NCBI GenBank assembly: GCA_947174415.1
Contig: CAMWIW010000003.1
Location: 1 to 64,000, forward strand
DNA: 64,000 bases
DNA from: an uncultured Clostridia bacterium
Lineage (GTDB): Bacteria; Bacillota; Clostridia; Christensenellales; Borkfalkiaceae
Direction: 5' to 3'
The translations under genes were made by a program, and so were the position numbers. The notes under the pieces were generated by a model, which was given only the letters and a program-made list of their open reading frames with translations, was not told the DNA's origin and did no database searches. Of this stretch, positions 1 to 64,000 are shown piece by piece. Numbering within the stretch: the stretch's first letter is position 1; every line of letters begins with the position of its first letter.

Positions 1-60
1 TTTTTTTTTTTTTTTGCCCCCCCCCCCCCCTTCCCACACTTCCATTTGGGGGGCCCGCTT
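1..60. other. Low-complexity contig-edge sequence (poly-T then poly-C)
   Basis: First 60 nt consist of a T15 run, a C15 run and a GGGGGGCCC stretch; probable assembly/sequencing edge artefact. Confidence 0.7.
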
Positions 61-100
61 TTTTGTTTAATAATACTATATTTAAAAATAATAATTTTTG

Positions 101-126
101 GCGGCGCGGGCAATTGCCCGCGCCGC
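101..126. terminator. GC-rich terminator hairpin downstream of the DUF2207 gene
   Basis: GCGGCGCGGGC-aatt-GCCCGCGCCGC perfect stem at the 3' end of the minus-strand gene; A/T-rich flank. Confidence 0.7.
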
Positions 127-163
127 TTTGCGTTTGGCTTGTGAATTGCATTAAAAGCAACGC

Positions 164-2089
164 TTATCTGCCGCGGAAACCGCCACCGCCGTGTCCGCCG
201 CCTACGTGTCCGCCACCGCCGTGGAAACCGCCAAATCCGGACGACCCTGAGGACGAGGGGCGAGAAACCATATTGGAAGTCATATGGGACATCGATACGC
301 GCATAATCGAATTTAACACATAGAAATTCATAAGAGTTTGCGTCGTTGAGCAAGTTGCCCATTGAGGAGGCTGAACGGTGATATCCTTGAACTTGTTTTC
401 CCACTTGTCTGATACGCCCAAAATCTGAGCGTAAGGCAACACGTGATAGTAGAACTGCGGGTCGTCTTCAAGCATCTTTTCGAGTTGGTCTATTTCGGCA
501 AGTTCTATAAACTGCTTAAAGCCGACTATATCGTTGAGCTGCTCGGTGTATTTTTTCGTTCTGGTTATTATAATAACCGAAGATGCGACGGTCGCGCAGG
601 TTACCAAGCAAAGCAAAATTTTCGGAATAACTCCGATTATAAATGACGGCACGAGCAATGTATAAAACAGTGTCGTCAATGCGCTTATGCCTAACACGGC
701 GCAGATAAAACCTATCTTTGTGCCTTTCTTGGATTTGAATTTATTGTTTACAATACCCATAGAGAAAACGTAAACGAACATAAGGGGTACTAAGGCAATA
801 AAGGGTGCGATAACCAGATAGTGCAACGAAATTTGAGTAATGGCAAGAATTAACGGCGTAATGCCAAGCATTAATCCCGATACAAGAGCAATTATCCATG
901 AGAGAATAACGCTTTTTCTTTCGTAAAGTTCTTTCGTTTGTTCGTTGACCATTTTTGTAACTTTGTCAACGGTGCGGTAGAATTTGTATTTTAAAAGGCT
1001 CGGTTTTATAGCGTCCTGACCGTTAAATAACTCGGCAAACATTATCTGTTCGTAAGCGGGCGCGTCTTGCGGCAACGCCTTGACTATCCGAATAATGGAA
1101 GGGTCTTTCTGGTCGTCCAGATTTATCATTAAATACCCTTTATCCGCCCAGTAGAAAATCATTGAAGTTATATCTTCGGAATCGATTTTGCCGTCAATCA
1201 GCTTGCCCATTAAAAGGGGGTTCATTTTGTCGGGTGCTTCGAAGTTAACGACGGGAGTAATGGTGCGTTTATTAAAACAAAGGAATTTTAACGCAATTAC
1301 TAATAACAGAATTACAGCCACGACGATAATGAACCAATACGGGGTAATGTCGAAGTAAGTCGTCAGCGCGCCCTCTTCAAACGTAAGTTTAAATGTAACG
1401 CCTTCGTTGTATGCAAGCGGCTTGTTATTAAGCGTTAAAACCGTTCTTCCGTCCCCGTTTTGTGAAGTGGAAAAACTCTCTTCGGTTTCGCTTAAAACCT
1501 TTCCGACTACACATTTTCCGCTTAAATAACCGTCAGGAAGGATAAGCGTTACGGTTGCGCTTTTAATATCGCAATATGATTCTCTGTCCACGCCGATTGC
1601 GTTCAGATAGAGAATATTTGCGCCTTCTTGCGCTTTTGTAAGGCAGTAGTCGTAATTTATCAGATAAGTGTGGGTTTCGTTCGTCTTTTTAGTGTAATCG
1701 CCGATATCCACGGTTATATATTGGTTACTTGCATCGTCGTTTATTGAATCAACGTCAAAGTAAACCGTACGTTCAGTTCCGTTTACAAGTTCTGCAACCC
1801 TAACGTTTTTAACTATTTCGCCTGCATTTACCGGTATGCTTTTAACAAAACCCGTACTTTCTCTGCCTGTAAATGTTATTTCCAACTTTTCGGTAACACT
1901 GATTTCGCGGTTACTTTTAATATCGTACGTTACGTCGTAGTTTTCAAAGTAAAAAGAATATCTGTAAAGGTTTGGGTAAATTTCTGCGCTTGCGGTCTTT
2001 ACCGTGCCAAAGCCTACGGCAAGGCATAAAACCGTCAAAATAAGCATAACAAGCGCGATAAAATAAGGCTGTGATTTTAACTTTTTCAT
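164..2089 (-). CDS. DUF2207 family membrane protein with Gly-rich C-terminus
   Basis: 641 aa ORF; signal peptide, extracellular beta domain, TM segments and GGGGHVGGGHGGGGF tail typical of DUF2207; next to lemA. Confidence 0.85.
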   Translation of the reverse strand: MKKLKSQPYFIALVMLILTVLCLAVGFGTVKTASAEIYPNLYRYSFYFENYDVTYDIKSNREISVTEKLEITFTGRESTGFVKSIPVNAGEIVKNVRVAELVNGTERTVYFDVDSINDDASNQYITVDIGDYTKKTNETHTYLINYDYCLTKAQEGANILYLNAIGVDRESYCDIKSATVTLILPDGYLSGKCVVGKVLSETEESFSTSQNGDGRTVLTLNNKPLAYNEGVTFKLTFEEGALTTYFDITPYWFIIVVAVILLLVIALKFLCFNKRTITPVVNFEAPDKMNPLLMGKLIDGKIDSEDITSMIFYWADKGYLMINLDDQKDPSIIRIVKALPQDAPAYEQIMFAELFNGQDAIKPSLLKYKFYRTVDKVTKMVNEQTKELYERKSVILSWIIALVSGLMLGITPLILAITQISLHYLVIAPFIALVPLMFVYVFSMGIVNNKFKSKKGTKIGFICAVLGISALTTLFYTLLVPSFIIGVIPKILLCLVTCATVASSVIIITRTKKYTEQLNDIVGFKQFIELAEIDQLEKMLEDDPQFYYHVLPYAQILGVSDKWENKFKDITVQPPQWATCSTTQTLMNFYVLNSIMRVSMSHMTSNMVSRPSSSGSSGFGGFHGGGGHVGGGHGGGGFRGR

Positions 2090-2146
2090 ATTATCCCTTT
2101 CACGAAGTAACGGCGCAACCGCGCCGTTACCGAAATAAAAATAATT

Positions 2147-2728
2147 TTAGAATTGTACTTTAACGTTCTGTCTTTCTTCGGGCGCGTCAACCGTGAAGTA
2201 ATCGCGCTGGCTCAATTTCATAGCTTTTGCAATTATGAGAGAGGGGAAGGATTTTATCTTTTTATTCAGTTCCCTTACGCATGCATTGTAATATTTTCTC
2301 GCTTGTACAAGCTCGTTTTCAATGTTTTTAAGTTGAGCTTGTAAATCAAGGAAGTTGGTGTTCGCTTTTAACTCGGGATAGTTTTCGGTAACCCTTCTGA
2401 ACCCTTGTAAAACGGTGGTCAATTCTCTGTCTGCCGCAATCTTTTCGCTTACGGTGGTTGCACTCATAGCCTGAGCGCGCGCTTGCGTTACCTTGGTAAA
2501 GGTTTCGCTTTCGTGTTTGGTATAGCCTTTAACCGTTTCGACAAGGTTGGGTATAAGGTCGTATCTCTTTTTCAGATACACGTCAATTGTGGAAAACGCA
2601 TCGTCTCCGTTTGCGCCTAAGCTTACGAATTTATTGTAAGTCGCAATCGCCCAAATAATGATAATCAGGACGAGGGCAACGGCAACGCCTATGCCAATCC
2701 AACCGCCGGTTTCAATAAGTAATTTCAT
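2147..2728 (-). CDS. lemA: LemA family protein
   Basis: N-terminal TM followed by YNKFVSLGANGDDAFSTIDVYLKKRYDLIPNLVETVKGY, a LemA signature. Confidence 0.93.
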   Translation of the reverse strand: MKLLIETGGWIGIGVAVALVLIIIIWAIATYNKFVSLGANGDDAFSTIDVYLKKRYDLIPNLVETVKGYTKHESETFTKVTQARAQAMSATTVSEKIAADRELTTVLQGFRRVTENYPELKANTNFLDLQAQLKNIENELVQARKYYNACVRELNKKIKSFPSLIIAKAMKLSQRDYFTVDAPEERQNVKVQF

Positions 2729-2737
2729 TTTTTTACC

Positions 2738-3232
2738 TCACTTAAAATTTTTAATTTCAGCCAAAGCGCTCTTTAAAAACGCTTCCGCAGTCGAGTCTTT
2801 TTTTATCGCTTCCAAAGCTGCGTCAAAGTCAAACCATTTAACTTCCTCAATTTCCTTTTCGTCAATTACAGGTTCGCCTTCCTCAGCCATCGATAGATAG
2901 CCAAGCATTAAAACGTTCTTCGGCTCGTGGTAGCGGGACGACATATATTTGTACTTAACGGTGTTGAGCTTCGTTTCTTCCTTAAACTCACGCGTTACGG
3001 CTTTTTCCGCAGTCTCGCCTTTTTTAACGTAACCCGCAAACAATATATAATCTTCTTGACCTTTGTGTTTAGCCAAAAGAATTTTATCTTTACTTCTGTT
3101 GGTAACAACCATACTTACGGCTGTTGCAAATTGCGCAAATCTGAACTGTCCGCAAGTTTTGCAATAGGGAACTAACCCCTCGCCGCTTGCAAACATAAGC
3201 GTTAATTTTTCTCCGCATTCCGTGCAAAACAT
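2738..3232 (-). CDS. NUDIX hydrolase with N-terminal zinc ribbon
   Basis: CTECGEKL...CKTCGQ zinc ribbon, then Nudix box GYVKKGETAEKAVTREFKEETKL. Confidence 0.88.
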   Translation of the reverse strand: MFCTECGEKLTLMFASGEGLVPYCKTCGQFRFAQFATAVSMVVTNRSKDKILLAKHKGQEDYILFAGYVKKGETAEKAVTREFKEETKLNTVKYKYMSSRYHEPKNVLMLGYLSMAEEGEPVIDEKEIEEVKWFDFDAALEAIKKDSTAEAFLKSALAEIKNFK

Positions 3233-3415
3233 AATTTCCTCCTTATCGCGAATAAACGCATCTTATTCAATTAACTATTATACAGCATTATTCCTGAATT
3301 TTCAACAGGTTCACGCAAATTTAACAAATTTATTGACTTTGTACTACCTATAATATATAATAAAAACATTAAATTTTAACAAACTTTTATAAAAATTTCA
3401 CCATAAGGTTTTAAT

Positions 3416-4630
3416 ATGGATTACGAAAGGGCAAAAATTTATTTGGAAGAGCGCGGGCAACAGCATCTTTTAAAATACTACGGCGAACTGTCCGAAGAGG
3501 AGAGGGCGCAACTTTTAAAGGATATTGAAAACACCAACTTTTCCATAATAAAAAAGCTTAATAAAACGCCTAAAAAAATAGGTAAAATAACGCCCGTAAA
3601 CGCCGTTACGGTTCAGGATATTAAGCGCCGCAGACTTCAATTCGAGAGTGTTGGACTTAATATGTTGCACGAAGGTAAGGTTGCCGCCGTGCTTCTTGCG
3701 GGCGGGCAAGGTTCGCGCCTCGGCTACGACGGTCCGAAAGGCACTTTCAATATTGGCGTTACGCGTGAGCTGTCTATATTCGAGCTTCAAATGAATAATA
3801 TCTTTTCCGTCGTTAAAAAGACGGGCAGATATTTCCATCTGTTCATTATGACCAGCGTGCAGAACAACGAAGAAACCGTACAGTTTTTTAAGGACCGTAA
3901 ATTCTTCGGCTATCCTAACGATTTAATTCACTTCTTCATTCAGGACGTCGCTCCGACTTGCGATTTTGACGGAAAGATATTCCTTGACAGAAAAAACCGA
4001 GTTTCGCTTGCGCCCAACGGTAACGGCGGGTGGTATTCGTCCCTTGTCAACAGTGGACTTGCGAGGGTAATGGAACACGAAAATATAGAGTGGCTCAACG
4101 TATACGGAGTTGACAACGTTTTACAGAAAATCTGCGACCCGTCGTTCATAGGCGCAACCGTTTTAAAGCAATGCCGTTGCGGCGCGAAAGTCGTTTCGAA
4201 AACGTGCCCCGAAGAAAAGGTCGGCGTAATGTGCAACGAGGACGGAAAGCCTACGGTTTTGGAATATTTCGAAATTCCAGAACATCTTAAAAGCAAAACA
4301 AGAAAGGGTGAGCTCGTTTACCGTTTCGGCGTAACGCTGAACTATCTGTTCAACGTGCACGATTTGAACCTTACACTCTCGGGCAGGCTGCCTTACCACC
4401 TTGCGGAAAAAGCTATTCCGCATATGGAGGACGGAGAGAGAGTAGTACCCAATCAGCCCTGCGGATATAAGCTCGAAACGCTTATCGTGGATATGGTTAA
4501 ATTTATGGACAGTTGTCTTGCCTACGAGGTCGAACGTGAAAAAGAGTTTGCGCCCGTAAAGAATTTATCGGGTACGGACAGCGTAGACACGGCAAGGGAA
4601 CTTCTCGCTAAAAACGGTATTACTTTATAG
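3416..4630 (+). CDS. UDP-sugar/UDP-N-acetylhexosamine pyrophosphorylase (UDPGP family, AGX-like)
   Basis: LLAGGQGSRLGYDGPKGTFNIG nucleotide-binding motif; eukaryotic-type UDPGP layout. Confidence 0.87.
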   Translation: MDYERAKIYLEERGQQHLLKYYGELSEEERAQLLKDIENTNFSIIKKLNKTPKKIGKITPVNAVTVQDIKRRRLQFESVGLNMLHEGKVAAVLLAGGQGSRLGYDGPKGTFNIGVTRELSIFELQMNNIFSVVKKTGRYFHLFIMTSVQNNEETVQFFKDRKFFGYPNDLIHFFIQDVAPTCDFDGKIFLDRKNRVSLAPNGNGGWYSSLVNSGLARVMEHENIEWLNVYGVDNVLQKICDPSFIGATVLKQCRCGAKVVSKTCPEEKVGVMCNEDGKPTVLEYFEIPEHLKSKTRKGELVYRFGVTLNYLFNVHDLNLTLSGRLPYHLAEKAIPHMEDGERVVPNQPCGYKLETLIVDMVKFMDSCLAYEVEREKEFAPVKNLSGTDSVDTARELLAKNGITL

Positions 4631-4666
4631 CTTTTTAAAGATAATAAATATAAATTAAGGAAATTT

Positions 4667-6040
4667 ATGAAAAAATTTTTCGCAGTGATTGCGGCAACGT
4701 TTTTGTTTGCCACGGTTCTATTTTGCGGCTGCTCGCTCCCGTTCACAAACGGAGTTGACGGCAGGGACGGAAAGGACGGCACTAACGCTTCGGTTTACGA
4801 TTATTACGAATTTGCCAAAACTATTCCGGGCAATGAGAATATGACCAAGGAAGAATTTTTAGAAAAGTATCTTGGCTATTCTTCGTCTGAGATTGAAGAA
4901 GCGTTAAACTTGCAAGCAAGCATTAACCGTTCTATGCGCTCGGCTGTTGCAATCGCCGCACAGTTCAACGGCGGCGGTATTTCGCTCGGCTCGGGCGTAA
5001 TCGTAGATTTGGATAAGGAGAAAGGCGACGCTTACGTTCTTACGAACTGCCACGTCGTTTACAACGACGCAGCGTACGGTTCTCACTATGCGGGCACGGT
5101 TTATCTTTATCTTTACGGACAGGATACAGACTACAACGACGAAACAAACAGGTTTAATGCAACCGTTATAGGCGCGTCTATAACCTACGACGTCGCACTG
5201 TTAAAGGTTACGGGCAGCGAGCTTTTGAAAAACAGCGTGGCGGAGGCGGCGGAGTTCGCTACGGACGACGATATTTATCTCGGTGAGCAAGTTTATACCG
5301 TCGGCAATGCCGAAGGTTACGGAATTTCCGTAACGCGCGGAATTGTTTCGCGGGACAGAGAAGTTATTCCCATTAATATGTCTGAATTGAATTCAGGTTC
5401 GAGCAGGTATTTAAGATACTACACGGTTATGCGCACGGATGCGGCAATAAACGAGGGTAACTCGGGCGGTGCGCTTTTCAACGGCGAAGGTAAAATCGTT
5501 GCGCTTGTAAATTCCAAATCCTCCGATTCCGAGGACGCAAACGGTTTCATGATTGACGACGTTGACGGAATGAGCTACGCGATACCGGCAAGCACGGTAA
5601 AGCGTCTTTACCCTCTTATGAAAGAGAGTTACGAAAATAACGGCTTTAACTCTTCAAATCCGAAGCTGTCCCGTGCTCACTTCGTTGTAAAAGAGGACTT
5701 CACCAAATCAGTAATCGACGCAGGCAACTATACCAAAAATTTGGAAGTAACCGCCACGGGCAGCGCCGCAACTTGGAATTCGGAAAAGAATGTTTTGGTG
5801 TTTAACGAAAAAGTCAGCGTCCTCAAGGACTGTTACGGACTTAAAGCGGGTGATTTAATTACGCATATAAAGATTACTAACGGTGAAAATGTAGTAGAGG
5901 ACAGACCCGTAGACCGTCTTTACCATTTGCAGGATACTTTACTTTCGGCGCGTGAGGGATATTCGATAGAAATTACCGTCAAACGCGGCGGTGAAACGGT
6001 AACAGTTCCCACGCAGATAACTTTCTCGCAATTCGATTAA
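4667..6040 (+). CDS. HtrA/DegP-like trypsin-family serine protease lipoprotein with C-terminal PDZ-like region
   Basis: Lipobox (FCGC), TNCHVV, NEGNSGGALFN catalytic motifs; PDZ-like LKAGDLITHI. Confidence 0.85.
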   Translation: MKKFFAVIAATFLFATVLFCGCSLPFTNGVDGRDGKDGTNASVYDYYEFAKTIPGNENMTKEEFLEKYLGYSSSEIEEALNLQASINRSMRSAVAIAAQFNGGGISLGSGVIVDLDKEKGDAYVLTNCHVVYNDAAYGSHYAGTVYLYLYGQDTDYNDETNRFNATVIGASITYDVALLKVTGSELLKNSVAEAAEFATDDDIYLGEQVYTVGNAEGYGISVTRGIVSRDREVIPINMSELNSGSSRYLRYYTVMRTDAAINEGNSGGALFNGEGKIVALVNSKSSDSEDANGFMIDDVDGMSYAIPASTVKRLYPLMKESYENNGFNSSNPKLSRAHFVVKEDFTKSVIDAGNYTKNLEVTATGSAATWNSEKNVLVFNEKVSVLKDCYGLKAGDLITHIKITNGENVVEDRPVDRLYHLQDTLLSAREGYSIEITVKRGGETVTVPTQITFSQFD

Positions 6041-6050
6041 TAAACTAAAA

Positions 6051-6080
6051 CCCCTCGGCAATTTGCCGAGGGGTATTTTT
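6051..6080. terminator. Convergent intrinsic terminator
   Basis: CCCCTCGGC-aatt-TGCCGAGGGG followed by TATTTTTATT. Confidence 0.85.
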
Positions 6081-7005
6081 ATTCTGCGTCGATAGCGGTA
6101 ATATCGTAAGGCGTAACCTGATAGACGTAATAGTTAAGCCAATTTATGTAGAAGAGGTTTGCCGACGAAGTCCAGTTCATTTTGACTTCCGTCATATCCT
6201 TGTCCGCAAAATAGTTGGCGGGCGGCTTTATATCGAGCCCTGCGGCTTCGTCGCGCTCGTACTCGTTTTTCAGAGTGTATCTGTCGTATTCCATATGTCC
6301 CGTTACGAATACTTGTCTGTTGTCCGTACTCTTGATTATAGACGCGCCCGCCTTTTTGGAATAGGCGAGAATTTTCAGTCCGCTAATATGTAGAATGTCC
6401 TTTGCGTAAATAATCGTGTGCCGTGAGTGCGGCATATGGAATTCGTCCGAAATTCCCCGCATAAGCGGTTCGGCTACGCCGTCGCGTATGCGCTGATGCG
6501 CGAATATCCCGAAGCACTTTTCCTTTAAGGGGTGCTTTTTTATTCCGTAAAAATGGTAAAGCGCAGCTTGCGCGCCCCAGCAGATAAAAATGGTAGAAGT
6601 TACGTTGCTCTTCGTCCATTCGAAAATTTCTTCTAGCTCTTTCCAATAGGCGACCTTTTCAAACGGCATATTTTCAAGCGGTGCGCCCGTTATTATCATA
6701 CCGTCGAACTTCTGACCTTTTACTTCGTCAAACGTCTTGTAAAATCTGTCTAAATGGCTCTTATCAACGTGCGTAGACTTGTAGGAAGAGGTATTTATAA
6801 GCGTAACGTTTACTTGTAACGGCGAGTTGGAAAGCAGCCGCATAAACTGTGTTTCGGTAGTTTCTTTCGTCGGCATAAGGTTTAAAATCGCAATTTCGAT
6901 AGGTCGGATATTCTGCGCAACCGCCCGTTCCTTATCCATAACGAAAATTCTCTCGCCCGTCAAAATCTTGTATGCGGGTATGTCTTTGTCAATAACTATG
7001 GGCAT
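6079..7005 (-). CDS. metA: Homoserine O-acyltransferase (MetA)
   Basis: MPIVIDKDIPAYKIL...ILNLMPTKETTETQFMRLLSNSPLQV...ICWGAQAALYHFYGI. Confidence 0.95.
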   Translation of the reverse strand: MPIVIDKDIPAYKILTGERIFVMDKERAVAQNIRPIEIAILNLMPTKETTETQFMRLLSNSPLQVNVTLINTSSYKSTHVDKSHLDRFYKTFDEVKGQKFDGMIITGAPLENMPFEKVAYWKELEEIFEWTKSNVTSTIFICWGAQAALYHFYGIKKHPLKEKCFGIFAHQRIRDGVAEPLMRGISDEFHMPHSRHTIIYAKDILHISGLKILAYSKKAGASIIKSTDNRQVFVTGHMEYDRYTLKNEYERDEAAGLDIKPPANYFADKDMTEVKMNWTSSANLFYINWLNYYVYQVTPYDITAIDAE

Positions 7006-7009
7006 AACT

Positions 7010-8281
7010 TTAAACCTTTTTCAATGCTTGCTCTAAGTCGGCAATAATATCCTCGGGGTTCTCTATCCCGACCGAAAGCCTGACCAAATTGTGCGGAACG
7101 CCCGCAGCCTTCAAGTCCTCTTCCGAAAGCTGCCTGTGCGTTGTCGAAGCGGGGTGAAGAACACAGCTTCTTACGTCGGCAACGTGCGTTTCTTGCGTGA
7201 TAAGCTGCAACGCTTCCATAAACGTTGCGCACTTTTCAGCACTGCCCTTTATGCCGAAACTCAACATTCCTCCTTGTCCGTCAGGCATATACTTCATTGC
7301 AAGTTTATGGTACTTGTTGTCGGAAAGAGAAGGGTGGTTAATCCACTCGATTTTAGGGTGTCCGTTAAGATATGCGGCAACTTTTTTCGCATTTGAACTG
7401 TGTCTCTCCATTCTGAGCGCCAGCGTGTCGCAGCCTATGTAGGATATAAATCCGTTCTGCGGGCTCATAATCGCCCCGAAATCGCGTATCATCTGCGCGC
7501 GGCATTTCGTTCCGAAAGCAACGGGCAAGCTTGCGTAAATAAGTCCGTGGTAGCTTTCGTCGGGTTCGTTGAATGAAGGATAGCGTTTGTTTCCCTTAAA
7601 ATCAAAGTTTCCCAAATCCACGATAACTCCGCCCAACGCCGCCGCGTGCCCGTCGAGATATTTCGATGACGAGTGAATAACGAGGTTCGCGCCCCATTCT
7701 TTTGGACGGCAAAGTATAGGCGTTGCAAGGGTATTGTCAACGGCAAATAAAACGCCGTGTTTTTTCGCAATCTTCGCAATCTTTTCGAAATCCAAAACTA
7801 CGATAGAGGGGTTTGCAACCGTTTCGGTAAAAATCATTTTGGTTTTACCGTCAATAAGTTTCTCGATTTCTTCGGCTGTAGCGTCGGGGTCGAAAAATCT
7901 GCACTCTATCCCAAGCTTTGGTAAAGTGGTGGAAAACAGATTGTAAGTTCCGCCGTACACCGCGGAAGAGGACAAAATATTATCACCCGAGCCTGCAACC
8001 GTGAAAACGGCAAGGGAAGTGGCGGACATGCCCGAAGCGCAACCTATCGCGCAGACTCCGCCTTCGAGCGCGGCAACTTTTCCTTCGAACGCCGCAACCG
8101 TCGGGTTTGCAAGACGGGAATAAAAGTACCCGTCGCTTTTTAAATCGAAAAGGTCGGCCATTTCCTGCGTTTTGGGATAGAAATAGGTAGTGGATTGAGT
8201 TATGGGCGGTATTCTCGCCTCGCCCGATTTGGGCGAATACCCCGCCTGTACGCAAAGTGTGTCTAATTTATAGTTTTTCAT
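7010..8281 (-). CDS. metY: O-acetylhomoserine aminocarboxypropyltransferase/cysteine synthase family (PLP enzyme)
   Basis: LDTLCVQAGYSPKSGEARIPPITQSTTY...HSSSKYLDGH PLP motif; start taken at MKNYKLDTL rather than the longer ORF start. Confidence 0.92.
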   Translation of the reverse strand: MKNYKLDTLCVQAGYSPKSGEARIPPITQSTTYFYPKTQEMADLFDLKSDGYFYSRLANPTVAAFEGKVAALEGGVCAIGCASGMSATSLAVFTVAGSGDNILSSSAVYGGTYNLFSTTLPKLGIECRFFDPDATAEEIEKLIDGKTKMIFTETVANPSIVVLDFEKIAKIAKKHGVLFAVDNTLATPILCRPKEWGANLVIHSSSKYLDGHAAALGGVIVDLGNFDFKGNKRYPSFNEPDESYHGLIYASLPVAFGTKCRAQMIRDFGAIMSPQNGFISYIGCDTLALRMERHSSNAKKVAAYLNGHPKIEWINHPSLSDNKYHKLAMKYMPDGQGGMLSFGIKGSAEKCATFMEALQLITQETHVADVRSCVLHPASTTHRQLSEEDLKAAGVPHNLVRLSVGIENPEDIIADLEQALKKV

Positions 8282-8282
8282 T

Positions 8283-8735
8283 TTAACCTCTGTAATTCTT
8301 AATTTCTCTATCCAAAGCGCGCTTTTGGTCTCTTTCGGCAATGGTACGCTTTTTGTCGTAGTTTTGCTTGCCCTTGCAAAGCGCAATTTCAACCTTTACG
8401 AGCGCACCCGAAAAATACAGCGCAAGCGGAACGATAGTAAACCCCTTTTCGTTCACCTTTCCCGCAAGGCGCGCGATTTCGGCTTTGTGCATTAAAAGCT
8501 TTCTGTCCCTTTTGCTGTCCTTCGAAGAGAACGCTCCTGCCTTGTCATAAACGGGGATATGCAGATTTTTAAGCGTAAGCTCTCCGCCGCGCAGAAGGCA
8601 AAAGCTGTCCTTTAAATTGCAGTTGCCTTGCCTGAGCTGCTTAACTTCCGCGCCTTCCAAAACTATTCCCGCCTCGTATTTTTCCAGAACGAAATATTCG
8701 TAAAGGGCGTACTTGTTGTAAGCAATCTGTTGCAT
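8283..8735 (-). CDS. smpB: SsrA-binding protein SmpB
   Basis: NKYALYEYFVLEKYEAGIVLEGAEVKQLRQGNCNLKDSF; C-terminal KKRTIAERDQKRALDREIKNYRG. Confidence 0.96.
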   Translation of the reverse strand: MQQIAYNKYALYEYFVLEKYEAGIVLEGAEVKQLRQGNCNLKDSFCLLRGGELTLKNLHIPVYDKAGAFSSKDSKRDRKLLMHKAEIARLAGKVNEKGFTIVPLALYFSGALVKVEIALCKGKQNYDKKRTIAERDQKRALDREIKNYRG

Positions 8736-8775
8736 AAATCAATTATACCTTCATAATCGTTAAATGGCAAATTTT

Positions 8776-10674
8776 TCAAACGGCAAGTTTGAAAAGAACC
8801 CTCATTCTGCCAAGGTCGCAGTCGGCAACTTTAACTCTTATCTTTTCGCCGAGTTTAAACGAGTTTCTTGACCCCGCCAAGGTAAACTTTTCCTCGTAAT
8901 AAGTATAGGCGTCTTTCGGCAAGTCTTCTAAGGGTATAAGTCCCTCCACGGTGTTGTCTAGCTCAGCAAAAATCCCGAACGCCGTAACGCCCGAAATAAC
9001 CGCGTCGTATTCCTCGCCCAACCTTTCTGCCATATAGTAAAGCTTGTATAAGTCGTCAACCTTTCTTTCACATTCGTCGGCAACGCGTTCCCGCGCGGAA
9101 CAGTCCACGCCCGCGTCGTGGGCAAAGCTTACAAGCTTATCGCATTTATCGCCGCCTAAAACCGCCTTTATAGCGCGGTGCACGAATAAATCGGGATAGC
9201 GGCGAATGGGGGAAGTAAAGTGGCAGTAACACTCCGAAGCCAGCCCGAAATGCCCGCGGTTTTCTTCCGAATACCTCGCCTTTTGCATAGAACGCAGCAT
9301 AACCTTATTCACAACCGAATAAAACGGCTTGTCCTCAACCGATTTCAAAATCTCCTGAAAATTCAAAGGCTGCAAATCTTCGGTATCGTATTTTGCCTTA
9401 ACTCCCAAATCACGCAAAAACGCGAAAAAGACGTTCGCCTTTTCGGGTGCGGGCTGCTCGTGTATACGGTAAAGGCAGGGCGCGCCCTTCTTTTCCAAGA
9501 ACTCGGCAACCGCCTCGTTTGCGGAAATCATAAACTGCTCTATTATTCGCTGCGAGACAGTGCGCTCTGCGGGCGGAATAACTATTTCGCCCTTGTCGTT
9601 TACGTAAATATGCGCCTCTTTAACGTCAAGATTTACGCTTCCGAGCCTTTCGCGCCTCCGCTCCATTGCGAGACAAAGTGCTTTCATATCCGCAACCGTT
9701 TCAATCAAATCTGGATACTTTCGGTTATCGCCCTCGCAAACCGCGGTAATTTCAGTGTAGGTGGTACGGTGGCGGCTCTTTATCACGCTTTTGCACACCT
9801 TATAATCGAGCCTATCGCCCTCAGGGGTAAAGGTCATAACGCAGCTTAAAGCGTATCTTTCTTCGCCCTCGTTTAACGAGCAAGCGCCGTTTGAAAGTTC
9901 TTTCGGCAGCATAGGCAGAACGCGGTCGGGGAAATATACGCTCGTTCCTCGCCCGTACGCGTCGTTATCCAACGCCGTGCCCGCCTTAACGTAATGGCTC
10001 ACGTCGGCGATATGCACGCCGAGAACGAAATTTTTGCCCTTTCGCTCCAAGGAAACGCCGTCGTCAATGTCCCGCGTGTCCTCGCCGTCAATGGTGATAA
10101 TAAGCTTATCCCTGTAATCTTCCCGCCCGTTTAAAGTAATTTTTTCTTTGGCTGCTTGTTGTGCTTCGTTTAAAACGGGCTCTGGGAATTCTTCTTCTAA
10201 GTTGTAAGAGCGGATAATCGAAAGCTCTTCGGCTTCGAGTTCGCCGCTCTCGCCCAGAACTTCGAGAATTTCGCCGCCCGGTGCTTTGTTCTTGGGGTAC
10301 GAGGTGATTTTGCAAACGACTTTTTCACCGTTTCTTGCCCCGTGCGAAGAGGATAGGGGTATAAAAATTTCGGGCTGTTTGGGATTGTCGGGGTAAACGC
10401 AGGCGCGGTTTCTCTCGCGCTCGAAAGTGCCGATAAATATCTCGCTTCCGCGCTCTAAAATTTTAATTATATACGCTTCGTCCCGAGTTCCGTAAGAATG
10501 CGCCGCAAGTACTTTGTCGCCGTGGAAAGCACCGTTGACGGAATGGCGGGGCACGAAAAAATCGTGTCCGTAGCTTTCGTCGTCGGGAATAATAAAAGCA
10601 TAGCCCTTGTCGCTGCCCTGCACAGTGCCTGTAAACTTTTTATCTTTTTTATTTTTTAAATATCTCTTGTCCAT
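8776..10674 (-). CDS. rnr: Ribonuclease R (RNB domain, S1)
   Basis: IDGEDTRDIDDGVSLE, HFTSPIRRYPDLFVHRAI; C-terminal S1 domain. Confidence 0.95.
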   Translation of the reverse strand: MDKRYLKNKKDKKFTGTVQGSDKGYAFIIPDDESYGHDFFVPRHSVNGAFHGDKVLAAHSYGTRDEAYIIKILERGSEIFIGTFERERNRACVYPDNPKQPEIFIPLSSSHGARNGEKVVCKITSYPKNKAPGGEILEVLGESGELEAEELSIIRSYNLEEEFPEPVLNEAQQAAKEKITLNGREDYRDKLIITIDGEDTRDIDDGVSLERKGKNFVLGVHIADVSHYVKAGTALDNDAYGRGTSVYFPDRVLPMLPKELSNGACSLNEGEERYALSCVMTFTPEGDRLDYKVCKSVIKSRHRTTYTEITAVCEGDNRKYPDLIETVADMKALCLAMERRRERLGSVNLDVKEAHIYVNDKGEIVIPPAERTVSQRIIEQFMISANEAVAEFLEKKGAPCLYRIHEQPAPEKANVFFAFLRDLGVKAKYDTEDLQPLNFQEILKSVEDKPFYSVVNKVMLRSMQKARYSEENRGHFGLASECYCHFTSPIRRYPDLFVHRAIKAVLGGDKCDKLVSFAHDAGVDCSARERVADECERKVDDLYKLYYMAERLGEEYDAVISGVTAFGIFAELDNTVEGLIPLEDLPKDAYTYYEEKFTLAGSRNSFKLGEKIRVKVADCDLGRMRVLFKLAV

Positions 10675-10686
10675 ATGTATTAAAAT

Positions 10687-10708
10687 CGGCGGCTAAAAAT
10701 TAGCCGCC
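10687..10708 (-). terminator. Terminator between secG and rnr
   Basis: GGCGGCTA-aaaat-TAGCCGCC, followed on the minus strand by GATTTTAAT. Confidence 0.6.
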
Positions 10709-10730
10709 TTCGTAATTTCTGTTTATTCTG

Positions 10731-11048
10731 TTAAGGTGCTATTATCTGTACGATATAAGCAACAACGGAGAGAACGCCGATAACACCCAAAACAATCCAA
10801 GACCACTTTTTAAGCTTGCTTTCAATCGAGCGGCCTCTGTTTTTGCCGTAGAAGGTTTCGCTTGAAGCGGTTATGCCCTGAATACCGTCGGAATTGCTCT
10901 TCTGGAATAAAACCAAAATAATTGCGAAAAGCGCCGCAAGGAATACTACCACAAGGCAGATTATCATTATAGTCCAGTAAACGGCTTGTTCGGTCGCGTT
11001 CATGCCCGCGTCAGCCAATAAATTAGCTAAAAACATATTTAACCTCAA
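10731..11048 (-). CDS. secG: Preprotein translocase subunit SecG
   Basis: Two TM helices, LVLFQKSNSDGIQGITASSETFYGKNRGRSIESKLKK. Confidence 0.88.
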   Translation of the reverse strand: MRLNMFLANLLADAGMNATEQAVYWTIMIICLVVVFLAALFAIILVLFQKSNSDGIQGITASSETFYGKNRGRSIESKLKKWSWIVLGVIGVLSVVAYIVQIIAP

Positions 11049-11121
11049 ATTGAATTTACCGAATAATTATAACACACCGCTTTGTCTTTTTCAATCAAAA
11101 ACGCATTGAATTTCAAATTTT

Positions 11122-12138
11122 TTATTCCGAATTTTGGTCTGTTTCCTTATTTTCCGTAATTTCGTCAATTTCTTTGGGTTTAGGCTTTCGTTCTCCGAAT
11201 TTATTTATCACGAAAATTCCAAGACATACGAGTGCAAGGGCGGGCAGAGTGAACCAGCTTAAACTTTTATCCGTTTCGTACGGGTTTAAAAGGGAGAATA
11301 CCGCGCCGAATATGGGGTTGGTACTTTTGAATACCGCGACTTTGGAAACGGGGTTATAGCGTAATAGCACGCCTTGCAAAGTAAACGCACACGCCGATAA
11401 AAATGCAAGATACAACAGCATAAACGCCGCCCCGACGTCTATATGCGGAATAGTTCCGCCAAAGCTCGCGCCTATGATTATAAGGATAATTCCGCCTAAA
11501 AAGAATTGATATCCGCAAAGCGCGGTGGTGTCCTCGTGCTTGGAAAAAATCTTCACGAGCCCCGCAGCAACCGCTGACGACAGCCCCGAAAATATGACGA
11601 AGCCCTCGCCGAGTATCGAAAACGAAAACGAGAAATCTCCGCCTATATTTATGAGAATTACGCCGCCGAAGCCCAAAACGCAGCCTATAAGCTTAATGAG
11701 GTTGAATTTTTCGGTGCGGAATAAAAAGCAAGCCGCAATAATAGTGAAGAACACGCCCAAGCCGTTTAAAACGGAAGCCTTAACGCCCGCAGTGTTTGCA
11801 AGCCCTATATAGAAAAAAGTGTATTGCAGTACGGTCTGAAAAAGACTGACAAGCCCTACGCGCCATAAATTTTTCGGTTTCGGGAATAGGAATTTCCGCT
11901 TTATAATGCAGCCGAAAATTATTACGAGAACACCCGCAAGCGTGAACCTCGTCCCCGCAAACAGCATAAGAGACGGCACGCTTTTTGTATCGATTTCAAA
12001 GAGCTTATAGCCGATTTTAACGCAAGGGAAAGCGCTGCCCCATAAAAGACAGCAAAAAATTGCACATATGCACACTATATAGGTTTTAGAAAAGAATTTC
12101 TCTTTGTCTTTTATAAGCACGCTATTATTATATTTCAA
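11122..12138 (-). CDS. EamA/DMT family transporter
   Basis: Ten-TM protein, LLWGSAFPCVKIGYKL...GFGGVILINIGG EamA pattern. Confidence 0.88.
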   Translation of the reverse strand: MKYNNSVLIKDKEKFFSKTYIVCICAIFCCLLWGSAFPCVKIGYKLFEIDTKSVPSLMLFAGTRFTLAGVLVIIFGCIIKRKFLFPKPKNLWRVGLVSLFQTVLQYTFFYIGLANTAGVKASVLNGLGVFFTIIAACFLFRTEKFNLIKLIGCVLGFGGVILINIGGDFSFSFSILGEGFVIFSGLSSAVAAGLVKIFSKHEDTTALCGYQFFLGGIILIIIGASFGGTIPHIDVGAAFMLLYLAFLSACAFTLQGVLLRYNPVSKVAVFKSTNPIFGAVFSLLNPYETDKSLSWFTLPALALVCLGIFVINKFGERKPKPKEIDEITENKETDQNSE

Positions 12139-12192
12139 ATCACAAAATATGGCAATTAAAAAACCGCTTGGATTTCGTTTAACTTAAAATGC

Positions 12193-12221
12193 TTGACTTG
12201 TAACTGCCGCATACCTATAAT
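12193..12221 (+). promoter_or_regulatory. Near-consensus sigma-A promoter with no downstream sense ORF
   Basis: TTGACT - 17 nt - TATAAT. Confidence 0.75.
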
Positions 12222-12227
12222 TGAACT

Positions 12228-12320
12228 GTGCTTGTTTCATAATAAATTTTTGTTTTTTGAATTGTATTAAAATTTTTTTGAACAAGCAGGGCGCAGCGGA
12301 TTATTCCGCCGCGCCTTTTT
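12228..12320 (+). ncRNA. Putative small RNA of about 93 nt
   Basis: Starts 7 nt after TATAAT; TGCTTGTTTCA / TGAACAAGCA long-range stem; ends at GGCGCAGCGG-attatt-CCGCCGCGCC TTTTT; flanking genes are both on the minus strand. Confidence 0.5.
12290..12320 (+). terminator. Intrinsic terminator of the putative sRNA
   Basis: GGCGCaGCGG-ATTATT-CCGCcGCGCC followed by TTTTT on the plus strand. Confidence 0.7.
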
Positions 12321-12356
12321 GATATGGCTTATTCAGTAATCTTTGTAAAAATAACA

Positions 12357-12392
12357 AAACCGCGGCGAACAAAACGTCCGCCGCGGTTTTTT
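12357..12392. terminator. Terminator downstream of gpmI
   Basis: AAACCGCGGCG-aacaaaacgtc-CGCCGCGGTTTTTT inverted repeat. Confidence 0.75.
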
Positions 12393-12405
12393 GAATTTGT
12401 ATTAT

Positions 12406-13962
12406 TTACTTAATAAGGCTCTTCCCCGTCATTTCTTTGGGTACGGGTAAGCCCATAACCGTCAAAAGGGTGGGTGCAAGGTCCGCAAGCACGCCGTCGG
12501 TGCGCAGAGTTGCGCTCTTGTATTCGTTGCTGACCAAAACCACGGGTACGGGATTAGTGGTGTGCGCCGTGAAAGGTGCGCCGTCCTCTGTTAAAAGCTT
12601 GTCGGCGTTGCCGTGGTCGGCTGTTAAAAGCGCACTGCCGCCCATTTCGAGAATTTTATCTGTAACTTTCTTTACACATTCGTCAACAGTGCCAACAGCT
12701 TTCACCGCCGCGGGAATTATTCCCGTGTGCCCTACCATATCGCAATTTGCAAAGTTCAGAATCATAACGTCGAATTTTCCGCTGTCAAGCTCTTCGATAA
12801 CCTTGTCGGTTACAAGGTAAGCGCTCATTTCGGGCTGCAAATCGTAGGTCGCAACTTTCGGTGAGGGGATAAGGTCGCGCTGTTCGCCTTCGTTCGGTGT
12901 TTCCACTCCGCCGTTAAAGAAAAACGTTACGTGCGCGTATTTTTCGGTTTCGGCAATTCGCAGTTGTTTCTTGCCGAGCTTTGCAAGATATTCGCCCAAG
13001 GTGTTGGTTAAACTCGTCTTGGGGAAGGCAATTTCAAGCCCCTTGAACTCACTGTCGTAAACCGTAAAGCAAACGTAGGTAGGGTCAAGATAGCCCGTTT
13101 TTCTCTCGAACGCCGTGCCCTTAGGTACGGTGAAATCCTTTTGCGAAACTGCACGCGTAATCTGTCTTGCGCGGTCGGGGCGGAAGTTAAAGCATATTAC
13201 GCTGTCGCCCTTTTCCAAAAGTCCGACGGGCTTTCCGTTTTCGTAAATTTTAGTGGGCTTAATGAATTCGTCGGTTACGCCCTCTTTATAGCTCTCTTCA
13301 ACCGCCGCCACGGGGTCGGTTACCTGTGCGCCCGTGCCAAGCGTAAGCATATCGTAAGCAAGCTCAATTCTGTCCCAATTGTTATCGCGGTCCATTGCAT
13401 AGTATCTGCCGCAAACCGAAGCAACTTTGCCGATACCGATTTTATTCATTTCGGCTTGCAGACCGCGAATAAAATCCGCGCCGGAGGTGGGGGAAACGTC
13501 CCTGCCGTCCATAAAACAGTGAACGAAAACTTCACTGAGTCCGCGCATTTTAGCCATTTTCAAAAGCGCGTAAATATGGGTAACGTGGCTGTGAACGCCG
13601 CCGTCGGATAAAAGTCCGTAAAGATGCAGCTTTTTGCCGCCTCTTTTTGCGTTGTCCATTGCCTTGATAAGGGCGGGGTTCTCGAAGAAATCCCCGTCTG
13701 AAATGGCTTTGGTTATCTTCGTCAGGTCCTGATAAACAATTCGTCCTGCTCCCATATTAAGGTGTCCGACTTCGCTGTTACCCATCTGTCCGTCGGGCAG
13801 TCCTACGCACATTCCGCTTGCGCCGAGAGTGGCGGAGGGGTACTCGTGAATAAGCTGTTTAACGTTCTTACTGCCGTTAAGATATATCGCGTTACCGTCG
13901 CCGTCGGGTGCAAGCCCGTATCCGTCCATAATAATTATCGCATAAGGAATTTTTTTTGCCAT
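12406..13962 (-). CDS. gpmI: 2,3-bisphosphoglycerate-independent phosphoglycerate mutase
   Basis: IMDGYGLAPDGDGNAI, MGNSEVGHLNMGAGRIVYQDL, TADHGNAD. Confidence 0.97.
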   Translation of the reverse strand: MAKKIPYAIIIMDGYGLAPDGDGNAIYLNGSKNVKQLIHEYPSATLGASGMCVGLPDGQMGNSEVGHLNMGAGRIVYQDLTKITKAISDGDFFENPALIKAMDNAKRGGKKLHLYGLLSDGGVHSHVTHIYALLKMAKMRGLSEVFVHCFMDGRDVSPTSGADFIRGLQAEMNKIGIGKVASVCGRYYAMDRDNNWDRIELAYDMLTLGTGAQVTDPVAAVEESYKEGVTDEFIKPTKIYENGKPVGLLEKGDSVICFNFRPDRARQITRAVSQKDFTVPKGTAFERKTGYLDPTYVCFTVYDSEFKGLEIAFPKTSLTNTLGEYLAKLGKKQLRIAETEKYAHVTFFFNGGVETPNEGEQRDLIPSPKVATYDLQPEMSAYLVTDKVIEELDSGKFDVMILNFANCDMVGHTGIIPAAVKAVGTVDECVKKVTDKILEMGGSALLTADHGNADKLLTEDGAPFTAHTTNPVPVVLVSNEYKSATLRTDGVLADLAPTLLTVMGLPVPKEMTGKSLIK

Positions 13963-14035
13963 GTTTGCTCCTTGTATTTATAAACAGCGTTGCTGATTTT
14001 CATATCTCCGCCGTTGGATATTGCAGTTGGGTTTG

Positions 14036-14782
14036 TTATTTATCAAAATTTACTATCGTTGCAAAGTCAATCTTTAACGACGCGCCGCCTATAAGTCCGC
14101 CGTCAATGTCAGGTTGAGCCATGAGCCCTTTGCAGTTCTTCGCGTTCATGCTGCCGCCGTACTGAATGATTACCTTTTTAGCACTTTTAGTATCGAACAG
14201 CTTTGCAAGCTTCTTGCGTATGAAAGCAATGGTTTCTTGCGCTTGCTCGTCTGTTGCGGTCTTGCCTGTGCCGATTGCCCAAACCGGTTCGTATGCAATA
14301 ACGACTTTGGTAATATCTTCAACGCCGTTAAGTCCGTCAGTAAGCTGCTTAGTAAGCACCTTTTCGGTTTCGCCGTTCTCGCGCTCTTCAAGCGTTTCGC
14401 CGACGCAGACGATAGGGGTTATGTCGTTTGCAAGCGCCGCCAAAGTACGCTTGTTTACACCCTCGTCGGTCTCGCCGAAGTACTGCCGTCTTTCGCTGTG
14501 CCCAATAATAGCGTACTTAACGCCGTATTCTTTAAGCTGTTCGCAAGAGATTTCACCAGTATACGCGCCCGAAGCCGCCCAGTGTACGTTCTGCGCGCCG
14601 ATTTTAATTTTAGAACCCTTAGCCGCCTTAACCATAGCGGGTATCAATATTGCGGGAACGCACAGCGCAACGTTGCATTTTGCTTCTTTCACAAGGGGCT
14701 TTAACTGCGCAATAAGTTCCTTGCCGCTATCCGCAGTCATATTCATTTTCCAGTTGCCTGCAATAAAAGGTTTTCTTGCCAT
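14036..14782 (-). CDS. tpiA: Triosephosphate isomerase
   Basis: FIAGNWKMN, YAIIGHSERRQYFGE, VIAYEPVWAIGTGKTA, IIQYGGSM. Confidence 0.97.
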   Translation of the reverse strand: MARKPFIAGNWKMNMTADSGKELIAQLKPLVKEAKCNVALCVPAILIPAMVKAAKGSKIKIGAQNVHWAASGAYTGEISCEQLKEYGVKYAIIGHSERRQYFGETDEGVNKRTLAALANDITPIVCVGETLEERENGETEKVLTKQLTDGLNGVEDITKVVIAYEPVWAIGTGKTATDEQAQETIAFIRKKLAKLFDTKSAKKVIIQYGGSMNAKNCKGLMAQPDIDGGLIGGASLKIDFATIVNFDK

Positions 14783-14812
14783 AATTTCTCCTTAAATTTT
14801 CAATAGACCCCA

Positions 14813-14840
14813 ATATATCCCCCAAATAACGGGGGATATA
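14813..14840. terminator. Hairpin between pgk and tpiA
   Basis: ATATCCCCC-aaataac-GGGGGATAT. Confidence 0.5.
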
Positions 14841-14854
14841 CTGTAAATTTGTAT

Positions 14855-16165
14855 TTATTGTTTCTCGTTCAAGCAAGCGATGCCGGGGAGGACTTTGCCT
14901 TCAAAAAGTTCAAGCGATGCGCCGCCGCCCGTGGAGATGTGGGTTACCTTATCTGCAAATCCGAGCTGTTGAACCGCTGCCGCGCTGTCGCCGCCGCCGA
15001 TAATGGTGGTGCACTTGCCGTAGACGTCAGCGAGTGCTTGCGCAACCGCTATAGTGCCCTTTGCAAGAGTGGGGTTCTCAAACACGCCCATAGGTCCGTT
15101 CCAGATAACAGATTTAGCCGAAGCAACTTTATCTGCGTAAAGCTTTCTCGTCTTTTCGCCGATATCCATACCCATTTTGTCTGCGGGAATTTTATCGGAA
15201 GGAACGGTTTCGGTTTCTATAGCTGCGTCGATGGGCTCGGGGAAGTGAGTTGTAACAACCGTGTCGATAGGTAAAAGAAGTTCCTTGCCGGCTTTTTCAG
15301 CCTTTGCCATCATTTCTTTGCAGTATTCGATTTTCTCTTCGTCAAGAAGGGAAGTGCCAACCTCGTAGCCCTTTGCTTTCAGGAACGTGTATGCCATTCC
15401 GCCGCCGATAATAAGCGTGTCGCACTTTTCCAAAAGATTTGAAATAACGTTCAGCTTGTCTGCAACTTTCGCTCCGCCCAAAATTGCAACGAAGGGGCGT
15501 TTGGGGTTCTCAAGCGTGTCAGCCATAACCTCGAGCTCTTTTTCAATAAGGAAACCGCATACCGCGGTTTTAACAATGCCGTACTCAACGATAGCGGCGG
15601 TAGAGGCGTGAGAACGGTGCGCCGTGCCGAACGCGTCGTTTACGTAAACGTCAGCGTTGTAAGCAAGCTCTTTGCAGAAGCCTTCGTCCTTTTTCTCTTC
15701 TTCCCAATGGAAACGGAGATTTTCCAAAAGCACTGCTTCGCCATTCTTCAATGCATCGCGTTTAGCTTTCGCGTCCTTGCCGATAACGTCGGTTGCGAAC
15801 GTAACCTTTCCGCCCAAAAGCTCGTTAAGTCGTTTTGCAACGGGTGCAAGAGTGAGCTTTTTGGGCTCGTCTTTCTTTGCCTTCTCAATAAGAGCCTCTT
15901 TCGTGGTTTCTCCGGCGTCAACCTTCTTCAAATCCTTTTTATTAAGCTTGACTTCCGCCGAAAAAATGGAGTGGGGCTTGCCCATATGCGAGCAAAGCGT
16001 TACCCTTGCGCCTGCGTCGAGCAAATATTTTATAGTGGGCAACGCGCCTTGAATTCTGTTTTCGTCAGATATAACGCCGTCTTTCATCGGTACGTTAAAG
16101 TCGCAACGCACCAAAACGTTTTTACCTTTGAGGTCTTTTAAATCCTTAACGGACATTTTGTTCAT
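14855..16165 (-). CDS. pgk: Phosphoglycerate kinase
   Basis: [54 protein letters not shown]. Confidence 0.96.
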
Positions 16166-16267
16166 AGTTAAAAAATCTCCTTTAAATTTTATTCACAAAA
16201 TATTATAGTAATTTTTTTATCGATTGTCAATGAAATGGAGTGAAAATTACTTATAGCGAAAAAACTG

Positions 16268-16296
16268 TTGTATAACCTTGCAAAATATGTTATAAT
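16268..16296 (+). promoter_or_regulatory. Promoter upstream of tyrA
   Basis: TTGTAT - 17 nt - TATAAT. Confidence 0.65.
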
Positions 16297-16325
16297 TCTT
16301 AGCAAGAGTTAAAAAAGGTGAAAAA

Positions 16326-17177
16326 ATGAAAATCTGCGTTGCGGGGCTTGGCATAATGGGCGGCTCTTTATGTATGGCGTTAAAACGGGCAGGGTACGCC
16401 GTGGACGGTTGGGATATTTCTTCATTCCCCCCCGAATATGCCTTAAATAACGGTATAATTGACGGTATAGCGAACGGATTTGAAAAATACGATTTCGTGT
16501 TTGTGGCAATGCCTTTTAAGGCTACGGTTGACTTCATTTTAGACAATACTTTCAAAAAAGGTGCAATTGTAAGCGATATTTGCGGTGTGAAAAAACCGAT
16601 TGAGGCGGCAATATGCTTGAAATACCGCAATTTTTCATACGTCGGCTGTCATCCTATGGCGGGAAAGGAAGTGAGCGGAATAGAGAACGCTTGCGCCGGC
16701 CTTTTTGACGGTAGGAGTATGGTTATAACGAGCAATGCCGATACCGATGCGGCGGCTTTGGATACTCTCCGCAGACTGACTAAGGATATGGGATTTGGAT
16801 ATTTGATAGAATGCTCTGCGGAAATTCACGACCGAAAAATCGCCTACACCTCGCAACTTGCACACGTCGTTTCCAACGCCTACGTAAAGGACGGGGATTT
16901 GGACGATTGCCTCGGCTTTACGGGCGGCAGCTTTCAGGACATGACGAGAATTGCGGGTGTGGACGAGAACGTCTGGGCTGCACTGTACCTTGCAAATGCG
17001 GAAAATATCACTGAAAAAATTTCTTCGTTGATTACTTCCCTTACGGAAATCAAGGACGCAATCGAGGGCGGTGAAGCTGAAAAACTTAAAAAAATACTTG
17101 CCCGCGGTCGCGAACTTTTTAACGGTAATGAAAAAAATAAAGTAAATAAAGATATTTTCGTACAAAAATTGAGGTAA
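16326..17177 (+). CDS. tyrA: Prephenate dehydrogenase
   Basis: ICVAGLGIMGGSLCMALKRAGYAVDGWD NAD-binding motif; CHPMAGKEVSGIENA; TSQLAHVVSNAY. Confidence 0.92.
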   Translation: MKICVAGLGIMGGSLCMALKRAGYAVDGWDISSFPPEYALNNGIIDGIANGFEKYDFVFVAMPFKATVDFILDNTFKKGAIVSDICGVKKPIEAAICLKYRNFSYVGCHPMAGKEVSGIENACAGLFDGRSMVITSNADTDAAALDTLRRLTKDMGFGYLIECSAEIHDRKIAYTSQLAHVVSNAYVKDGDLDDCLGFTGGSFQDMTRIAGVDENVWAALYLANAENITEKISSLITSLTEIKDAIEGGEAEKLKKILARGRELFNGNEKNKVNKDIFVQKLR

Positions 17178-17218
17178 TTTTTACAAATTTATGATATAAT
17201 CATTAAAGGTGAACCAAA

Positions 17219-17578
17219 ATGAAGTGTAAAGTAATTTTAAACAACGGTAAACCCGACGGGGTATTTACCGCTAACGGCGAATTGAATATTGGCGTAGACG
17301 GCTTCGGTCTTTTCTACGATTTGGACGGCGACAAGTGCCTGTTAAGCTATGCTAAGGGTGAGTTGGTGCAGGAGCGCCGCGGTTCAGTGCCTATGCTTAT
17401 GCGCTTTAAAATGGGACAGGAAACTTCCTGCACTCTCGGAATGGGCGCTGCTTCGGGCAGTTTCCCTGTATTTACTAACAAAATAAAAATTAAAAACGAT
17501 GAAAAATCTGTTTGCGTCAAGTTAAACTATACTTGCGGCGGTGAAAACGTTACTTTGGAAATCACCGCCAAAGCATAA
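17219..17578 (+). CDS. DUF1934-like small beta-barrel protein
   Basis: 119 aa; MLMRFKMGQETSCTLGMGAASGSFPVFTNKIKIK pattern resembles DUF1934. Confidence 0.5.
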   Translation: MKCKVILNNGKPDGVFTANGELNIGVDGFGLFYDLDGDKCLLSYAKGELVQERRGSVPMLMRFKMGQETSCTLGMGAASGSFPVFTNKIKIKNDEKSVCVKLNYTCGGENVTLEITAKA

Positions 17579-17587
17579 GGAGATAAA

Positions 17588-18235
17588 ATGATTATTGAAT
17601 ATCTTGGTCATTCGTGTTTCAAACTAACGGAAAGTACGGGGACTTCTATCGTATGCGACCCGTATTCCGAAGATACGGTGGGTTATGAAATGCCCGAAGT
17701 TGAGGCTGACGTGGTAACCGTATCTCATCATCACAGCGACCACGATCTTATAGCGAACGTCAGCGGTAAGCCCGTTATTATAGATAAGGAAAGCAATTAC
17801 GAATTTGACGGAGTTGAAATCAATTCTATAAAGTCTTTCCACGACGCAAGCCGCGGTAAAAAACGTGGCGAAAACGTAATTTTCAAGTTCAGAATGGACG
17901 GAATAGACGTCTGCCACCTCGGCGATTTGGGCGAAAAGTGCTCTTCCGACCTTATAGAAACTCTTTTGCCCGTAAACGTTCTGTTAATACCAGTAGGCGG
18001 CACTTACACGATTGATGCCGAAATGGCTAAGGAATACGTGGACAGAATTATGCCCGATATCGTTATCCCCATGCACTACCGCACTAAGGACTGTAAGTTG
18101 GATATTGACAAGGTTGACGAATTTTTAAATCTTTTCGACGGGGAAATTATCGACGAAGTCGAAGGGAACGAGTTGGAGCTTTCCAGAACGGATTTGGGCG
18201 GAGAAACGAAAATCGTGGTTTTAAGGAGAACCTGA
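17588..18235 (+). CDS. Metal-dependent hydrolase (metallo-beta-lactamase superfamily, UlaG-like)
   Basis: LGHSCFKL...VTVSHHHSDHDLI intact HxHxDH-type motif; IPMHYRTK. Confidence 0.88.
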   Translation: MIIEYLGHSCFKLTESTGTSIVCDPYSEDTVGYEMPEVEADVVTVSHHHSDHDLIANVSGKPVIIDKESNYEFDGVEINSIKSFHDASRGKKRGENVIFKFRMDGIDVCHLGDLGEKCSSDLIETLLPVNVLLIPVGGTYTIDAEMAKEYVDRIMPDIVIPMHYRTKDCKLDIDKVDEFLNLFDGEIIDEVEGNELELSRTDLGGETKIVVLRRT

Positions 18236-19536
18236 TGGTAAGCGAGGAAATGCTCAAAGACGTTGAACTGCGTCTTGACAAAATGACAATCTACGAGGTT
18301 CGGCAAATCGCGCGTGAAGTAAAAGCCCACGCAACCAGCGGGCAAAAAGGCACTATCATTGAAGCGATTTTGGATATCGCGCGCGGAGAGGCGGAGTTCG
18401 CCCCCGTGTCAAAACGCGGCGCTCCCCCTAAATCGGACAAGTACGACGAAAAGTTGGTTTCCGATATTTTGGGTTTAAGGGAATATTTTTCCGCATTAAA
18501 ACACGGCGAGAAAAGCGACCCTACGATGAGAGTGAACGATTCCGGATACGAATGCGGTCTGCTTTCGGAAAAGGAATACCGCGGTTACCTTGACTTTGAC
18601 GGACAGAACTGTTTTCTTCACGCCGAAGAAAAAGTTTTTATTTCCGAGTTTTTCGTAACGAGATTTTCTTTACGCATCGGCGATTTTATTGTTTGCAAGG
18701 GAAGAAAAAAGAACTTAGCCGACCTTGTTGGCGTATGTAAAATTCTGACCGTAAACGGCTTACCGGCAGAAGAAAGCGATTTCAGACGCGACTTTTCTTC
18801 ACTCACGTATTTGTATCCGTCTATGCGCGTCCGTCTTTCTTGCGGATTAGACGCGGCATTGAGAATGATTGACCTTTTCGCACCGGTGGCGCTCGGTCAA
18901 AGAGGGGTGATTTCCGCCCCTGCAAACAGCGGCAAAACCACACTAATAAAATTGATTGCCCACGGAATATGTGCCAATTACCGCGATTTTGAGGTAATAA
19001 TTCTAACCCTTGGCGCACGCCCCGAAGAGATAACCGAATTTTCAAAATCAAGCGATAAGGTAACTTATTTTTACACCTCTTTCGATAAGTCCGACGAAGA
19101 GAATTTATCCCGTGCAACTCTTGCATTCGAGTACGCTAAACGGCTTGTCGAGCTTCATAAAAACGCAATCGTTCTCGTGGACGGATTATATGAAAATATT
19201 CCCACAGAACAAATCAAGAATTTTCTTTCTTGTGCAATTAACGCCGAGGAGGGCGGTTCTTTAACCGTGCTTGCCTCAATGCCGCAAGAGTTTAATTATG
19301 CGGGCGTTGCTAATATGGTCGTTAACCTTTCGCCCGTTCTTGCGGCGCAAAGGATTTATCCCGCAATCGATATTTTAAAGACTTATTCGGGCAGGGAAGA
19401 AGTGCTTTTAAACGAAGAGGAAATAAAGCTGTCGCATAAGCTTCGCGCAAAGCTTGCGCAAGGTTCGGCAGCCGAAGAAATAATTAAGCTTTTCAAAGAG
19501 ACAGAAAACAACGAAGAGCTTGCAAAACTTATATAA
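18235..19536 (+). CDS. Divergent Rho-like hexameric ATPase
   Basis: MTIYEVRQIAREVKA Rho-N-like start; GQRGVISAPANSGKTTLIKLIAHGI Walker A; AINAEEGGSLTVLASM and AAQRIYPAIDILKTYSGREEVLL align with Rho C-terminal motifs; canonical Q-/R-loops absent. Confidence 0.8.
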   Translation: MVSEEMLKDVELRLDKMTIYEVRQIAREVKAHATSGQKGTIIEAILDIARGEAEFAPVSKRGAPPKSDKYDEKLVSDILGLREYFSALKHGEKSDPTMRVNDSGYECGLLSEKEYRGYLDFDGQNCFLHAEEKVFISEFFVTRFSLRIGDFIVCKGRKKNLADLVGVCKILTVNGLPAEESDFRRDFSSLTYLYPSMRVRLSCGLDAALRMIDLFAPVALGQRGVISAPANSGKTTLIKLIAHGICANYRDFEVIILTLGARPEEITEFSKSSDKVTYFYTSFDKSDEENLSRATLAFEYAKRLVELHKNAIVLVDGLYENIPTEQIKNFLSCAINAEEGGSLTVLASMPQEFNYAGVANMVVNLSPVLAAQRIYPAIDILKTYSGREEVLLNEEEIKLSHKLRAKLAQGSAAEEIIKLFKETENNEELAKLI

Positions 19537-19537
19537 A

Positions 19538-20818
19538 ATGGCTGATAAAAATTTATTTACCGACAGAGTAAAGATTACAATTAAATCGGGCGACGGCGGG
19601 GACGGAATGAATTCGTTCAAGTCCTTTAAGGGCAAACCCGCTTGCGGACCGGACGGCGGCGACGGCGGAAACGGCGGAAACGTCTATATTCAGGCGGACG
19701 GCAGCGTTAGCGACTTGCTGTCCTTTCGTTATACGAGCAAATATTTTGCCGGCGACGGTGAGAGAGGGGGCTCGAATAAGTGTTTCGGCAAGTTTGGGCA
19801 AGACGTGGTTATCAAAGTCCCCTTAGGCACGGTCGTAAAGGACTTTGAAAGCGGAGCTGTCATAGCCGATATGTTTGAGGACGGAGAAAAAAAACTCATT
19901 CAGGAGGGCGGAAGAGGGGGTAAAGGTAACGTTCGGTTTACGACTTCGCGCCGCCATGCCCCTAATTTTGCACAGAAAGGTGAAAAAACCGAGCCGCACG
20001 TTCTTGTATTAGAGCTAAAAGTGATAGCCGATGTGGGCATAATAGGCTTTCCTAACGTTGGCAAGTCCACCCTTCTATCGAAAATATCGGCGGCAAAACC
20101 CAAAATTGCAAATTATCACTTTACGACCCTTTCGCCGAATTTAGGCGTCGTTAAATATTACGACAATTCTTTCGTTGCTGCGGACATTCCAGGGCTTATC
20201 GAGGGCGCTGCGGACGGCGCAGGGCTTGGGCACGATTTTCTGCGCCATATCGAAAGAACGCGCATGCTCGTTCACGTCATAGATATTTCGGGAACTGAAG
20301 GGCGCGACCCCGTTGAAGATTTTAAAAAGATTAATCTTGAATTAAAGGGTTATTCGGAAAAATTAGCGGCCTTGCCGCAGATAATCGCGCTTAATAAATG
20401 CGACGTTTTCGGCGCGGAAGAGAACGCAAAAATCTTTAAGAAAAAGTACGGTAAAAAGTATAAAATCTGCCCGATAACCGCAGTCAGCGGCGAGGGTACG
20501 GAAGAGCTTATTTCAAGCATATTCGGCACTCTATCGTCGTTGCCGGCCGTTTCCCGTATGGAAATTGACGAAGATTTCACGTACCGCAAAAGCGGCAATC
20601 TGGGCTTCGAAATCTATTTGGACGGAGACGTCTATGTGGTCGTCGGCGACCTTGTGGATATGCTTTGCAGAAACGTGGTTTTAAACGACCCCGACTCAAT
20701 GGCGTACTTCCAAAAAATAATCCGCGAAAAGGGCGTAATTTCAAAACTGAAAGAAATGGGCATAAAGGAAAACGACACCGTTTCAATCGGCGACGTTGAA
20801 TTCGATTTTATACCTTAG
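19538..20818 (+). CDS. obgE: GTPase ObgE/CgtA
   Basis: FTDRVKITIKSGDGGDGMNSFKSFKG; GFPNVGKSTLLSKISAAKPKIANYHFTTLSPNLGVV; start at MADKNLF. Confidence 0.97.
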   Translation: MADKNLFTDRVKITIKSGDGGDGMNSFKSFKGKPACGPDGGDGGNGGNVYIQADGSVSDLLSFRYTSKYFAGDGERGGSNKCFGKFGQDVVIKVPLGTVVKDFESGAVIADMFEDGEKKLIQEGGRGGKGNVRFTTSRRHAPNFAQKGEKTEPHVLVLELKVIADVGIIGFPNVGKSTLLSKISAAKPKIANYHFTTLSPNLGVVKYYDNSFVAADIPGLIEGAADGAGLGHDFLRHIERTRMLVHVIDISGTEGRDPVEDFKKINLELKGYSEKLAALPQIIALNKCDVFGAEENAKIFKKKYGKKYKICPITAVSGEGTEELISSIFGTLSSLPAVSRMEIDEDFTYRKSGNLGFEIYLDGDVYVVVGDLVDMLCRNVVLNDPDSMAYFQKIIREKGVISKLKEMGIKENDTVSIGDVEFDFIP

Positions 20819-20826
20819 GAGAAATG

Positions 20827-21123
20827 ATGTTAACTTCAAAACAGCGTAGTAAATTAAAAAGCCTTGCCGCAAACATTACCCCGATTGGGCAAGTCGGCAA
20901 GGAAGGGATAGGGGAAAATATGCTTGCAAGCTTTTCCGACTGTCTTGAAAAGCGCGAGCTTATAAAAATCAATATTTTGGAAAATGCAGACGGTGAACCG
21001 CAAGAGATCGGCCGAGAGCTCGCAGCAAAGCTTTCTGCAGAGTGCGTAATCGTAATAGGCAGAAAGGCGGTATTATACCGCCCCTCGAAACGTAAAGATA
21101 TTGAGCATATTAAACTCAATTAA
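20827..21123 (+). CDS. yhbY: YhbY family RNA-binding protein (CRM domain)
   Basis: LTSKQRSKLKSLAANITPIGQVGKEGI...VIVIGRKAVLYRPS. Confidence 0.92.
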   Translation: MLTSKQRSKLKSLAANITPIGQVGKEGIGENMLASFSDCLEKRELIKINILENADGEPQEIGRELAAKLSAECVIVIGRKAVLYRPSKRKDIEHIKLN

Positions 21124-21856
21124 ACACCAAAGCCACAGCAGAAAGAATAATCATTATTCCGCCGCTCACAATATAGTATATGGGAAAAAAGGTGAAGTAG
21201 CTTAGTGCAAGAAGCGCAGCGCCCGACCAAAACAGCGGCGCGCAAAGTTTTCTTGAAAAGCGCAGCTTAATACGCTTAAATAAATTCGGCTTTTTTGCTT
21301 CTTCGTAAACGTACTTTTCAGGCAAAAGCTCGTTCTTTTTTAAAGAAGAAAACACTTCGTCTATTCCTGCAATATCTATTGAAAAGTTGCTTGCGAGTAT
21401 TGCTGCTTCGGCTGAACATTTAACGCAGTAAATTTTCTTTTCGCCATCGCATTTAAACTTGATTATGCGCGCGACGTCGTCCTCTGTCAACGGCTGCATT
21501 TTAAAGTTGAAAAAATACGATACACCCCCACATATGACCCGTTTTCCGCGTATTTTGGCGTCATCTCCCAAACATTTTTTAAAAAGAGTTTTCACGTCTT
21601 CGTCGCGGGATAAAGACAGATGCAATGCAAGAAGTTTCTTTTGCTTTTCGTCTTTGGATAAAAGTAGGGATTTACTTTGTTTTCCGCTTATGTAAAGATA
21701 CGCAAGAGTGCCGAAAAGCACCCCGCCCAATACACCGAAGACAAGCCCTATAACCGCGCTTTTGGTATAGAACCTGATAGCCGTAAAAAACAGTAGAAAC
21801 GCGCATACGGCAGCAAACAAAGTATCTAAAATCAAGGGTAAATTCAATCTTCTCAT
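21116..21856 (-). CDS. Hypothetical membrane protein
   Basis: Four hydrophobic segments with soluble middle domain; start at MRRLNLPL. Confidence 0.65.
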   Translation of the reverse strand: MRRLNLPLILDTLFAAVCAFLLFFTAIRFYTKSAVIGLVFGVLGGVLFGTLAYLYISGKQSKSLLLSKDEKQKKLLALHLSLSRDEDVKTLFKKCLGDDAKIRGKRVICGGVSYFFNFKMQPLTEDDVARIIKFKCDGEKKIYCVKCSAEAAILASNFSIDIAGIDEVFSSLKKNELLPEKYVYEEAKKPNLFKRIKLRFSRKLCAPLFWSGAALLALSYFTFFPIYYIVSGGIMIILSAVALVFN

Positions 21857-21892
21857 ATTCAAATTATTGCCGCGATTTTTAGTAAATAAACT

Positions 21893-23023
21893 ATGAAAAT
21901 AGCACTTTACGGCGGGGCTTTCAATCCCGTTCATTTGGAACATCTTAATATTGTTCTTGCCGCCAAAGAGCGGTTGGGGCTTGACAAAATTATAGTTATT
22001 CCCACCAATATTTCACCCCACAAGAAAGGCGAGCTTTGCGCCAGAGGTAAAGACAGGCTTAAGATGTGCCGGCTTGCCTTTGAAGGCGTCCAAGGAGTTG
22101 AGGTTTCCGACGTGGAATTGAAGCGCGGCGGCGTAAGCTATTCTTACGTAACCTGCCGCCATTTCAAGAAAATTTACAGCGAGGACGAGCTTTACTTTAT
22201 TATCGGCGCGGATATGCTTAAATCGTTCGAATTCTGGAAAGAACCCGAAGAAATATTAAAGTGCGCAACCCTTGCAGTTTGCGCCCGCGAGAATGAGGAA
22301 GAGCTCACTGCGTTAATAAAGAAGTTTCAAAAGCACTTTAAAAAGGATATCGTTAATTTCGGTTACGTCGGAAAACCCGTGAGCTCAACCCGTGTAAGAA
22401 CTCTTGCCGCTTTGGGCGAGGATACGGCAGGATTAGTTTCCGAAAGCGTGCGACTCTATATCCGCAAACACAGAATTTACGAAATCCCCGAGATTTCAGG
22501 CGTAAGAAAATATCTTACTGACTCGCGTTGGCAACATACCGTGCGTGTAGCCGTTCTTGTAGCGGAGTACAGGCGTGCAGCAGGCGTTTACGAATTTGAC
22601 GCAATCACCGCGGCGGCTCTGCACGACTGCGCAAAATATATTGCGCCTGACGCGGCCGAGCTTAAAAAATTCGTTCCCCCCAAGGGCGTGCCTGAGCCCG
22701 TTATGCATCAATACAGCGGAGCGTTCGTTGCGGAGCATACGTTCGGTGTTAAGGACGAGGTGATTTTGAACGCAATCCGCTACCACACGAGCGGCAGAGA
22801 GAATATGTCAAACCTTGAAAAACTGATATTTCTTGCCGATTTGTTGGAAGAAGGCAGGGATTTCGAAGGTGCTGACGCGCTAAGGGCGAAGTTAAAGGAC
22901 GGGTTAGACTGTTGTCTTATTGCAGCTCTCGAACACCAGATTAATTATTTGAAATCTACGGGCGAGCCCGTTTATCCGCTGACGGAACGGGCTTATAAAT
23001 ATCTGAAAGAGGTAATTTTATGA
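21893..23023 (+). CDS. nadD: Bifunctional nicotinate-nucleotide adenylyltransferase / YqeK-like HD hydrolase
   Basis: YGGAFNPVHLEHLNIV (NadD) plus C-terminal HTVRVAVLVAEY...AALHDCAKYI HD domain (YqeK) in one ORF. Confidence 0.92.
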   Translation: MKIALYGGAFNPVHLEHLNIVLAAKERLGLDKIIVIPTNISPHKKGELCARGKDRLKMCRLAFEGVQGVEVSDVELKRGGVSYSYVTCRHFKKIYSEDELYFIIGADMLKSFEFWKEPEEILKCATLAVCARENEEELTALIKKFQKHFKKDIVNFGYVGKPVSSTRVRTLAALGEDTAGLVSESVRLYIRKHRIYEIPEISGVRKYLTDSRWQHTVRVAVLVAEYRRAAGVYEFDAITAAALHDCAKYIAPDAAELKKFVPPKGVPEPVMHQYSGAFVAEHTFGVKDEVILNAIRYHTSGRENMSNLEKLIFLADLLEEGRDFEGADALRAKLKDGLDCCLIAALEHQINYLKSTGEPVYPLTERAYKYLKEVIL

Positions 23024-23370
23024 CGAGCAAAGAAAAAGCGCTATTAATTTGTGAATATTTATCGTCCAAAAAGGCGAAAGGAATAGTTTATATCGCGGTT
23101 GAACATAAGACCAGCCTTTGCGACTATTTCGTGGTTGCGGGCGGTTCTTCAAAGACGCAGGTTAAATCTTTGGGTGAAAATCTCGAAGAGCTTTTGGAGA
23201 AACAGCACGGCTTGATACCCCGCCGCCGCGAAGGCGTGCGCGAGGGTAGGTGGGCTGTTTTGGACTATGCCGACGTTATCGTGCATATTTTCGGCGACGA
23301 AGAGCGCGATTTTTATAACCTTGAACGCCTTTGGGAAGACGGGGAAAACCTTGTAAGATACGAAGATTAA
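23020..23370 (+). CDS. rsfS: Ribosome silencing factor RsfS
   Basis: CDYFVVAGGSSKTQVKSLGENLEE...WAVLDYADVIVHIFGDEERDFYNLERLW. Confidence 0.95.
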   Translation: MTSKEKALLICEYLSSKKAKGIVYIAVEHKTSLCDYFVVAGGSSKTQVKSLGENLEELLEKQHGLIPRRREGVREGRWAVLDYADVIVHIFGDEERDFYNLERLWEDGENLVRYED

Positions 23371-23385
23371 CTTAATCAAATTGAA

Positions 23386-23418
23386 CGGGCGCGCGCCTTA
23401 ATTTAAGGCGCGCGCCCG
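23386..23418. terminator. Perfect 15-bp bidirectional terminator hairpin
   Basis: CGGGCGCGCGCCTTA-att-TAAGGCGCGCGCCCG; converges two genes. Confidence 0.8.
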
Positions 23419-23422
23419 TATT

Positions 23423-23650
23423 TCATTTTTTAAACTCTATTTCTTTGGGTTCTGAATAGTTTGCTTTTCTTGCCCGTTTCTTTTCAACTATGTAATAGAC
23501 GGGCTCGGTTTTGGGGGGAGGCGGTTTTTTTTCTTCAACGGCGGGCGGCTTTTTTAAGGTAGTTATTCCAAGGTACGCAAGTTTAATGACGACAATCAGA
23601 ATAAAACAAAAAATAAAAGTCAAAAACAAATATAAAATCCCCATAAACAT
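23423..23650 (-). CDS. Small membrane protein with Pro/Lys-rich cytosolic tail
   Basis: 75 aa, one TM then KKPPPPKTEP; bounded by a terminator. Confidence 0.5.
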   Translation of the reverse strand: MFMGILYLFLTFIFCFILIVVIKLAYLGITTLKKPPAVEEKKPPPPKTEPVYYIVEKKRARKANYSEPKEIEFKK

Positions 23651-23725
23651 GATTACATTTTACCAACCGTAAGAAACAGTAATTTGTAAAATTTTATCCG
23701 TTTATGTTGGAAAAAGGGAAAGATT

Positions 23726-24490
23726 ATGGATAACTCAACTACAACGGCAAATACGCCCGTCTCTCAAAGTGAAAAACTTCTTTATTCTCAGTTCAGGCGC
23801 AAAATCAACGCCGAAGCAGCCCGCTCACAAATCAAAAAATTGGAATACGACTTGGCAAACGTCAAAGCGGGGGTGAACGTTCTTAAAAGCGCTTGTGCCG
23901 ACGCAAACTCTTTGGAGCTTGGCGCAGTGTGCGTTCTTCCAAGCTTTGTAAGAAACTGCTCGGTCTTTCTCGGAATGCAAAGAAAGTGCGGGTTGGTTGC
24001 GTGCATAAGTTCGCCCCACGGCGGCGACGCAACGCCCATAAAAGTTAAAGCCGTCAAGCGCGCTATAAACGACGGCGCTGACGAAGTAGAGGTAACCGCA
24101 CCCGTTGCGCACATTCGGGACGGAAATTTTTCTTACGTCAAAAAGGAATTTAAAAAACTGAAAAAAGCGGTCAAGCACAAGTCGCTCAGAATAGATTTGG
24201 AGAGCAATCTTTTATCTCACGAAGAAGTCGTTCGCGTGTGCAACATAGCCGCCGATTGCGGAGTTAATTCAATAAAGACGGGTTCGAGCGCGCTTTCAAG
24301 CGGAAACGAAATCGAACGCATAACTGAGATTAAATCTGCCGTAAAAGACAAATGTACTATAAAGGCGGAGGGGGTGGCAACCGTCTTGGAAATGTCAAGC
24401 GCGATAGATATGGGCGCAAGCGTAATAGGTAGTAAAAACGCTGCCGACGTAGCCCGCGCAATACTCACCGCAGCTGAGACCGAATTTTAA
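23726..24490 (+). CDS. DeoC-family aldolase (divergent)
   Basis: VCVLPSFV, AINDGADEVEV, GVNSIKTGSSALS, TIKAEGVATVLEM correspond to DeoC motifs. Confidence 0.75.
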   Translation: MDNSTTTANTPVSQSEKLLYSQFRRKINAEAARSQIKKLEYDLANVKAGVNVLKSACADANSLELGAVCVLPSFVRNCSVFLGMQRKCGLVACISSPHGGDATPIKVKAVKRAINDGADEVEVTAPVAHIRDGNFSYVKKEFKKLKKAVKHKSLRIDLESNLLSHEEVVRVCNIAADCGVNSIKTGSSALSSGNEIERITEIKSAVKDKCTIKAEGVATVLEMSSAIDMGASVIGSKNAADVARAILTAAETEF

Positions 24491-24506
24491 TTAAAAATAA
24501 ATCTTA

Positions 24507-24541
24507 AAAAAACTCTTGGACGGTTCAATCCAAGAGTTTTC
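24507..24541. terminator. Terminator downstream of deoC-like gene
   Basis: AAAACTCTTGGA-cggttcaa-TCCAAGAGTTTTCTT. Confidence 0.8.
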
Positions 24542-24546
24542 TTAAT

Positions 24547-24783
24547 TTATGTAATCTTATGTGCGGTTATTATCGTGTAACTGTAAGCGTTGATAGTGAT
24601 AATTATATCTTCGATTTCACAATACCAATTTTTTCCTTGTCTGTAAATTCTGCAACCCTTGTTTAAGACCTTTTGCTTACAATGTTCGACAACGTTATCC
24701 GTATCTAATTTAAGGTTCTTTTTTATTCTTGCAATTCCCATTTCGGTAGTGTGAACCTTATCTATATTTTCAAGTAAATCCAT
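24547..24783 (-). CDS. DUF3781-like small protein
   Basis: MDLLENIDKVHTTEMGIARIKKNL...RIYRQGKNWYCEIEDIIITINAYSYTIITAHKIT; the longer ORF to 24855 would overlap the helicase. Confidence 0.6.
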   Translation of the reverse strand: MDLLENIDKVHTTEMGIARIKKNLKLDTDNVVEHCKQKVLNKGCRIYRQGKNWYCEIEDIIITINAYSYTIITAHKIT

Positions 24784-24800
24784 TAAGTCGTCTCGCGCTT

Positions 24801-26015
24801 TTATCTCACTATAACCAACCGTTTTTTTGCTCGGGTTATTGCAGTGTACAGCCAACGGTGTTTGTCTTCTTTAAAGCAAAAGCTTTCGTCAAAGACAACC
24901 ACGCCGTTAAACTCGCTGCCTTGCGCTTTGTGGCACGAAATGCAGTAACCGTACTCAAATCTGTTCAGCGTCTCCGCGCCTACGATTTCCCCTTTATTAT
25001 TGAATTTAGGGAAGTAATCGCCCCGCTTATATCTGAAATTTCCGTCCTCGAAGTTACCCGTATCGAACCTTACCACTTCGGGGCACAGCTCGTTTGTAAA
25101 GTCGGGCAAAAATTGCATAAAGCCTATATGGTCCTTTAAATCGTAAAACGGGTCAACGACAGTGCCGATAATTCCGTTAATCAAATTAAATCTTTTTTCC
25201 GCGTCGATAAACTTTTCCCAATTATTCTGTATGCATATTAGCTTTTCGCCGCTTTTAGGCATTCCCTCAAAGCCGATAAGTCTTCTGACTTCTTCGTTTA
25301 TCTGCGCCCTCGTGCTGTTCGTGCCGCAAATAATCTGGTCGGCTTTCATAAGATAATTTTGCCGCCGTTCACCTGTAAAAGTTCTTCTGTCAACGACGAG
25401 CGCGCTATCGCCGAACTTGCCCAATGGCAAAGGCCGACCTTCGCGTGCTGCCTGTGAAAGCATAATTACGGGGTTATCCCGTTCGTGCCGCACTATGGTT
25501 TTTAACGTGTAATCGGGTGCGGTTAAAAATCCGTTCAAGCCCTCTACGGGCGGTAGCTGAGCGTTGTCTCCGCAAATCAAAAGCTTCACGCCAAAGCCCG
25601 CCAAATCAAGCAATAGCTCGTCCGAAACCATTGACGCCTCGTCCAAGACTATTAATTTTATGCTTTTATCAATGCTTTCGCGCCGCGTAAACCTCAACTT
25701 TTCAACGGTTACTTTTTTGCCGTTTAACGAAACTTCCGTCTCTTCCAAAATAGAGCGGTAAATGAGCTTGTGCACGGTAGTTGCGGGTATACCGTTTTTA
25801 ATAAGCACCGTAGCCGCTTTTCCCGTGGGAGTAACGAATGCCGCATGTTTTTCCGCGTCAAGTCCCAAAACCTCGCAAACGGTATGCTTTAAAAGGGTGG
25901 TCTTGCCCGTGCCCGCATAGCCTGCGAGTACGAAAGTCTGCCTCGTAGAGTGCAAAAACCAATCTTTAATTAATTTGCAAGCCTCAATCTGGTCGGCAGT
26001 CAATTCTTCAAGCAT
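24801..26015 (-). CDS. Dda-like SF1B DNA helicase
   Basis: LAGYAGTGKTTLLKHTV, PTGKAATVL, LIVLDEASMVSDELL, GDNAQLPPVEG, GYCISCHKAQGSEFNGVVVFDE. Confidence 0.85.
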   Translation of the reverse strand: MLEELTADQIEACKLIKDWFLHSTRQTFVLAGYAGTGKTTLLKHTVCEVLGLDAEKHAAFVTPTGKAATVLIKNGIPATTVHKLIYRSILEETEVSLNGKKVTVEKLRFTRRESIDKSIKLIVLDEASMVSDELLLDLAGFGVKLLICGDNAQLPPVEGLNGFLTAPDYTLKTIVRHERDNPVIMLSQAAREGRPLPLGKFGDSALVVDRRTFTGERRQNYLMKADQIICGTNSTRAQINEEVRRLIGFEGMPKSGEKLICIQNNWEKFIDAEKRFNLINGIIGTVVDPFYDLKDHIGFMQFLPDFTNELCPEVVRFDTGNFEDGNFRYKRGDYFPKFNNKGEIVGAETLNRFEYGYCISCHKAQGSEFNGVVVFDESFCFKEDKHRWLYTAITRAKKRLVIVR

Positions 26016-26100
26016 AATATTATTGTATCACACAAACAAAAGTTTTGGCAAGTTTCTGTGCCGGTTAAATTAAATTTATGATTAAATATTAAAATCACTA

Positions 26101-26129
26101 TTGACTATATTGACGAATTGCGGTATAAT
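26101..26129 (+). promoter_or_regulatory. Promoter upstream of pgi
   Basis: TTGACT - 17 nt - TATAAT. Confidence 0.8.
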
Positions 26130-26176
26130 TTTTATCGTGGAAAAAGCTTGAAAAAGTTAAATTTTGGAGGAAAACG

Positions 26177-27613
26177 ATGGCATATAAAACCAAAGAATGG
26201 CGCAACAGCATGCGCGTAACCGTGGACTATAACTATATGATGGCTAAATCCCTCGGCGAAAAGGGCGTAACCGATTCCGACTTGAAAGGGATAAAGGGCA
26301 AGGCTGAAAAAGCTTTCGATTACGTTATGGCAAACCGCGGCAAGGACGAGCTGTATATGGGTTGGACGGAGCTTCCGTACAATCAGGACGAAATAGTTGC
26401 GGACATTCTTGCAACCGCAAAACAAGTCAGAAAGAAGTTTAAATACTTTGTTGTTTTGGGCATAGGCGGCAGCGCGCTCGGTCCTATAATGGCTTTTAAC
26501 GCTTTAAAGCATCTTCACTATAACGAGCTTCCCCCCAAGAAGCGCGGCGGTCCTAAATTCTACGTCGAAGACAACGTTGACCCCGTAAGAATGCAAGCCC
26601 TTTTGGACGTTATCGTTCCAGAAGAAACCTGCTTCAACGTAATTTCGAAATCGGGCGCAACTTCCGAGACTATGACGCAGTTCTTAATTATTGCCGACAT
26701 TCTCGAAAAGAAGGGGCTCAGCCTTCCCGAGCATATGATATTCACCACGGACGCAAGCCGCGGTAACCTCATCAAAATTGACAACAAATACGGCGGAAAA
26801 ATCAAAAAATACGTACTTCCCGACGGTGTTGGCGGCAGATTTTCCGAGCTTTGCCCCGTTGGACTTCTTCCCGCGGCGGTGCTTGGAATAGATATAAAGG
26901 GTATGCTTGCAGGCGCTGCGTATATGGACGGGCTTTGCTCCAAACCCACGGTTGCCAAAAACCCCGCGCTTGCGTGCGCCGCATTGCAGTACGTAACTAT
27001 GATGCAGGGCAAAAATATCAACGTTTTAATGCCTTATTCGGACAATTTAAAACTTATGGCGGATTGGTACTGTCAGCTTTGGGCGGAGTCCCTCGGCAAG
27101 GCGGTTGATTTTGCAGGCAATAAAGTTAACGCGGGTACGACTCCCGTAAAATCCCTCGGCGTAACAGACCAACACTCGCAGGTTCAGCTCTATATTGAAG
27201 GTCCTTACGACAAGGTTATAACCTTTATTTCTGTAACGAATTACGGCTGCGAAATGCCAATTGCGCACGGCTGTGAAGATATTCCCGACGTAGGATTCCT
27301 CGGCGGACACACAATGCAAGAGCTTATCCAAGCCGAAAACAAGGCCACAGCTTACGCACTTATGAAGGCGGGCAGAATGAACTACACCATTAACCTTCCC
27401 GAAGTAAACGCGTTCACCTTAGGTCAGCTTATGTTCCTTTTGGAGTTGCAGACGGCTTATACGGGCGCACTTCTCAATATCGATACTTATAACCAACCCG
27501 GTGTAGAAAACGGCAAGAAAGCCACTTTCGCGCTTCTCGGCAAGAAGGGCTATGAAGGACAGAAAAAGGAAATGAACGACGCGCCCGCGCTCGAAGAAAA
27601 ATATATAGTATAA
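26177..27613 (+). CDS. pgi: Glucose-6-phosphate isomerase
   Basis: VVLGIGGSALGPIMAFNAL, NVISKSGATSETMTQFLI, GVGGRFSELCPVGLLPAAVLGI. Confidence 0.95.
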   Translation: MAYKTKEWRNSMRVTVDYNYMMAKSLGEKGVTDSDLKGIKGKAEKAFDYVMANRGKDELYMGWTELPYNQDEIVADILATAKQVRKKFKYFVVLGIGGSALGPIMAFNALKHLHYNELPPKKRGGPKFYVEDNVDPVRMQALLDVIVPEETCFNVISKSGATSETMTQFLIIADILEKKGLSLPEHMIFTTDASRGNLIKIDNKYGGKIKKYVLPDGVGGRFSELCPVGLLPAAVLGIDIKGMLAGAAYMDGLCSKPTVAKNPALACAALQYVTMMQGKNINVLMPYSDNLKLMADWYCQLWAESLGKAVDFAGNKVNAGTTPVKSLGVTDQHSQVQLYIEGPYDKVITFISVTNYGCEMPIAHGCEDIPDVGFLGGHTMQELIQAENKATAYALMKAGRMNYTINLPEVNAFTLGQLMFLLELQTAYTGALLNIDTYNQPGVENGKKATFALLGKKGYEGQKKEMNDAPALEEKYIV

Positions 27614-27624
27614 ATAGAGGAATA

Positions 27625-27649
27625 AGGGCGGGTTTTTCCCGCCCTTTTT
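27625..27649 (+). terminator. Intrinsic terminator of pgi
   Basis: GGGCGGG-ttttt-CCCGCCC TTTTT. Confidence 0.9.
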
Positions 27650-27656
27650 AAATCAA

Positions 27657-28631
27657 ATGGAAATTTGGACAATTGTTCTCATAATAGTTTTAGCGGTTAT
27701 TTTAGTTCTTTTGACGCTTGCATACGCAACTTACAGAGTTGCGTTCTGGAAAAGATACGATAAGAACCCTCTTTTGAAATATTTCACTGCGGAAGATTTT
27801 AATCTTACTGCCGAGAATATCGAAATAGGCAGACTGCGCGGCGCAATCTATAAGCAAAACGAAGTAAAAAACAGAGACGAAATTGTTATTTTCGTCCACG
27901 GAATGGGTGCGGGACATATTGCCTATACCACCGAAATTGCTTACTTTTGCAACCTCGGCTATACCGTCGTTGCCGTTGACAGCTTGGGTTGCGCTCTATC
28001 AGGCGGCAAAAGAATTAACGGTATGTACGAGGGCGTGAAAACGGCGTTTGCCGCAATAGACTACACTCGCGCAAAATTCCCCGAAAAAGCGGTTTATCTC
28101 GTCGGGCACAGTTGGGGCGGGTATTCGGTTCTATGTGCTTCGGCAAGAAGAAAGGTTGAAAAAGTCGTTGCAATAAGCGCACCTAATACGCCTGTCAGAA
28201 CGCTTTACGAGGGTGCTGCAAAGTTTATTTCAAAGCCTGTTGCCGCTATCTTGTGCCCATTTTGGTGGTTTATAAATTTTCTCTTGTTTGGAGCGAACGG
28301 CAATAAAAGCGCAATTAAATGCGCCCGCAAAAACGGCACGCAAACGCTGCTAATTCACGGAGACGAGGACAAAATAGTTACGGCGTCAAAATCAGTATTC
28401 TACAAAAATTACGGAGAAAACGTAACTAAGTACCTCGCGAAAGGTAAAGCGCACAATCCTTACAATACGGTTGAAGCAGAAAAGAAATTAGCCGAACTTC
28501 AAAACAAACTTGCAACAGCCTCAAAAATGCCTGACGGCGAAAGAACGGAATGCTTTACGAACTTCGACTACGCTGCCGCCACCGAAGAGGACGAAGTGGT
28601 AATGAATGTTATTGCGGAATTTTTAATGTAA
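27657..28631 (+). CDS. Alpha/beta hydrolase with N-terminal TM
   Basis: IVIFVHGMGAGHIAYTTEIA, YLVGHSWGGYSVLC nucleophile elbow, LIHGDEDKIVTASKS, KGKAHNPYN. Confidence 0.85.
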   Translation: MEIWTIVLIIVLAVILVLLTLAYATYRVAFWKRYDKNPLLKYFTAEDFNLTAENIEIGRLRGAIYKQNEVKNRDEIVIFVHGMGAGHIAYTTEIAYFCNLGYTVVAVDSLGCALSGGKRINGMYEGVKTAFAAIDYTRAKFPEKAVYLVGHSWGGYSVLCASARRKVEKVVAISAPNTPVRTLYEGAAKFISKPVAAILCPFWWFINFLLFGANGNKSAIKCARKNGTQTLLIHGDEDKIVTASKSVFYKNYGENVTKYLAKGKAHNPYNTVEAEKKLAELQNKLATASKMPDGERTECFTNFDYAAATEEDEVVMNVIAEFLM

Positions 28632-28670
28632 ACAAATAGCGTGGGCTTTCAAAGCCCGCGCTATTTGTTT
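28631..28670. terminator. Convergent terminator hairpin
   Basis: AACAAATAGCGtGGGCTTTcAAAGCCCgCGCTATTTGTT. Confidence 0.85.
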
Positions 28671-28920
28671 ATTTATTATCGCGTTCTTCGAGAATATTTT
28701 TGATTGTATCAATGTCGGTAACGGCTTTACTTAAAGCTTCGATAACAACACTTAATCTTATTTTTTGTTTGTATTTTGTATTATAGTTTTCACAACTATC
28801 GTGTCTGTCACAAAATTTATCAAGCTTCCAGCACCGCCCAACCTTCTCTTTGTAAAACCCGCAATACGTTTTAGAATAATACCTTGTAAAATATGCGCAC
28901 TTGGAACAGTCTTTTGCCAT
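28669..28920 (-). CDS. Cys-rich small protein of unknown function
   Basis: 83 aa, CSKCAYF...TYCGFYKEKVGRCWKLDKFCDRHDSCENY; divergent from an Xre regulator. Confidence 0.6.
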   Translation of the reverse strand: MAKDCSKCAYFTRYYSKTYCGFYKEKVGRCWKLDKFCDRHDSCENYNTKYKQKIRLSVVIEALSKAVTDIDTIKNILEERDNK

Positions 28921-28946
28921 AAATCTTTCTCCTTAATTGTATTATA

Positions 28947-28983
28947 ACTGAGAATACTCACTTTGTCAATGAGTTTACTCAGT
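28947..28983. promoter_or_regulatory. Probable operator between the divergent Cys-rich and xre genes
   Basis: ACTGAGAATACTCA-ctttgtcaa-TGAGTTTACTCAGT inverted repeat. Confidence 0.55.
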
Positions 28984-29001
28984 TTTTGTTATTATAAATA
29001 T

Positions 29002-29205
29002 ATGATAATAGCAAAAAGAATAAAAGAAATGAGACTAGAAAAAAGATTAACGCAAAAGCAACTTGCAGAACAGGTTGGGTGTAGTTCGTCAATGGTAACC
29101 AGATGGGAAAAGGAGGAGTGCGAGCCAACGGCAAGTGCTATAGTAAAACTATCCGAAGCGTTGAATTGCACCACGGATTATCTGTTAGGAAAAAGTGATT
29201 TATAA
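29002..29205 (+). CDS. Xre-family HTH regulator
   Basis: MIIAKRIKEMRLEKRLTQKQLAEQVGCSSSMVTRWEKEECEPTASAIVKLSEALNCTTDYLLGKSDL. Confidence 0.93.
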   Translation: MIIAKRIKEMRLEKRLTQKQLAEQVGCSSSMVTRWEKEECEPTASAIVKLSEALNCTTDYLLGKSDL

Positions 29206-29220
29206 ATTTAGTGGGGGAAT

Positions 29221-30024
29221 ATGTTAAAAACTTTATTAATTAATTTAGCGCGCGGTCTTTTGATTAACGTTTTTGCTGCGGCGGCGTCATTCGGCATACT
29301 TTATCTTGCGTATTGGTTAAATATAGAAACGTGGCCGGAATATTTTTCTATTTACTTGCTTATGTTCATTGCAGCAGTAATCTCGGTTGCTTTAATAGTC
29401 GTACTTTTCGTGTTGGCTAAGGTTTTCAATTGGCGATTTATTTTCGGAATTGAAACTATTAAAAGATACGGGAAAGGCTATTGGCAAGACCGCATAAAAA
29501 ACAATAAGCCTTTAAAAGCGTGGAAATTGCGCACTGTACTTTTAATTCATTTGCTTCTATGTGCCGTTGCGGTCGTTGTTTTCGTGTTTACAAGAGAAAC
29601 GCTCGAAGAGCAGTTGCTCACAACAGCTTCTGATAAAATGGATGTAATAAAATTACTTTTAGCGCTTTCGGTGCTTGTTTCGGTTGCGTTCGTTCAATTT
29701 ATATATTTCGTCGCAATGCGTTCTCACTATAAAAAAGCTAAATGCAGGAAGTGCAAAAATATCTTCTGTATCGTGGACGTGGGCATTGACTACGAAAACT
29801 CAACCACAGACTTTAAGTTCGCTAACGACCACGTTTCTGTAAGTGGCTACTACTTTGACAGGGACGGACGTATGAACTTTACGGGCGGGAAGGCAGCTTC
29901 TTCAAGAAAAATTACCCACAAAGATATTTGCTACAATACTAAATGTTTGGTTTGCGGGTGCGAGTCTTACCGATATGACAGCAAGACAATTAAAGATAAT
30001 TGGGTTGAAGGCGAAAGATATTAA
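29221..30024 (+). CDS. Membrane protein with C-terminal zinc-ribbon-like cysteines
   Basis: Four TM segments, then CRKCKNIFC ... CLVCGCES. Confidence 0.6.
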   Translation: MLKTLLINLARGLLINVFAAAASFGILYLAYWLNIETWPEYFSIYLLMFIAAVISVALIVVLFVLAKVFNWRFIFGIETIKRYGKGYWQDRIKNNKPLKAWKLRTVLLIHLLLCAVAVVVFVFTRETLEEQLLTTASDKMDVIKLLLALSVLVSVAFVQFIYFVAMRSHYKKAKCRKCKNIFCIVDVGIDYENSTTDFKFANDHVSVSGYYFDRDGRMNFTGGKAASSRKITHKDICYNTKCLVCGCESYRYDSKTIKDNWVEGERY

Positions 30025-30079
30025 AACAAATTTGCTATAATGAAATTACGATAAACAGTAATTGACAGATATTAGACCT

Positions 30080-30580
30080 ATGGAAAATAAATTACCATAT
30101 TCGCAAAGAAATTTTCGCGGTAAATTCAAATATTCAATGCTGTTTTTTGCAATTTTGTTAATTGTAACGGTTGCATTATGGGTTGTTACATTTAGAGGCA
30201 ATCAGTTGAGCAATATTGCAAAGTATAATAAAACAGTAGATGCCACGTTAATCAGTTATGACATAATTGATATAAAACCTTCAAATCCAACCGTCATCGA
30301 AATTATGTATCATTACAAATATGAGGACGAAAACGGTGTTGTTTATGAAGGTGATGCTCGTACTTATATTAACGACTATGAAACCGCAGATAAGGCAATA
30401 GAAAACGGGCAGACAGTAAAAATTTATATAGACGGCAAAGGAAACAGTTTTCTTGCTAATACCAATATTTCTCAAACAAAAATCATAACGATTTTGGTAT
30501 TTAGCATAATTTTAACTATCAGTACTGTTGTATTTTTTATTATATTTTTAATACCTGTAAAAAGTAAAACCGAACAATAA
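30080..30580 (+). CDS. DUF3592-like membrane protein
   Basis: Two TM segments flanking a VDATLISYDIIDIK...YHYKYEDENGVVYEGDA...GQTVKIYIDGKGNS domain. Confidence 0.55.
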   Translation: MENKLPYSQRNFRGKFKYSMLFFAILLIVTVALWVVTFRGNQLSNIAKYNKTVDATLISYDIIDIKPSNPTVIEIMYHYKYEDENGVVYEGDARTYINDYETADKAIENGQTVKIYIDGKGNSFLANTNISQTKIITILVFSIILTISTVVFFIIFLIPVKSKTEQ

Positions 30581-30618
30581 ATTTCAATTTAGTGCACTAT
30601 TTAATTATTAAAAAAATT

Positions 30619-30647
30619 ATCCCCCGCAATTTTTGCGGGGGATTTTT
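30619..30647. terminator. Convergent terminator
   Basis: ATCCCCCGCAA-tttt-TGCGGGGGATTTTT. Confidence 0.85.
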
Positions 30648-30727
30648 AATGCCTTAACGCGGCAAACGCTTTTATATTATTTATTTTAGTTTGATTAGAG
30701 CTTACTTTGATTACAGATACCGCAAAT

Positions 30728-30754
30728 AAGATACTTGATTAAGCGGAACGCTTA
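30728..30754 (+). repeat. Dispersed hairpin repeat, copy A (overlaps nifJ stop)
   Basis: AAGATACTTGATTAAGCGGAACGCTTA; TAAGCG-GAA-CGCTTA stem. Confidence 0.7.
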
Positions 30755-33700
30755 TTCTTTGCCTGCAAGCTTCTTGTAACCGTCAAGCCTTGCTTTTGCG
30801 GACTCTTCGGTTCTCTTGAATAACTCGTTTGCAACGTCAGCACCCTGAGTTTTAACAAGCGAAGCGTATCTCGTTTCGCCCGCAAGGAATGCCTGATAAT
30901 CACCCGTAGGTTCTTTAGAATCAAGCGTGAACTTCTCGCCGTCGGGGTTGTATCTGTAAAGCTGCCAATATCCGCAGTCAACAGCTGCCTTCTGTTCAAG
31001 CTGGCTCTTCGTCATATTAATGCCGTGGTTAATGCAAGGCGCATAGCAGATTATAAGTGAAGGACCGTGATAAGCTTCAGCCTCAGTCAATGCCTTCAAA
31101 AGCTGTGCGTTGTTAGCGCCCATTGCGCACTGTGCAACGTATACGTAGCCGTAGGATTTAGCAATCATGCCCAAATCTTTTTTCTTAATTCTCTTACCTG
31201 CGGAAGCAAACTTAGCAACTGCGCCGATGTTGGTTGACTTGGAAGCCTGACCGCCCGTGTTGGAGTAAACTTCGGTATCGAGCACGAGTACGTTTACATC
31301 CTCGCCGCTTGCAAGAACGTGATCCAAACCGCCGTAGCCGATATCGTAAGCCCAACCGTCGCCGCCGAATATCCAGATTGACTTCTTAGCAAGGCAATCC
31401 TTGTCCGCGAGAATTTCTTTAACGAGTGCGGAACATTCAGCGTTGCACTTCGTGCAGCCTTCAAGCGTAGCTACGAGTTCTGCGGAAGCCTTCTTTGAAG
31501 GTTCTCTGTCCTCGAATGCTTTGAGGTAAGCGTCGCAAGCGGGTTTGCAGGTTTCGCTGATTTCAGCAAGATGCGCAACTTTTTCTTTAAGCGCGTTTCT
31601 TCTTGCGGAATATGCAAGGTTCATACCGTAGCCGAATTCCGCGTTATCTTCAAAGAGGGAGTTAGCCCAAGCAGGACCGTGTCCTTTCTTATTAGTGGTG
31701 TAAGGGCAAGTGGGGGAAGAACCGCCGTAAATCGAAGAGCAGCCCGTTGCGTTAGCTACAACCATATCTTCGCCGAAGAGCTGGGTTATAACCTTGACGT
31801 AAGGGGTTTCGCCGCAACCTGCGCACGCGCCCGAGAACTCAAACAAAGGCGTTGCAAATTGGCAGCCCTTTACGGTGTCTTTCTTGAACTTGGAAGTATC
31901 TACCTCGGGAAGGTCAACTGCGTATTCCCAATTCTTGTCTTCGCCCTTTTCAAGCGACTCGGCAAGAGGTATCATTTTGATTGCGCCGCCGTCTTTTACG
32001 GGACAAACCGTAGCGCACACGCCGCAGCCCATACAGTCAAGAGGTGAAACCTGCATCTTGTAATCGTAACCGGCAAGTCCGATTGCCGCCTTCGAGGTAA
32101 GCGTTGCGGGTCTTTCCGCGCCGCTTGCAACAAGAGCGGGTCTGAGGCATGCGTGAGGGCATACGAACGAGCAAGTGCCGCACTGTATACATTTGTCAAC
32201 GATAATTTCGGGTACGAGAACGGCAACGCCGCGCTTTTCGTATTTGGTCGTGCCCGTGGGAACGTGTCCGTCAGCGTTGAACTGTGAAGATTTAAGCTTG
32301 TCGCCTTCAAGGTAAAGGATAGGCTTAATAATTTCCTGATAGTATTTATTATCAGCGCCCTTTACCATTTCCGCGCCGCTCGTAGCCTTAGCCCACGAAG
32401 CGGGAACATCAATCTTGATAAGGTTGTCGCCGGCAGCTGAGTCGATAGCGTTATAGTTCATTTGAACGATAGCGTCGCCCTTTCTGCCGAAGGACTTCTT
32501 AGCCATATATTTCATATATTCGATGGCTTTGTCGTAGGGCATAATCTGGGGATTAACGCGGAAGAACGCAGACTGTAAAATGGTGTTGGTTCTGCCTTTA
32601 AGTCCAAGCTCGCCTGCAATCTTGATAGCGTCGATAACGTAGAGGTTAACGTGCTTCTTTGCTATATCCTGCTTAACCTTTGCGGGCAAGAACTCTTCCA
32701 AAGCCTCAACGGTTGTTGCGTTGGTGTTGATAAGGAAAGTGCCGCCTTCCTTAATGTCGCCCGTCATATCGTAACGCGTTACGTAAGAGGGGTTGGAGCA
32801 CTGAACAAAGTCCGCGCTGTCGATTAAGTATTCGGACTGAATGGGCGTGTCGCCGAAACGGAGGTGTGAAACGGTGATGCCACCCGATTTCTTCGAATCG
32901 TAGAAGAAGTACGCCTGCGCGTGTTTTTCAGTGTGGTCGCCGATTATCTTTATCGAGTTCTTGTTTGCGCCTACCGTACCGTCAGAGCCGAGACCGTAGA
33001 ATTTGCAGCTCGTCGAGCCTGCGGGAGCAGCGTCGAACTTTTCGGAGAAGTCGAGGGAGGTGTTGGTAACGTCCTCGTAAATACCGATTGTGAAGTGGTT
33101 TTTGGGTGTCTTGCTTTCAAGGTTCTTGTAAACCGCAAGTACCATCGAAGGAGTGAACTCTTTCGAACCGAGTCCGTATCTGCCGCCGATAACTTTAAGG
33201 TTAGTTACGCCTTTTTCCAACAGTGCGGAGCATACGTCAAGGTATAAAGGTTCGCCGAGCGAGCCGGGCTCTTTCGTTCTGTCGAGAACGGCAAGTCTCT
33301 TAACGCTCTTGGGAAGCGCTGCGACGAATGCGTCTGCAACGAAAGGACGGTAAAGGCGAACTTTGACAAGTCCGTATTTATGACCCATTGTGTTAAGCTT
33401 ATTAATGCTCTCTTCAATGGTTTCGCAAGCCGAACCCATACAAACGATAACGTCCGTAGCGTTCTTTGCGCCGACGTAGTCGAAAAGATGATAATTTCTG
33501 CCGCACTTTTTGGATACGACGTCCATCATTTTCTGAACGATAGCGGGGGTAGCTTCATAGTAGCTGTTTGCCGTTTCTCTGTTCTGGAAGTAAGTATCTC
33601 CGTTCTGTGCAGTACCTTTCTGAATGGGGTGTTCAGGGTTTAACGCACGGGATTTAAAGTCTGCAACGTCTGCTGAAATGCCGACTTCGTCGCAAATATC

Positions 33701-34285
33701 TCTGATTTCCTTGTAATCGTCGGCTTCGTCCCATACGTCGATTTTAGCGACTTCATGGCTTGTCCTGAAACCGTCGAAGAAATTAATGAAAGGAACTTTG
33801 GATTTTAAAGTGGAAAGGTGCGCAACCAACGCCAAATCCATAACTTCCTGTACCGAACCGTCGCAAATCATTGCAAAGCCCGTCTGGCGGCAAGCCATAA
33901 CGTCTGCATGGTCGCCGAAAATGTTCAGGGAATGTGCCGCAAGTGCGCGCGCCGAAACGTGCATAACCATAGGCATAAGCTCACCCGAAATTTTATACAT
34001 ATTGGGAATCATTAAAAGTAAACCCTGCGAAGCGGTGTATGTCGTCGTCAACGCGCCCGCGCAAAGCGAACCGTGAACAGCGCCTGCCGCGCCACCTTCA
34101 GACTGCATTTCTGCAATTCTTACCTTCTGACCCCACATGTTGGTTCTGCCTGCCGTCGCCCATTCGTCCGCAACTTCCGCCATAGGCGAAGAGGGAGTGA
34201 TGGGATAAATCGCGGCTACTTCCGAAAAGGCATACGCAACGTGGCTTGCGGCGGTATTACCGTCGATAGTCAACTTTTTCATCAA
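30752..34285 (-). CDS. nifJ: Pyruvate:ferredoxin (flavodoxin) oxidoreductase
   Basis: 1177 aa; YPITPSSPMAE, two 4Fe-4S motifs CIQCGTCSFVCPH and CMGCGVCATVCPV, GGDGWAYDIGYGGLDHVLASGEDVNVLVLDTEVYSNTGGQ. Confidence 0.97.
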   Translation of the reverse strand: MMKKLTIDGNTAASHVAYAFSEVAAIYPITPSSPMAEVADEWATAGRTNMWGQKVRIAEMQSEGGAAGAVHGSLCAGALTTTYTASQGLLLMIPNMYKISGELMPMVMHVSARALAAHSLNIFGDHADVMACRQTGFAMICDGSVQEVMDLALVAHLSTLKSKVPFINFFDGFRTSHEVAKIDVWDEADDYKEIRDICDEVGISADVADFKSRALNPEHPIQKGTAQNGDTYFQNRETANSYYEATPAIVQKMMDVVSKKCGRNYHLFDYVGAKNATDVIVCMGSACETIEESINKLNTMGHKYGLVKVRLYRPFVADAFVAALPKSVKRLAVLDRTKEPGSLGEPLYLDVCSALLEKGVTNLKVIGGRYGLGSKEFTPSMVLAVYKNLESKTPKNHFTIGIYEDVTNTSLDFSEKFDAAPAGSTSCKFYGLGSDGTVGANKNSIKIIGDHTEKHAQAYFFYDSKKSGGITVSHLRFGDTPIQSEYLIDSADFVQCSNPSYVTRYDMTGDIKEGGTFLINTNATTVEALEEFLPAKVKQDIAKKHVNLYVIDAIKIAGELGLKGRTNTILQSAFFRVNPQIMPYDKAIEYMKYMAKKSFGRKGDAIVQMNYNAIDSAAGDNLIKIDVPASWAKATSGAEMVKGADNKYYQEIIKPILYLEGDKLKSSQFNADGHVPTGTTKYEKRGVAVLVPEIIVDKCIQCGTCSFVCPHACLRPALVASGAERPATLTSKAAIGLAGYDYKMQVSPLDCMGCGVCATVCPVKDGGAIKMIPLAESLEKGEDKNWEYAVDLPEVDTSKFKKDTVKGCQFATPLFEFSGACAGCGETPYVKVITQLFGEDMVVANATGCSSIYGGSSPTCPYTTNKKGHGPAWANSLFEDNAEFGYGMNLAYSARRNALKEKVAHLAEISETCKPACDAYLKAFEDREPSKKASAELVATLEGCTKCNAECSALVKEILADKDCLAKKSIWIFGGDGWAYDIGYGGLDHVLASGEDVNVLVLDTEVYSNTGGQASKSTNIGAVAKFASAGKRIKKKDLGMIAKSYGYVYVAQCAMGANNAQLLKALTEAEAYHGPSLIICYAPCINHGINMTKSQLEQKAAVDCGYWQLYRYNPDGEKFTLDSKEPTGDYQAFLAGETRYASLVKTQGADVANELFKRTEESAKARLDGYKKLAGKE

Positions 34286-34409
34286 AAAACCTCCGTTTTA
34301 TATAAATAATTATTTTTAACGCTTTGTGTAAGTTAATTACACTTACATTATTATAATACACGAATTTTGGCTTGTCAATATCAGTATTAAATTTTAATCG
34401 TAAAAAAAG

Positions 34410-34438
34410 TTGTACAAATTAACAAATTTTGCTATAAT
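34410..34438 (+). promoter_or_regulatory. Promoter upstream of the fused ecfA gene
   Basis: TTGTAC - 17 nt - TATAAT. Confidence 0.7.
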
Positions 34439-34471
34439 CGGAATTAAGTTTATTGATTTTCAAAGGAAAGT

Positions 34472-36298
34472 ATGACGGCTGACTACATTATCGAGTGTGA
34501 AAACGTAAAATTTTCTTATCCTGACAGCGGAGTTTACGCCGTTAACGGTGTATCTTTTAAGCTGAAAAAAGGCGAGTTTTTATCCGTCATCGGACACAAC
34601 GGAAGCGGCAAGTCAACTCTTGCCCGTCTTTTAAACGGACTTTTGGAAGCCGACGCAGGAAAAATTACGGTTCTCGGTATGGACGTTGCCGAGGGCAAAA
34701 ATGCAGTTGAAATCAGAAAACACGTGGGCGTGGTTTTTCAAAACCCCGATAATCAAATGGTGGCGTCAATTGTTGAAGACGACGTGGCTTTCGGTCCGGA
34801 AAATATAGGCGTCGCCCGTGAAGAAATAGGAAACCGTATTCAGTGGGCGTTGAACGCAGTCGGTATGGAAGAATACCGTACCGCAACGCCTACAAGACTT
34901 TCAGGCGGACAAAAGCAGAGGATAGCCGTCGCGGGCGTTCTTGCGATAAAACCCGACGTTTTGATTTTGGACGAATCTACCGCAATGCTTGACCCTAAGG
35001 GCAGACGTGAGGTTATCGACGTAGTTAAAAAACTTAACAAAGAAGAGGGAATGACTATTATCCTCATTACCCACTTTATGGAAGAGGCGTTGCTCGCCGA
35101 CAGAACTATCGTAATGAACAAGGGTGAAATAGCCTTAGAGGGCACGCCCGAGGAAATATTCACAAGCGGCGAAACTCTTGAAACATTCAATCTGTCTTTA
35201 CCCAGAACCAGCGTAATTTCGGAAAATCTCCGAAAGGCGGGAATGGAAATAGACAACGTTTTACGCCCCGAAGAACTTGCCGAGGAAATCCATAAAAACT
35301 TCGTTAATCGCGGCATATATGGGGGGCAATCTTCAAAATGTCAGGAGAAACCGTTGGAAAGTAGCCACGAATGGGATATTTTGGTCAAGGACTTGACGTT
35401 CACCTATTCCAAAAAGTCTCCGTTCGCAACTAAAGCTTTAAAGGGTGTAGATCTGCAAATAGACGAGGGAGAGTTTTTCGGTATAATAGGACACACAGGC
35501 AGCGGCAAATCTACGCTTATTCAACACCTGAATGCGTTGATAAAACTGCCTCAGGCGCAGAAAAGATATAAAAAGCCAAAGGCTAAAAAAGGTCAGCCTG
35601 CCCCCGTTATTTCAAGCATATCAGTGGGGCAATTTGATTTGGGAAGCAAAAAATGCGACTTTAAATCTCTAAGAGCAAGCGTCGGTATGGTCTTTCAGTA
35701 TCCAGAGTATCAGCTCTTTGCTGAAAGCGTTTTTGCAGACGTTGCGTTCGGACTTAAAAATTTCAAGAAGGGAATTACTAAAGAAGAAACCGAAGAAGCC
35801 GTAAGACAAAGCATCGAAATAGTCGGTCTTAATTACGAAGAGGTAAAAGACAAGTCGCCCTTCGATTTATCGGGCGGACAGAAGCGCCGAGTTGCCATTG
35901 CCGGCGTAATCGTAACCAAACCTCAGATTTTAATTCTCGACGAACCCGCCGCGGGGCTTGACCCTAAGGGCAAAAACGAAATAATGGAGCTTTTGCACAA
36001 GCTTCACCGCGAATGGTGCAAAACCGTTATTATAGTTTCCCACGATATGGACGAGGTTGCGGATAACTGCACCAAAGCCTGCGTAATTGCTGAAGGTCAG
36101 GTCTTTGCGTGCGACGCGCCTTATAAAATTTTTAAACGCGCGGACGAGCTTCAAGCGCTGGGCTTGGATATTCCTCTGACTGCAAAGATCGCCGCAGTGC
36201 TTGAAAAGCAAGGTCTTGTAATTGACAGCGATTGCACCGTCGAAGATTTTTCAACGAAAGTTATAGAAGTATACGGCGGAGGTAAAACCGATGCTTAA
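34472..36298 (+). CDS. Energy-coupling factor ATPase, EcfA1-EcfA2 fusion
   Basis: 608 aa with two complete ABC ATPase cassettes: GHNGSGKSTLARLLNG/LSGGQKQRIAVAGVLA and GHTGSGKSTLIQHLNAL/LSGGQKRRVAIAGVIV. Confidence 0.93.
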   Translation: MTADYIIECENVKFSYPDSGVYAVNGVSFKLKKGEFLSVIGHNGSGKSTLARLLNGLLEADAGKITVLGMDVAEGKNAVEIRKHVGVVFQNPDNQMVASIVEDDVAFGPENIGVAREEIGNRIQWALNAVGMEEYRTATPTRLSGGQKQRIAVAGVLAIKPDVLILDESTAMLDPKGRREVIDVVKKLNKEEGMTIILITHFMEEALLADRTIVMNKGEIALEGTPEEIFTSGETLETFNLSLPRTSVISENLRKAGMEIDNVLRPEELAEEIHKNFVNRGIYGGQSSKCQEKPLESSHEWDILVKDLTFTYSKKSPFATKALKGVDLQIDEGEFFGIIGHTGSGKSTLIQHLNALIKLPQAQKRYKKPKAKKGQPAPVISSISVGQFDLGSKKCDFKSLRASVGMVFQYPEYQLFAESVFADVAFGLKNFKKGITKEETEEAVRQSIEIVGLNYEEVKDKSPFDLSGGQKRRVAIAGVIVTKPQILILDEPAAGLDPKGKNEIMELLHKLHREWCKTVIIVSHDMDEVADNCTKACVIAEGQVFACDAPYKIFKRADELQALGLDIPLTAKIAAVLEKQGLVIDSDCTVEDFSTKVIEVYGGGKTDA

Positions 36299-37136
36299 CG
36301 ACGTAACCTTCGGACAGTTCTATCCAACTCAATCTTTCGTCCACAGACTTGACCCGCGCATAAAATTGCTTGCGCTAATAGCGTTTATCGTGCTTCTTTT
36401 CGTTGCAAACAACTTTTATTCGCTGCTTGCGGTGGCGTTGGTAATATTCGTTGCAATAGCTGCGGCACGAGTTCCGTTCGGACGGGTGTTGCGCTCGGTA
36501 AAAGGAATTTTGGTGATTTTAATATTCACTGCCGTTTTGAACCTGTTTTTCCACGGCGGAGAACACGTTATATGCGAGTGGTGGATAATAAAAATCACAA
36601 GAGAGGGCATAATTTTTACCGTATTTTTTATTTTAAGGTTGTTCTTCCTCGTAATGGCGTCGTCCGTTTTGACTTTGACGACCACGCCCGTTTCACTTAC
36701 CGACGGCATAGAAAGTCTATTAAAACCTCTAAAATATATAAAATTCCCCGTGCACGAGCTTGCACTTATAATGTCTATCGCTTTGCGCTTTATACCAACG
36801 CTTATTGACGAAACTAACCGCATTATCTCCGCGCAAAAGGCGAGGGGTGCAGACTTCGAAAGCGGTAATATTTTCAAAAGAATAAAGGCGATAGTGCCTA
36901 TTTTAATACCCCTTCTGATCAGCGCTTTCAGGCGCGCCGACGAGCTCGGCGACGCTATGGACGCAAGGTGCTACTCAAGCTCTAAAAACCGCACCAAGTA
37001 CAAAAAACTCAAATTCGGTTGGCGCGACCTTGTTGCATTTTTGACCTTTGCCGCGCTAATTGCCGGTGTGGTTCTTCTCAATATCTATTGCGCAGATATT
37101 TTCCCGCAGTTCTACGAATATATAAAGTTGTCATAA
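36291..37136 (+). CDS. ecfT: Energy-coupling factor transmembrane protein EcfT
   Basis: FGQFYPTQSFVHRLDPRIKLLALIAFIV; ISAQKARGADFESGN; FRRADELGDAMDARCY. Confidence 0.95.
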   Translation: MLNDVTFGQFYPTQSFVHRLDPRIKLLALIAFIVLLFVANNFYSLLAVALVIFVAIAAARVPFGRVLRSVKGILVILIFTAVLNLFFHGGEHVICEWWIIKITREGIIFTVFFILRLFFLVMASSVLTLTTTPVSLTDGIESLLKPLKYIKFPVHELALIMSIALRFIPTLIDETNRIISAQKARGADFESGNIFKRIKAIVPILIPLLISAFRRADELGDAMDARCYSSSKNRTKYKKLKFGWRDLVAFLTFAALIAGVVLLNIYCADIFPQFYEYIKLS

Positions 37137-37897
37137 TGAGATACGCTATTTTGCTTGCCTACGACGGTACGGATTACGGCGGTTGGCAAATTCAGAAAAA
37201 TTCAATAACCGTTCAGGAAAAGCTGGAAGAAGCGTGCGAAAAAGTCTTCGGTAAAAAAACTACCGTTACGGCAAGCGGCAGGACGGACAGCGGCGTCCAC
37301 GCGGCGGGACAGGTTTGCCATTTTGATGCGGAAACGACAATTCCCGCTGAAAAAATAGCCGATGTTTTAAACCGTTTTCTTCCGCCGGATATTGCGGTTT
37401 TAGCTTCTTCCGTTGCGCCTGAAAATTTTGACGCGAACCGCAGCGCAAAGAGAAAAACATATTGTTACAAGTTCTATTTATCGGAGAGAAGAAACCCTTT
37501 AAAGGATAGATATTCCGTGTGGGTAAAAAACCCTCTCGATATTGCGAAACTGCGGCATATATCGGGGTCTTTCGTCGGAAAACACGATTTTAAAGCTTAC
37601 TGCAAAAGCGGCTCTCAGGTAAAGACGACGGTACGGGAAGTGTTCTCCGTCGAAGTTGATGTGAAGGAAAGTTTTCTGTCCAAGGAAATAGAAATTTCGA
37701 TATGCGGCGGTGGTTTCTTATACAACATGGTCCGCACTGTTGCGGGCACTATGATTAACTACGCCGAGGGTAGTTTGAGTGAGGAAGAAATTATCCGCTC
37801 GCTGCGCGAATGCGACAGGGAAGCAGTGGGCAGAACGATGCCTGCAAAAGGTCTGACGCTTGAAAAAGTTGAGTACGGTATTCCTCTTTTCAAATGA
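37136..37897 (+). CDS. truA: tRNA pseudouridine synthase A
   Basis: MRYAILLAYDGTDYGGWQIQ, SGRTDSGVHAAGQVCHFD, FLYNMVRTVAGTM; TAATG overlap with ecfT. Confidence 0.96.
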   Translation: MRYAILLAYDGTDYGGWQIQKNSITVQEKLEEACEKVFGKKTTVTASGRTDSGVHAAGQVCHFDAETTIPAEKIADVLNRFLPPDIAVLASSVAPENFDANRSAKRKTYCYKFYLSERRNPLKDRYSVWVKNPLDIAKLRHISGSFVGKHDFKAYCKSGSQVKTTVREVFSVEVDVKESFLSKEIEISICGGGFLYNMVRTVAGTMINYAEGSLSEEEIIRSLRECDREAVGRTMPAKGLTLEKVEYGIPLFK

Positions 37898-37978
37898 ATT
37901 TTTAACGTGTTTTTCACAAACTGATTTTAATTTTAACATTTAGCACATATATAATGTTGTAACCCGATAAGGTGGATT

Positions 37979-38851
37979 ATGGATTTTTTTAAATACGCAA
38001 ACGTTGCGCAGATATTTGTAAATACAGATACGTGGTACGTCCCTTTCATAGTGGGAGGGCTGTGTTTTTTAATCGTGTTTGCTTTTCAGTCGGTCGGACT
38101 GTTTATAATATCGGGGCGAGAGGGCTATAAAAACAGATGGATGTCGTTCATTCCTTTTCTGAACACCTATTATATAGGTGTTTGCGGGCAGAAGAACAGG
38201 GTTTTTAAAAGCGTTGATACGAAAATCTTTTCGCTTATTGCCGCAATTGTAGAGGTCTTGCTCGTCGTAGGCTGCGTAGTGAGCTACGTTGCTCGTTTTC
38301 AGTTGAACGCACACGATCTGATTATTACCGACTATTCAACTAACGGCTACGGACTGAGATTTCCTATCGAAACGCTTTCAAGCAGCATAAAAAATTACCC
38401 CGAACTGTTATGGGCGGCTTGGTGCTTTGAATTCCTCGATACTTTCATTTTAAGCGTTTTGGAGTTAGCATTTCTCGTATTGCAGGTTTTCAATCTTTCG
38501 GCATTCTTCCAGACTTTTTCGGCAAAAAGATATATGCTGTTCACAATTACAAGCATTCTATTCCCCGTACAGGGAATTCTGATATTCATTCTCAGAAACA
38601 ACCGCGGAATGAACTATCGCGAATACGTTCGCAAAGAACAGGAAAGACAGTACAAAATGTATCAGCAATACCGCCAGCAACAGAATTTCGACCAAAATCC
38701 CTACAACCAAAATCCTTATTCGAGAAATCCTTACGAGGGCGAGTACGGCGGCGTCAATGCAAACGGAAGCTCCGCAAGCAGCGGTACGCCCGACGACCCG
38801 TTTTCTGAATTCGGCGGCAGCAATAACGATAACGACCCGTTTAAAAATTAA
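37979..38851 (+). CDS. Hypothetical multi-TM membrane protein with Q/N-rich C-terminal tail
   Basis: Several TM segments followed by RQQQNFDQNPYNQNPYSRNPYEGEYGG. Confidence 0.65.
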   Translation: MDFFKYANVAQIFVNTDTWYVPFIVGGLCFLIVFAFQSVGLFIISGREGYKNRWMSFIPFLNTYYIGVCGQKNRVFKSVDTKIFSLIAAIVEVLLVVGCVVSYVARFQLNAHDLIITDYSTNGYGLRFPIETLSSSIKNYPELLWAAWCFEFLDTFILSVLELAFLVLQVFNLSAFFQTFSAKRYMLFTITSILFPVQGILIFILRNNRGMNYREYVRKEQERQYKMYQQYRQQQNFDQNPYNQNPYSRNPYEGEYGGVNANGSSASSGTPDDPFSEFGGSNNDNDPFKN

Positions 38852-38859
38852 ACTGTTAA

Positions 38860-38884
38860 GAGCGCCTTTGCGGTGCTCTTTTTC
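38860..38884 (+). terminator. Intrinsic terminator
   Basis: AGAGCGCC-tttgc-GGTGCTCT TTTTCTTT. Confidence 0.8.
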
Positions 38885-38955
38885 TTTACATTTTTTTATG
38901 TGGGTGTTATAATTTTCTTAAAGATATATAAGTTTAAGTTATACTTTGAGGTTTT

Positions 38956-40248
38956 ATGCAGGAAAGTATTGCGGCGATTGCCACTGCGTCGGGCACGGGT
39001 GGCGTTGCGATAATCAGAATAAGCGGCGAAAATTGCCTTGATATAGCAAACAAAATTTTTACGCCGAAAAAGAATTTCAAGCCGAATTATATGTATGCAG
39101 GCAATATCGAGGGCGACGGCTTCACCGATTACGGTTTTTTGGTATATTTTAAAGCGCCTAAATCGTTCACGGGAGAGGACGTTATCGAGCTTCACTGCCA
39201 CGGCGGCGTGCAGCTTGCCCGCGGAATTTTAAAAAAGTGCCTGTCCCTCGGTGCGCGCCTTGCAGAGCGAGGCGAATTCACGAAACGCGCCTTTTTAAAC
39301 GGCAAGCTCACCCTTGCCTCAGCGGAAGGTATGGCGGATATGATTAACGCCGAAAGTCTTGCGCTTCTCCGTGCGGGAAGTATGCTTTACGGCGAAAAGC
39401 TTTCGGAAGAAGTAGTTGCCATTCAAAATTCGCTAAAAGACGTTTTAGCCGAAGTTGCAGTTGAAATCGATTATCCCGAAGAGGACGAACAGGGGCTTGA
39501 CCTCAAAAAAATAAAGACTGAAATTTTTGCACTGTATGGGGAAACGGAGCGTCTTTTGTCAAGTTATAAGTGCGGAAAAAAGATAAAAGAAGGCGTAACC
39601 GTTGCTCTCTGCGGAAAACCTAACACGGGCAAAAGCTCCCTTCTTAACGCGCTTTTGGGATATGAAAAAGCTTTGGTTTCGGCGGAAGAGGGCACTACTC
39701 GCGACGCGGTTGAAGGTGTAATCGAAATTGACGGAGTAAAGTACAATTTAATAGATACGGCAGGCATACGCGAACGCGCAGGTAGCGTGGAAAGTATGGG
39801 CATAGAGCGCGCCAAAAAGATAATAAAAAGCGCCGACGTGGTACTGTCTGTCAGCGACGGGGAGGAGAACCTGCCCGAAGAAACGAACGGCGAGGTGATA
39901 AAAGTTTTCAATAAAGCCGACTTGCGGAAGCCCGCAGGAGAGTACGATATAGCCGTTTCTGCAAAGACGGGCGAAGGCATGGACCGATTGAAAAAACTCA
40001 TTGCCGAAAGGGGTTTTGGCGACACCGCCTTAGACAAGGCGTATATAGTTGAAGAGCGGCATTATTCAGCGCTTTTAAAGGCGGCAGAGGCGTTAAAATC
40101 GGCATGTGAAAACCTTGAAATTTTAACTTTGGATATTATAGCCGTTGATTTGAAGGACGCGTGGGACGCCCTCGGCGAAATAACGGGCGAAACGGCAAAC
40201 GAAGAAATAATCTCAACCGTTTTTGCAAAATTCTGTGTGGGCAAGTAA
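38956..40248 (+). CDS. mnmE: tRNA modification GTPase MnmE
   Basis: IAAIATASGTGGVAIIRISG, GKPNTGKSSLLNALLG, C-terminal FAKFCVGK. Confidence 0.96.
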   Translation: MQESIAAIATASGTGGVAIIRISGENCLDIANKIFTPKKNFKPNYMYAGNIEGDGFTDYGFLVYFKAPKSFTGEDVIELHCHGGVQLARGILKKCLSLGARLAERGEFTKRAFLNGKLTLASAEGMADMINAESLALLRAGSMLYGEKLSEEVVAIQNSLKDVLAEVAVEIDYPEEDEQGLDLKKIKTEIFALYGETERLLSSYKCGKKIKEGVTVALCGKPNTGKSSLLNALLGYEKALVSAEEGTTRDAVEGVIEIDGVKYNLIDTAGIRERAGSVESMGIERAKKIIKSADVVLSVSDGEENLPEETNGEVIKVFNKADLRKPAGEYDIAVSAKTGEGMDRLKKLIAERGFGDTALDKAYIVEERHYSALLKAAEALKSACENLEILTLDIIAVDLKDAWDALGEITGETANEEIISTVFAKFCVGK

Positions 40249-40301
40249 GAACAAAAAAATGCGTTAAATCAAATATATTATGGGGTCTATCGTAAAAACT
40301 T

Positions 40302-41189
40302 ATGGTAAATTTAGAGCTTTATAAGGTATTCTATACGGTTGCAAAATGCGGCTCTCTTACGAAAGCCGCGCAAGAGCTTTTTATATCTCAACCCGCGGTT
40401 TCGCAGGCGGTAAAACAGCTCGAAGGCCAACTCGGCATTTCTCTTTTTAACCGCACCCATAAGGGTATGGAGCTTTCGGCAAGCGGCGGCAAACTAATAT
40501 TCAAACAGGTTGAAGAAGCCCTCGAGCTTTTAGAAAGTGCCGAAAACAAATTGACCGAGCTTAAAACTACGGCCACCGGCACAATAAGAATAGGAGCTAC
40601 GGATTCTATTTTCTCTCACGTTCTCTCGGATAAGCTTGCGCAGTTCAACGAGAAGTACCCCGCCGTCAGGTTAGAGCTTATTTCTTCCACCTCTCCAAAT
40701 ACGGTTAACCAACTTAAAGAGGGGCGGTGCGATATAGCGTTTATCAATCTTCCGTTGGAAGATGACGACGTAAGATTTTACGGTACGGTAACCCACCTTT
40801 CCGACGTTTTCGTGGCGGGCAAAAAATATTCCGACCTTACAATGGAAGAAGTTCCATTAAAGAGATTGCAAGACTATCCGCTTTTAATGATTGAAGAGAA
40901 CACGGTTGCGCGCCGTGCGCTTTCGTCGTCCGAGGAGATTTTGGGCGTTCACTTCACGCCGGATATCGAGGTGGCGAATTGGGACTTAATGAAAAAGTTG
41001 GTTGCAAAGGGTATGGGCATTGGCTGTATTCCACGCGAATACTGCACGGCAGAGTTCGAGGGCGGCGAACTTTTCGAACTGAAAACGACGCCGACTTTAC
41101 CCGTTCGCGGTATAGGAGTAGCAATTGCAAAGCACGTTACGCTTTCGTTTGCAATGAAAGAATTTTTGGCAATGTTCGATAAAGATTAA
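40302..41189 (+). CDS. LysR family transcriptional regulator
   Basis: FYTVAKCGSLTKAAQELFISQPAVSQAVKQLEGQLGISLFNRTHKG. Confidence 0.95.
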   Translation: MVNLELYKVFYTVAKCGSLTKAAQELFISQPAVSQAVKQLEGQLGISLFNRTHKGMELSASGGKLIFKQVEEALELLESAENKLTELKTTATGTIRIGATDSIFSHVLSDKLAQFNEKYPAVRLELISSTSPNTVNQLKEGRCDIAFINLPLEDDDVRFYGTVTHLSDVFVAGKKYSDLTMEEVPLKRLQDYPLLMIEENTVARRALSSSEEILGVHFTPDIEVANWDLMKKLVAKGMGIGCIPREYCTAEFEGGELFELKTTPTLPVRGIGVAIAKHVTLSFAMKEFLAMFDKD

Positions 41190-41214
41190 TTCAGCGCGCC
41201 GCAAGGGTGGAACT

Positions 41215-42195
41215 ATGAAATATACAGAATTAAAATCAAGCATAGCGGAAGGGGCTAAGCAGGTCTATCTCTTAGAGGGGGACGACGCCTATTTCAGAAT
41301 GAAGGGCGAAGAGCAGATAAAGGACGCTTTTTTGGAGATGCCCGAACTCAACTTCACCTCTTTCGACGGCGAAACTTTAAAGGGCAGTGCAATAACAACC
41401 CTCGTTTCGGCAATTAAAAATTACCCTTTTATGGCTGAAAAAAGGGTTATCAAGGTAAGCGAATTTTATCCTTCCGAGAGTGAGTACGAAAATCATTTAA
41501 AAAGTCTTTTTGAAAATTTTCCGCCTTCGTCAATTCTCATTATCGTAAATTCAGGCGCAAAAAAGGGCGTTGATTTAAAGCGCAAACACTCGGTAACTTT
41601 CGTGGATTGCGGCAAAGCCGACCCCGAAACCGTTTCGAAGTGGGTATACATCACGCTCAGACGCGCGGGCGTGAATGCCTCTACCGCCTGTTGCGAAAGT
41701 ATAGCGGAGTATTGCCTATGCAATATGGCGCGTGTTTCCGTCGAGGTACAAAAGCTTATTGACTTTAAAAAGGAGGGCACGCTGACGCGCGAAGAGGTTG
41801 ACGACCTCGTTTTCAAAGACGCGGATTACAGAATTTACGAGCTTACGGGCGCAGCCGCCCGCCGCGATTTTACTAAGTTCTGTGAAATTGCCGACGAGCT
41901 ACAAAAAAAAGCGGGGGACGAAGTTTTCCTTTTAAACGGGCTTTTCAACTACTTCAAAAACCTTTTGACGATAATATCTTCGGGCGAGAACGATGCCGAA
42001 CTTTCAAGGCTTTTGAAAATGAAGGAATACGGCGTTAAAAAGAGCCGTGAACAAGCCGAAAGAATAGGTCAAAAACAACTTGAAGCTTGGGTAAATTATA
42101 TATATTCTGCGATATCGGATATGAAGTGCGGGCGTGTTACGCCTCAAAGTGCGGTGCAAACTGTCGAAAATGCAATTTTTTTCGCGGTTGGTTAA
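41215..42195 (+). CDS. holA: DNA polymerase III subunit delta
   Basis: VYLLEGDDAYFRMKGEEQIKDAF; family layout through C-terminal domain. Confidence 0.85.
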   Translation: MKYTELKSSIAEGAKQVYLLEGDDAYFRMKGEEQIKDAFLEMPELNFTSFDGETLKGSAITTLVSAIKNYPFMAEKRVIKVSEFYPSESEYENHLKSLFENFPPSSILIIVNSGAKKGVDLKRKHSVTFVDCGKADPETVSKWVYITLRRAGVNASTACCESIAEYCLCNMARVSVEVQKLIDFKKEGTLTREEVDDLVFKDADYRIYELTGAAARRDFTKFCEIADELQKKAGDEVFLLNGLFNYFKNLLTIISSGENDAELSRLLKMKEYGVKKSREQAERIGQKQLEAWVNYIYSAISDMKCGRVTPQSAVQTVENAIFFAVG

Positions 42196-42281
42196 AATTA
42201 GTTACGCTTAAACGCTTTATTTTTTAAGTTTTTAATTATATAATATAGTTGAATTTATGTAATTATTTGTTTGGTGATACT

Positions 42282-43103
42282 ATGGGAGATATTGGAGAAA
42301 GCTTTAAAAAATTTTTTAATTCGTTTGGGCAGAATTGGTTGGGCTACTTGTTGCAGTTCATCTTAATTGCCGTTGTTTTTTATTACGTATTTAAAATTTT
42401 GATAACGAATAAGGGTGGTAAGTTCATTGCCGTCGTTACGGGCGCTATCGTAATCAGCGGTTTAGCGTTCGCTTTGACGGATAATGACAAACTCTCGCAA
42501 GAGCTTCTTATAATCGTAATTTTAATGATAGCTCTTCTCGTGTTCACCATGTTCCATACGGAGATAAAGCGCTCCCTTCTCGACTCTAACGTTAAAAAGA
42601 GCAAGAAGCAGGACAACATAACTGTAACGGGCGTTGAGCTTATAATCGAAGAAACCGTTCGCGCAGTGCAGAATATGTCCAAAAAAGATATAGGCGCGCT
42701 TATAGTTCTTTCCAACGAAAACCTGCCTGAGGGAATAATCGAAAGCGGTACGGTAGTAAATGCCGATATTACCGCCCAAATGATTGAGGCCGTTTTCTAT
42801 CCCAAAGCTCCGCTGCACGACGGTGCTATGGTAATAGAAGGTACTAAAATTTATGCGGCGGGTTGCTTCCTGCCTCTTGCACAGAGCGAAAAACTTCCCA
42901 AAGATATGGGTAGCCGCCACCGCGCGGCATTGGGCGTAACGTCCGTTGCAAGCGTAACGGCAATAGTCGTTTCTGAAGAAACGGGCATAATCTCGATTGC
43001 AAAGAACGGCGTTATAAGAAAGAAATACGCCGACGCAGCGGACATTAAAAACGCACTTTCGGAATATTATTGGTCTGATTTGACGGCGGAGGGTAAATTA
43101 TGA
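42282..43103 (+). CDS. cdaA: Diadenylate cyclase CdaA
   Basis: TM segments then ALIVLSNENLPEGIIESGT, PLHDGAMVIEGTKIYAAGCFLPL, GSRHRAALGVTSV; start at MGDIGES. Confidence 0.95.
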   Translation: MGDIGESFKKFFNSFGQNWLGYLLQFILIAVVFYYVFKILITNKGGKFIAVVTGAIVISGLAFALTDNDKLSQELLIIVILMIALLVFTMFHTEIKRSLLDSNVKKSKKQDNITVTGVELIIEETVRAVQNMSKKDIGALIVLSNENLPEGIIESGTVVNADITAQMIEAVFYPKAPLHDGAMVIEGTKIYAAGCFLPLAQSEKLPKDMGSRHRAALGVTSVASVTAIVVSEETGIISIAKNGVIRKKYADAADIKNALSEYYWSDLTAEGKL

Positions 43104-43207
43104 AAAAGTTTACAAATTTCTTAGTGGGGTTGTTCACGAAACACATTCCCATTAAAATTTTAGCTATAGTGCTTGCCGTGTTCGCCGTTTTGGTACTGAA
43201 CGTGTGA
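43100..43207 (+). CDS. 35-aa membrane microprotein resembling the N-terminal anchor of CdaR/YbbR
   Basis: MKKFTNFLVGLFTKHIPIKILAIVLAVFAVLVLNV*; ATGA overlap with cdaA. Confidence 0.6.
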   Translation: MKKFTNFLVGLFTKHIPIKILAIVLAVFAVLVLNV

Positions 43208-43214
43208 GGGGCAT

Positions 43215-44390
43215 ATGAACACAGTAAGAATTCCCGATATTCTTTTGCCCGCTGACGGAACGGATATGAGCGCTTGGGCGGTTAACGCCTGCGACCAATA
43301 TACCTCCGACTTTTCTTATTGGCAAGAGGTTGAAAGAATTACGGCAGGTAAGCCCTCGGCGTATAACTTAATATTTCCAGAGATTTATCTCAACGACGAG
43401 CCCGAAAAGCGTATCGCGCGCATCAACGAAACCATGCGCGAGTACCTTTCGGGCAGCGTTTTTAAAAAGGTTTCGGGCGGGTTTATTCTCGTTGAACGCA
43501 CTACGCCTTCGGGTACGCGCACGGGGATTGTGCTTGCGGTAGATTTGGAAGATTATTCTTACGAGAACGGTGCAAATACTCCCGTTCGTTCGACTGAGGA
43601 TACAATTCGTGAAAGAATTCCGCCTCGCGTTAAAATAAGAGAAAACGCACCGTTAGAGCTTCCGCACGTTATGCTTTTGTATAACGATGAAAAAAATACG
43701 GTTATAAACGCCGTCAAGCGCGGAAAAGTTTTGTACGATTTTGATTTGATGTGTGGCGGCGGGCATATAAAAGGTACTTTCGTAGACAATTCAAAGAGCG
43801 TTAAAAACGCGTTTTATTCTCTTGCAACAGACAAAAACGGGCTTTTATTTGCTGTTGGCGACGGTAACCATTCTCTTGCCACTGCTAAAAAATGTTGGGA
43901 GAATATAAAAACCACACTTAGCGAAAAAGAAAGGGAAAATCATCCTGCACGGTACGCTCTCGTTGAAGCGGTTAACGTCTTCGACGACGCTTTGAAGTTC
44001 GAGCCTATCCACAGATTTATAAAAACGGATAAACCGTCCGAATTTTTAACCGAAATGCAAACCTCGGGCAGCGGAAAAGCGTATATTGTAGTGAAGGGGG
44101 TAAAATCGCAAATTAATTTTAACGCGAATACTCCCGCGGGAATAAGGGAGCTTGACGCTTATATTTCGGCTTTCATTGCCAAAAACGGCGGCGAGGTAGA
44201 CTATATTCACGGCGAAGAAGATTTATTAAAGTTAACAGAGGGCGGCGGAGTAGGCGTTTTGTTGCCTTCAATCGAAAAGAGCGAATTTTTCCGTTTGATT
44301 GAAAGCGGCGGCAACTTGCCCAGAAAGACTTTTTCTATGGGCGAGGGCTACGAAAAGCGTTACTACGTTGAGGCAAAGGCGATAATTTAA
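43215..44390 (+). CDS. DUF1015 family protein
   Basis: ACDQYTSDFSYWQEVE, GDGNHSLATAKKCWE. Confidence 0.85.
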   Translation: MNTVRIPDILLPADGTDMSAWAVNACDQYTSDFSYWQEVERITAGKPSAYNLIFPEIYLNDEPEKRIARINETMREYLSGSVFKKVSGGFILVERTTPSGTRTGIVLAVDLEDYSYENGANTPVRSTEDTIRERIPPRVKIRENAPLELPHVMLLYNDEKNTVINAVKRGKVLYDFDLMCGGGHIKGTFVDNSKSVKNAFYSLATDKNGLLFAVGDGNHSLATAKKCWENIKTTLSEKERENHPARYALVEAVNVFDDALKFEPIHRFIKTDKPSEFLTEMQTSGSGKAYIVVKGVKSQINFNANTPAGIRELDAYISAFIAKNGGEVDYIHGEEDLLKLTEGGGVGVLLPSIEKSEFFRLIESGGNLPRKTFSMGEGYEKRYYVEAKAII

Positions 44391-44399
44391 GGAAACTAT

Positions 44400-45719
44400 A
44401 TGTCAGTAAAGGTTTGTAAATTCGGCGGCACGTCAATGGCTGACGGCAACGTTATAAAAGGCGTTCAGAAAATAATAGAAAGCGATACCCAGCGCAAATA
44501 CGTAATTGTTTCCGCGCCGGGTAAACGGTATTCGGGTGATACCAAGGTTACGGACCTATTGTATAACTGTTTTGCCGAATTAAAAGAAAGCGGTAGCTGC
44601 AAAAACTCTTTTGCGGCAGTTCGTGCGCGCTTTGTATCAATCGTTAAAGAACTCAATATTCCGTTTGAAATAGACGCGCTTTTGGACGAAACGGAAGCCT
44701 TGATTGAAAGAGAGAAGAGCGAGGATTTCACGGCTTCGCGCGGGGAATATCTCTGCGCGCGTATCGTTGCCGCTGTTTTGGACGCAAAATTTATAGACGC
44801 CGAGGACGTTATCTACTTCAAAGAGGACGGTAATTTTGACGGCGAAAAATCGTATAAAGCAATTTCCGCAGCCGTTACGGGTGCAAAGCGTGCAGTGTTC
44901 CCCGGCTTTTACGGCAAGGGTACGGACGGCAAGGTTAAAACGTTCTCACGTGGCGGTTCGGATATTTCGGGCTCTGTTGTCGCACGGGCAGTGAACGCCA
45001 CCGTCTACGAAAATTGGACTGACGTTTCAGGTTTTCTTGCTTGCGACCCGCGCATAGTTGACAGCCCCGTCAGGATAAAAACAATCTCATACAAGGAGCT
45101 TCGCGAACTCAGTTATATGGGCGCGAACGTCCTTCACAGCGACAGTATTTTCCCGTTGCGTAAAGCGAATATCCCTATACATATAAAAAACACTTTCCGT
45201 CCCGAAGATGCGGGTACGGCAATACTACCCAGCATACGCTATACGCCGAGCGGTAATTTGGTTACGGGTGTTGCAGGCAAAAAGAATTTTACCGTTATTT
45301 TTATCGAGAAATCGCACATGAATGCGGAGGTCGGCTTTATTTGCAAGGTTTTAAACGTTCTTGCTGATGAAGAAATTCCCGTCGAGCATATTCCATCGGG
45401 CATCGATACTATGTCGTTGGTTGTGGAAAGCTGCAATCTGCCCAAAGCTAAACTTGAAAAAATCCTTGAAAACATAAAGGCGGCAGTCGCTCCCGATATA
45501 ATCCGCGTTATAGAGGACATAGCACTTATAGCTACGGTGGGACACGGCATGTCCTCATCGGTTGGTACTTCAGCAAGGCTGTTTAACGCCATTGCAAGCG
45601 CAAATATAAACATTAAAATGATTGATCAGGGTTCGAGCGAAATAAATATAATCGTCGGTGTAAAAAACGACGATTACGAAAAGTGCATACGCGCGATATA
45701 CTGCGAATTTTTTAAATAA
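44400..45719 (+). CDS. lysC: Aspartate kinase
   Basis: VCKFGGTSMADG, FSRGGSDISGSVVARAV, tandem ACT domains. Confidence 0.95.
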   Translation: MSVKVCKFGGTSMADGNVIKGVQKIIESDTQRKYVIVSAPGKRYSGDTKVTDLLYNCFAELKESGSCKNSFAAVRARFVSIVKELNIPFEIDALLDETEALIEREKSEDFTASRGEYLCARIVAAVLDAKFIDAEDVIYFKEDGNFDGEKSYKAISAAVTGAKRAVFPGFYGKGTDGKVKTFSRGGSDISGSVVARAVNATVYENWTDVSGFLACDPRIVDSPVRIKTISYKELRELSYMGANVLHSDSIFPLRKANIPIHIKNTFRPEDAGTAILPSIRYTPSGNLVTGVAGKKNFTVIFIEKSHMNAEVGFICKVLNVLADEEIPVEHIPSGIDTMSLVVESCNLPKAKLEKILENIKAAVAPDIIRVIEDIALIATVGHGMSSSVGTSARLFNAIASANINIKMIDQGSSEINIIVGVKNDDYEKCIRAIYCEFFK

Positions 45720-45727
45720 AGCCGAAT

Positions 45728-46747
45728 ATGCCGCAAAAGAAAAAGCTAAAATTATCGCGCAGACAGATACTATATATAGTTTTGGCGGGGTTAGCGCTCG
45801 TTGCCGTACTTACGCTTATAATACTCAACGCCTATATACCCGTTAAGTATTTATCGGCTTACCTTGTCTCCAAAAACCTGAACGAACAAGGTAGAATGCG
45901 CGTTAATTTTATTGATGTGGGCAACAGCGACTGTACCGTCGTTGAATTGCCCGACGGGAAAACTCTTTTAATAGACGGTTGCGACGGAACTTATTTACAT
46001 AACTTAAAAGTTTTGAAAGAACTCAACTCGCGCGGCATAAACGATATAGATTACCTGATTTGTTCGTCGGTTGAAAACGCCGCGTGCGGCGGACTTGCTG
46101 AAATCCTGAAATATAAAAACGTAGATAAAATCTTTGCGCCTTATTGTCCCGTAACGCATATAACCGACGGCTACAAGTCATTTTGCGAAGAGGTGGAAAG
46201 GCTTGGCAAAGAAATATCTTTTTGTGAGTACGGCGCGGGCGTATTTAACGATGACGCAGATTATTATTTCTGTTTTCTGTCTCCCGATTATCACCTTTAC
46301 GAAAATGGAGAATACGCCCAACTGATTACAAACCCAACCTCTCAAAACATTAAAAACGCCTCTGCGGTAATTTGGCTTGAATGTTGCGGCGTAAGCTTTC
46401 TGTTTTTAGGCAGTACAGGACAAGCAGTCCAACAAAAGCTAATTGAAGAATACAATTTTGCGGGAATAGACGTCGGCGGACGGAAAATCGATTTGACGGC
46501 ATGCGACGTAGTGAAAATGTCCGACCACGGTTCAACGGAAGGCGCATTCGCGCCGTTTTTGGATTTAATCAAGCCCCGTACGGCAATAATCTCGGTTGGG
46601 GATAACGGTAACGGTTGTCCGACGCTCGCCGCGCTTGCAAACGCGCAAAACGTAGTTGGAAACAGTCTTTACAGAACGGACGAGCTCGGCACGGTTACAA
46701 TCGAAGTCAAAGACGGCAATTACGGAATTTTTAAGGAGAAAAAATGA
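45728..46747 (+). CDS. Membrane-anchored metallo-beta-lactamase-fold protein (ComEC-C-like), active-site motif lost
   Basis: N-terminal TM; MRVNFIDVGNSDCTVVELPDGKTLLIDGC; expected HxHxDH replaced by SSVENAACGG; KMSDHGSTEGAFAPFLDLIKPRTAIISVG. Confidence 0.8.
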   Translation: MPQKKKLKLSRRQILYIVLAGLALVAVLTLIILNAYIPVKYLSAYLVSKNLNEQGRMRVNFIDVGNSDCTVVELPDGKTLLIDGCDGTYLHNLKVLKELNSRGINDIDYLICSSVENAACGGLAEILKYKNVDKIFAPYCPVTHITDGYKSFCEEVERLGKEISFCEYGAGVFNDDADYYFCFLSPDYHLYENGEYAQLITNPTSQNIKNASAVIWLECCGVSFLFLGSTGQAVQQKLIEEYNFAGIDVGGRKIDLTACDVVKMSDHGSTEGAFAPFLDLIKPRTAIISVGDNGNGCPTLAALANAQNVVGNSLYRTDELGTVTIEVKDGNYGIFKEKK

Positions 46748-47868
46748 AATTAACCACTGCGGGAGAATCGCACGGCAAAGCGCTTATAGGTATTTTGGAG
46801 GGCGTGCCTTCTAACTTAAAAATCGATGAAGAAGAGATAAACCGTTATCTTGCCTTACGCCAAAGCGGTTACGGCAGAGGGGGCAGGCAGAAGATTGAAA
46901 AGGATACCGTTGAAATTATAAGCGGCGTAAGAAATAAATTTACACTCGGTAGCCCTATTTCTTTTGCGGTAAAAAATAAAGACTACGAGAATTGGCGTGA
47001 AGTTATCGCGCCTGAGGCCTGCGACACTGATAAAAGAAGGCTTACAAAAGTTCGTCCGGGGCACGCTGATCTGACAGGCGTAATCAAGTACGACCAGACC
47101 GACGCCCGCAATATTTTGGAGCGCGCAAGCGCACGGGAAACGGCTGCAAGGGTAGTTGGCGGTACGGTTACAAGGCAGTATTTAAAGGCTTTGGGAGTGG
47201 AAATTTCAGGCTACGTAAAATCTGTCGGAAACGTCGTAGACCCCCACATATATGCGTTTGAACGTCTTTCCGAGGCTAAAAAACACTCACTTTTTATGCT
47301 CGATAACGAAAAGGAGCAAGAAGCGGAAAAGCTTTTGGATAAACTCAAAGCCGACGGCGACACGGCGGGCGGAATTATAGAAATTCGCGTTAAAGGTTTA
47401 AAGAGCGGCTTCGGCAGTTGTATGCAATACTCTACAAAACTTGATGCAATTCTATGCGGCGCAATTATGAGCGTACAAGCTATTAAGGGCGTTGAAGTCG
47501 GTTTGGGCTTTGAAGCCGCTTTAAGACAAGGCAGCAAAGTTCACGACGAAATTTATTATAACGGCGGCTACTACCGAAAGACCAACAACGCGGGCGGCAT
47601 AGAGGGCGGAATGTCCAACGGGGAAGAAATCGTTCTTCGCGCCGCTATGAAACCCATTCCAACCCTTATGAGAGGTTTAAACACCGTAGATATTTCCACG
47701 AACGAACCGGCAAAAGCTGCGGGTGAGAGAAGCGACGTTGCCGCTGTATGTGCAGCCGAAATCATTCTTGAAAGCGTAGTCGCGCTTGCCCTTGCCGACG
47801 CGGTTTCCCAAAGACTTGGCGGCGATAATATGCGTGAAGTGCTGGAAAGATACCGCGCGTTGAGGTGA
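46744..47868 (+). CDS. aroC: Chorismate synthase
   Basis: TAGESHGKALIGILEGVPSNL, RPGHADLTGVIKYDQTDARNILERASARETAARV. Confidence 0.97.
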   Translation: MKLTTAGESHGKALIGILEGVPSNLKIDEEEINRYLALRQSGYGRGGRQKIEKDTVEIISGVRNKFTLGSPISFAVKNKDYENWREVIAPEACDTDKRRLTKVRPGHADLTGVIKYDQTDARNILERASARETAARVVGGTVTRQYLKALGVEISGYVKSVGNVVDPHIYAFERLSEAKKHSLFMLDNEKEQEAEKLLDKLKADGDTAGGIIEIRVKGLKSGFGSCMQYSTKLDAILCGAIMSVQAIKGVEVGLGFEAALRQGSKVHDEIYYNGGYYRKTNNAGGIEGGMSNGEEIVLRAAMKPIPTLMRGLNTVDISTNEPAKAAGERSDVAAVCAAEIILESVVALALADAVSQRLGGDNMREVLERYRALR

Positions 47869-47871
47869 TTT

Positions 47872-48930
47872 ATGCAGGATATTACAGTTAAGACCGCAAC
47901 CGTACAAAGCGTTATCCATTGCGGCGCGGGCGCGTTCGAAAGCTATGCTCACCGACTTAAAGAAAGACAGTTATTTATAGTTACGGATAGCACCGTCAAT
48001 AAGCTTTACAGTCATCTTTTAAATTCCGTTTTTGGTGAAAGTACCCCTAAATTCGTCATTGCAGCAGGTGAAAAAAGTAAAAACACGCGCAATCTTTTGG
48101 CAATTTTACAGAAAATGCTTGAAAGCGGCATGCACCGAAACTGCTGCGTAGTCGCATTCGGCGGCGGCGTGGTGGGAGATATTGCAGGGCTTGCCGCGGC
48201 GCTTTATATGCGCGGAGTTCACCTCGTTCAGATACCGACGACACTTTTGGCGCAGGTAGACAGCTCGGTGGGCGGAAAAACAGCCGTTGATATGGACGGC
48301 GTTAAGAACGTAATCGGTACTTTCTATCAGCCCGAAGAGGTAATAGCTGACCCGCGCTTTTTATCCACTTTGCCGAAGAGAGAGATAAGGTGCGGACTTG
48401 GAGAAATTATAAAACACGGTTTATTGAACGCCGAAATTTTCAAAAAACTTAAAGAGAACGAAAAGCGTCTTACAAACCTTGAATTCCTCGAAGAAGTAGT
48501 TTACAGTAATATCGCGCATAAAGCAAAAGTGGTAACCGAAGACGAGAAAGAAACTAACGGGCTTAGAAAAACCTTGAATTTGGGGCACACGACGGGGCAC
48601 GCACTCGAACTGTTGTACGGAAAACTTTCACACGGTGAATACGTCTTAATTGGTACTTATTACGAGCTTCAAATTGCGCGAAAGTACGGTATATGTGGGG
48701 GGCAATACGCTAAAGACGTTGAAAAACTTATCTGTAAAGTGCTTAAAAAAGTACCTTCGTTCGACGGTATAGAAAGAGCTGCCGACCTTGCCGTTCACGA
48801 TAAAAAGAACGATAGCGAGCTTATTTCCGTTATCGTCCCCAAATGCGAGGGAGAATGTGCGGAAATTAAGTTGAATAAAGAAGACTACAAGCAATATTTA
48901 AGGCAGATTTCTGATAATTTGAGGGGTTAA
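47872..48930 (+). CDS. aroB: 3-dehydroquinate synthase
   Basis: FGGGVVGDIAGLAAALYMRGVHLVQIPTTLLAQVDSSVGGKTAVD; LNLGHTTGHALE. Confidence 0.96.
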   Translation: MQDITVKTATVQSVIHCGAGAFESYAHRLKERQLFIVTDSTVNKLYSHLLNSVFGESTPKFVIAAGEKSKNTRNLLAILQKMLESGMHRNCCVVAFGGGVVGDIAGLAAALYMRGVHLVQIPTTLLAQVDSSVGGKTAVDMDGVKNVIGTFYQPEEVIADPRFLSTLPKREIRCGLGEIIKHGLLNAEIFKKLKENEKRLTNLEFLEEVVYSNIAHKAKVVTEDEKETNGLRKTLNLGHTTGHALELLYGKLSHGEYVLIGTYYELQIARKYGICGGQYAKDVEKLICKVLKKVPSFDGIERAADLAVHDKKNDSELISVIVPKCEGECAEIKLNKEDYKQYLRQISDNLRG

Positions 48931-48931
48931 A

Positions 48932-49738
48932 ATGACAAAGAGAAAGCTTGCGGTTATAGGCAAGGACGTTTCCAAATCCACGAGCCCGCAAATCCACAAC
49001 TTCATTTCAAGTCGTTTAAACTTAGCTGTCGAGTACAATAAAATTTCAGTTGCCGAGACCGAGTTTGAAGGGCGGATAGATGCGTTACTTGCGGCATATG
49101 ACGGGGTTAATGTAACAATTCCCTACAAATTAGCGGTTATTCCACACTTAAAAAAAGTAGAGGGCGACGCAAAAATTTTCGGTTCAGTGAATACCGTAAA
49201 CTGCGGTACGCTTACAGGGGATAATACTGACGGCTTGGGATTTATGCTTATGCTTAAAAACAGCGGCGTTACCGTCAGCGGAAAAACTGCGCTTGTTCTG
49301 GGTGCGGGCGGCGCAGGCAGAAGCGTTGCCAAAAAACTTGCAGATGCGGGCGCAAGCGTGTTCGTCTACGATAGAAACACCGAAAACTCCGCGTCTGTGG
49401 AAAAGGAGTTTCAAGGCGTGCACGCCCTGAAAGAAATAGCGGAAAAATCCTATAACTTAATAGTTAACGCGACGGGCGTGGGAATGCATAAAACCGAGGG
49501 TGTGTCTCCCGTCAGCGAAAAGCTTTTAAGCCTTTGCGAAGTTGCCGTTGATTTGATTTACGTTCCCGAAAAGAGCGAATTTCTACGCCTTGCGGAAAAA
49601 TATGGCAAAAAAATCGTTAACGGAAAAGCTATGCTTTTTTATCAGGCTTATTACGCGGACTGCATTTTCTTCGGCTTACAGCCCGACGAAGAGCAAGCCA
49701 AAAAATTATTTACCGAATTTTGCGAGGTGGAAAAATGA
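48932..49738 (+). CDS. aroE: Shikimate dehydrogenase
   Basis: VIGKDVSKSTSPQIHNF, GVNVTIPYKLAVIPH, NTVNCGTLTGDNTDGLGF. Confidence 0.95.
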   Translation: MTKRKLAVIGKDVSKSTSPQIHNFISSRLNLAVEYNKISVAETEFEGRIDALLAAYDGVNVTIPYKLAVIPHLKKVEGDAKIFGSVNTVNCGTLTGDNTDGLGFMLMLKNSGVTVSGKTALVLGAGGAGRSVAKKLADAGASVFVYDRNTENSASVEKEFQGVHALKEIAEKSYNLIVNATGVGMHKTEGVSPVSEKLLSLCEVAVDLIYVPEKSEFLRLAEKYGKKIVNGKAMLFYQAYYADCIFFGLQPDEEQAKKLFTEFCEVEK

Positions 49739-50145
49739 AATTTTTGTTTATCAATGGCGTTAACCTGAATATGACGGGCTTGCGCGAAAAAGGCGTGTAC
49801 GGTACGGCAACGCTCGAAGAAATCAATAAAGCAATTGCCGCGCATTTCAAAAACGACAAGTGCGAGTTTTATCAAAGCAATTGTGAGGGTGATATTTGCA
49901 CTAAGCTTCAACAAGCCGACTGCGACGGAATAATTTTGAATGCGGGCGCGTTCACCCATTACAGCTACGCTATTCGCGACGCAATCGCGGCAATCAATAT
50001 CCCCGTAGTGGAAGTGCATATGTCAAACGTACACGCGCGTGAGGAGTTCCGTAGCAAATCGGTTTTGTCGGAAGTATGTAAAGGCGTAATTTGCGGCTTC
50101 GGTAAAAACAGCTATATTCTTGCTGCCGAGAGCTACAAGTTATGA
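49735..50145 (+). CDS. aroQ: Type II 3-dehydroquinate dehydratase
   Basis: FLFINGVNLNMTGLREKGVYG, ILNAGAFTHYSYAIRDAI, EVHMSNVHAREEFR. Confidence 0.95.
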   Translation: MKFLFINGVNLNMTGLREKGVYGTATLEEINKAIAAHFKNDKCEFYQSNCEGDICTKLQQADCDGIILNAGAFTHYSYAIRDAIAAINIPVVEVHMSNVHAREEFRSKSVLSEVCKGVICGFGKNSYILAAESYKL

Positions 50146-50636
50146 ATATAATTCTTATGGGTATGCCTGCAAGCGGCAAAACAACCGTTGCAGGTATTTT
50201 ATGCAAAGCGTTGGGAGCAGAACTCGTGGATACGGACGCACTCGTCGTTGAAAAGCACGGCGAGATTAATAAAATTTTTGAAAAGTTCGGGGAAGAGCGT
50301 TTCCGTGATCTTGAAAGTGCGGCTGTTGAATATGCTTCAAATAAACAAGACGCCGTAATATCCACAGGCGGCGGCTGCGTTCTGCGCAAGGAAAACGTAG
50401 AAAGATTGCAAAAAAGCGGTAAAATAATTTTTTTGCGCACTTCTTTAAATGAACTTTTGAAAAGAACGGAGGGCGACGGAGCTCGCCCCCTCTTAAAGGG
50501 TGAAAGGGAAGAGCGTCTTAAAAGTCTGCTTGCCGCGCGCACTCCTCTATACGAAAGTGCGGCGGACTTTACCGTCGATACGGACGGGCTTACGCCCAAG
50601 GGAATTGTAAATAAAATTACGGAGTTTTTAAAATGA
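50142..50636 (+). CDS. aroK: Shikimate kinase
   Basis: IILMGMPASGKTTVAGILCKAL, DTDALVVEKHGEINKIFEKFGEERFRDLE, ISTGGGCVLR. Confidence 0.94.
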   Translation: MNIILMGMPASGKTTVAGILCKALGAELVDTDALVVEKHGEINKIFEKFGEERFRDLESAAVEYASNKQDAVISTGGGCVLRKENVERLQKSGKIIFLRTSLNELLKRTEGDGARPLLKGEREERLKSLLAARTPLYESAADFTVDTDGLTPKGIVNKITEFLK

Positions 50637-51358
50637 AAACAGCTCTTATAACGGGCGGAACTAAGGGAATAGGCAAGGCGGTTGCTCTTGCCTTTTTGGA
50701 GCGCGGTTACGAAGTGGTTTTAAATTATTGCCACAACGAAAGAAGCGCGCTTGCCACTCAGGAAGAGTTCAATATGTTGGGCTACTGCCCAGTGCTCTTG
50801 CGTGCAGACGTTTCGGACGAGTCTCAGGTCAAGGCTATGTTTAAAGAGTTTTTCTCTATCTACGAAAAGCTCGACGTGCTCGTCAACAACGCGGGCGTAT
50901 CGCTTATAAAAGTTATTCAGGATACCACCCCGCAGGATTGGAATAAAATCTTCGACGTAAACGTAAAGGGCACGTACCTTTGTTGCCGCGAAGTAGTTGA
51001 CAAAATGATTTTTTTGGGCGGCGGGTCTATCGTTAACGTCGCGTCCGTATGGGGAGAAGTCGGCGCAAGCTGCGAGGTGGCTTATTCCGCTTCTAAAGGT
51101 GCGGTTATTGCCTTTACCAAAGCGCTTGCAAAAGAGCTTGCACCCTCAAACGTCCGCGTAAATTGCGTTTCTCCGGGCGTTATCGATACACAAATGAATT
51201 CTCACCTTTCGGGCGGGGAATTGGAAGAGCTTATCTCGTCTATCCCTATGGAACGAATAGGCACGCCCGCAGAGGTTGCGGAAGCTTGCGTGTTTCTTGC
51301 GGAGAGCTCATACGTAACGGGCGAGGTGTTGTCCGTCGGCGGCGGCTTCGGCAAATAG
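50633..51358 (+). CDS. fabG: SDR-family 3-oxoacyl-ACP reductase-like protein
   Basis: ALITGGTKGIGKAVALAFLERGYEVVLNY, NNAGVS, YSASKGAV. Confidence 0.85.
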   Translation: MKTALITGGTKGIGKAVALAFLERGYEVVLNYCHNERSALATQEEFNMLGYCPVLLRADVSDESQVKAMFKEFFSIYEKLDVLVNNAGVSLIKVIQDTTPQDWNKIFDVNVKGTYLCCREVVDKMIFLGGGSIVNVASVWGEVGASCEVAYSASKGAVIAFTKALAKELAPSNVRVNCVSPGVIDTQMNSHLSGGELEELISSIPMERIGTPAEVAEACVFLAESSYVTGEVLSVGGGFGK

Positions 51359-51458
51359 AACCGCATATAGTTTTGAACTTGTAACACGTATTTTCATTAT
51401 TTTTTACAAAAAAAAGTAATTTTGAAAAAATTTTCGTATTACTTTATCGGGGGCGGAA

Positions 51459-52475
51459 ATGACTTTAAAAGACAGAACTTACGCCATAGAAGACGCGTTT
51501 TTATCACTCTATGCGTGTAAATCTAAAAATACTCTCGGCCGCGACAGGGAAGAAGAACCTTGCGCTATGCGAACCGAGTTTCAGCGCGACAGGGACAGAA
51601 TAATATACTGTAAAGCTTTCAGACGGTTAAAAAATAAGACGCAAGTCTTTTTTTCACCCGAAGGCGACCACTACATAACGCGGCTTACTCACACCTTGGA
51701 CGTATCGCAGATTGCAAGGAGCATCGCCCGTACACTTTCCCTCAACGAGGACTTGGCGGAGGCTATTGCTCTCGGGCACGATTTGGGACATACTCCTTTC
51801 GGGCACAGCGGCGAACGAATTTTGGACAAGCTCGTGCCGACGGGCTTCAAGCATAACGAACAGTCGGTAAGAGTGGTGGAAGTTCTCGAAAAGGACGGCA
51901 ACGGACTGAACCTTACCAAGGAAGTAAGGGACGGCATATTACATCACCCCAAAAGCGGAAACCCTTCAACTTTGGAAGGCAGGTGCGTTTCCCTTGCCGA
52001 CAGGGTAGCGTATATAAACCACGATTTGGACGACGCAATCCGTGCGGGAATTTTAAAGTCAAACGACATTCCAGAAGATATACGCGCAATCCTCGGCAAC
52101 TCTTCAAGAGAGAGAATTAACACCGCGATTTCCTCGATATACCGAAATTCAGTCGGTAAAAACTTCGTTAAAATGGAAGCGGAAGTTGAAGACGCGAGCG
52201 AAAGGCTACGGGAGTTTATGTTCGATAAAGTTTACTTTTCGCCGACTGCAAAAGGCGAAGAGGAAAAGGCGGAAAGAATGTTGACGGAAACGTACCGCTT
52301 TTTTGTTAAGAACCCCGACAAACTCCCCCAAGGCTATCTTAAACTTTTGGATAAATTCAGCAAAGAGCAAGTAGTTTGCGACTATCTGTCCTCTATGACC
52401 GACAGATACGCCGTATATACTTTCAACAAAATTTTCGTGCCGAAAGGCTGGACTTTTATCGACGAAGGCAACTGA
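51459..52475 (+). CDS. dgt: dGTP triphosphohydrolase-like HD protein
   Basis: DRDRIIYCKAFRRLKNKTQVF, RLTHTLDVSQIARSIAR, AIALGHDLGHTPFGHSGE. Confidence 0.93.
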   Translation: MTLKDRTYAIEDAFLSLYACKSKNTLGRDREEEPCAMRTEFQRDRDRIIYCKAFRRLKNKTQVFFSPEGDHYITRLTHTLDVSQIARSIARTLSLNEDLAEAIALGHDLGHTPFGHSGERILDKLVPTGFKHNEQSVRVVEVLEKDGNGLNLTKEVRDGILHHPKSGNPSTLEGRCVSLADRVAYINHDLDDAIRAGILKSNDIPEDIRAILGNSSRERINTAISSIYRNSVGKNFVKMEAEVEDASERLREFMFDKVYFSPTAKGEEEKAERMLTETYRFFVKNPDKLPQGYLKLLDKFSKEQVVCDYLSSMTDRYAVYTFNKIFVPKGWTFIDEGN

Positions 52476-52489
52476 TTTGCCAGGCAATT

Positions 52490-52516
52490 AAGATACAAGG
52501 TTAAGCGGAACGCTTA
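52490..52516 (+). repeat. Dispersed hairpin repeat, copy B
   Basis: AAGATACAAGGTTAAGCGGAACGCTTA (24/27 identical to copy A). Confidence 0.75.
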
Positions 52517-52555
52517 GTTTGACTTGTAACAAGTCGGTCAAGTGCGACGATAAAT

Positions 52556-52583
52556 AAGAAACTTTGATTAAACGGAACGTTTA
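52556..52583 (+). repeat. Dispersed hairpin repeat, copy C (overlaps dnaG start codon)
   Basis: AAGAAACTTTGATTAAACGGAACGTTTA; TAAACG-GAA-CGTTTA with compensatory change versus copies A/B. Confidence 0.7.
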
Positions 52584-54373
52584 TGGCGGGCGAGTTAAAA
52601 GAGTTTTTAACAACTTTAAAAGAAAAACTGAATATAATAGAAGTTGCGGGAAACTACGTAAGCCTTGAACGCCGTGGCGGTAACTGGTGGGCGTGTTGCC
52701 CCTTTCACCACGAGAAAACCCCGTCTTTTGCCATTAACGAAACCGACCAGTTCTATCACTGCTTCGGTTGCGGCGAATCGGGCGACGTTATAAAGTTCGT
52801 GCAGAATATGGAGAATATCGAGTTTATGGACGCGGTTAAACTCCTTGCCGAGCGCGCCAATTTGCAAGTTCCCCAAACGGGCTTTGACAGTCAGCAAACG
52901 GTTGAATTAAAGCGTAAAAAGGACGCTATACTCAAAATTTTGAACGATTGCGCTCACTTTTACCTGAACAATCTCAACTCGGGCAAAGCCGACGCTCACG
53001 TAGAATATATATTAAAACGCCAGATACCGTCTAATATAGTCCGCAAGTTCGGATTGGGCGCAAGCCTTAACTTTTACGATTTGCCGAAATACCTTCTCTC
53101 AAAAGGTTACGACAGACAGGATATGATAGACAGCGGCGCTATCAACGAAGCGGACGGTAAGCTTCTCGACGCGCAAGGCGGCAGATTAATCTATCCGATA
53201 ATTAACGCCATGGACGAGGTTATCGCATTTGGCGGCAGAGTTCTCAAAAAGACGGATTTCGGTAAGTATAAAAACACAAAAGAAACTTTGGTTTTCAACA
53301 AAAGCAAGACCCTTTACAATATAAACCTTTTAAAAAAGTTAAAGAAAGAGCAAACTATAAATGAGGTAATTATAGTCGAAGGGTATATGGATACCCTTTC
53401 ACTGTATCAGGCGGGCTTTAAAAACGTGGTTGCAAGTATGGGCACTTCCCTCACGCAGGATCAGGCTCGGCTTTTAAAAAGATACACGGAAAACGTTTTA
53501 ATAAGCTACGACGGCGATTCCGCGGGTCAGAAAGCTAATATGCGCGGGCTTGACGTTTTAAAGAGTAACGGCTTAAACGTAAAAGTAGTTCCTTTGACCG
53601 ACGGGCTCGACCCCGACGATATGATTAAACAGAAAGGTGCGGCGGCTTATCAGCGTTGCCTTGACAACTCTTTGCCGCTCATAGATTATAAGTTAGCGTC
53701 CGTCGGACGCGGCTTCGATTTATCGAAAACGGACGATAAAAGAAAGTTCGTCCAAGAAGCGATAAAAATTATAAAAACCGCGGACAGTGCGGCAGAGCAG
53801 GAAGATTTATTAAAGTCTTTAAGCGAAAAAACGGGTATTTCATATGAAAGTCTGAACCGCGACCTACGCTCAGAGCCAAAAGTTGAAGCTCCCGTTCCAA
53901 AACCCGTGGAAAGAAAGGACAATTCCTCTATGCAGGACAGGGCGTCAAGGTTTGTAATTGCGGCGTTTCTGTTCGGCTCGAAAATCGCAAAGGGAGAGGA
54001 CATTTCACAAATCCGCTTTTTGAACGGCGTACACGATATTATCGCGAAATACATTTTTTCAAAACAGTTTTTGGAAGAAAGAATACAGCCTTCCGAACTT
54101 TTCGAGTTCTTTGACGAGGGTACGGAAGAATATACCGAACTTACTAAAATTCTTGACTATTGCGACGGCAACGCCTTACAGGGCGAAGTTGCGGCAAAAT
54201 ATTTCAAGGACTGCGTAAAAACTTTAAAAATAGCAGAAGTCAACGCCGAAATCGTCAGCGTACAGTCCCGAATAGCTAACGAAACGGACGGTGAAACGCG
54301 CAAAGTACTTACAGAAAAATTACAAACACTAATTAACAAACAGAAAAAAATCAAACGCGGAGAGCAAGAATGA
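52583..54373 (+). CDS. dnaG: DNA primase
   Basis: [35 protein letters not shown] zinc finger; [23 protein letters not shown]. Confidence 0.97.
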
Positions 54374-55431
54374 ATTTAACCGAACAAAAATTAGGCGAAA
54401 TTTTAAAGCATATAATCGATACTTACGGCGCGAAAGGCTCTATTACAACCAACACGCTTTGCGATATTATGGAAAAGTATGAAACGACCCCCGCACAAAT
54501 GGACTACGTCTATAAGTCCATTGCGGAGGCAAGCATACAGATTATCGACGAGGCTGAGCGTGATAAAGAGCTTTATGAGCAAGCCCTGTCCGACATCGGT
54601 CTTGACGACCCCGTAAAGATGTATTTAAAGGACATCGGCAGAGTATCTCTTTTGTCCTCCGACGACGAGATAGAGCTTGCCCGCAGAATGCAGGAAGAGG
54701 GGGACGAGGAAGCTAAAAGGCAGCTTTCCGAGGCGAATTTAAGGCTCGTCGTTTCAATCGCAAAAAGATACGTCGGACGCGGAATGTTATTCCTTGACTT
54801 AATTCAGGAAGGCAACCTCGGACTTATGAAAGCCGTTGAAAAGTTCGACTATCAGAAAGGCTTTAAATTCTCGACCTACGCAACTTGGTGGATAAGGCAA
54901 GCTATAACGAGGGCTATTGCGGATCAGGCAAGAACTATCCGTATTCCCGTGCATATGGTTGAAACCATAAATAAGCTTACCCGCGTTTCGAGAATTTTAT
55001 TGCAAAAACTCGGCAGAGAACCGACCCCCGCGGAAATCGCAAAGGAAATGGGCATCAGCGAAGAGCGCGTTTGTGAAATTCAGAAAATCGCGCAAGACCC
55101 CGTTTCTTTGGAAACGCCTATCGGCGAGGAGGAGGACAGCCACCTCGGCGACTTCATAGAGGACGTTACGACCGCAACCCCGTCGGACAGCGTTTCGACT
55201 ACTATGCTTAAAGAAACTCTTTTGGGCGTTTTAAACAGCTTAACCCCGCGTGAAGAAAAGGTTTTGCGCCTCCGTTACGGCGTTGACGACGGCAGACCCC
55301 GCACCTTGGAAGAGGTCGGCAAGGAGTTCAACGTAACCCGTGAAAGAATAAGACAGATAGAGGCAAAGGCTTTAAGAAAGCTTCGCCACCCGTCGCGTTC
55401 CAAGCACTTGAAAGATTTCCTCGATACCTGA
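54370..55431 (+). CDS. rpoD: RNA polymerase primary sigma factor
   Basis: [83 protein letters not shown]. Confidence 0.97.
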
Positions 55432-56072
55432 TGGACAGAATTAGTAAACTTTGCTCTTATCTCGACAAATGCACGACCTTTGCGGACGTTGGTTGCGACC
55501 ACGGCTACTGTACGCGCTATATGCTTAAAAACGGCTTGTGCGAAAGTGCGGTTATCACGGATATCAGCGCAAAGTGTTTGAATAAAGCCGAAAACTTGCT
55601 TTTAGGATATATAGAAAAAGGCGTCGTTTCTTCGGTCTGTTGCAACGGGCTTGAAGGCGTAAGCGAGGATACCGAGCAGGTTTTAATCGCCGGAATGGGC
55701 GGGGACGAGATATTAAGTATATTCAAAAACTCGTTTATACCACGAAACTTCGTTTTGCAACCTATGAAAAACGTTCGTGCCGTGAGGGAATATCTCTTAT
55801 CGAACTATGCGGAAATTACGTTGGACGAGCCGTTTGAAAGCGGCGGAAAGTTTTACTTCGTAATTAAGGGTAAAAGGGTTGGCGTTCCAAGCAAATACGG
55901 CGAAAGTCAGCTTGAATTCGGTTTGAATTTATTGGGTATAACCACAAAAAAATATATTTTTGCGGAAATAATTAAAAAACGCGCGTATCTTGAAAGGAAT
56001 TTAAACGAAGAAACGCGTTCGAAAATAGAAGAAGAAGTTCGTTTTATGGAGGGCGTATTGAATGAAAATTGA
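55431..56072 (+). CDS. trmK: tRNA (adenine22-N1)-methyltransferase TrmK family
   Basis: FADVGCDHGYCTRYMLKNGLCESAVITDIS; ALIAGMGG-like VLIAGMGGDEI; downstream of rpoD. Confidence 0.92.
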   Translation: MDRISKLCSYLDKCTTFADVGCDHGYCTRYMLKNGLCESAVITDISAKCLNKAENLLLGYIEKGVVSSVCCNGLEGVSEDTEQVLIAGMGGDEILSIFKNSFIPRNFVLQPMKNVRAVREYLLSNYAEITLDEPFESGGKFYFVIKGKRVGVPSKYGESQLEFGLNLLGITTKKYIFAEIIKKRAYLERNLNEETRSKIEEEVRFMEGVLNEN

Positions 56073-56850
56073 AGATATTTTCTCACTTTTGGAAAAAGAA
56101 GTCGCGCCCGTTAGTTTGTCCGACGAGTTTTGCGGCAAGTACAAGATGTACGATAACAGCGGAATAATAATAAATTGCGGCAATGAGGTTACAGGCGCGC
56201 TGTTTTCTCTCGACCTCACGGTAAAGGCGGTTGAAAGGGCAAAAACCCTCGGATTTAATCTTATAGTAACTCACCACCCCGCAATCTACGGCGGAATTTC
56301 CAAATTCGACTTAACGGCAGACCCGCAGGCGCAGGCACTTGCCGAGTGTATGAAAAACGGAATTTCGGTGATTTCCATGCACCTTAATTTCGACGGCGCG
56401 CCGCAAGGTATTGACCGTTTTCTTTGCCGTGGATTGGGCGGCGATAAAGCGGAAATCTCCGCGCCGTTATCGAACGGCGGTTACGGTAGAGTTTATCCCG
56501 TCGCGCCTACCGATTTTAAAAACTTCGTACAAAACGTAAAAAAAGAATTTTCGACGGACAGGGTTTTAGCCTACGGCGAAGATAATAAAAAAGTAAGCCG
56601 CGTCGCCTCGTTCTGCGGAGCGGGCTGCGACGAGCATAACATCGATTTTGCCGTGAACGGTAAGGCGGACGTTTTCGTATCGGCGGATATGAAGCACCAC
56701 GAAATCCTTGCCCTCACCCAAAGGGGGATTGCCGTAATAGTTCTTACGCACTACGCTTCTGAAAATTACGGTTTTGAAAAAATTTATCTTAATATCAAAG
56801 ACGGACTTAAAGTAAAGTCGGAGTATTTCACCGACGCAAGCTTGCTTTAA
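56062..56850 (+). CDS. Nif3-like dinuclear metal centre protein
   Basis: YDNSGIIINCG, LIVTHHPAIYGG, CGAGCDE. Confidence 0.92.
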   Translation: MKIEDIFSLLEKEVAPVSLSDEFCGKYKMYDNSGIIINCGNEVTGALFSLDLTVKAVERAKTLGFNLIVTHHPAIYGGISKFDLTADPQAQALAECMKNGISVISMHLNFDGAPQGIDRFLCRGLGGDKAEISAPLSNGGYGRVYPVAPTDFKNFVQNVKKEFSTDRVLAYGEDNKKVSRVASFCGAGCDEHNIDFAVNGKADVFVSADMKHHEILALTQRGIAVIVLTHYASENYGFEKIYLNIKDGLKVKSEYFTDASLL

Positions 56851-56867
56851 ATCCTAAGGAGAATAAT

Positions 56868-57569
56868 ATGACGCAGGTTGAAAAACTTTTAAAGTATCAG
56901 GAAACGGACGAAAAGCTTTTAAAGCTTGAGCGTGATTTGGGCAATTCGGACGAAAGAAAGAACTTCGTTCAGGCAAAATCGTTCCTGACGAAAGCTCCCG
57001 AAAAGCTTGACGCTTTGGAGGCAAAGGCAGTTGAACTTGCCGCCCTCGTTTCAGAGCTTAACAAAAAGTACCAGGAAATCGCGGAAACACTTTCCGATTT
57101 CGACCATATCGACGAAATGGTTGACGGCGGTGCGGATATTTCGTTCTATAAGAAAAACGTTACCCAAATATCCGACAGATTAAAGTCCATTAAGTCGGAA
57201 GTGGCTTCACTTACCAAAGCCGTTAAAGAGGCGGACGAAGAATATCAGCAAATGAAGAAAAAGACGATTGATATGCAAAAGCAGTATACGGAATCGTCTG
57301 AGGCGTACAAAAAGCTGAAAGAAAGCTTGCAAGGCGAAGCTTTAACCGTAAAAAAAGAGCTTGACGCATTACAAAAGGGCATCGAGCCCGAAGCAATGAA
57401 AAAATACGAAGTCAAGCGCAGTGAACGGATATTTCCCATTCTTTGCGCCGAAAACGGCGGAAGGTGCTCCAAGTGCGGCAGCGAGCTGTCCCTTGCCGAC
57501 AAGGAAAAAATTTCTTCGGGCAGTATAGTCGAGTGCGATAACTGCCACAGAATACTTTATAAGGGTTAG
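56868..57569 (+). CDS. C4-type zinc ribbon coiled-coil protein
   Basis: Long coiled coil; C-terminal GGRCSKCGSELSLADKEKISSGSIVECDNCHRILY. Confidence 0.9.
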   Translation: MTQVEKLLKYQETDEKLLKLERDLGNSDERKNFVQAKSFLTKAPEKLDALEAKAVELAALVSELNKKYQEIAETLSDFDHIDEMVDGGADISFYKKNVTQISDRLKSIKSEVASLTKAVKEADEEYQQMKKKTIDMQKQYTESSEAYKKLKESLQGEALTVKKELDALQKGIEPEAMKKYEVKRSERIFPILCAENGGRCSKCGSELSLADKEKISSGSIVECDNCHRILYKG

Positions 57570-57605
57570 TTTTAGTGCAATTTGCACAAAAATTAAATAC
57601 AAGTA

Positions 57606-57634
57606 TTGACAAATTTCGACGTTTATGTTATCTT
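57606..57634 (+). promoter_or_regulatory. Promoter of structured leader
   Basis: TTGACA - 17 nt - TATCTT. Confidence 0.75.
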
Positions 57635-57640
57635 ATAGTT

Positions 57641-57737
57641 CCTCTCTGACGAGGGGGCTATTCATACGGCGGTAAAGCTGTTAATAATAGGGGAAAAAGT
57701 AAACCCGTCGGAAAGTGATTCCGACGGGTTTTACTTT
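57641..57737 (+). ncRNA. Structured leader RNA ending in a terminator-like hairpin (riboswitch-like attenuator candidate)
   Basis: CCTC..GAGG hairpin, CTATT..CGGC-ggtaaa-GCTG..AATAG hairpin, then CCCGTCGGAA-agtga-TTCCGACGGG TTTTACTTT before the SGNH gene. Confidence 0.5.
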
Positions 57738-57753
57738 ATCGAAAGGAAAATTT

Positions 57754-58428
57754 ATGGAATTTAAAAATAAAACGCTTGCCGTTTTCGGCGACAGTATTAT
57801 GTACGGTTCAGGTAACGACGGTTTCGGCGTTGGCGAATACCTTAAAAAAGATATGGGTTTTAAACTTATAAAATACTGCGTGGGAGGCGCAAGGGTCGGT
57901 TATTGCGAGGAAAAGAATTGGTTTATCATTCAGGTGAGAAAAGCCGTTCGGGATAATATAGTCCCTGACTATATCGTATTCGACGGGTTTACCAACGACT
58001 GTTATAAAACGGACGGCGTTAACTTTGACGTACCTCTCGGAAATATTCCGTCTGCCGTGCAAGATATTTTCGATATAACTTGGCAAGATGACTTTTCAAC
58101 TTGTTTCGAAAGTGCGGTATGCGCCTTCAAGAAATATTTCCCTAAGGCAAAAATAATATTCGTTAGACCCCACAAAATGGGGCGGAGAGAGGAAGAGGCG
58201 CAACGCATTTACGGCGAACGCGCCGTAGCACTCTGCAAAAAGCACTCCGTTGCCGTTGCAGATATTTACGAAGAAAGCGGCTTGGATACTTTTTTAGCCG
58301 AGCACCGCGACAGATACACTAATGACAGCTACAGTTGGGGTAAAGGCGATTGCACCCACCCTAACGCAATCGGATACGAAAAATTTTATATGCCGATTAT
58401 AGAGAAGAAGATTAAGGAGCTGAAATAA
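57754..58428 (+). CDS. SGNH/GDSL hydrolase
   Basis: LAVFGDSIMYGSG, VGGARVG, FDGFTND, DCTHPNAIGYEKF; RBS GAAAGGA; start at MEFKNK. Confidence 0.88.
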   Translation: MEFKNKTLAVFGDSIMYGSGNDGFGVGEYLKKDMGFKLIKYCVGGARVGYCEEKNWFIIQVRKAVRDNIVPDYIVFDGFTNDCYKTDGVNFDVPLGNIPSAVQDIFDITWQDDFSTCFESAVCAFKKYFPKAKIIFVRPHKMGRREEEAQRIYGERAVALCKKHSVAVADIYEESGLDTFLAEHRDRYTNDSYSWGKGDCTHPNAIGYEKFYMPIIEKKIKELK

Positions 58429-59052
58429 ATGAAAGTTTTATTGATAAACGGCAGTCCAAATGAGAACGGCTGTACAAATGCGGCGCTTTGCATAGTTGCG
58501 GACGAACTGAAAAAACAAGGTGTAGAGAGCGAAATAATATGGCTCGGTAACGGTCCGGTCAGAGGTTGCATAGGTTGCGGCGGCTGTAAAGCTGGCAACG
58601 GCTGCGTATTCAAAGACGACCCGTTGAACGCAATCGGCGAAAAAGTCAAGACGGCGGACGGTTACGTTTTCGGCGCGCCCGTTCACTACGCCTCGCCGAA
58701 CGGCGCAACGGTTGCAATTTTAGACCGACTGTTTTATGCCTTTGGTAAATATATGCAGTTTAAGCCCGCGGCAAGCGTGGTTTCCGCAAGACGTGCGGGC
58801 ACGACGGCGTCTTACGACGTTTTGAATAAGTACATAGGTATAAACAATATGCTGCAAGTGCCGTCAACCTATTGGAATATGGTTCACGGTAACACCCCCG
58901 AACAAGTTTTAAAGGACGAAGAAGGGGTAACTATAATGCGCGCTATCGGCAGTAATATGGCGTGGCTTTTAAAACTTTTGCAAAACGCAAAGGGCACGGA
59001 GCTTGAAAAACCCGTCGTAATCCCCAAAGTCAAAACCAATTTTATAAGATAG
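58429..59052 (+). CDS. NADPH-dependent FMN reductase/flavodoxin-family oxidoreductase
   Basis: LLINGSPNENGCTNAAL, GCIGCGGCKAGNGCVFKDD, GAPVHYASPNGATVAILDRLFY. Confidence 0.9.
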   Translation: MKVLLINGSPNENGCTNAALCIVADELKKQGVESEIIWLGNGPVRGCIGCGGCKAGNGCVFKDDPLNAIGEKVKTADGYVFGAPVHYASPNGATVAILDRLFYAFGKYMQFKPAASVVSARRAGTTASYDVLNKYIGINNMLQVPSTYWNMVHGNTPEQVLKDEEGVTIMRAIGSNMAWLLKLLQNAKGTELEKPVVIPKVKTNFIR

Positions 59053-59067
59053 GCGTACCTTTGCCAA

Positions 59068-60033
59068 ATGGAACATAAAGACGTACACTTTTATAAACTT
59101 AATATATCGAAACGGTACGGTGTTGAGGGCGCATATATCAAGATAGGGGAAACTGTCCTTTTAGGGTTTGTTTTCAGCTTGTTTTGGGCGGTCATAATAG
59201 CTGCTATAATAGTTAATTTAAACGTATTGTTCAGCGACGTACTAATTATCGTTTTTATATTTGTGTTTATCGTAATACTTTCGGTTTTAACTGCGTTTGC
59301 GTGCATAAAATTTGCGCCTATTCTGAAAAAGAGAATACACGCGCATAAACTTTTAAAAAATTGTACGCTTACAGACGGAACGGTTGTCGATTTGCAGAAA
59401 CAAAAATCGGAGCATTTGGGCACAAGCGCCGCACATCACAAAATATATTACAGGGTTTATTTAAAGTATTGCTTTCACGGATTAGACGGCGCTTTGCGTT
59501 ACGGAGAGTATATGGGCAATTACGGCGAAGTTCCGTTTTTCGTTGGTCAGAATTTAATGATTGCCTATAATGATACTGACAGCTTAATTCTGAACAAGTT
59601 TACATTATCGGACGGGGCGGACGAATTTGCGCTAGCCGAAGCCGAAAGGGAGCGAGTCGATTTTACGGGTTTAACAGGTAACTTAATTAAAGTTGACTTA
59701 TTAAAACCTATTTCTGTTGCAGATTACGACTCTTTGTTCATAAAAGCTAAAAGAAGAAAACGGTTGAAACGAATTTTGCAAGATTTTCCGCGCTTTACGA
59801 TAGGCATATGTTTTATAAAAAAGGGCACTTATCGCTATAACGCGGGGAATACTAAATATTACTGTTTTATTCAAGAAAACGGCAACAAGCGCGTAGGAGA
59901 GTGTACAGGAATATGCAACGTAAAAGACGGAGACGAAGTTACGGTTGCATACGGTAACGGCGTATCTGAAATTATATCGCATTATACTTTGAAACAGTCG
60001 TTTCCTAAACCAAGACGTAATAAATCGGTTTAA
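59068..60033 (+). CDS. Hypothetical two-TM membrane protein
   Basis: 321 aa; two TM helices then DGTVVDLQKQKSEHLGT...YRVYLKYCFHGLDGALRYGEYMG domain. Confidence 0.55.
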   Translation: MEHKDVHFYKLNISKRYGVEGAYIKIGETVLLGFVFSLFWAVIIAAIIVNLNVLFSDVLIIVFIFVFIVILSVLTAFACIKFAPILKKRIHAHKLLKNCTLTDGTVVDLQKQKSEHLGTSAAHHKIYYRVYLKYCFHGLDGALRYGEYMGNYGEVPFFVGQNLMIAYNDTDSLILNKFTLSDGADEFALAEAERERVDFTGLTGNLIKVDLLKPISVADYDSLFIKAKRRKRLKRILQDFPRFTIGICFIKKGTYRYNAGNTKYYCFIQENGNKRVGECTGICNVKDGDEVTVAYGNGVSEIISHYTLKQSFPKPRRNKSV

Positions 60034-60072
60034 AATAAGCGGCGCGGGCAATCAGCCCGCGCCGCTTATTTT
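60033..60072. terminator. Convergent terminator
   Basis: AAATAAGCGGCGCGGGC-aatca-GCCCGCGCCGCTTATTT. Confidence 0.9.
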
Positions 60073-60078
60073 TATTTG

Positions 60079-61410
60079 TTAAGGTGAAACCCTGTTTATA
60101 TCTCTCGGGAACATAGTGGCATTTCTTACATTCTTGAAGCCGAGAAGGTGCATCGTCAATCTTTCAAGACCAAGTCCCAAGCCGCCGTGAGGGGGTGCGC
60201 CGTATTTATGCAACATTAAATACGTTTCGAACTCGTCGGGATTCATACCCATTTTCTTCATTTTCGCAACTTGCTCGTTGTAATCGTGAATTCTCTGTCC
60301 GCCGCTCGTTATCTCCAAACCTCTGAACAAGAGGTCGAAAGAGAGTGTAACTTCGGGGTCTTCGGGGTCGTCCATAGTATAGAACGGACGCTTTTTCGAA
60401 AGGTAATGTGTTACAAACAAGAAGTCGGAATTAAACTGCTGCTTCGCCCACTTACCGAGGAACGCTTCTTCCTCGGGCTCGAAGTCCTTCATATCGGTAA
60501 TATTTTTCAGTTTCTTAACGCAAAGCTCTTTCGCGTCCTTGAACCGTATGCAAGGTATAGAAGTTATTTCGGGAATATCCACTTTAAGAAGTTCAACTTC
60601 GGGTGTGTATTCGGTTTTTAACAAATTCATTATATATTTAAGCGCACCGGTTTCCATATTCATAATATCGGTAAAACTCTCAATGAATCCCATTTCGAAG
60701 TCCATTGAAATGTACTCGTTCAAGTGCCTCGAAGTATCGTGGTGCTCAGCGCGGAATACGGGTGCGATTTCAAACACTCTCTCGAACACGGGAACGAGAG
60801 CCTGCTTGTAAAGCTGCGGGCTCTGCGCAAGATAAACCGTCTTGCCGAAGTAGTCTAACTTGAAAACGTTCGTGCCGCCCTCTGCGCCCGCAAAGTTGAT
60901 TTTTGGGGAGTGGATTTCGGTAAAGTTCTGACTCTGTAAGTATTCGCGGAAACCTCTTTGAATTCCTTCCTGAATTTTAAATATTGCGCGTTCCTTGGGG
61001 TTGCGCAAGGTTACGGGTCGGTTATCGAGATTGACCGAAAGGTCGCAGGTTACCTGCTTTTTCGAAATTACGACGGGCGGAATAGCGGCGGGAGAGGAGA
61101 TAATTTCAATATCGTGAATTTGCAATTCGTATCTTTCGCTTCCGTCGCGCGTTTCGCTTTTAACTACTTTGCCCGTGATTTTTGCCGAAGCCTGCTCAAC
61201 GATATTTTCGTTTAGTCTGAACTCGGAAAATTCGGGGGAATATACGCACTGAATAAGCTCGCGCGCAGTTCTGATAAGAATAAAAGCGAAGTCGGACATT
61301 TCACGGATATTGTGAATAACGCCCTTGATTTTAACGACTTTTTCTACGTTGTTTTTGAATTCAGAATAGGGGGTATAGCCATAGTCGATAACGCCCGTAA
61401 TTTCTTCCAT
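60079..61410 (-). CDS. aspS: Aspartyl-tRNA synthetase, archaeal/non-discriminating type
   Basis: VVKIKGVIHNIREMSDFAFILIRT, FKLDYFGKTVYLAQSPQLYKQ, FRAEHHDTSRHLNEYISMDFEMGF, GGLGLGLERLTMHLLG; start at MEEITGV. Confidence 0.9.
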   Translation of the reverse strand: MEEITGVIDYGYTPYSEFKNNVEKVVKIKGVIHNIREMSDFAFILIRTARELIQCVYSPEFSEFRLNENIVEQASAKITGKVVKSETRDGSERYELQIHDIEIISSPAAIPPVVISKKQVTCDLSVNLDNRPVTLRNPKERAIFKIQEGIQRGFREYLQSQNFTEIHSPKINFAGAEGGTNVFKLDYFGKTVYLAQSPQLYKQALVPVFERVFEIAPVFRAEHHDTSRHLNEYISMDFEMGFIESFTDIMNMETGALKYIMNLLKTEYTPEVELLKVDIPEITSIPCIRFKDAKELCVKKLKNITDMKDFEPEEEAFLGKWAKQQFNSDFLFVTHYLSKKRPFYTMDDPEDPEVTLSFDLLFRGLEITSGGQRIHDYNEQVAKMKKMGMNPDEFETYLMLHKYGAPPHGGLGLGLERLTMHLLGFKNVRNATMFPRDINRVSP

Positions 61411-61517
61411 AATTTTCCTCGGTTTATAGTTTTCTATAATTTTAAGTCTTTTAGAAGCAAAAATCAAGTAAATTGAAAAGCGCGGAATAATAAATTTACA
61501 ATGTAAAAAATTTCTTG

Positions 61518-61546
61518 TTGCATTTTTCTATACTTATTCTTATAAT
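61518..61546 (+). promoter_or_regulatory. Promoter of putative 6S RNA
   Basis: TTGCAT - 17 nt - TATAAT. Confidence 0.65.
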
Positions 61547-61552
61547 ATATAT

Positions 61553-61730
61553 TGAGTCTGCGGTGTTCGTGGTATGGGAAATTCGTAATCCACAAAGTTA
61601 ATAAGGGAGCGGTTTCGTCCGCGGGAATAGTTAAGGTCTGTATTATTCGGAAAGAACGACGTTTCGCGGCGTCGCACCCACCTGCGAGAATGCGGGTTAA
61701 CACTTTTTCATATCACGGCACAGGCGGATT
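61553..61730 (+). ncRNA. ssrS: 6S RNA (SsrS)
   Basis: About 180 nt; terminal pairing CGTGGTATG / CATATCACG; GCGGTGTTCGTGG 5' region, GCACCCACCTGCG...GCGGGTT 3' bubble and CGGCACAGGCGG 3' end resemble bacterial 6S RNA; promoter upstream and terminator downstream. Confidence 0.7.
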
Positions 61731-61751
61731 TGTATTTTAATAATTATTTTT

Positions 61752-61786
61752 ATACCTGCGATTTAAACGCGGGTATTTTAATTTTT
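61752..61786 (+). terminator. Terminator after 6S RNA
   Basis: ATACCTGCG-atttaaa-CGCGGGTAT followed by TTTTAATTTTT. Confidence 0.75.
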
Positions 61787-61900
61787 CAGACGCATTTTAG
61801 TGCAAAATGTCGAACCGGCCCGCATAGCGATTGTAGTTAACATATACAGGATAAAAAAAGTAATTTTCTTTCAAAAAAAGAAAAATATTATAAAACAATC

Positions 61901-61929
61901 TTGACATAAAATTTATTAGGTGATAAAAT
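61901..61929 (+). promoter_or_regulatory. Promoter upstream of the Ig-like lipoprotein gene
   Basis: TTGACA - 17 nt - TAAAAT. Confidence 0.8.
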
Positions 61930-62014
61930 TAGTCTGTTAATTTGGGACGGTACGGTTATAATCTTTAAAATTATAATTTTAAACCGTTTGCACAAAAAAA
62001 GAATGGAGGAAAAG

Positions 62015-63562
62015 ATGAAAAAAATCAAAAGTTTGTTGCTCGTTTGTATGGCTGCGCTGATGATGCTCGTTATTCCCTTGGCTGCCGCTTGCAATACGGA
62101 CGAATTCTCGGGATTAACGCTTGAAACAATCACGCTCAATCTCGACAACGTAAAAATGGCTTACTATCTCGGCGAGTCGTTCACGTCCGAAGGACTTGAA
62201 GTAACGGGTACTTTCAAGAATAAAGACGGCGGAACTGAAACTAAGAGTGTTACCGACAGGGTAAGCGTAGACAGCTCGGCGTTTAAAAACAATGAGTTGG
62301 GTCGTTATACGATTAACGTAAACTGTACTATTGACAGCGTAACCAAAAGTTCGTCTTACGTAGTAGGTGTGGTCAATAACGATTTGGATTTAAGAGAAGG
62401 TCTCTACGCAACTCACTCGGACGGTACGCGCGTTAAAACCATAAACATAAACGCAAATACTCCTACCGCAACGATAACCCCTACCGACGTTATAGTTAAA
62501 TCGGTTGAATTCGGTCAAGTAGGAAGCGTAATTAACGACTACGATTTAAAAGTATATAAGGAAGCTGAAGAAATTTCCTCTTATACAGATCTCGGTAGCG
62601 GCACTTATCAGATTTGGGTATCGAAAGAATCCAAGATGAAACCCGGTTATTTGCTTGAAGATTTCGTGCTTATTTATGTAGTCGAAAACGTTTCAGGCTT
62701 TAAGTGGGTAGGCGGCGAAACCTCACAGAACATCGGTATCGACGTAATTTCGAAAACTTGGACGTATCAGATAACTCACGCAACGAGTCCTAACGATCCC
62801 GTGATTCTGACAGCGGCAGACGTTTCAATTTCGCCTTTGGAAGTGCTCGAAGCGGGCTCAAACAAATATGCGGAAGTTAAATACGTTTACTACAAGGCAA
62901 ACGGTGAGAGGGTTGAACTTACAACGCGTGTTAAGTATGACGTTACCAAGGGCGAAAACCAGACTATAGAGAGACGCGCTTACAGCTATGCCGACATTAC
63001 CGGACACGTTGAAAACGACGTTCTTACTCAAGAAGACTTCACTGGAGCAAACGCATTCCTTACGAAGTTGCCCGCAGGTATCGTAACTTACCGCGACGCG
63101 AACACCGACAGCGGTATCATTCAGATAAGAGGCGAAGCGCTGCGCGTAACGTTTAAGGGTGTAGGTACGTTGGCTATTTCAGCAAGGTCTACGGGCAGTG
63201 CAAACCTTTCTTCGATAGGTGTAAAGAAAGCCAATTCGACAGATAAATATCTCACCGGTATATACACGTCAACAGACGTTCAGTTGCTTGAATACGTAGA
63301 AGGACCTATGTATCAGGTAACGGGTAACTTCTCGTTAATTACGTTCACGATTTCCGAACCCGGCGATTATATAATCTTCACCCTTGACAATAACCCCGAA
63401 GGCGACGCTATCTTTAACAGAGATACGCGTGTTAACAGCATAGTTGTAAACGACGTTTTCGACACGACTTCTACGGCAAGCATATCTTACGATAACGCTG
63501 CCGTAAGGTCGGTAGGTAAAATCGACAGCATCAACCTTTACAACGACGGTTCAAAGGATTAA
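62015..63562 (+). CDS. Secreted lipoprotein with bacterial Ig-like domain
   Basis: RBS GGAGG; lipobox LAAAC; YYLGESFTSEGLEVTGTFKNKDGGTETK Ig-like fold signature. Confidence 0.75.
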   Translation: MKKIKSLLLVCMAALMMLVIPLAAACNTDEFSGLTLETITLNLDNVKMAYYLGESFTSEGLEVTGTFKNKDGGTETKSVTDRVSVDSSAFKNNELGRYTINVNCTIDSVTKSSSYVVGVVNNDLDLREGLYATHSDGTRVKTININANTPTATITPTDVIVKSVEFGQVGSVINDYDLKVYKEAEEISSYTDLGSGTYQIWVSKESKMKPGYLLEDFVLIYVVENVSGFKWVGGETSQNIGIDVISKTWTYQITHATSPNDPVILTAADVSISPLEVLEAGSNKYAEVKYVYYKANGERVELTTRVKYDVTKGENQTIERRAYSYADITGHVENDVLTQEDFTGANAFLTKLPAGIVTYRDANTDSGIIQIRGEALRVTFKGVGTLAISARSTGSANLSSIGVKKANSTDKYLTGIYTSTDVQLLEYVEGPMYQVTGNFSLITFTISEPGDYIIFTLDNNPEGDAIFNRDTRVNSIVVNDVFDTTSTASISYDNAAVRSVGKIDSINLYNDGSKD

Positions 63563-63578
63563 TAAGGGAGGTTAAAAG

Positions 63579-64000
63579 ATGAAGAAGAATATCAAAAAAT
63601 TTCTTTCGGCAGCAGCGGTACTTGCAATTTCCGCAACCGCAGCTATTGCTGTAATTCCCGTTGCGGGATGTTCGGCAGACGAAAGCGCAGTCAGCGAAAA
63701 AGATAAATATTTGTCTGTTGACGAAAACCACAGCGCAGACGTTATTTCCACCGCAAGCGGTACTGTTCAAACAAAAAACTCAGGTAAAACCTATTACGTT
63801 ACCACCAATGGCGGAATTAATAACAGCGGTGAGAGTTGGGATCAACCCATTACATTATCGACGATACTCACAACGGAAGGGTTGCTTAAACCCGGCGACA
63901 CGGTATACGTTGCTCCCGGCAATTACGACGACGGACAAATGCGTACTATTCCCGAAACTACGCGGGGTACTTACGATAACTATATAAGAATAGTTAACGC
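63579..64000 (+). CDS. Lipoprotein, probable parallel beta-helix protein (truncated by window end)
   Basis: RBS AGGGAGG; MKKNIKKFLSAAAVLAISATAAIAVIPVAGCSADES...YYVTTNGGINNSGESWDQPITL...GDTVYVAPGNYDDGQM; no stop before 64000. Confidence 0.7.
   Translation, partial: MKKNIKKFLSAAAVLAISATAAIAVIPVAGCSADESAVSEKDKYLSVDENHSADVISTASGTVQTKNSGKTYYVTTNGGINNSGESWDQPITLSTILTTEGLLKPGDTVYVAPGNYDDGQMRTIPETTRGTYDNYIRIVN

Follow-up and report, generated by a model that had tools for sequence, protein, structure and literature searches.

The rho locus

The window analysed here, a stretch of 64,000 nucleotides from an uncultured member of the gut-type Clostridia, carries a gene for Rho, a ring-shaped motor by which most bacteria bring transcription to a stop. 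The open reading frame starts with ATG and lies between genes for a metallo-beta-lactamase-fold (MBL) hydrolase and ObgE. As initially described, spacing is tight on both sides: the MBL gene and rho meet in a TGATG overlap, and the obgE ATG lies one base past the rho stop codon. The features of the locus, all on the forward strand, are as follows.

17588..18235 (+), MBL-fold hydrolase (PF13483), its gene paired with rho throughout most of the family
18235..19536 (+), orthologue of rho encoding 433 aa, predicted to be motor-dead (open reading frame, Rho profiles, alignment, AF2 fold)
18235..18480 (+), residues 1-82, the N-terminal domain with RhoN/SAP-like helices, whose conservation outlasts motor loss
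18415..18435 (+), RGAPPKS motif, residues 61-67, near-invariant within the degenerate clade
18568..18768 (+), residues 112-178, eroded primary RNA-binding domain of the cold-shock type (Pfam Rho_RNA_bind, 22.7 bits, below the cut-off of 27)
18769..19533 (+), RecA-like ATPase domain, residues 179-433 (Pfam ATP-synt_ab; AF2 and Foldseek)
18916..18942 (+), Walker A, APANSGKTT, residues 228-236, intact
19015..19017 (+), site of the catalytic Glu (E. coli E211), Ala261 here
19180..19182 (+), Walker B Asp (E. coli D265), retained as Asp316
19195..19221 (+), 9 codons where E. coli Rho 270-299 has 30, the Q-loop being deleted
19273..19308 (+), 12 codons where E. coli Rho 317-338 has 22, the R-loop being deleted and K326 absent
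19390..19392 (+), Arg finger site (E. coli R366), Gly386 by alignment
19538..20818 (+), obgE, downstream gene of the rho operon in this genus

The MBL hydrolase (PF13483) adjoins both canonical and degenerate rho genes across most of the family (loci including L153-L207). Further downstream, yhbY (+) and a 275-aa ORF (-) at 20824-21943 converge with an 8-base overlap, so that no intrinsic terminator would fit between them.

The encoded protein is recognizably Rho. It scored 198 bits against NF006886 (cut-off 315) and 186 bits against TIGR00767 (cut-off 509), missing both NCBIfam cut-offs, the second of which is also missed by the canonical Rhos of the same genus. These matches fell into two stretches, interrupted at the Q-loop. 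The best PDB matches by sequence were Rho chains (E 1e-42), the AF2 model had a pLDDT of 87, and all of its 50 best Foldseek matches were Rho; by these three lines of evidence the protein has the Rho fold, a cold-shock domain plus a RecA-like domain. The Rho-type scaffold proposed in the initial annotation is thus borne out, with GQRGVISAPANSGKTT at residues 221-236 and both EEGGSLTVLA and QRIYPAID found in the protein. Pfam Rho_N matched 17 of 38 relatives, the window protein itself falling below threshold.

The missing motor parts

The residues of the motor were followed in an alignment of 140 sequences with E. coli Rho as the ruler, the sequence used for it agreeing in kind with those parts of Rho that appear in the PDB alignments. 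The segment equivalent to E. coli 270-299, which contains the Q-loop (278-290), is reduced from 30 to 9 residues, a shortening already noticed on first inspection. The segment equivalent to 317-338 is reduced from 22 to 12, with the R-loop, residues 322-326 in E. coli Rho (PMC1950744), deleted and K326 gone. The first reading had the R-loop replaced, and the loop is indeed missing, but the motif quoted for it, EEFKGTGNMELHLSR, sits just past 322-326 and is itself missing or altered. The initial annotation had not mentioned two further losses. The catalytic E211 is Ala261, DERPEE having become GARPEE, and the Arg finger R366 aligns with Gly386, in a region where the alignment is loose and Arg387 is nearby. 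In addition R269 is replaced by Glu. Walker A and the Walker B Asp are kept. At the primary RNA site the Phe at F64 is kept, R66 is His and Y80 is Phe; in the window's clade these residues are found in 34/41, 21/41 and 32/41 members, respectively.

Across that clade E211 persists in 6 of 41 members, K326 in 3 and R366 in none. Since canonical Rho was defined by E211, Q-loop length and K326, five positions outside this definition, K184, D265, R269, R353 and R366, provide a control. All five are present in every one of the 61 canonical relatives (34/34 in the genus, 27/27 in other genera), which argues that their losses in the degenerate proteins are not alignment noise. The counts in the window's clade are 33/41, 34/41, 18/41, 25/41 and 0/41, and in degenerate Rhos of other genera these residues are mostly rarer still. 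Walker A and B are intact in about 80% of the clade; about 20% lack the Walker lysine, and the ability to bind ATP is thus not a general requirement. In L146, a relative whose Walker motif is gone, the ATPase domain is still predicted with a confident fold, and it is therefore probably retained as structure.

The Q-loop, the R-loop and the missing residues are assigned to catalysis and RNA translocation (PMC8828861; PMC1950744). In E. coli Rho the single change E211A abolishes hydrolysis while ATP binding and oligomerization are retained (PMC4499133), and the fact that the window Rho carries this same change counts for a dead motor. Taken at the level of sequence, the motor of the window Rho is almost certainly dead. 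The suspicion that it is no normal ATP-driven terminator therefore stands, such a role appearing very unlikely, while the suggestion of an altered nucleic-acid motor is itself improbable because the catalytic Glu and the Arg finger have gone too.

Orthology, repeated loss and selection

No second Rho was found in the host genome assembly (1.59 Mb, 95.7% complete), nor in any degenerate-Rho genome among the 94 searched in the genus and 81 sampled from the family. One genome, G118, has two canonical rho loci (L084 and L085) with matching gene neighbourhoods, which probably reflects a bin that mixes two strains. The gene order of the genus, PGK-prephenate dehydrogenase-DUF1934-MBL-rho-obgE-yhbY-nadD-rsfS, is identical for canonical and degenerate members; outside the genus the MBL-rho pair mostly persists, and obgE is not downstream of degenerate rho. 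Judged by this gene order and the sole copy, the window rho is the positional orthologue of the genus's canonical rho, one and the same gene modified in situ. A paralogue or a horizontally transferred copy is ruled out by the identical gene order and by Rho divergence that tracks that of the neighbouring genes (Spearman 0.50 for degenerate and 0.60 for canonical members). The neofunctionalized duplicate that was first envisaged accordingly gives way to an orthologue in place. The separate clade consistently lacking both loops was found, but with no canonical Rho alongside it. Nor is this simply the one Rho of an ordinary terminating lineage: it is the only Rho, but the lineage appears motor-dead and has no known termination activity.

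A tree of the genus built on eight neighbouring proteins held 51 species with degenerate Rho, 33 with canonical Rho and 5 without rho. The canonical or degenerate label changes six times on it, at least three of these changes being forced by strongly supported branches, and degenerate members such as L102-L107 and L129 are placed among canonical sister species. Within the genus the motor has thus been lost at least three times, and probably about six. Other genera of the family are mixed in the same way by profile score, a distribution by which motor loss has arisen there again. In five species of the genus (L225, L226, L227, L229 and L230; genomes at least 92% complete) rho is cleanly deleted and the MBL gene stands directly beside obgE, so rho can be lost without harm to the operon and is dispensable at least there. 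These five are not nested in degenerate clades. In an order-level search many genomes of families f13, f28 (0.8-1.3 Mb genomes) and f32 were apparently without Rho, and low Rho scores in genus g21 of family f4 may mark another degenerate set.

Selection on the retained genes was gauged by the Nei-Gojobori omega, an approximate measure here as dS is often about 1 and close to saturation, which gave 0.10-0.18 for established degenerate pairs (0.13 for the window and L141), 0.2-0.45 for transitional pairs, and pooled values of 0.15 for the N-terminal domain and 0.175 for the ATPase domain. Every 0.1 neutral substitutions per site should bring about 6 stop-creating hits, yet with dS at about 1 almost every copy still has its full length. 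Contig-end fragments aside, the frame is broken in one degenerate rho only, L148 of genome G107, with ORFs of 267 and 198 aa, which is either an assembly error or a true pseudogene. Shine-Dalgarno matches of degenerate rho genes equal or exceed those of canonical members. Given the full-length frames, the low omega and the kept ribosome-binding sites, degenerate rho is evidently no pseudogene but a gene kept under purifying selection, and with its catalytic residues lost and the remainder constrained its product would qualify as a pseudoenzyme.

This constraint is unevenly spread. At about 70% neighbour identity, the N-terminal domain has an identity of 0.50 in canonical and 0.47 in degenerate members, against 0.69 and 0.33 for the RNA-binding domain and 0.71 and 0.33 for the ATPase domain. 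Where neighbours are 0.8-0.9 identical, the two groups differ more at the N-terminus (0.77 canonical, 0.57 degenerate), yet by far less than in the ATPase domain (0.84 and 0.45). Transitional species compared with canonical sisters at 84% neighbour identity have an N-terminus at 0.79 and an ATPase domain already at 0.56. Near-invariant N-terminal residues of the degenerate clade are I19, R23, R27, G62, P65, K66, S67 and D71; the counterpart of RGAPPK in other genera is RGRPxK or RGRKP, AT-hook-like by eye only.

A Rho with a probably dead motor

The constraint on the remainder, above all on the N-terminus, favours a role independent of the motor, and we consider it probable that a motor-dead Rho has been retained for such a role in its N-terminal part, most likely one of nucleic-acid binding. 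In this pathway an ancestral canonical Rho would have lost, in place, both the hydrolysis of ATP and the central channel that translocates RNA. The Rho-fold protein would have persisted, perhaps as an oligomer and probably binding ATP without hydrolysing it, with nucleic acid probably still held through the N-terminal RhoN/RGAPPK module, and instead of terminating as a motor it could then sit on transcripts, DNA or RNA polymerase as a static scaffold. Counting against this interpretation are the five relatives in which rho is absent, the lack of a Pfam Rho_N score for the window protein, the approximate nature of omega, and the evidence that ATP binding is not generally needed. Published structures show a contact between the N-terminal side of Rho and free polymerase, judged irrelevant to termination (PMC9908020); for the N-terminal role it is a lead only.

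The serious rival is slow decay, in which Rho was no longer needed, its motor was the first part to erode, and the gene, under weak residual constraint, is heading for loss. The raised omega of the transitional species is what such decay would produce, as are the clean deletions in five species of the genus, the families of the order that are largely without Rho, the fall of Rho identity to 36% where neighbours stay at 73%, and the broken frame in G107. We nevertheless regard it as rather unlikely, since a decaying gene should have gathered stops long before the divergence at which these copies are still nearly all full-length, the omega of the established lineages is far under 1 and lower than that of the transitional ones, N-terminal conservation is almost undiminished, and the rho-less species lie outside the degenerate clades.

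It could also be argued that other residues took over catalysis and the gripping of RNA, leaving a divergent but working terminator. The intact Walker A and B of the window Rho and of most of its clade would fit, and NusG is present with normal scores in nearly all degenerate species searched; it is slightly lower in rho-less species (133-145 against 158-169 bits; three of the five searched). An active terminator would also agree with the unshifted purine content. Gene purine bias has been tied to Rho activity in Bacilli (PMC13323073), and wobble purine did not differ between canonical and degenerate members (0.434 and 0.426, p 0.85) or between those of other genera (0.461 and 0.489, p 0.12). 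However, wobble purine is below 0.5 in most lineages even with a canonical Rho, and as the bias is weak throughout the family the comparison speaks neither for nor against a dead motor. With the catalytic Glu, the Arg finger, the Q-loop and the R-loop lost jointly, when in E. coli Rho the E211A change by itself is enough to stop hydrolysis, and with relatives that lack the Walker lysine retained likewise, a working motor is very improbable. Still harder to credit is that the frame is kept only for translational coupling, as a placeholder delivering ribosomes into the essential obgE. The upstream TGATG overlap and the one-base gap to the obgE ATG would suit it, but five species manage with MBL and obgE adjacent, degenerate rho in other genera is not followed by obgE, and coupling leaves the amino-acid conservation unexplained.

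If a motor-dead Rho has indeed been kept for a motor-independent role, it represents a third state of Rho, in place, motor-dead and still selected, reached several times in one genus beside canonical sisters. To our knowledge Rho has been either present and working or absent, and we found no report of a natural motor-dead Rho in the open-access literature. These proteins would form a natural separation-of-function series in which a motor-independent role becomes directly testable; that the only copy has lost its motor parts several times independently and is still kept under selection suggests a Rho job needing no motor. It is possible, and we raise it tentatively, that Rho generally carries a motor-independent N-terminal function and that in this lineage the protein has been pared back to it more than once, in which case the natural motor-dead Rhos would lay bare a second, hidden role of this textbook terminator. 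An annotation of rho as present need not mean Rho-dependent termination, and in the degenerate-Rho genomes the loss of such termination can be compared against close relatives.

Among known systems, the window Rho shares fold, domain order and Walker A/B with the canonical Rhos of E. coli, T. maritima, T. thermophilus and M. tuberculosis, and occupies the operon position of its own canonical relatives; it differs from the former in lacking the catalytic Glu, the Arg finger, the Q-loop and the R-loop, and in scoring far under the curated cut-offs. The weak-motor Rho of M. tuberculosis likewise has an altered secondary RNA site, with Thr for K326. The laboratory mutants E. coli Rho E211A and MtbRho E386A have lost the same catalytic Glu, keeping ATP binding and the oligomer with hydrolysis abolished (PMC4499133), whereas the window type is natural, fixed in many species, and also without both RNA loops and the Arg finger. 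NF041509 (paralog_Rho2) has the Rho ATPase core in common with the window Rho but is named as a paralogue and a short form; membership is excluded by a score of 170 against a cut-off of 628, the retained N-terminus and the single copy. Outright losers of rho, such as cyanobacteria (PMC13289151) and many Bacilli (PMC13323073), also live without the Rho motor; there the gene is gone, while in the lineage of the window the protein is retained.
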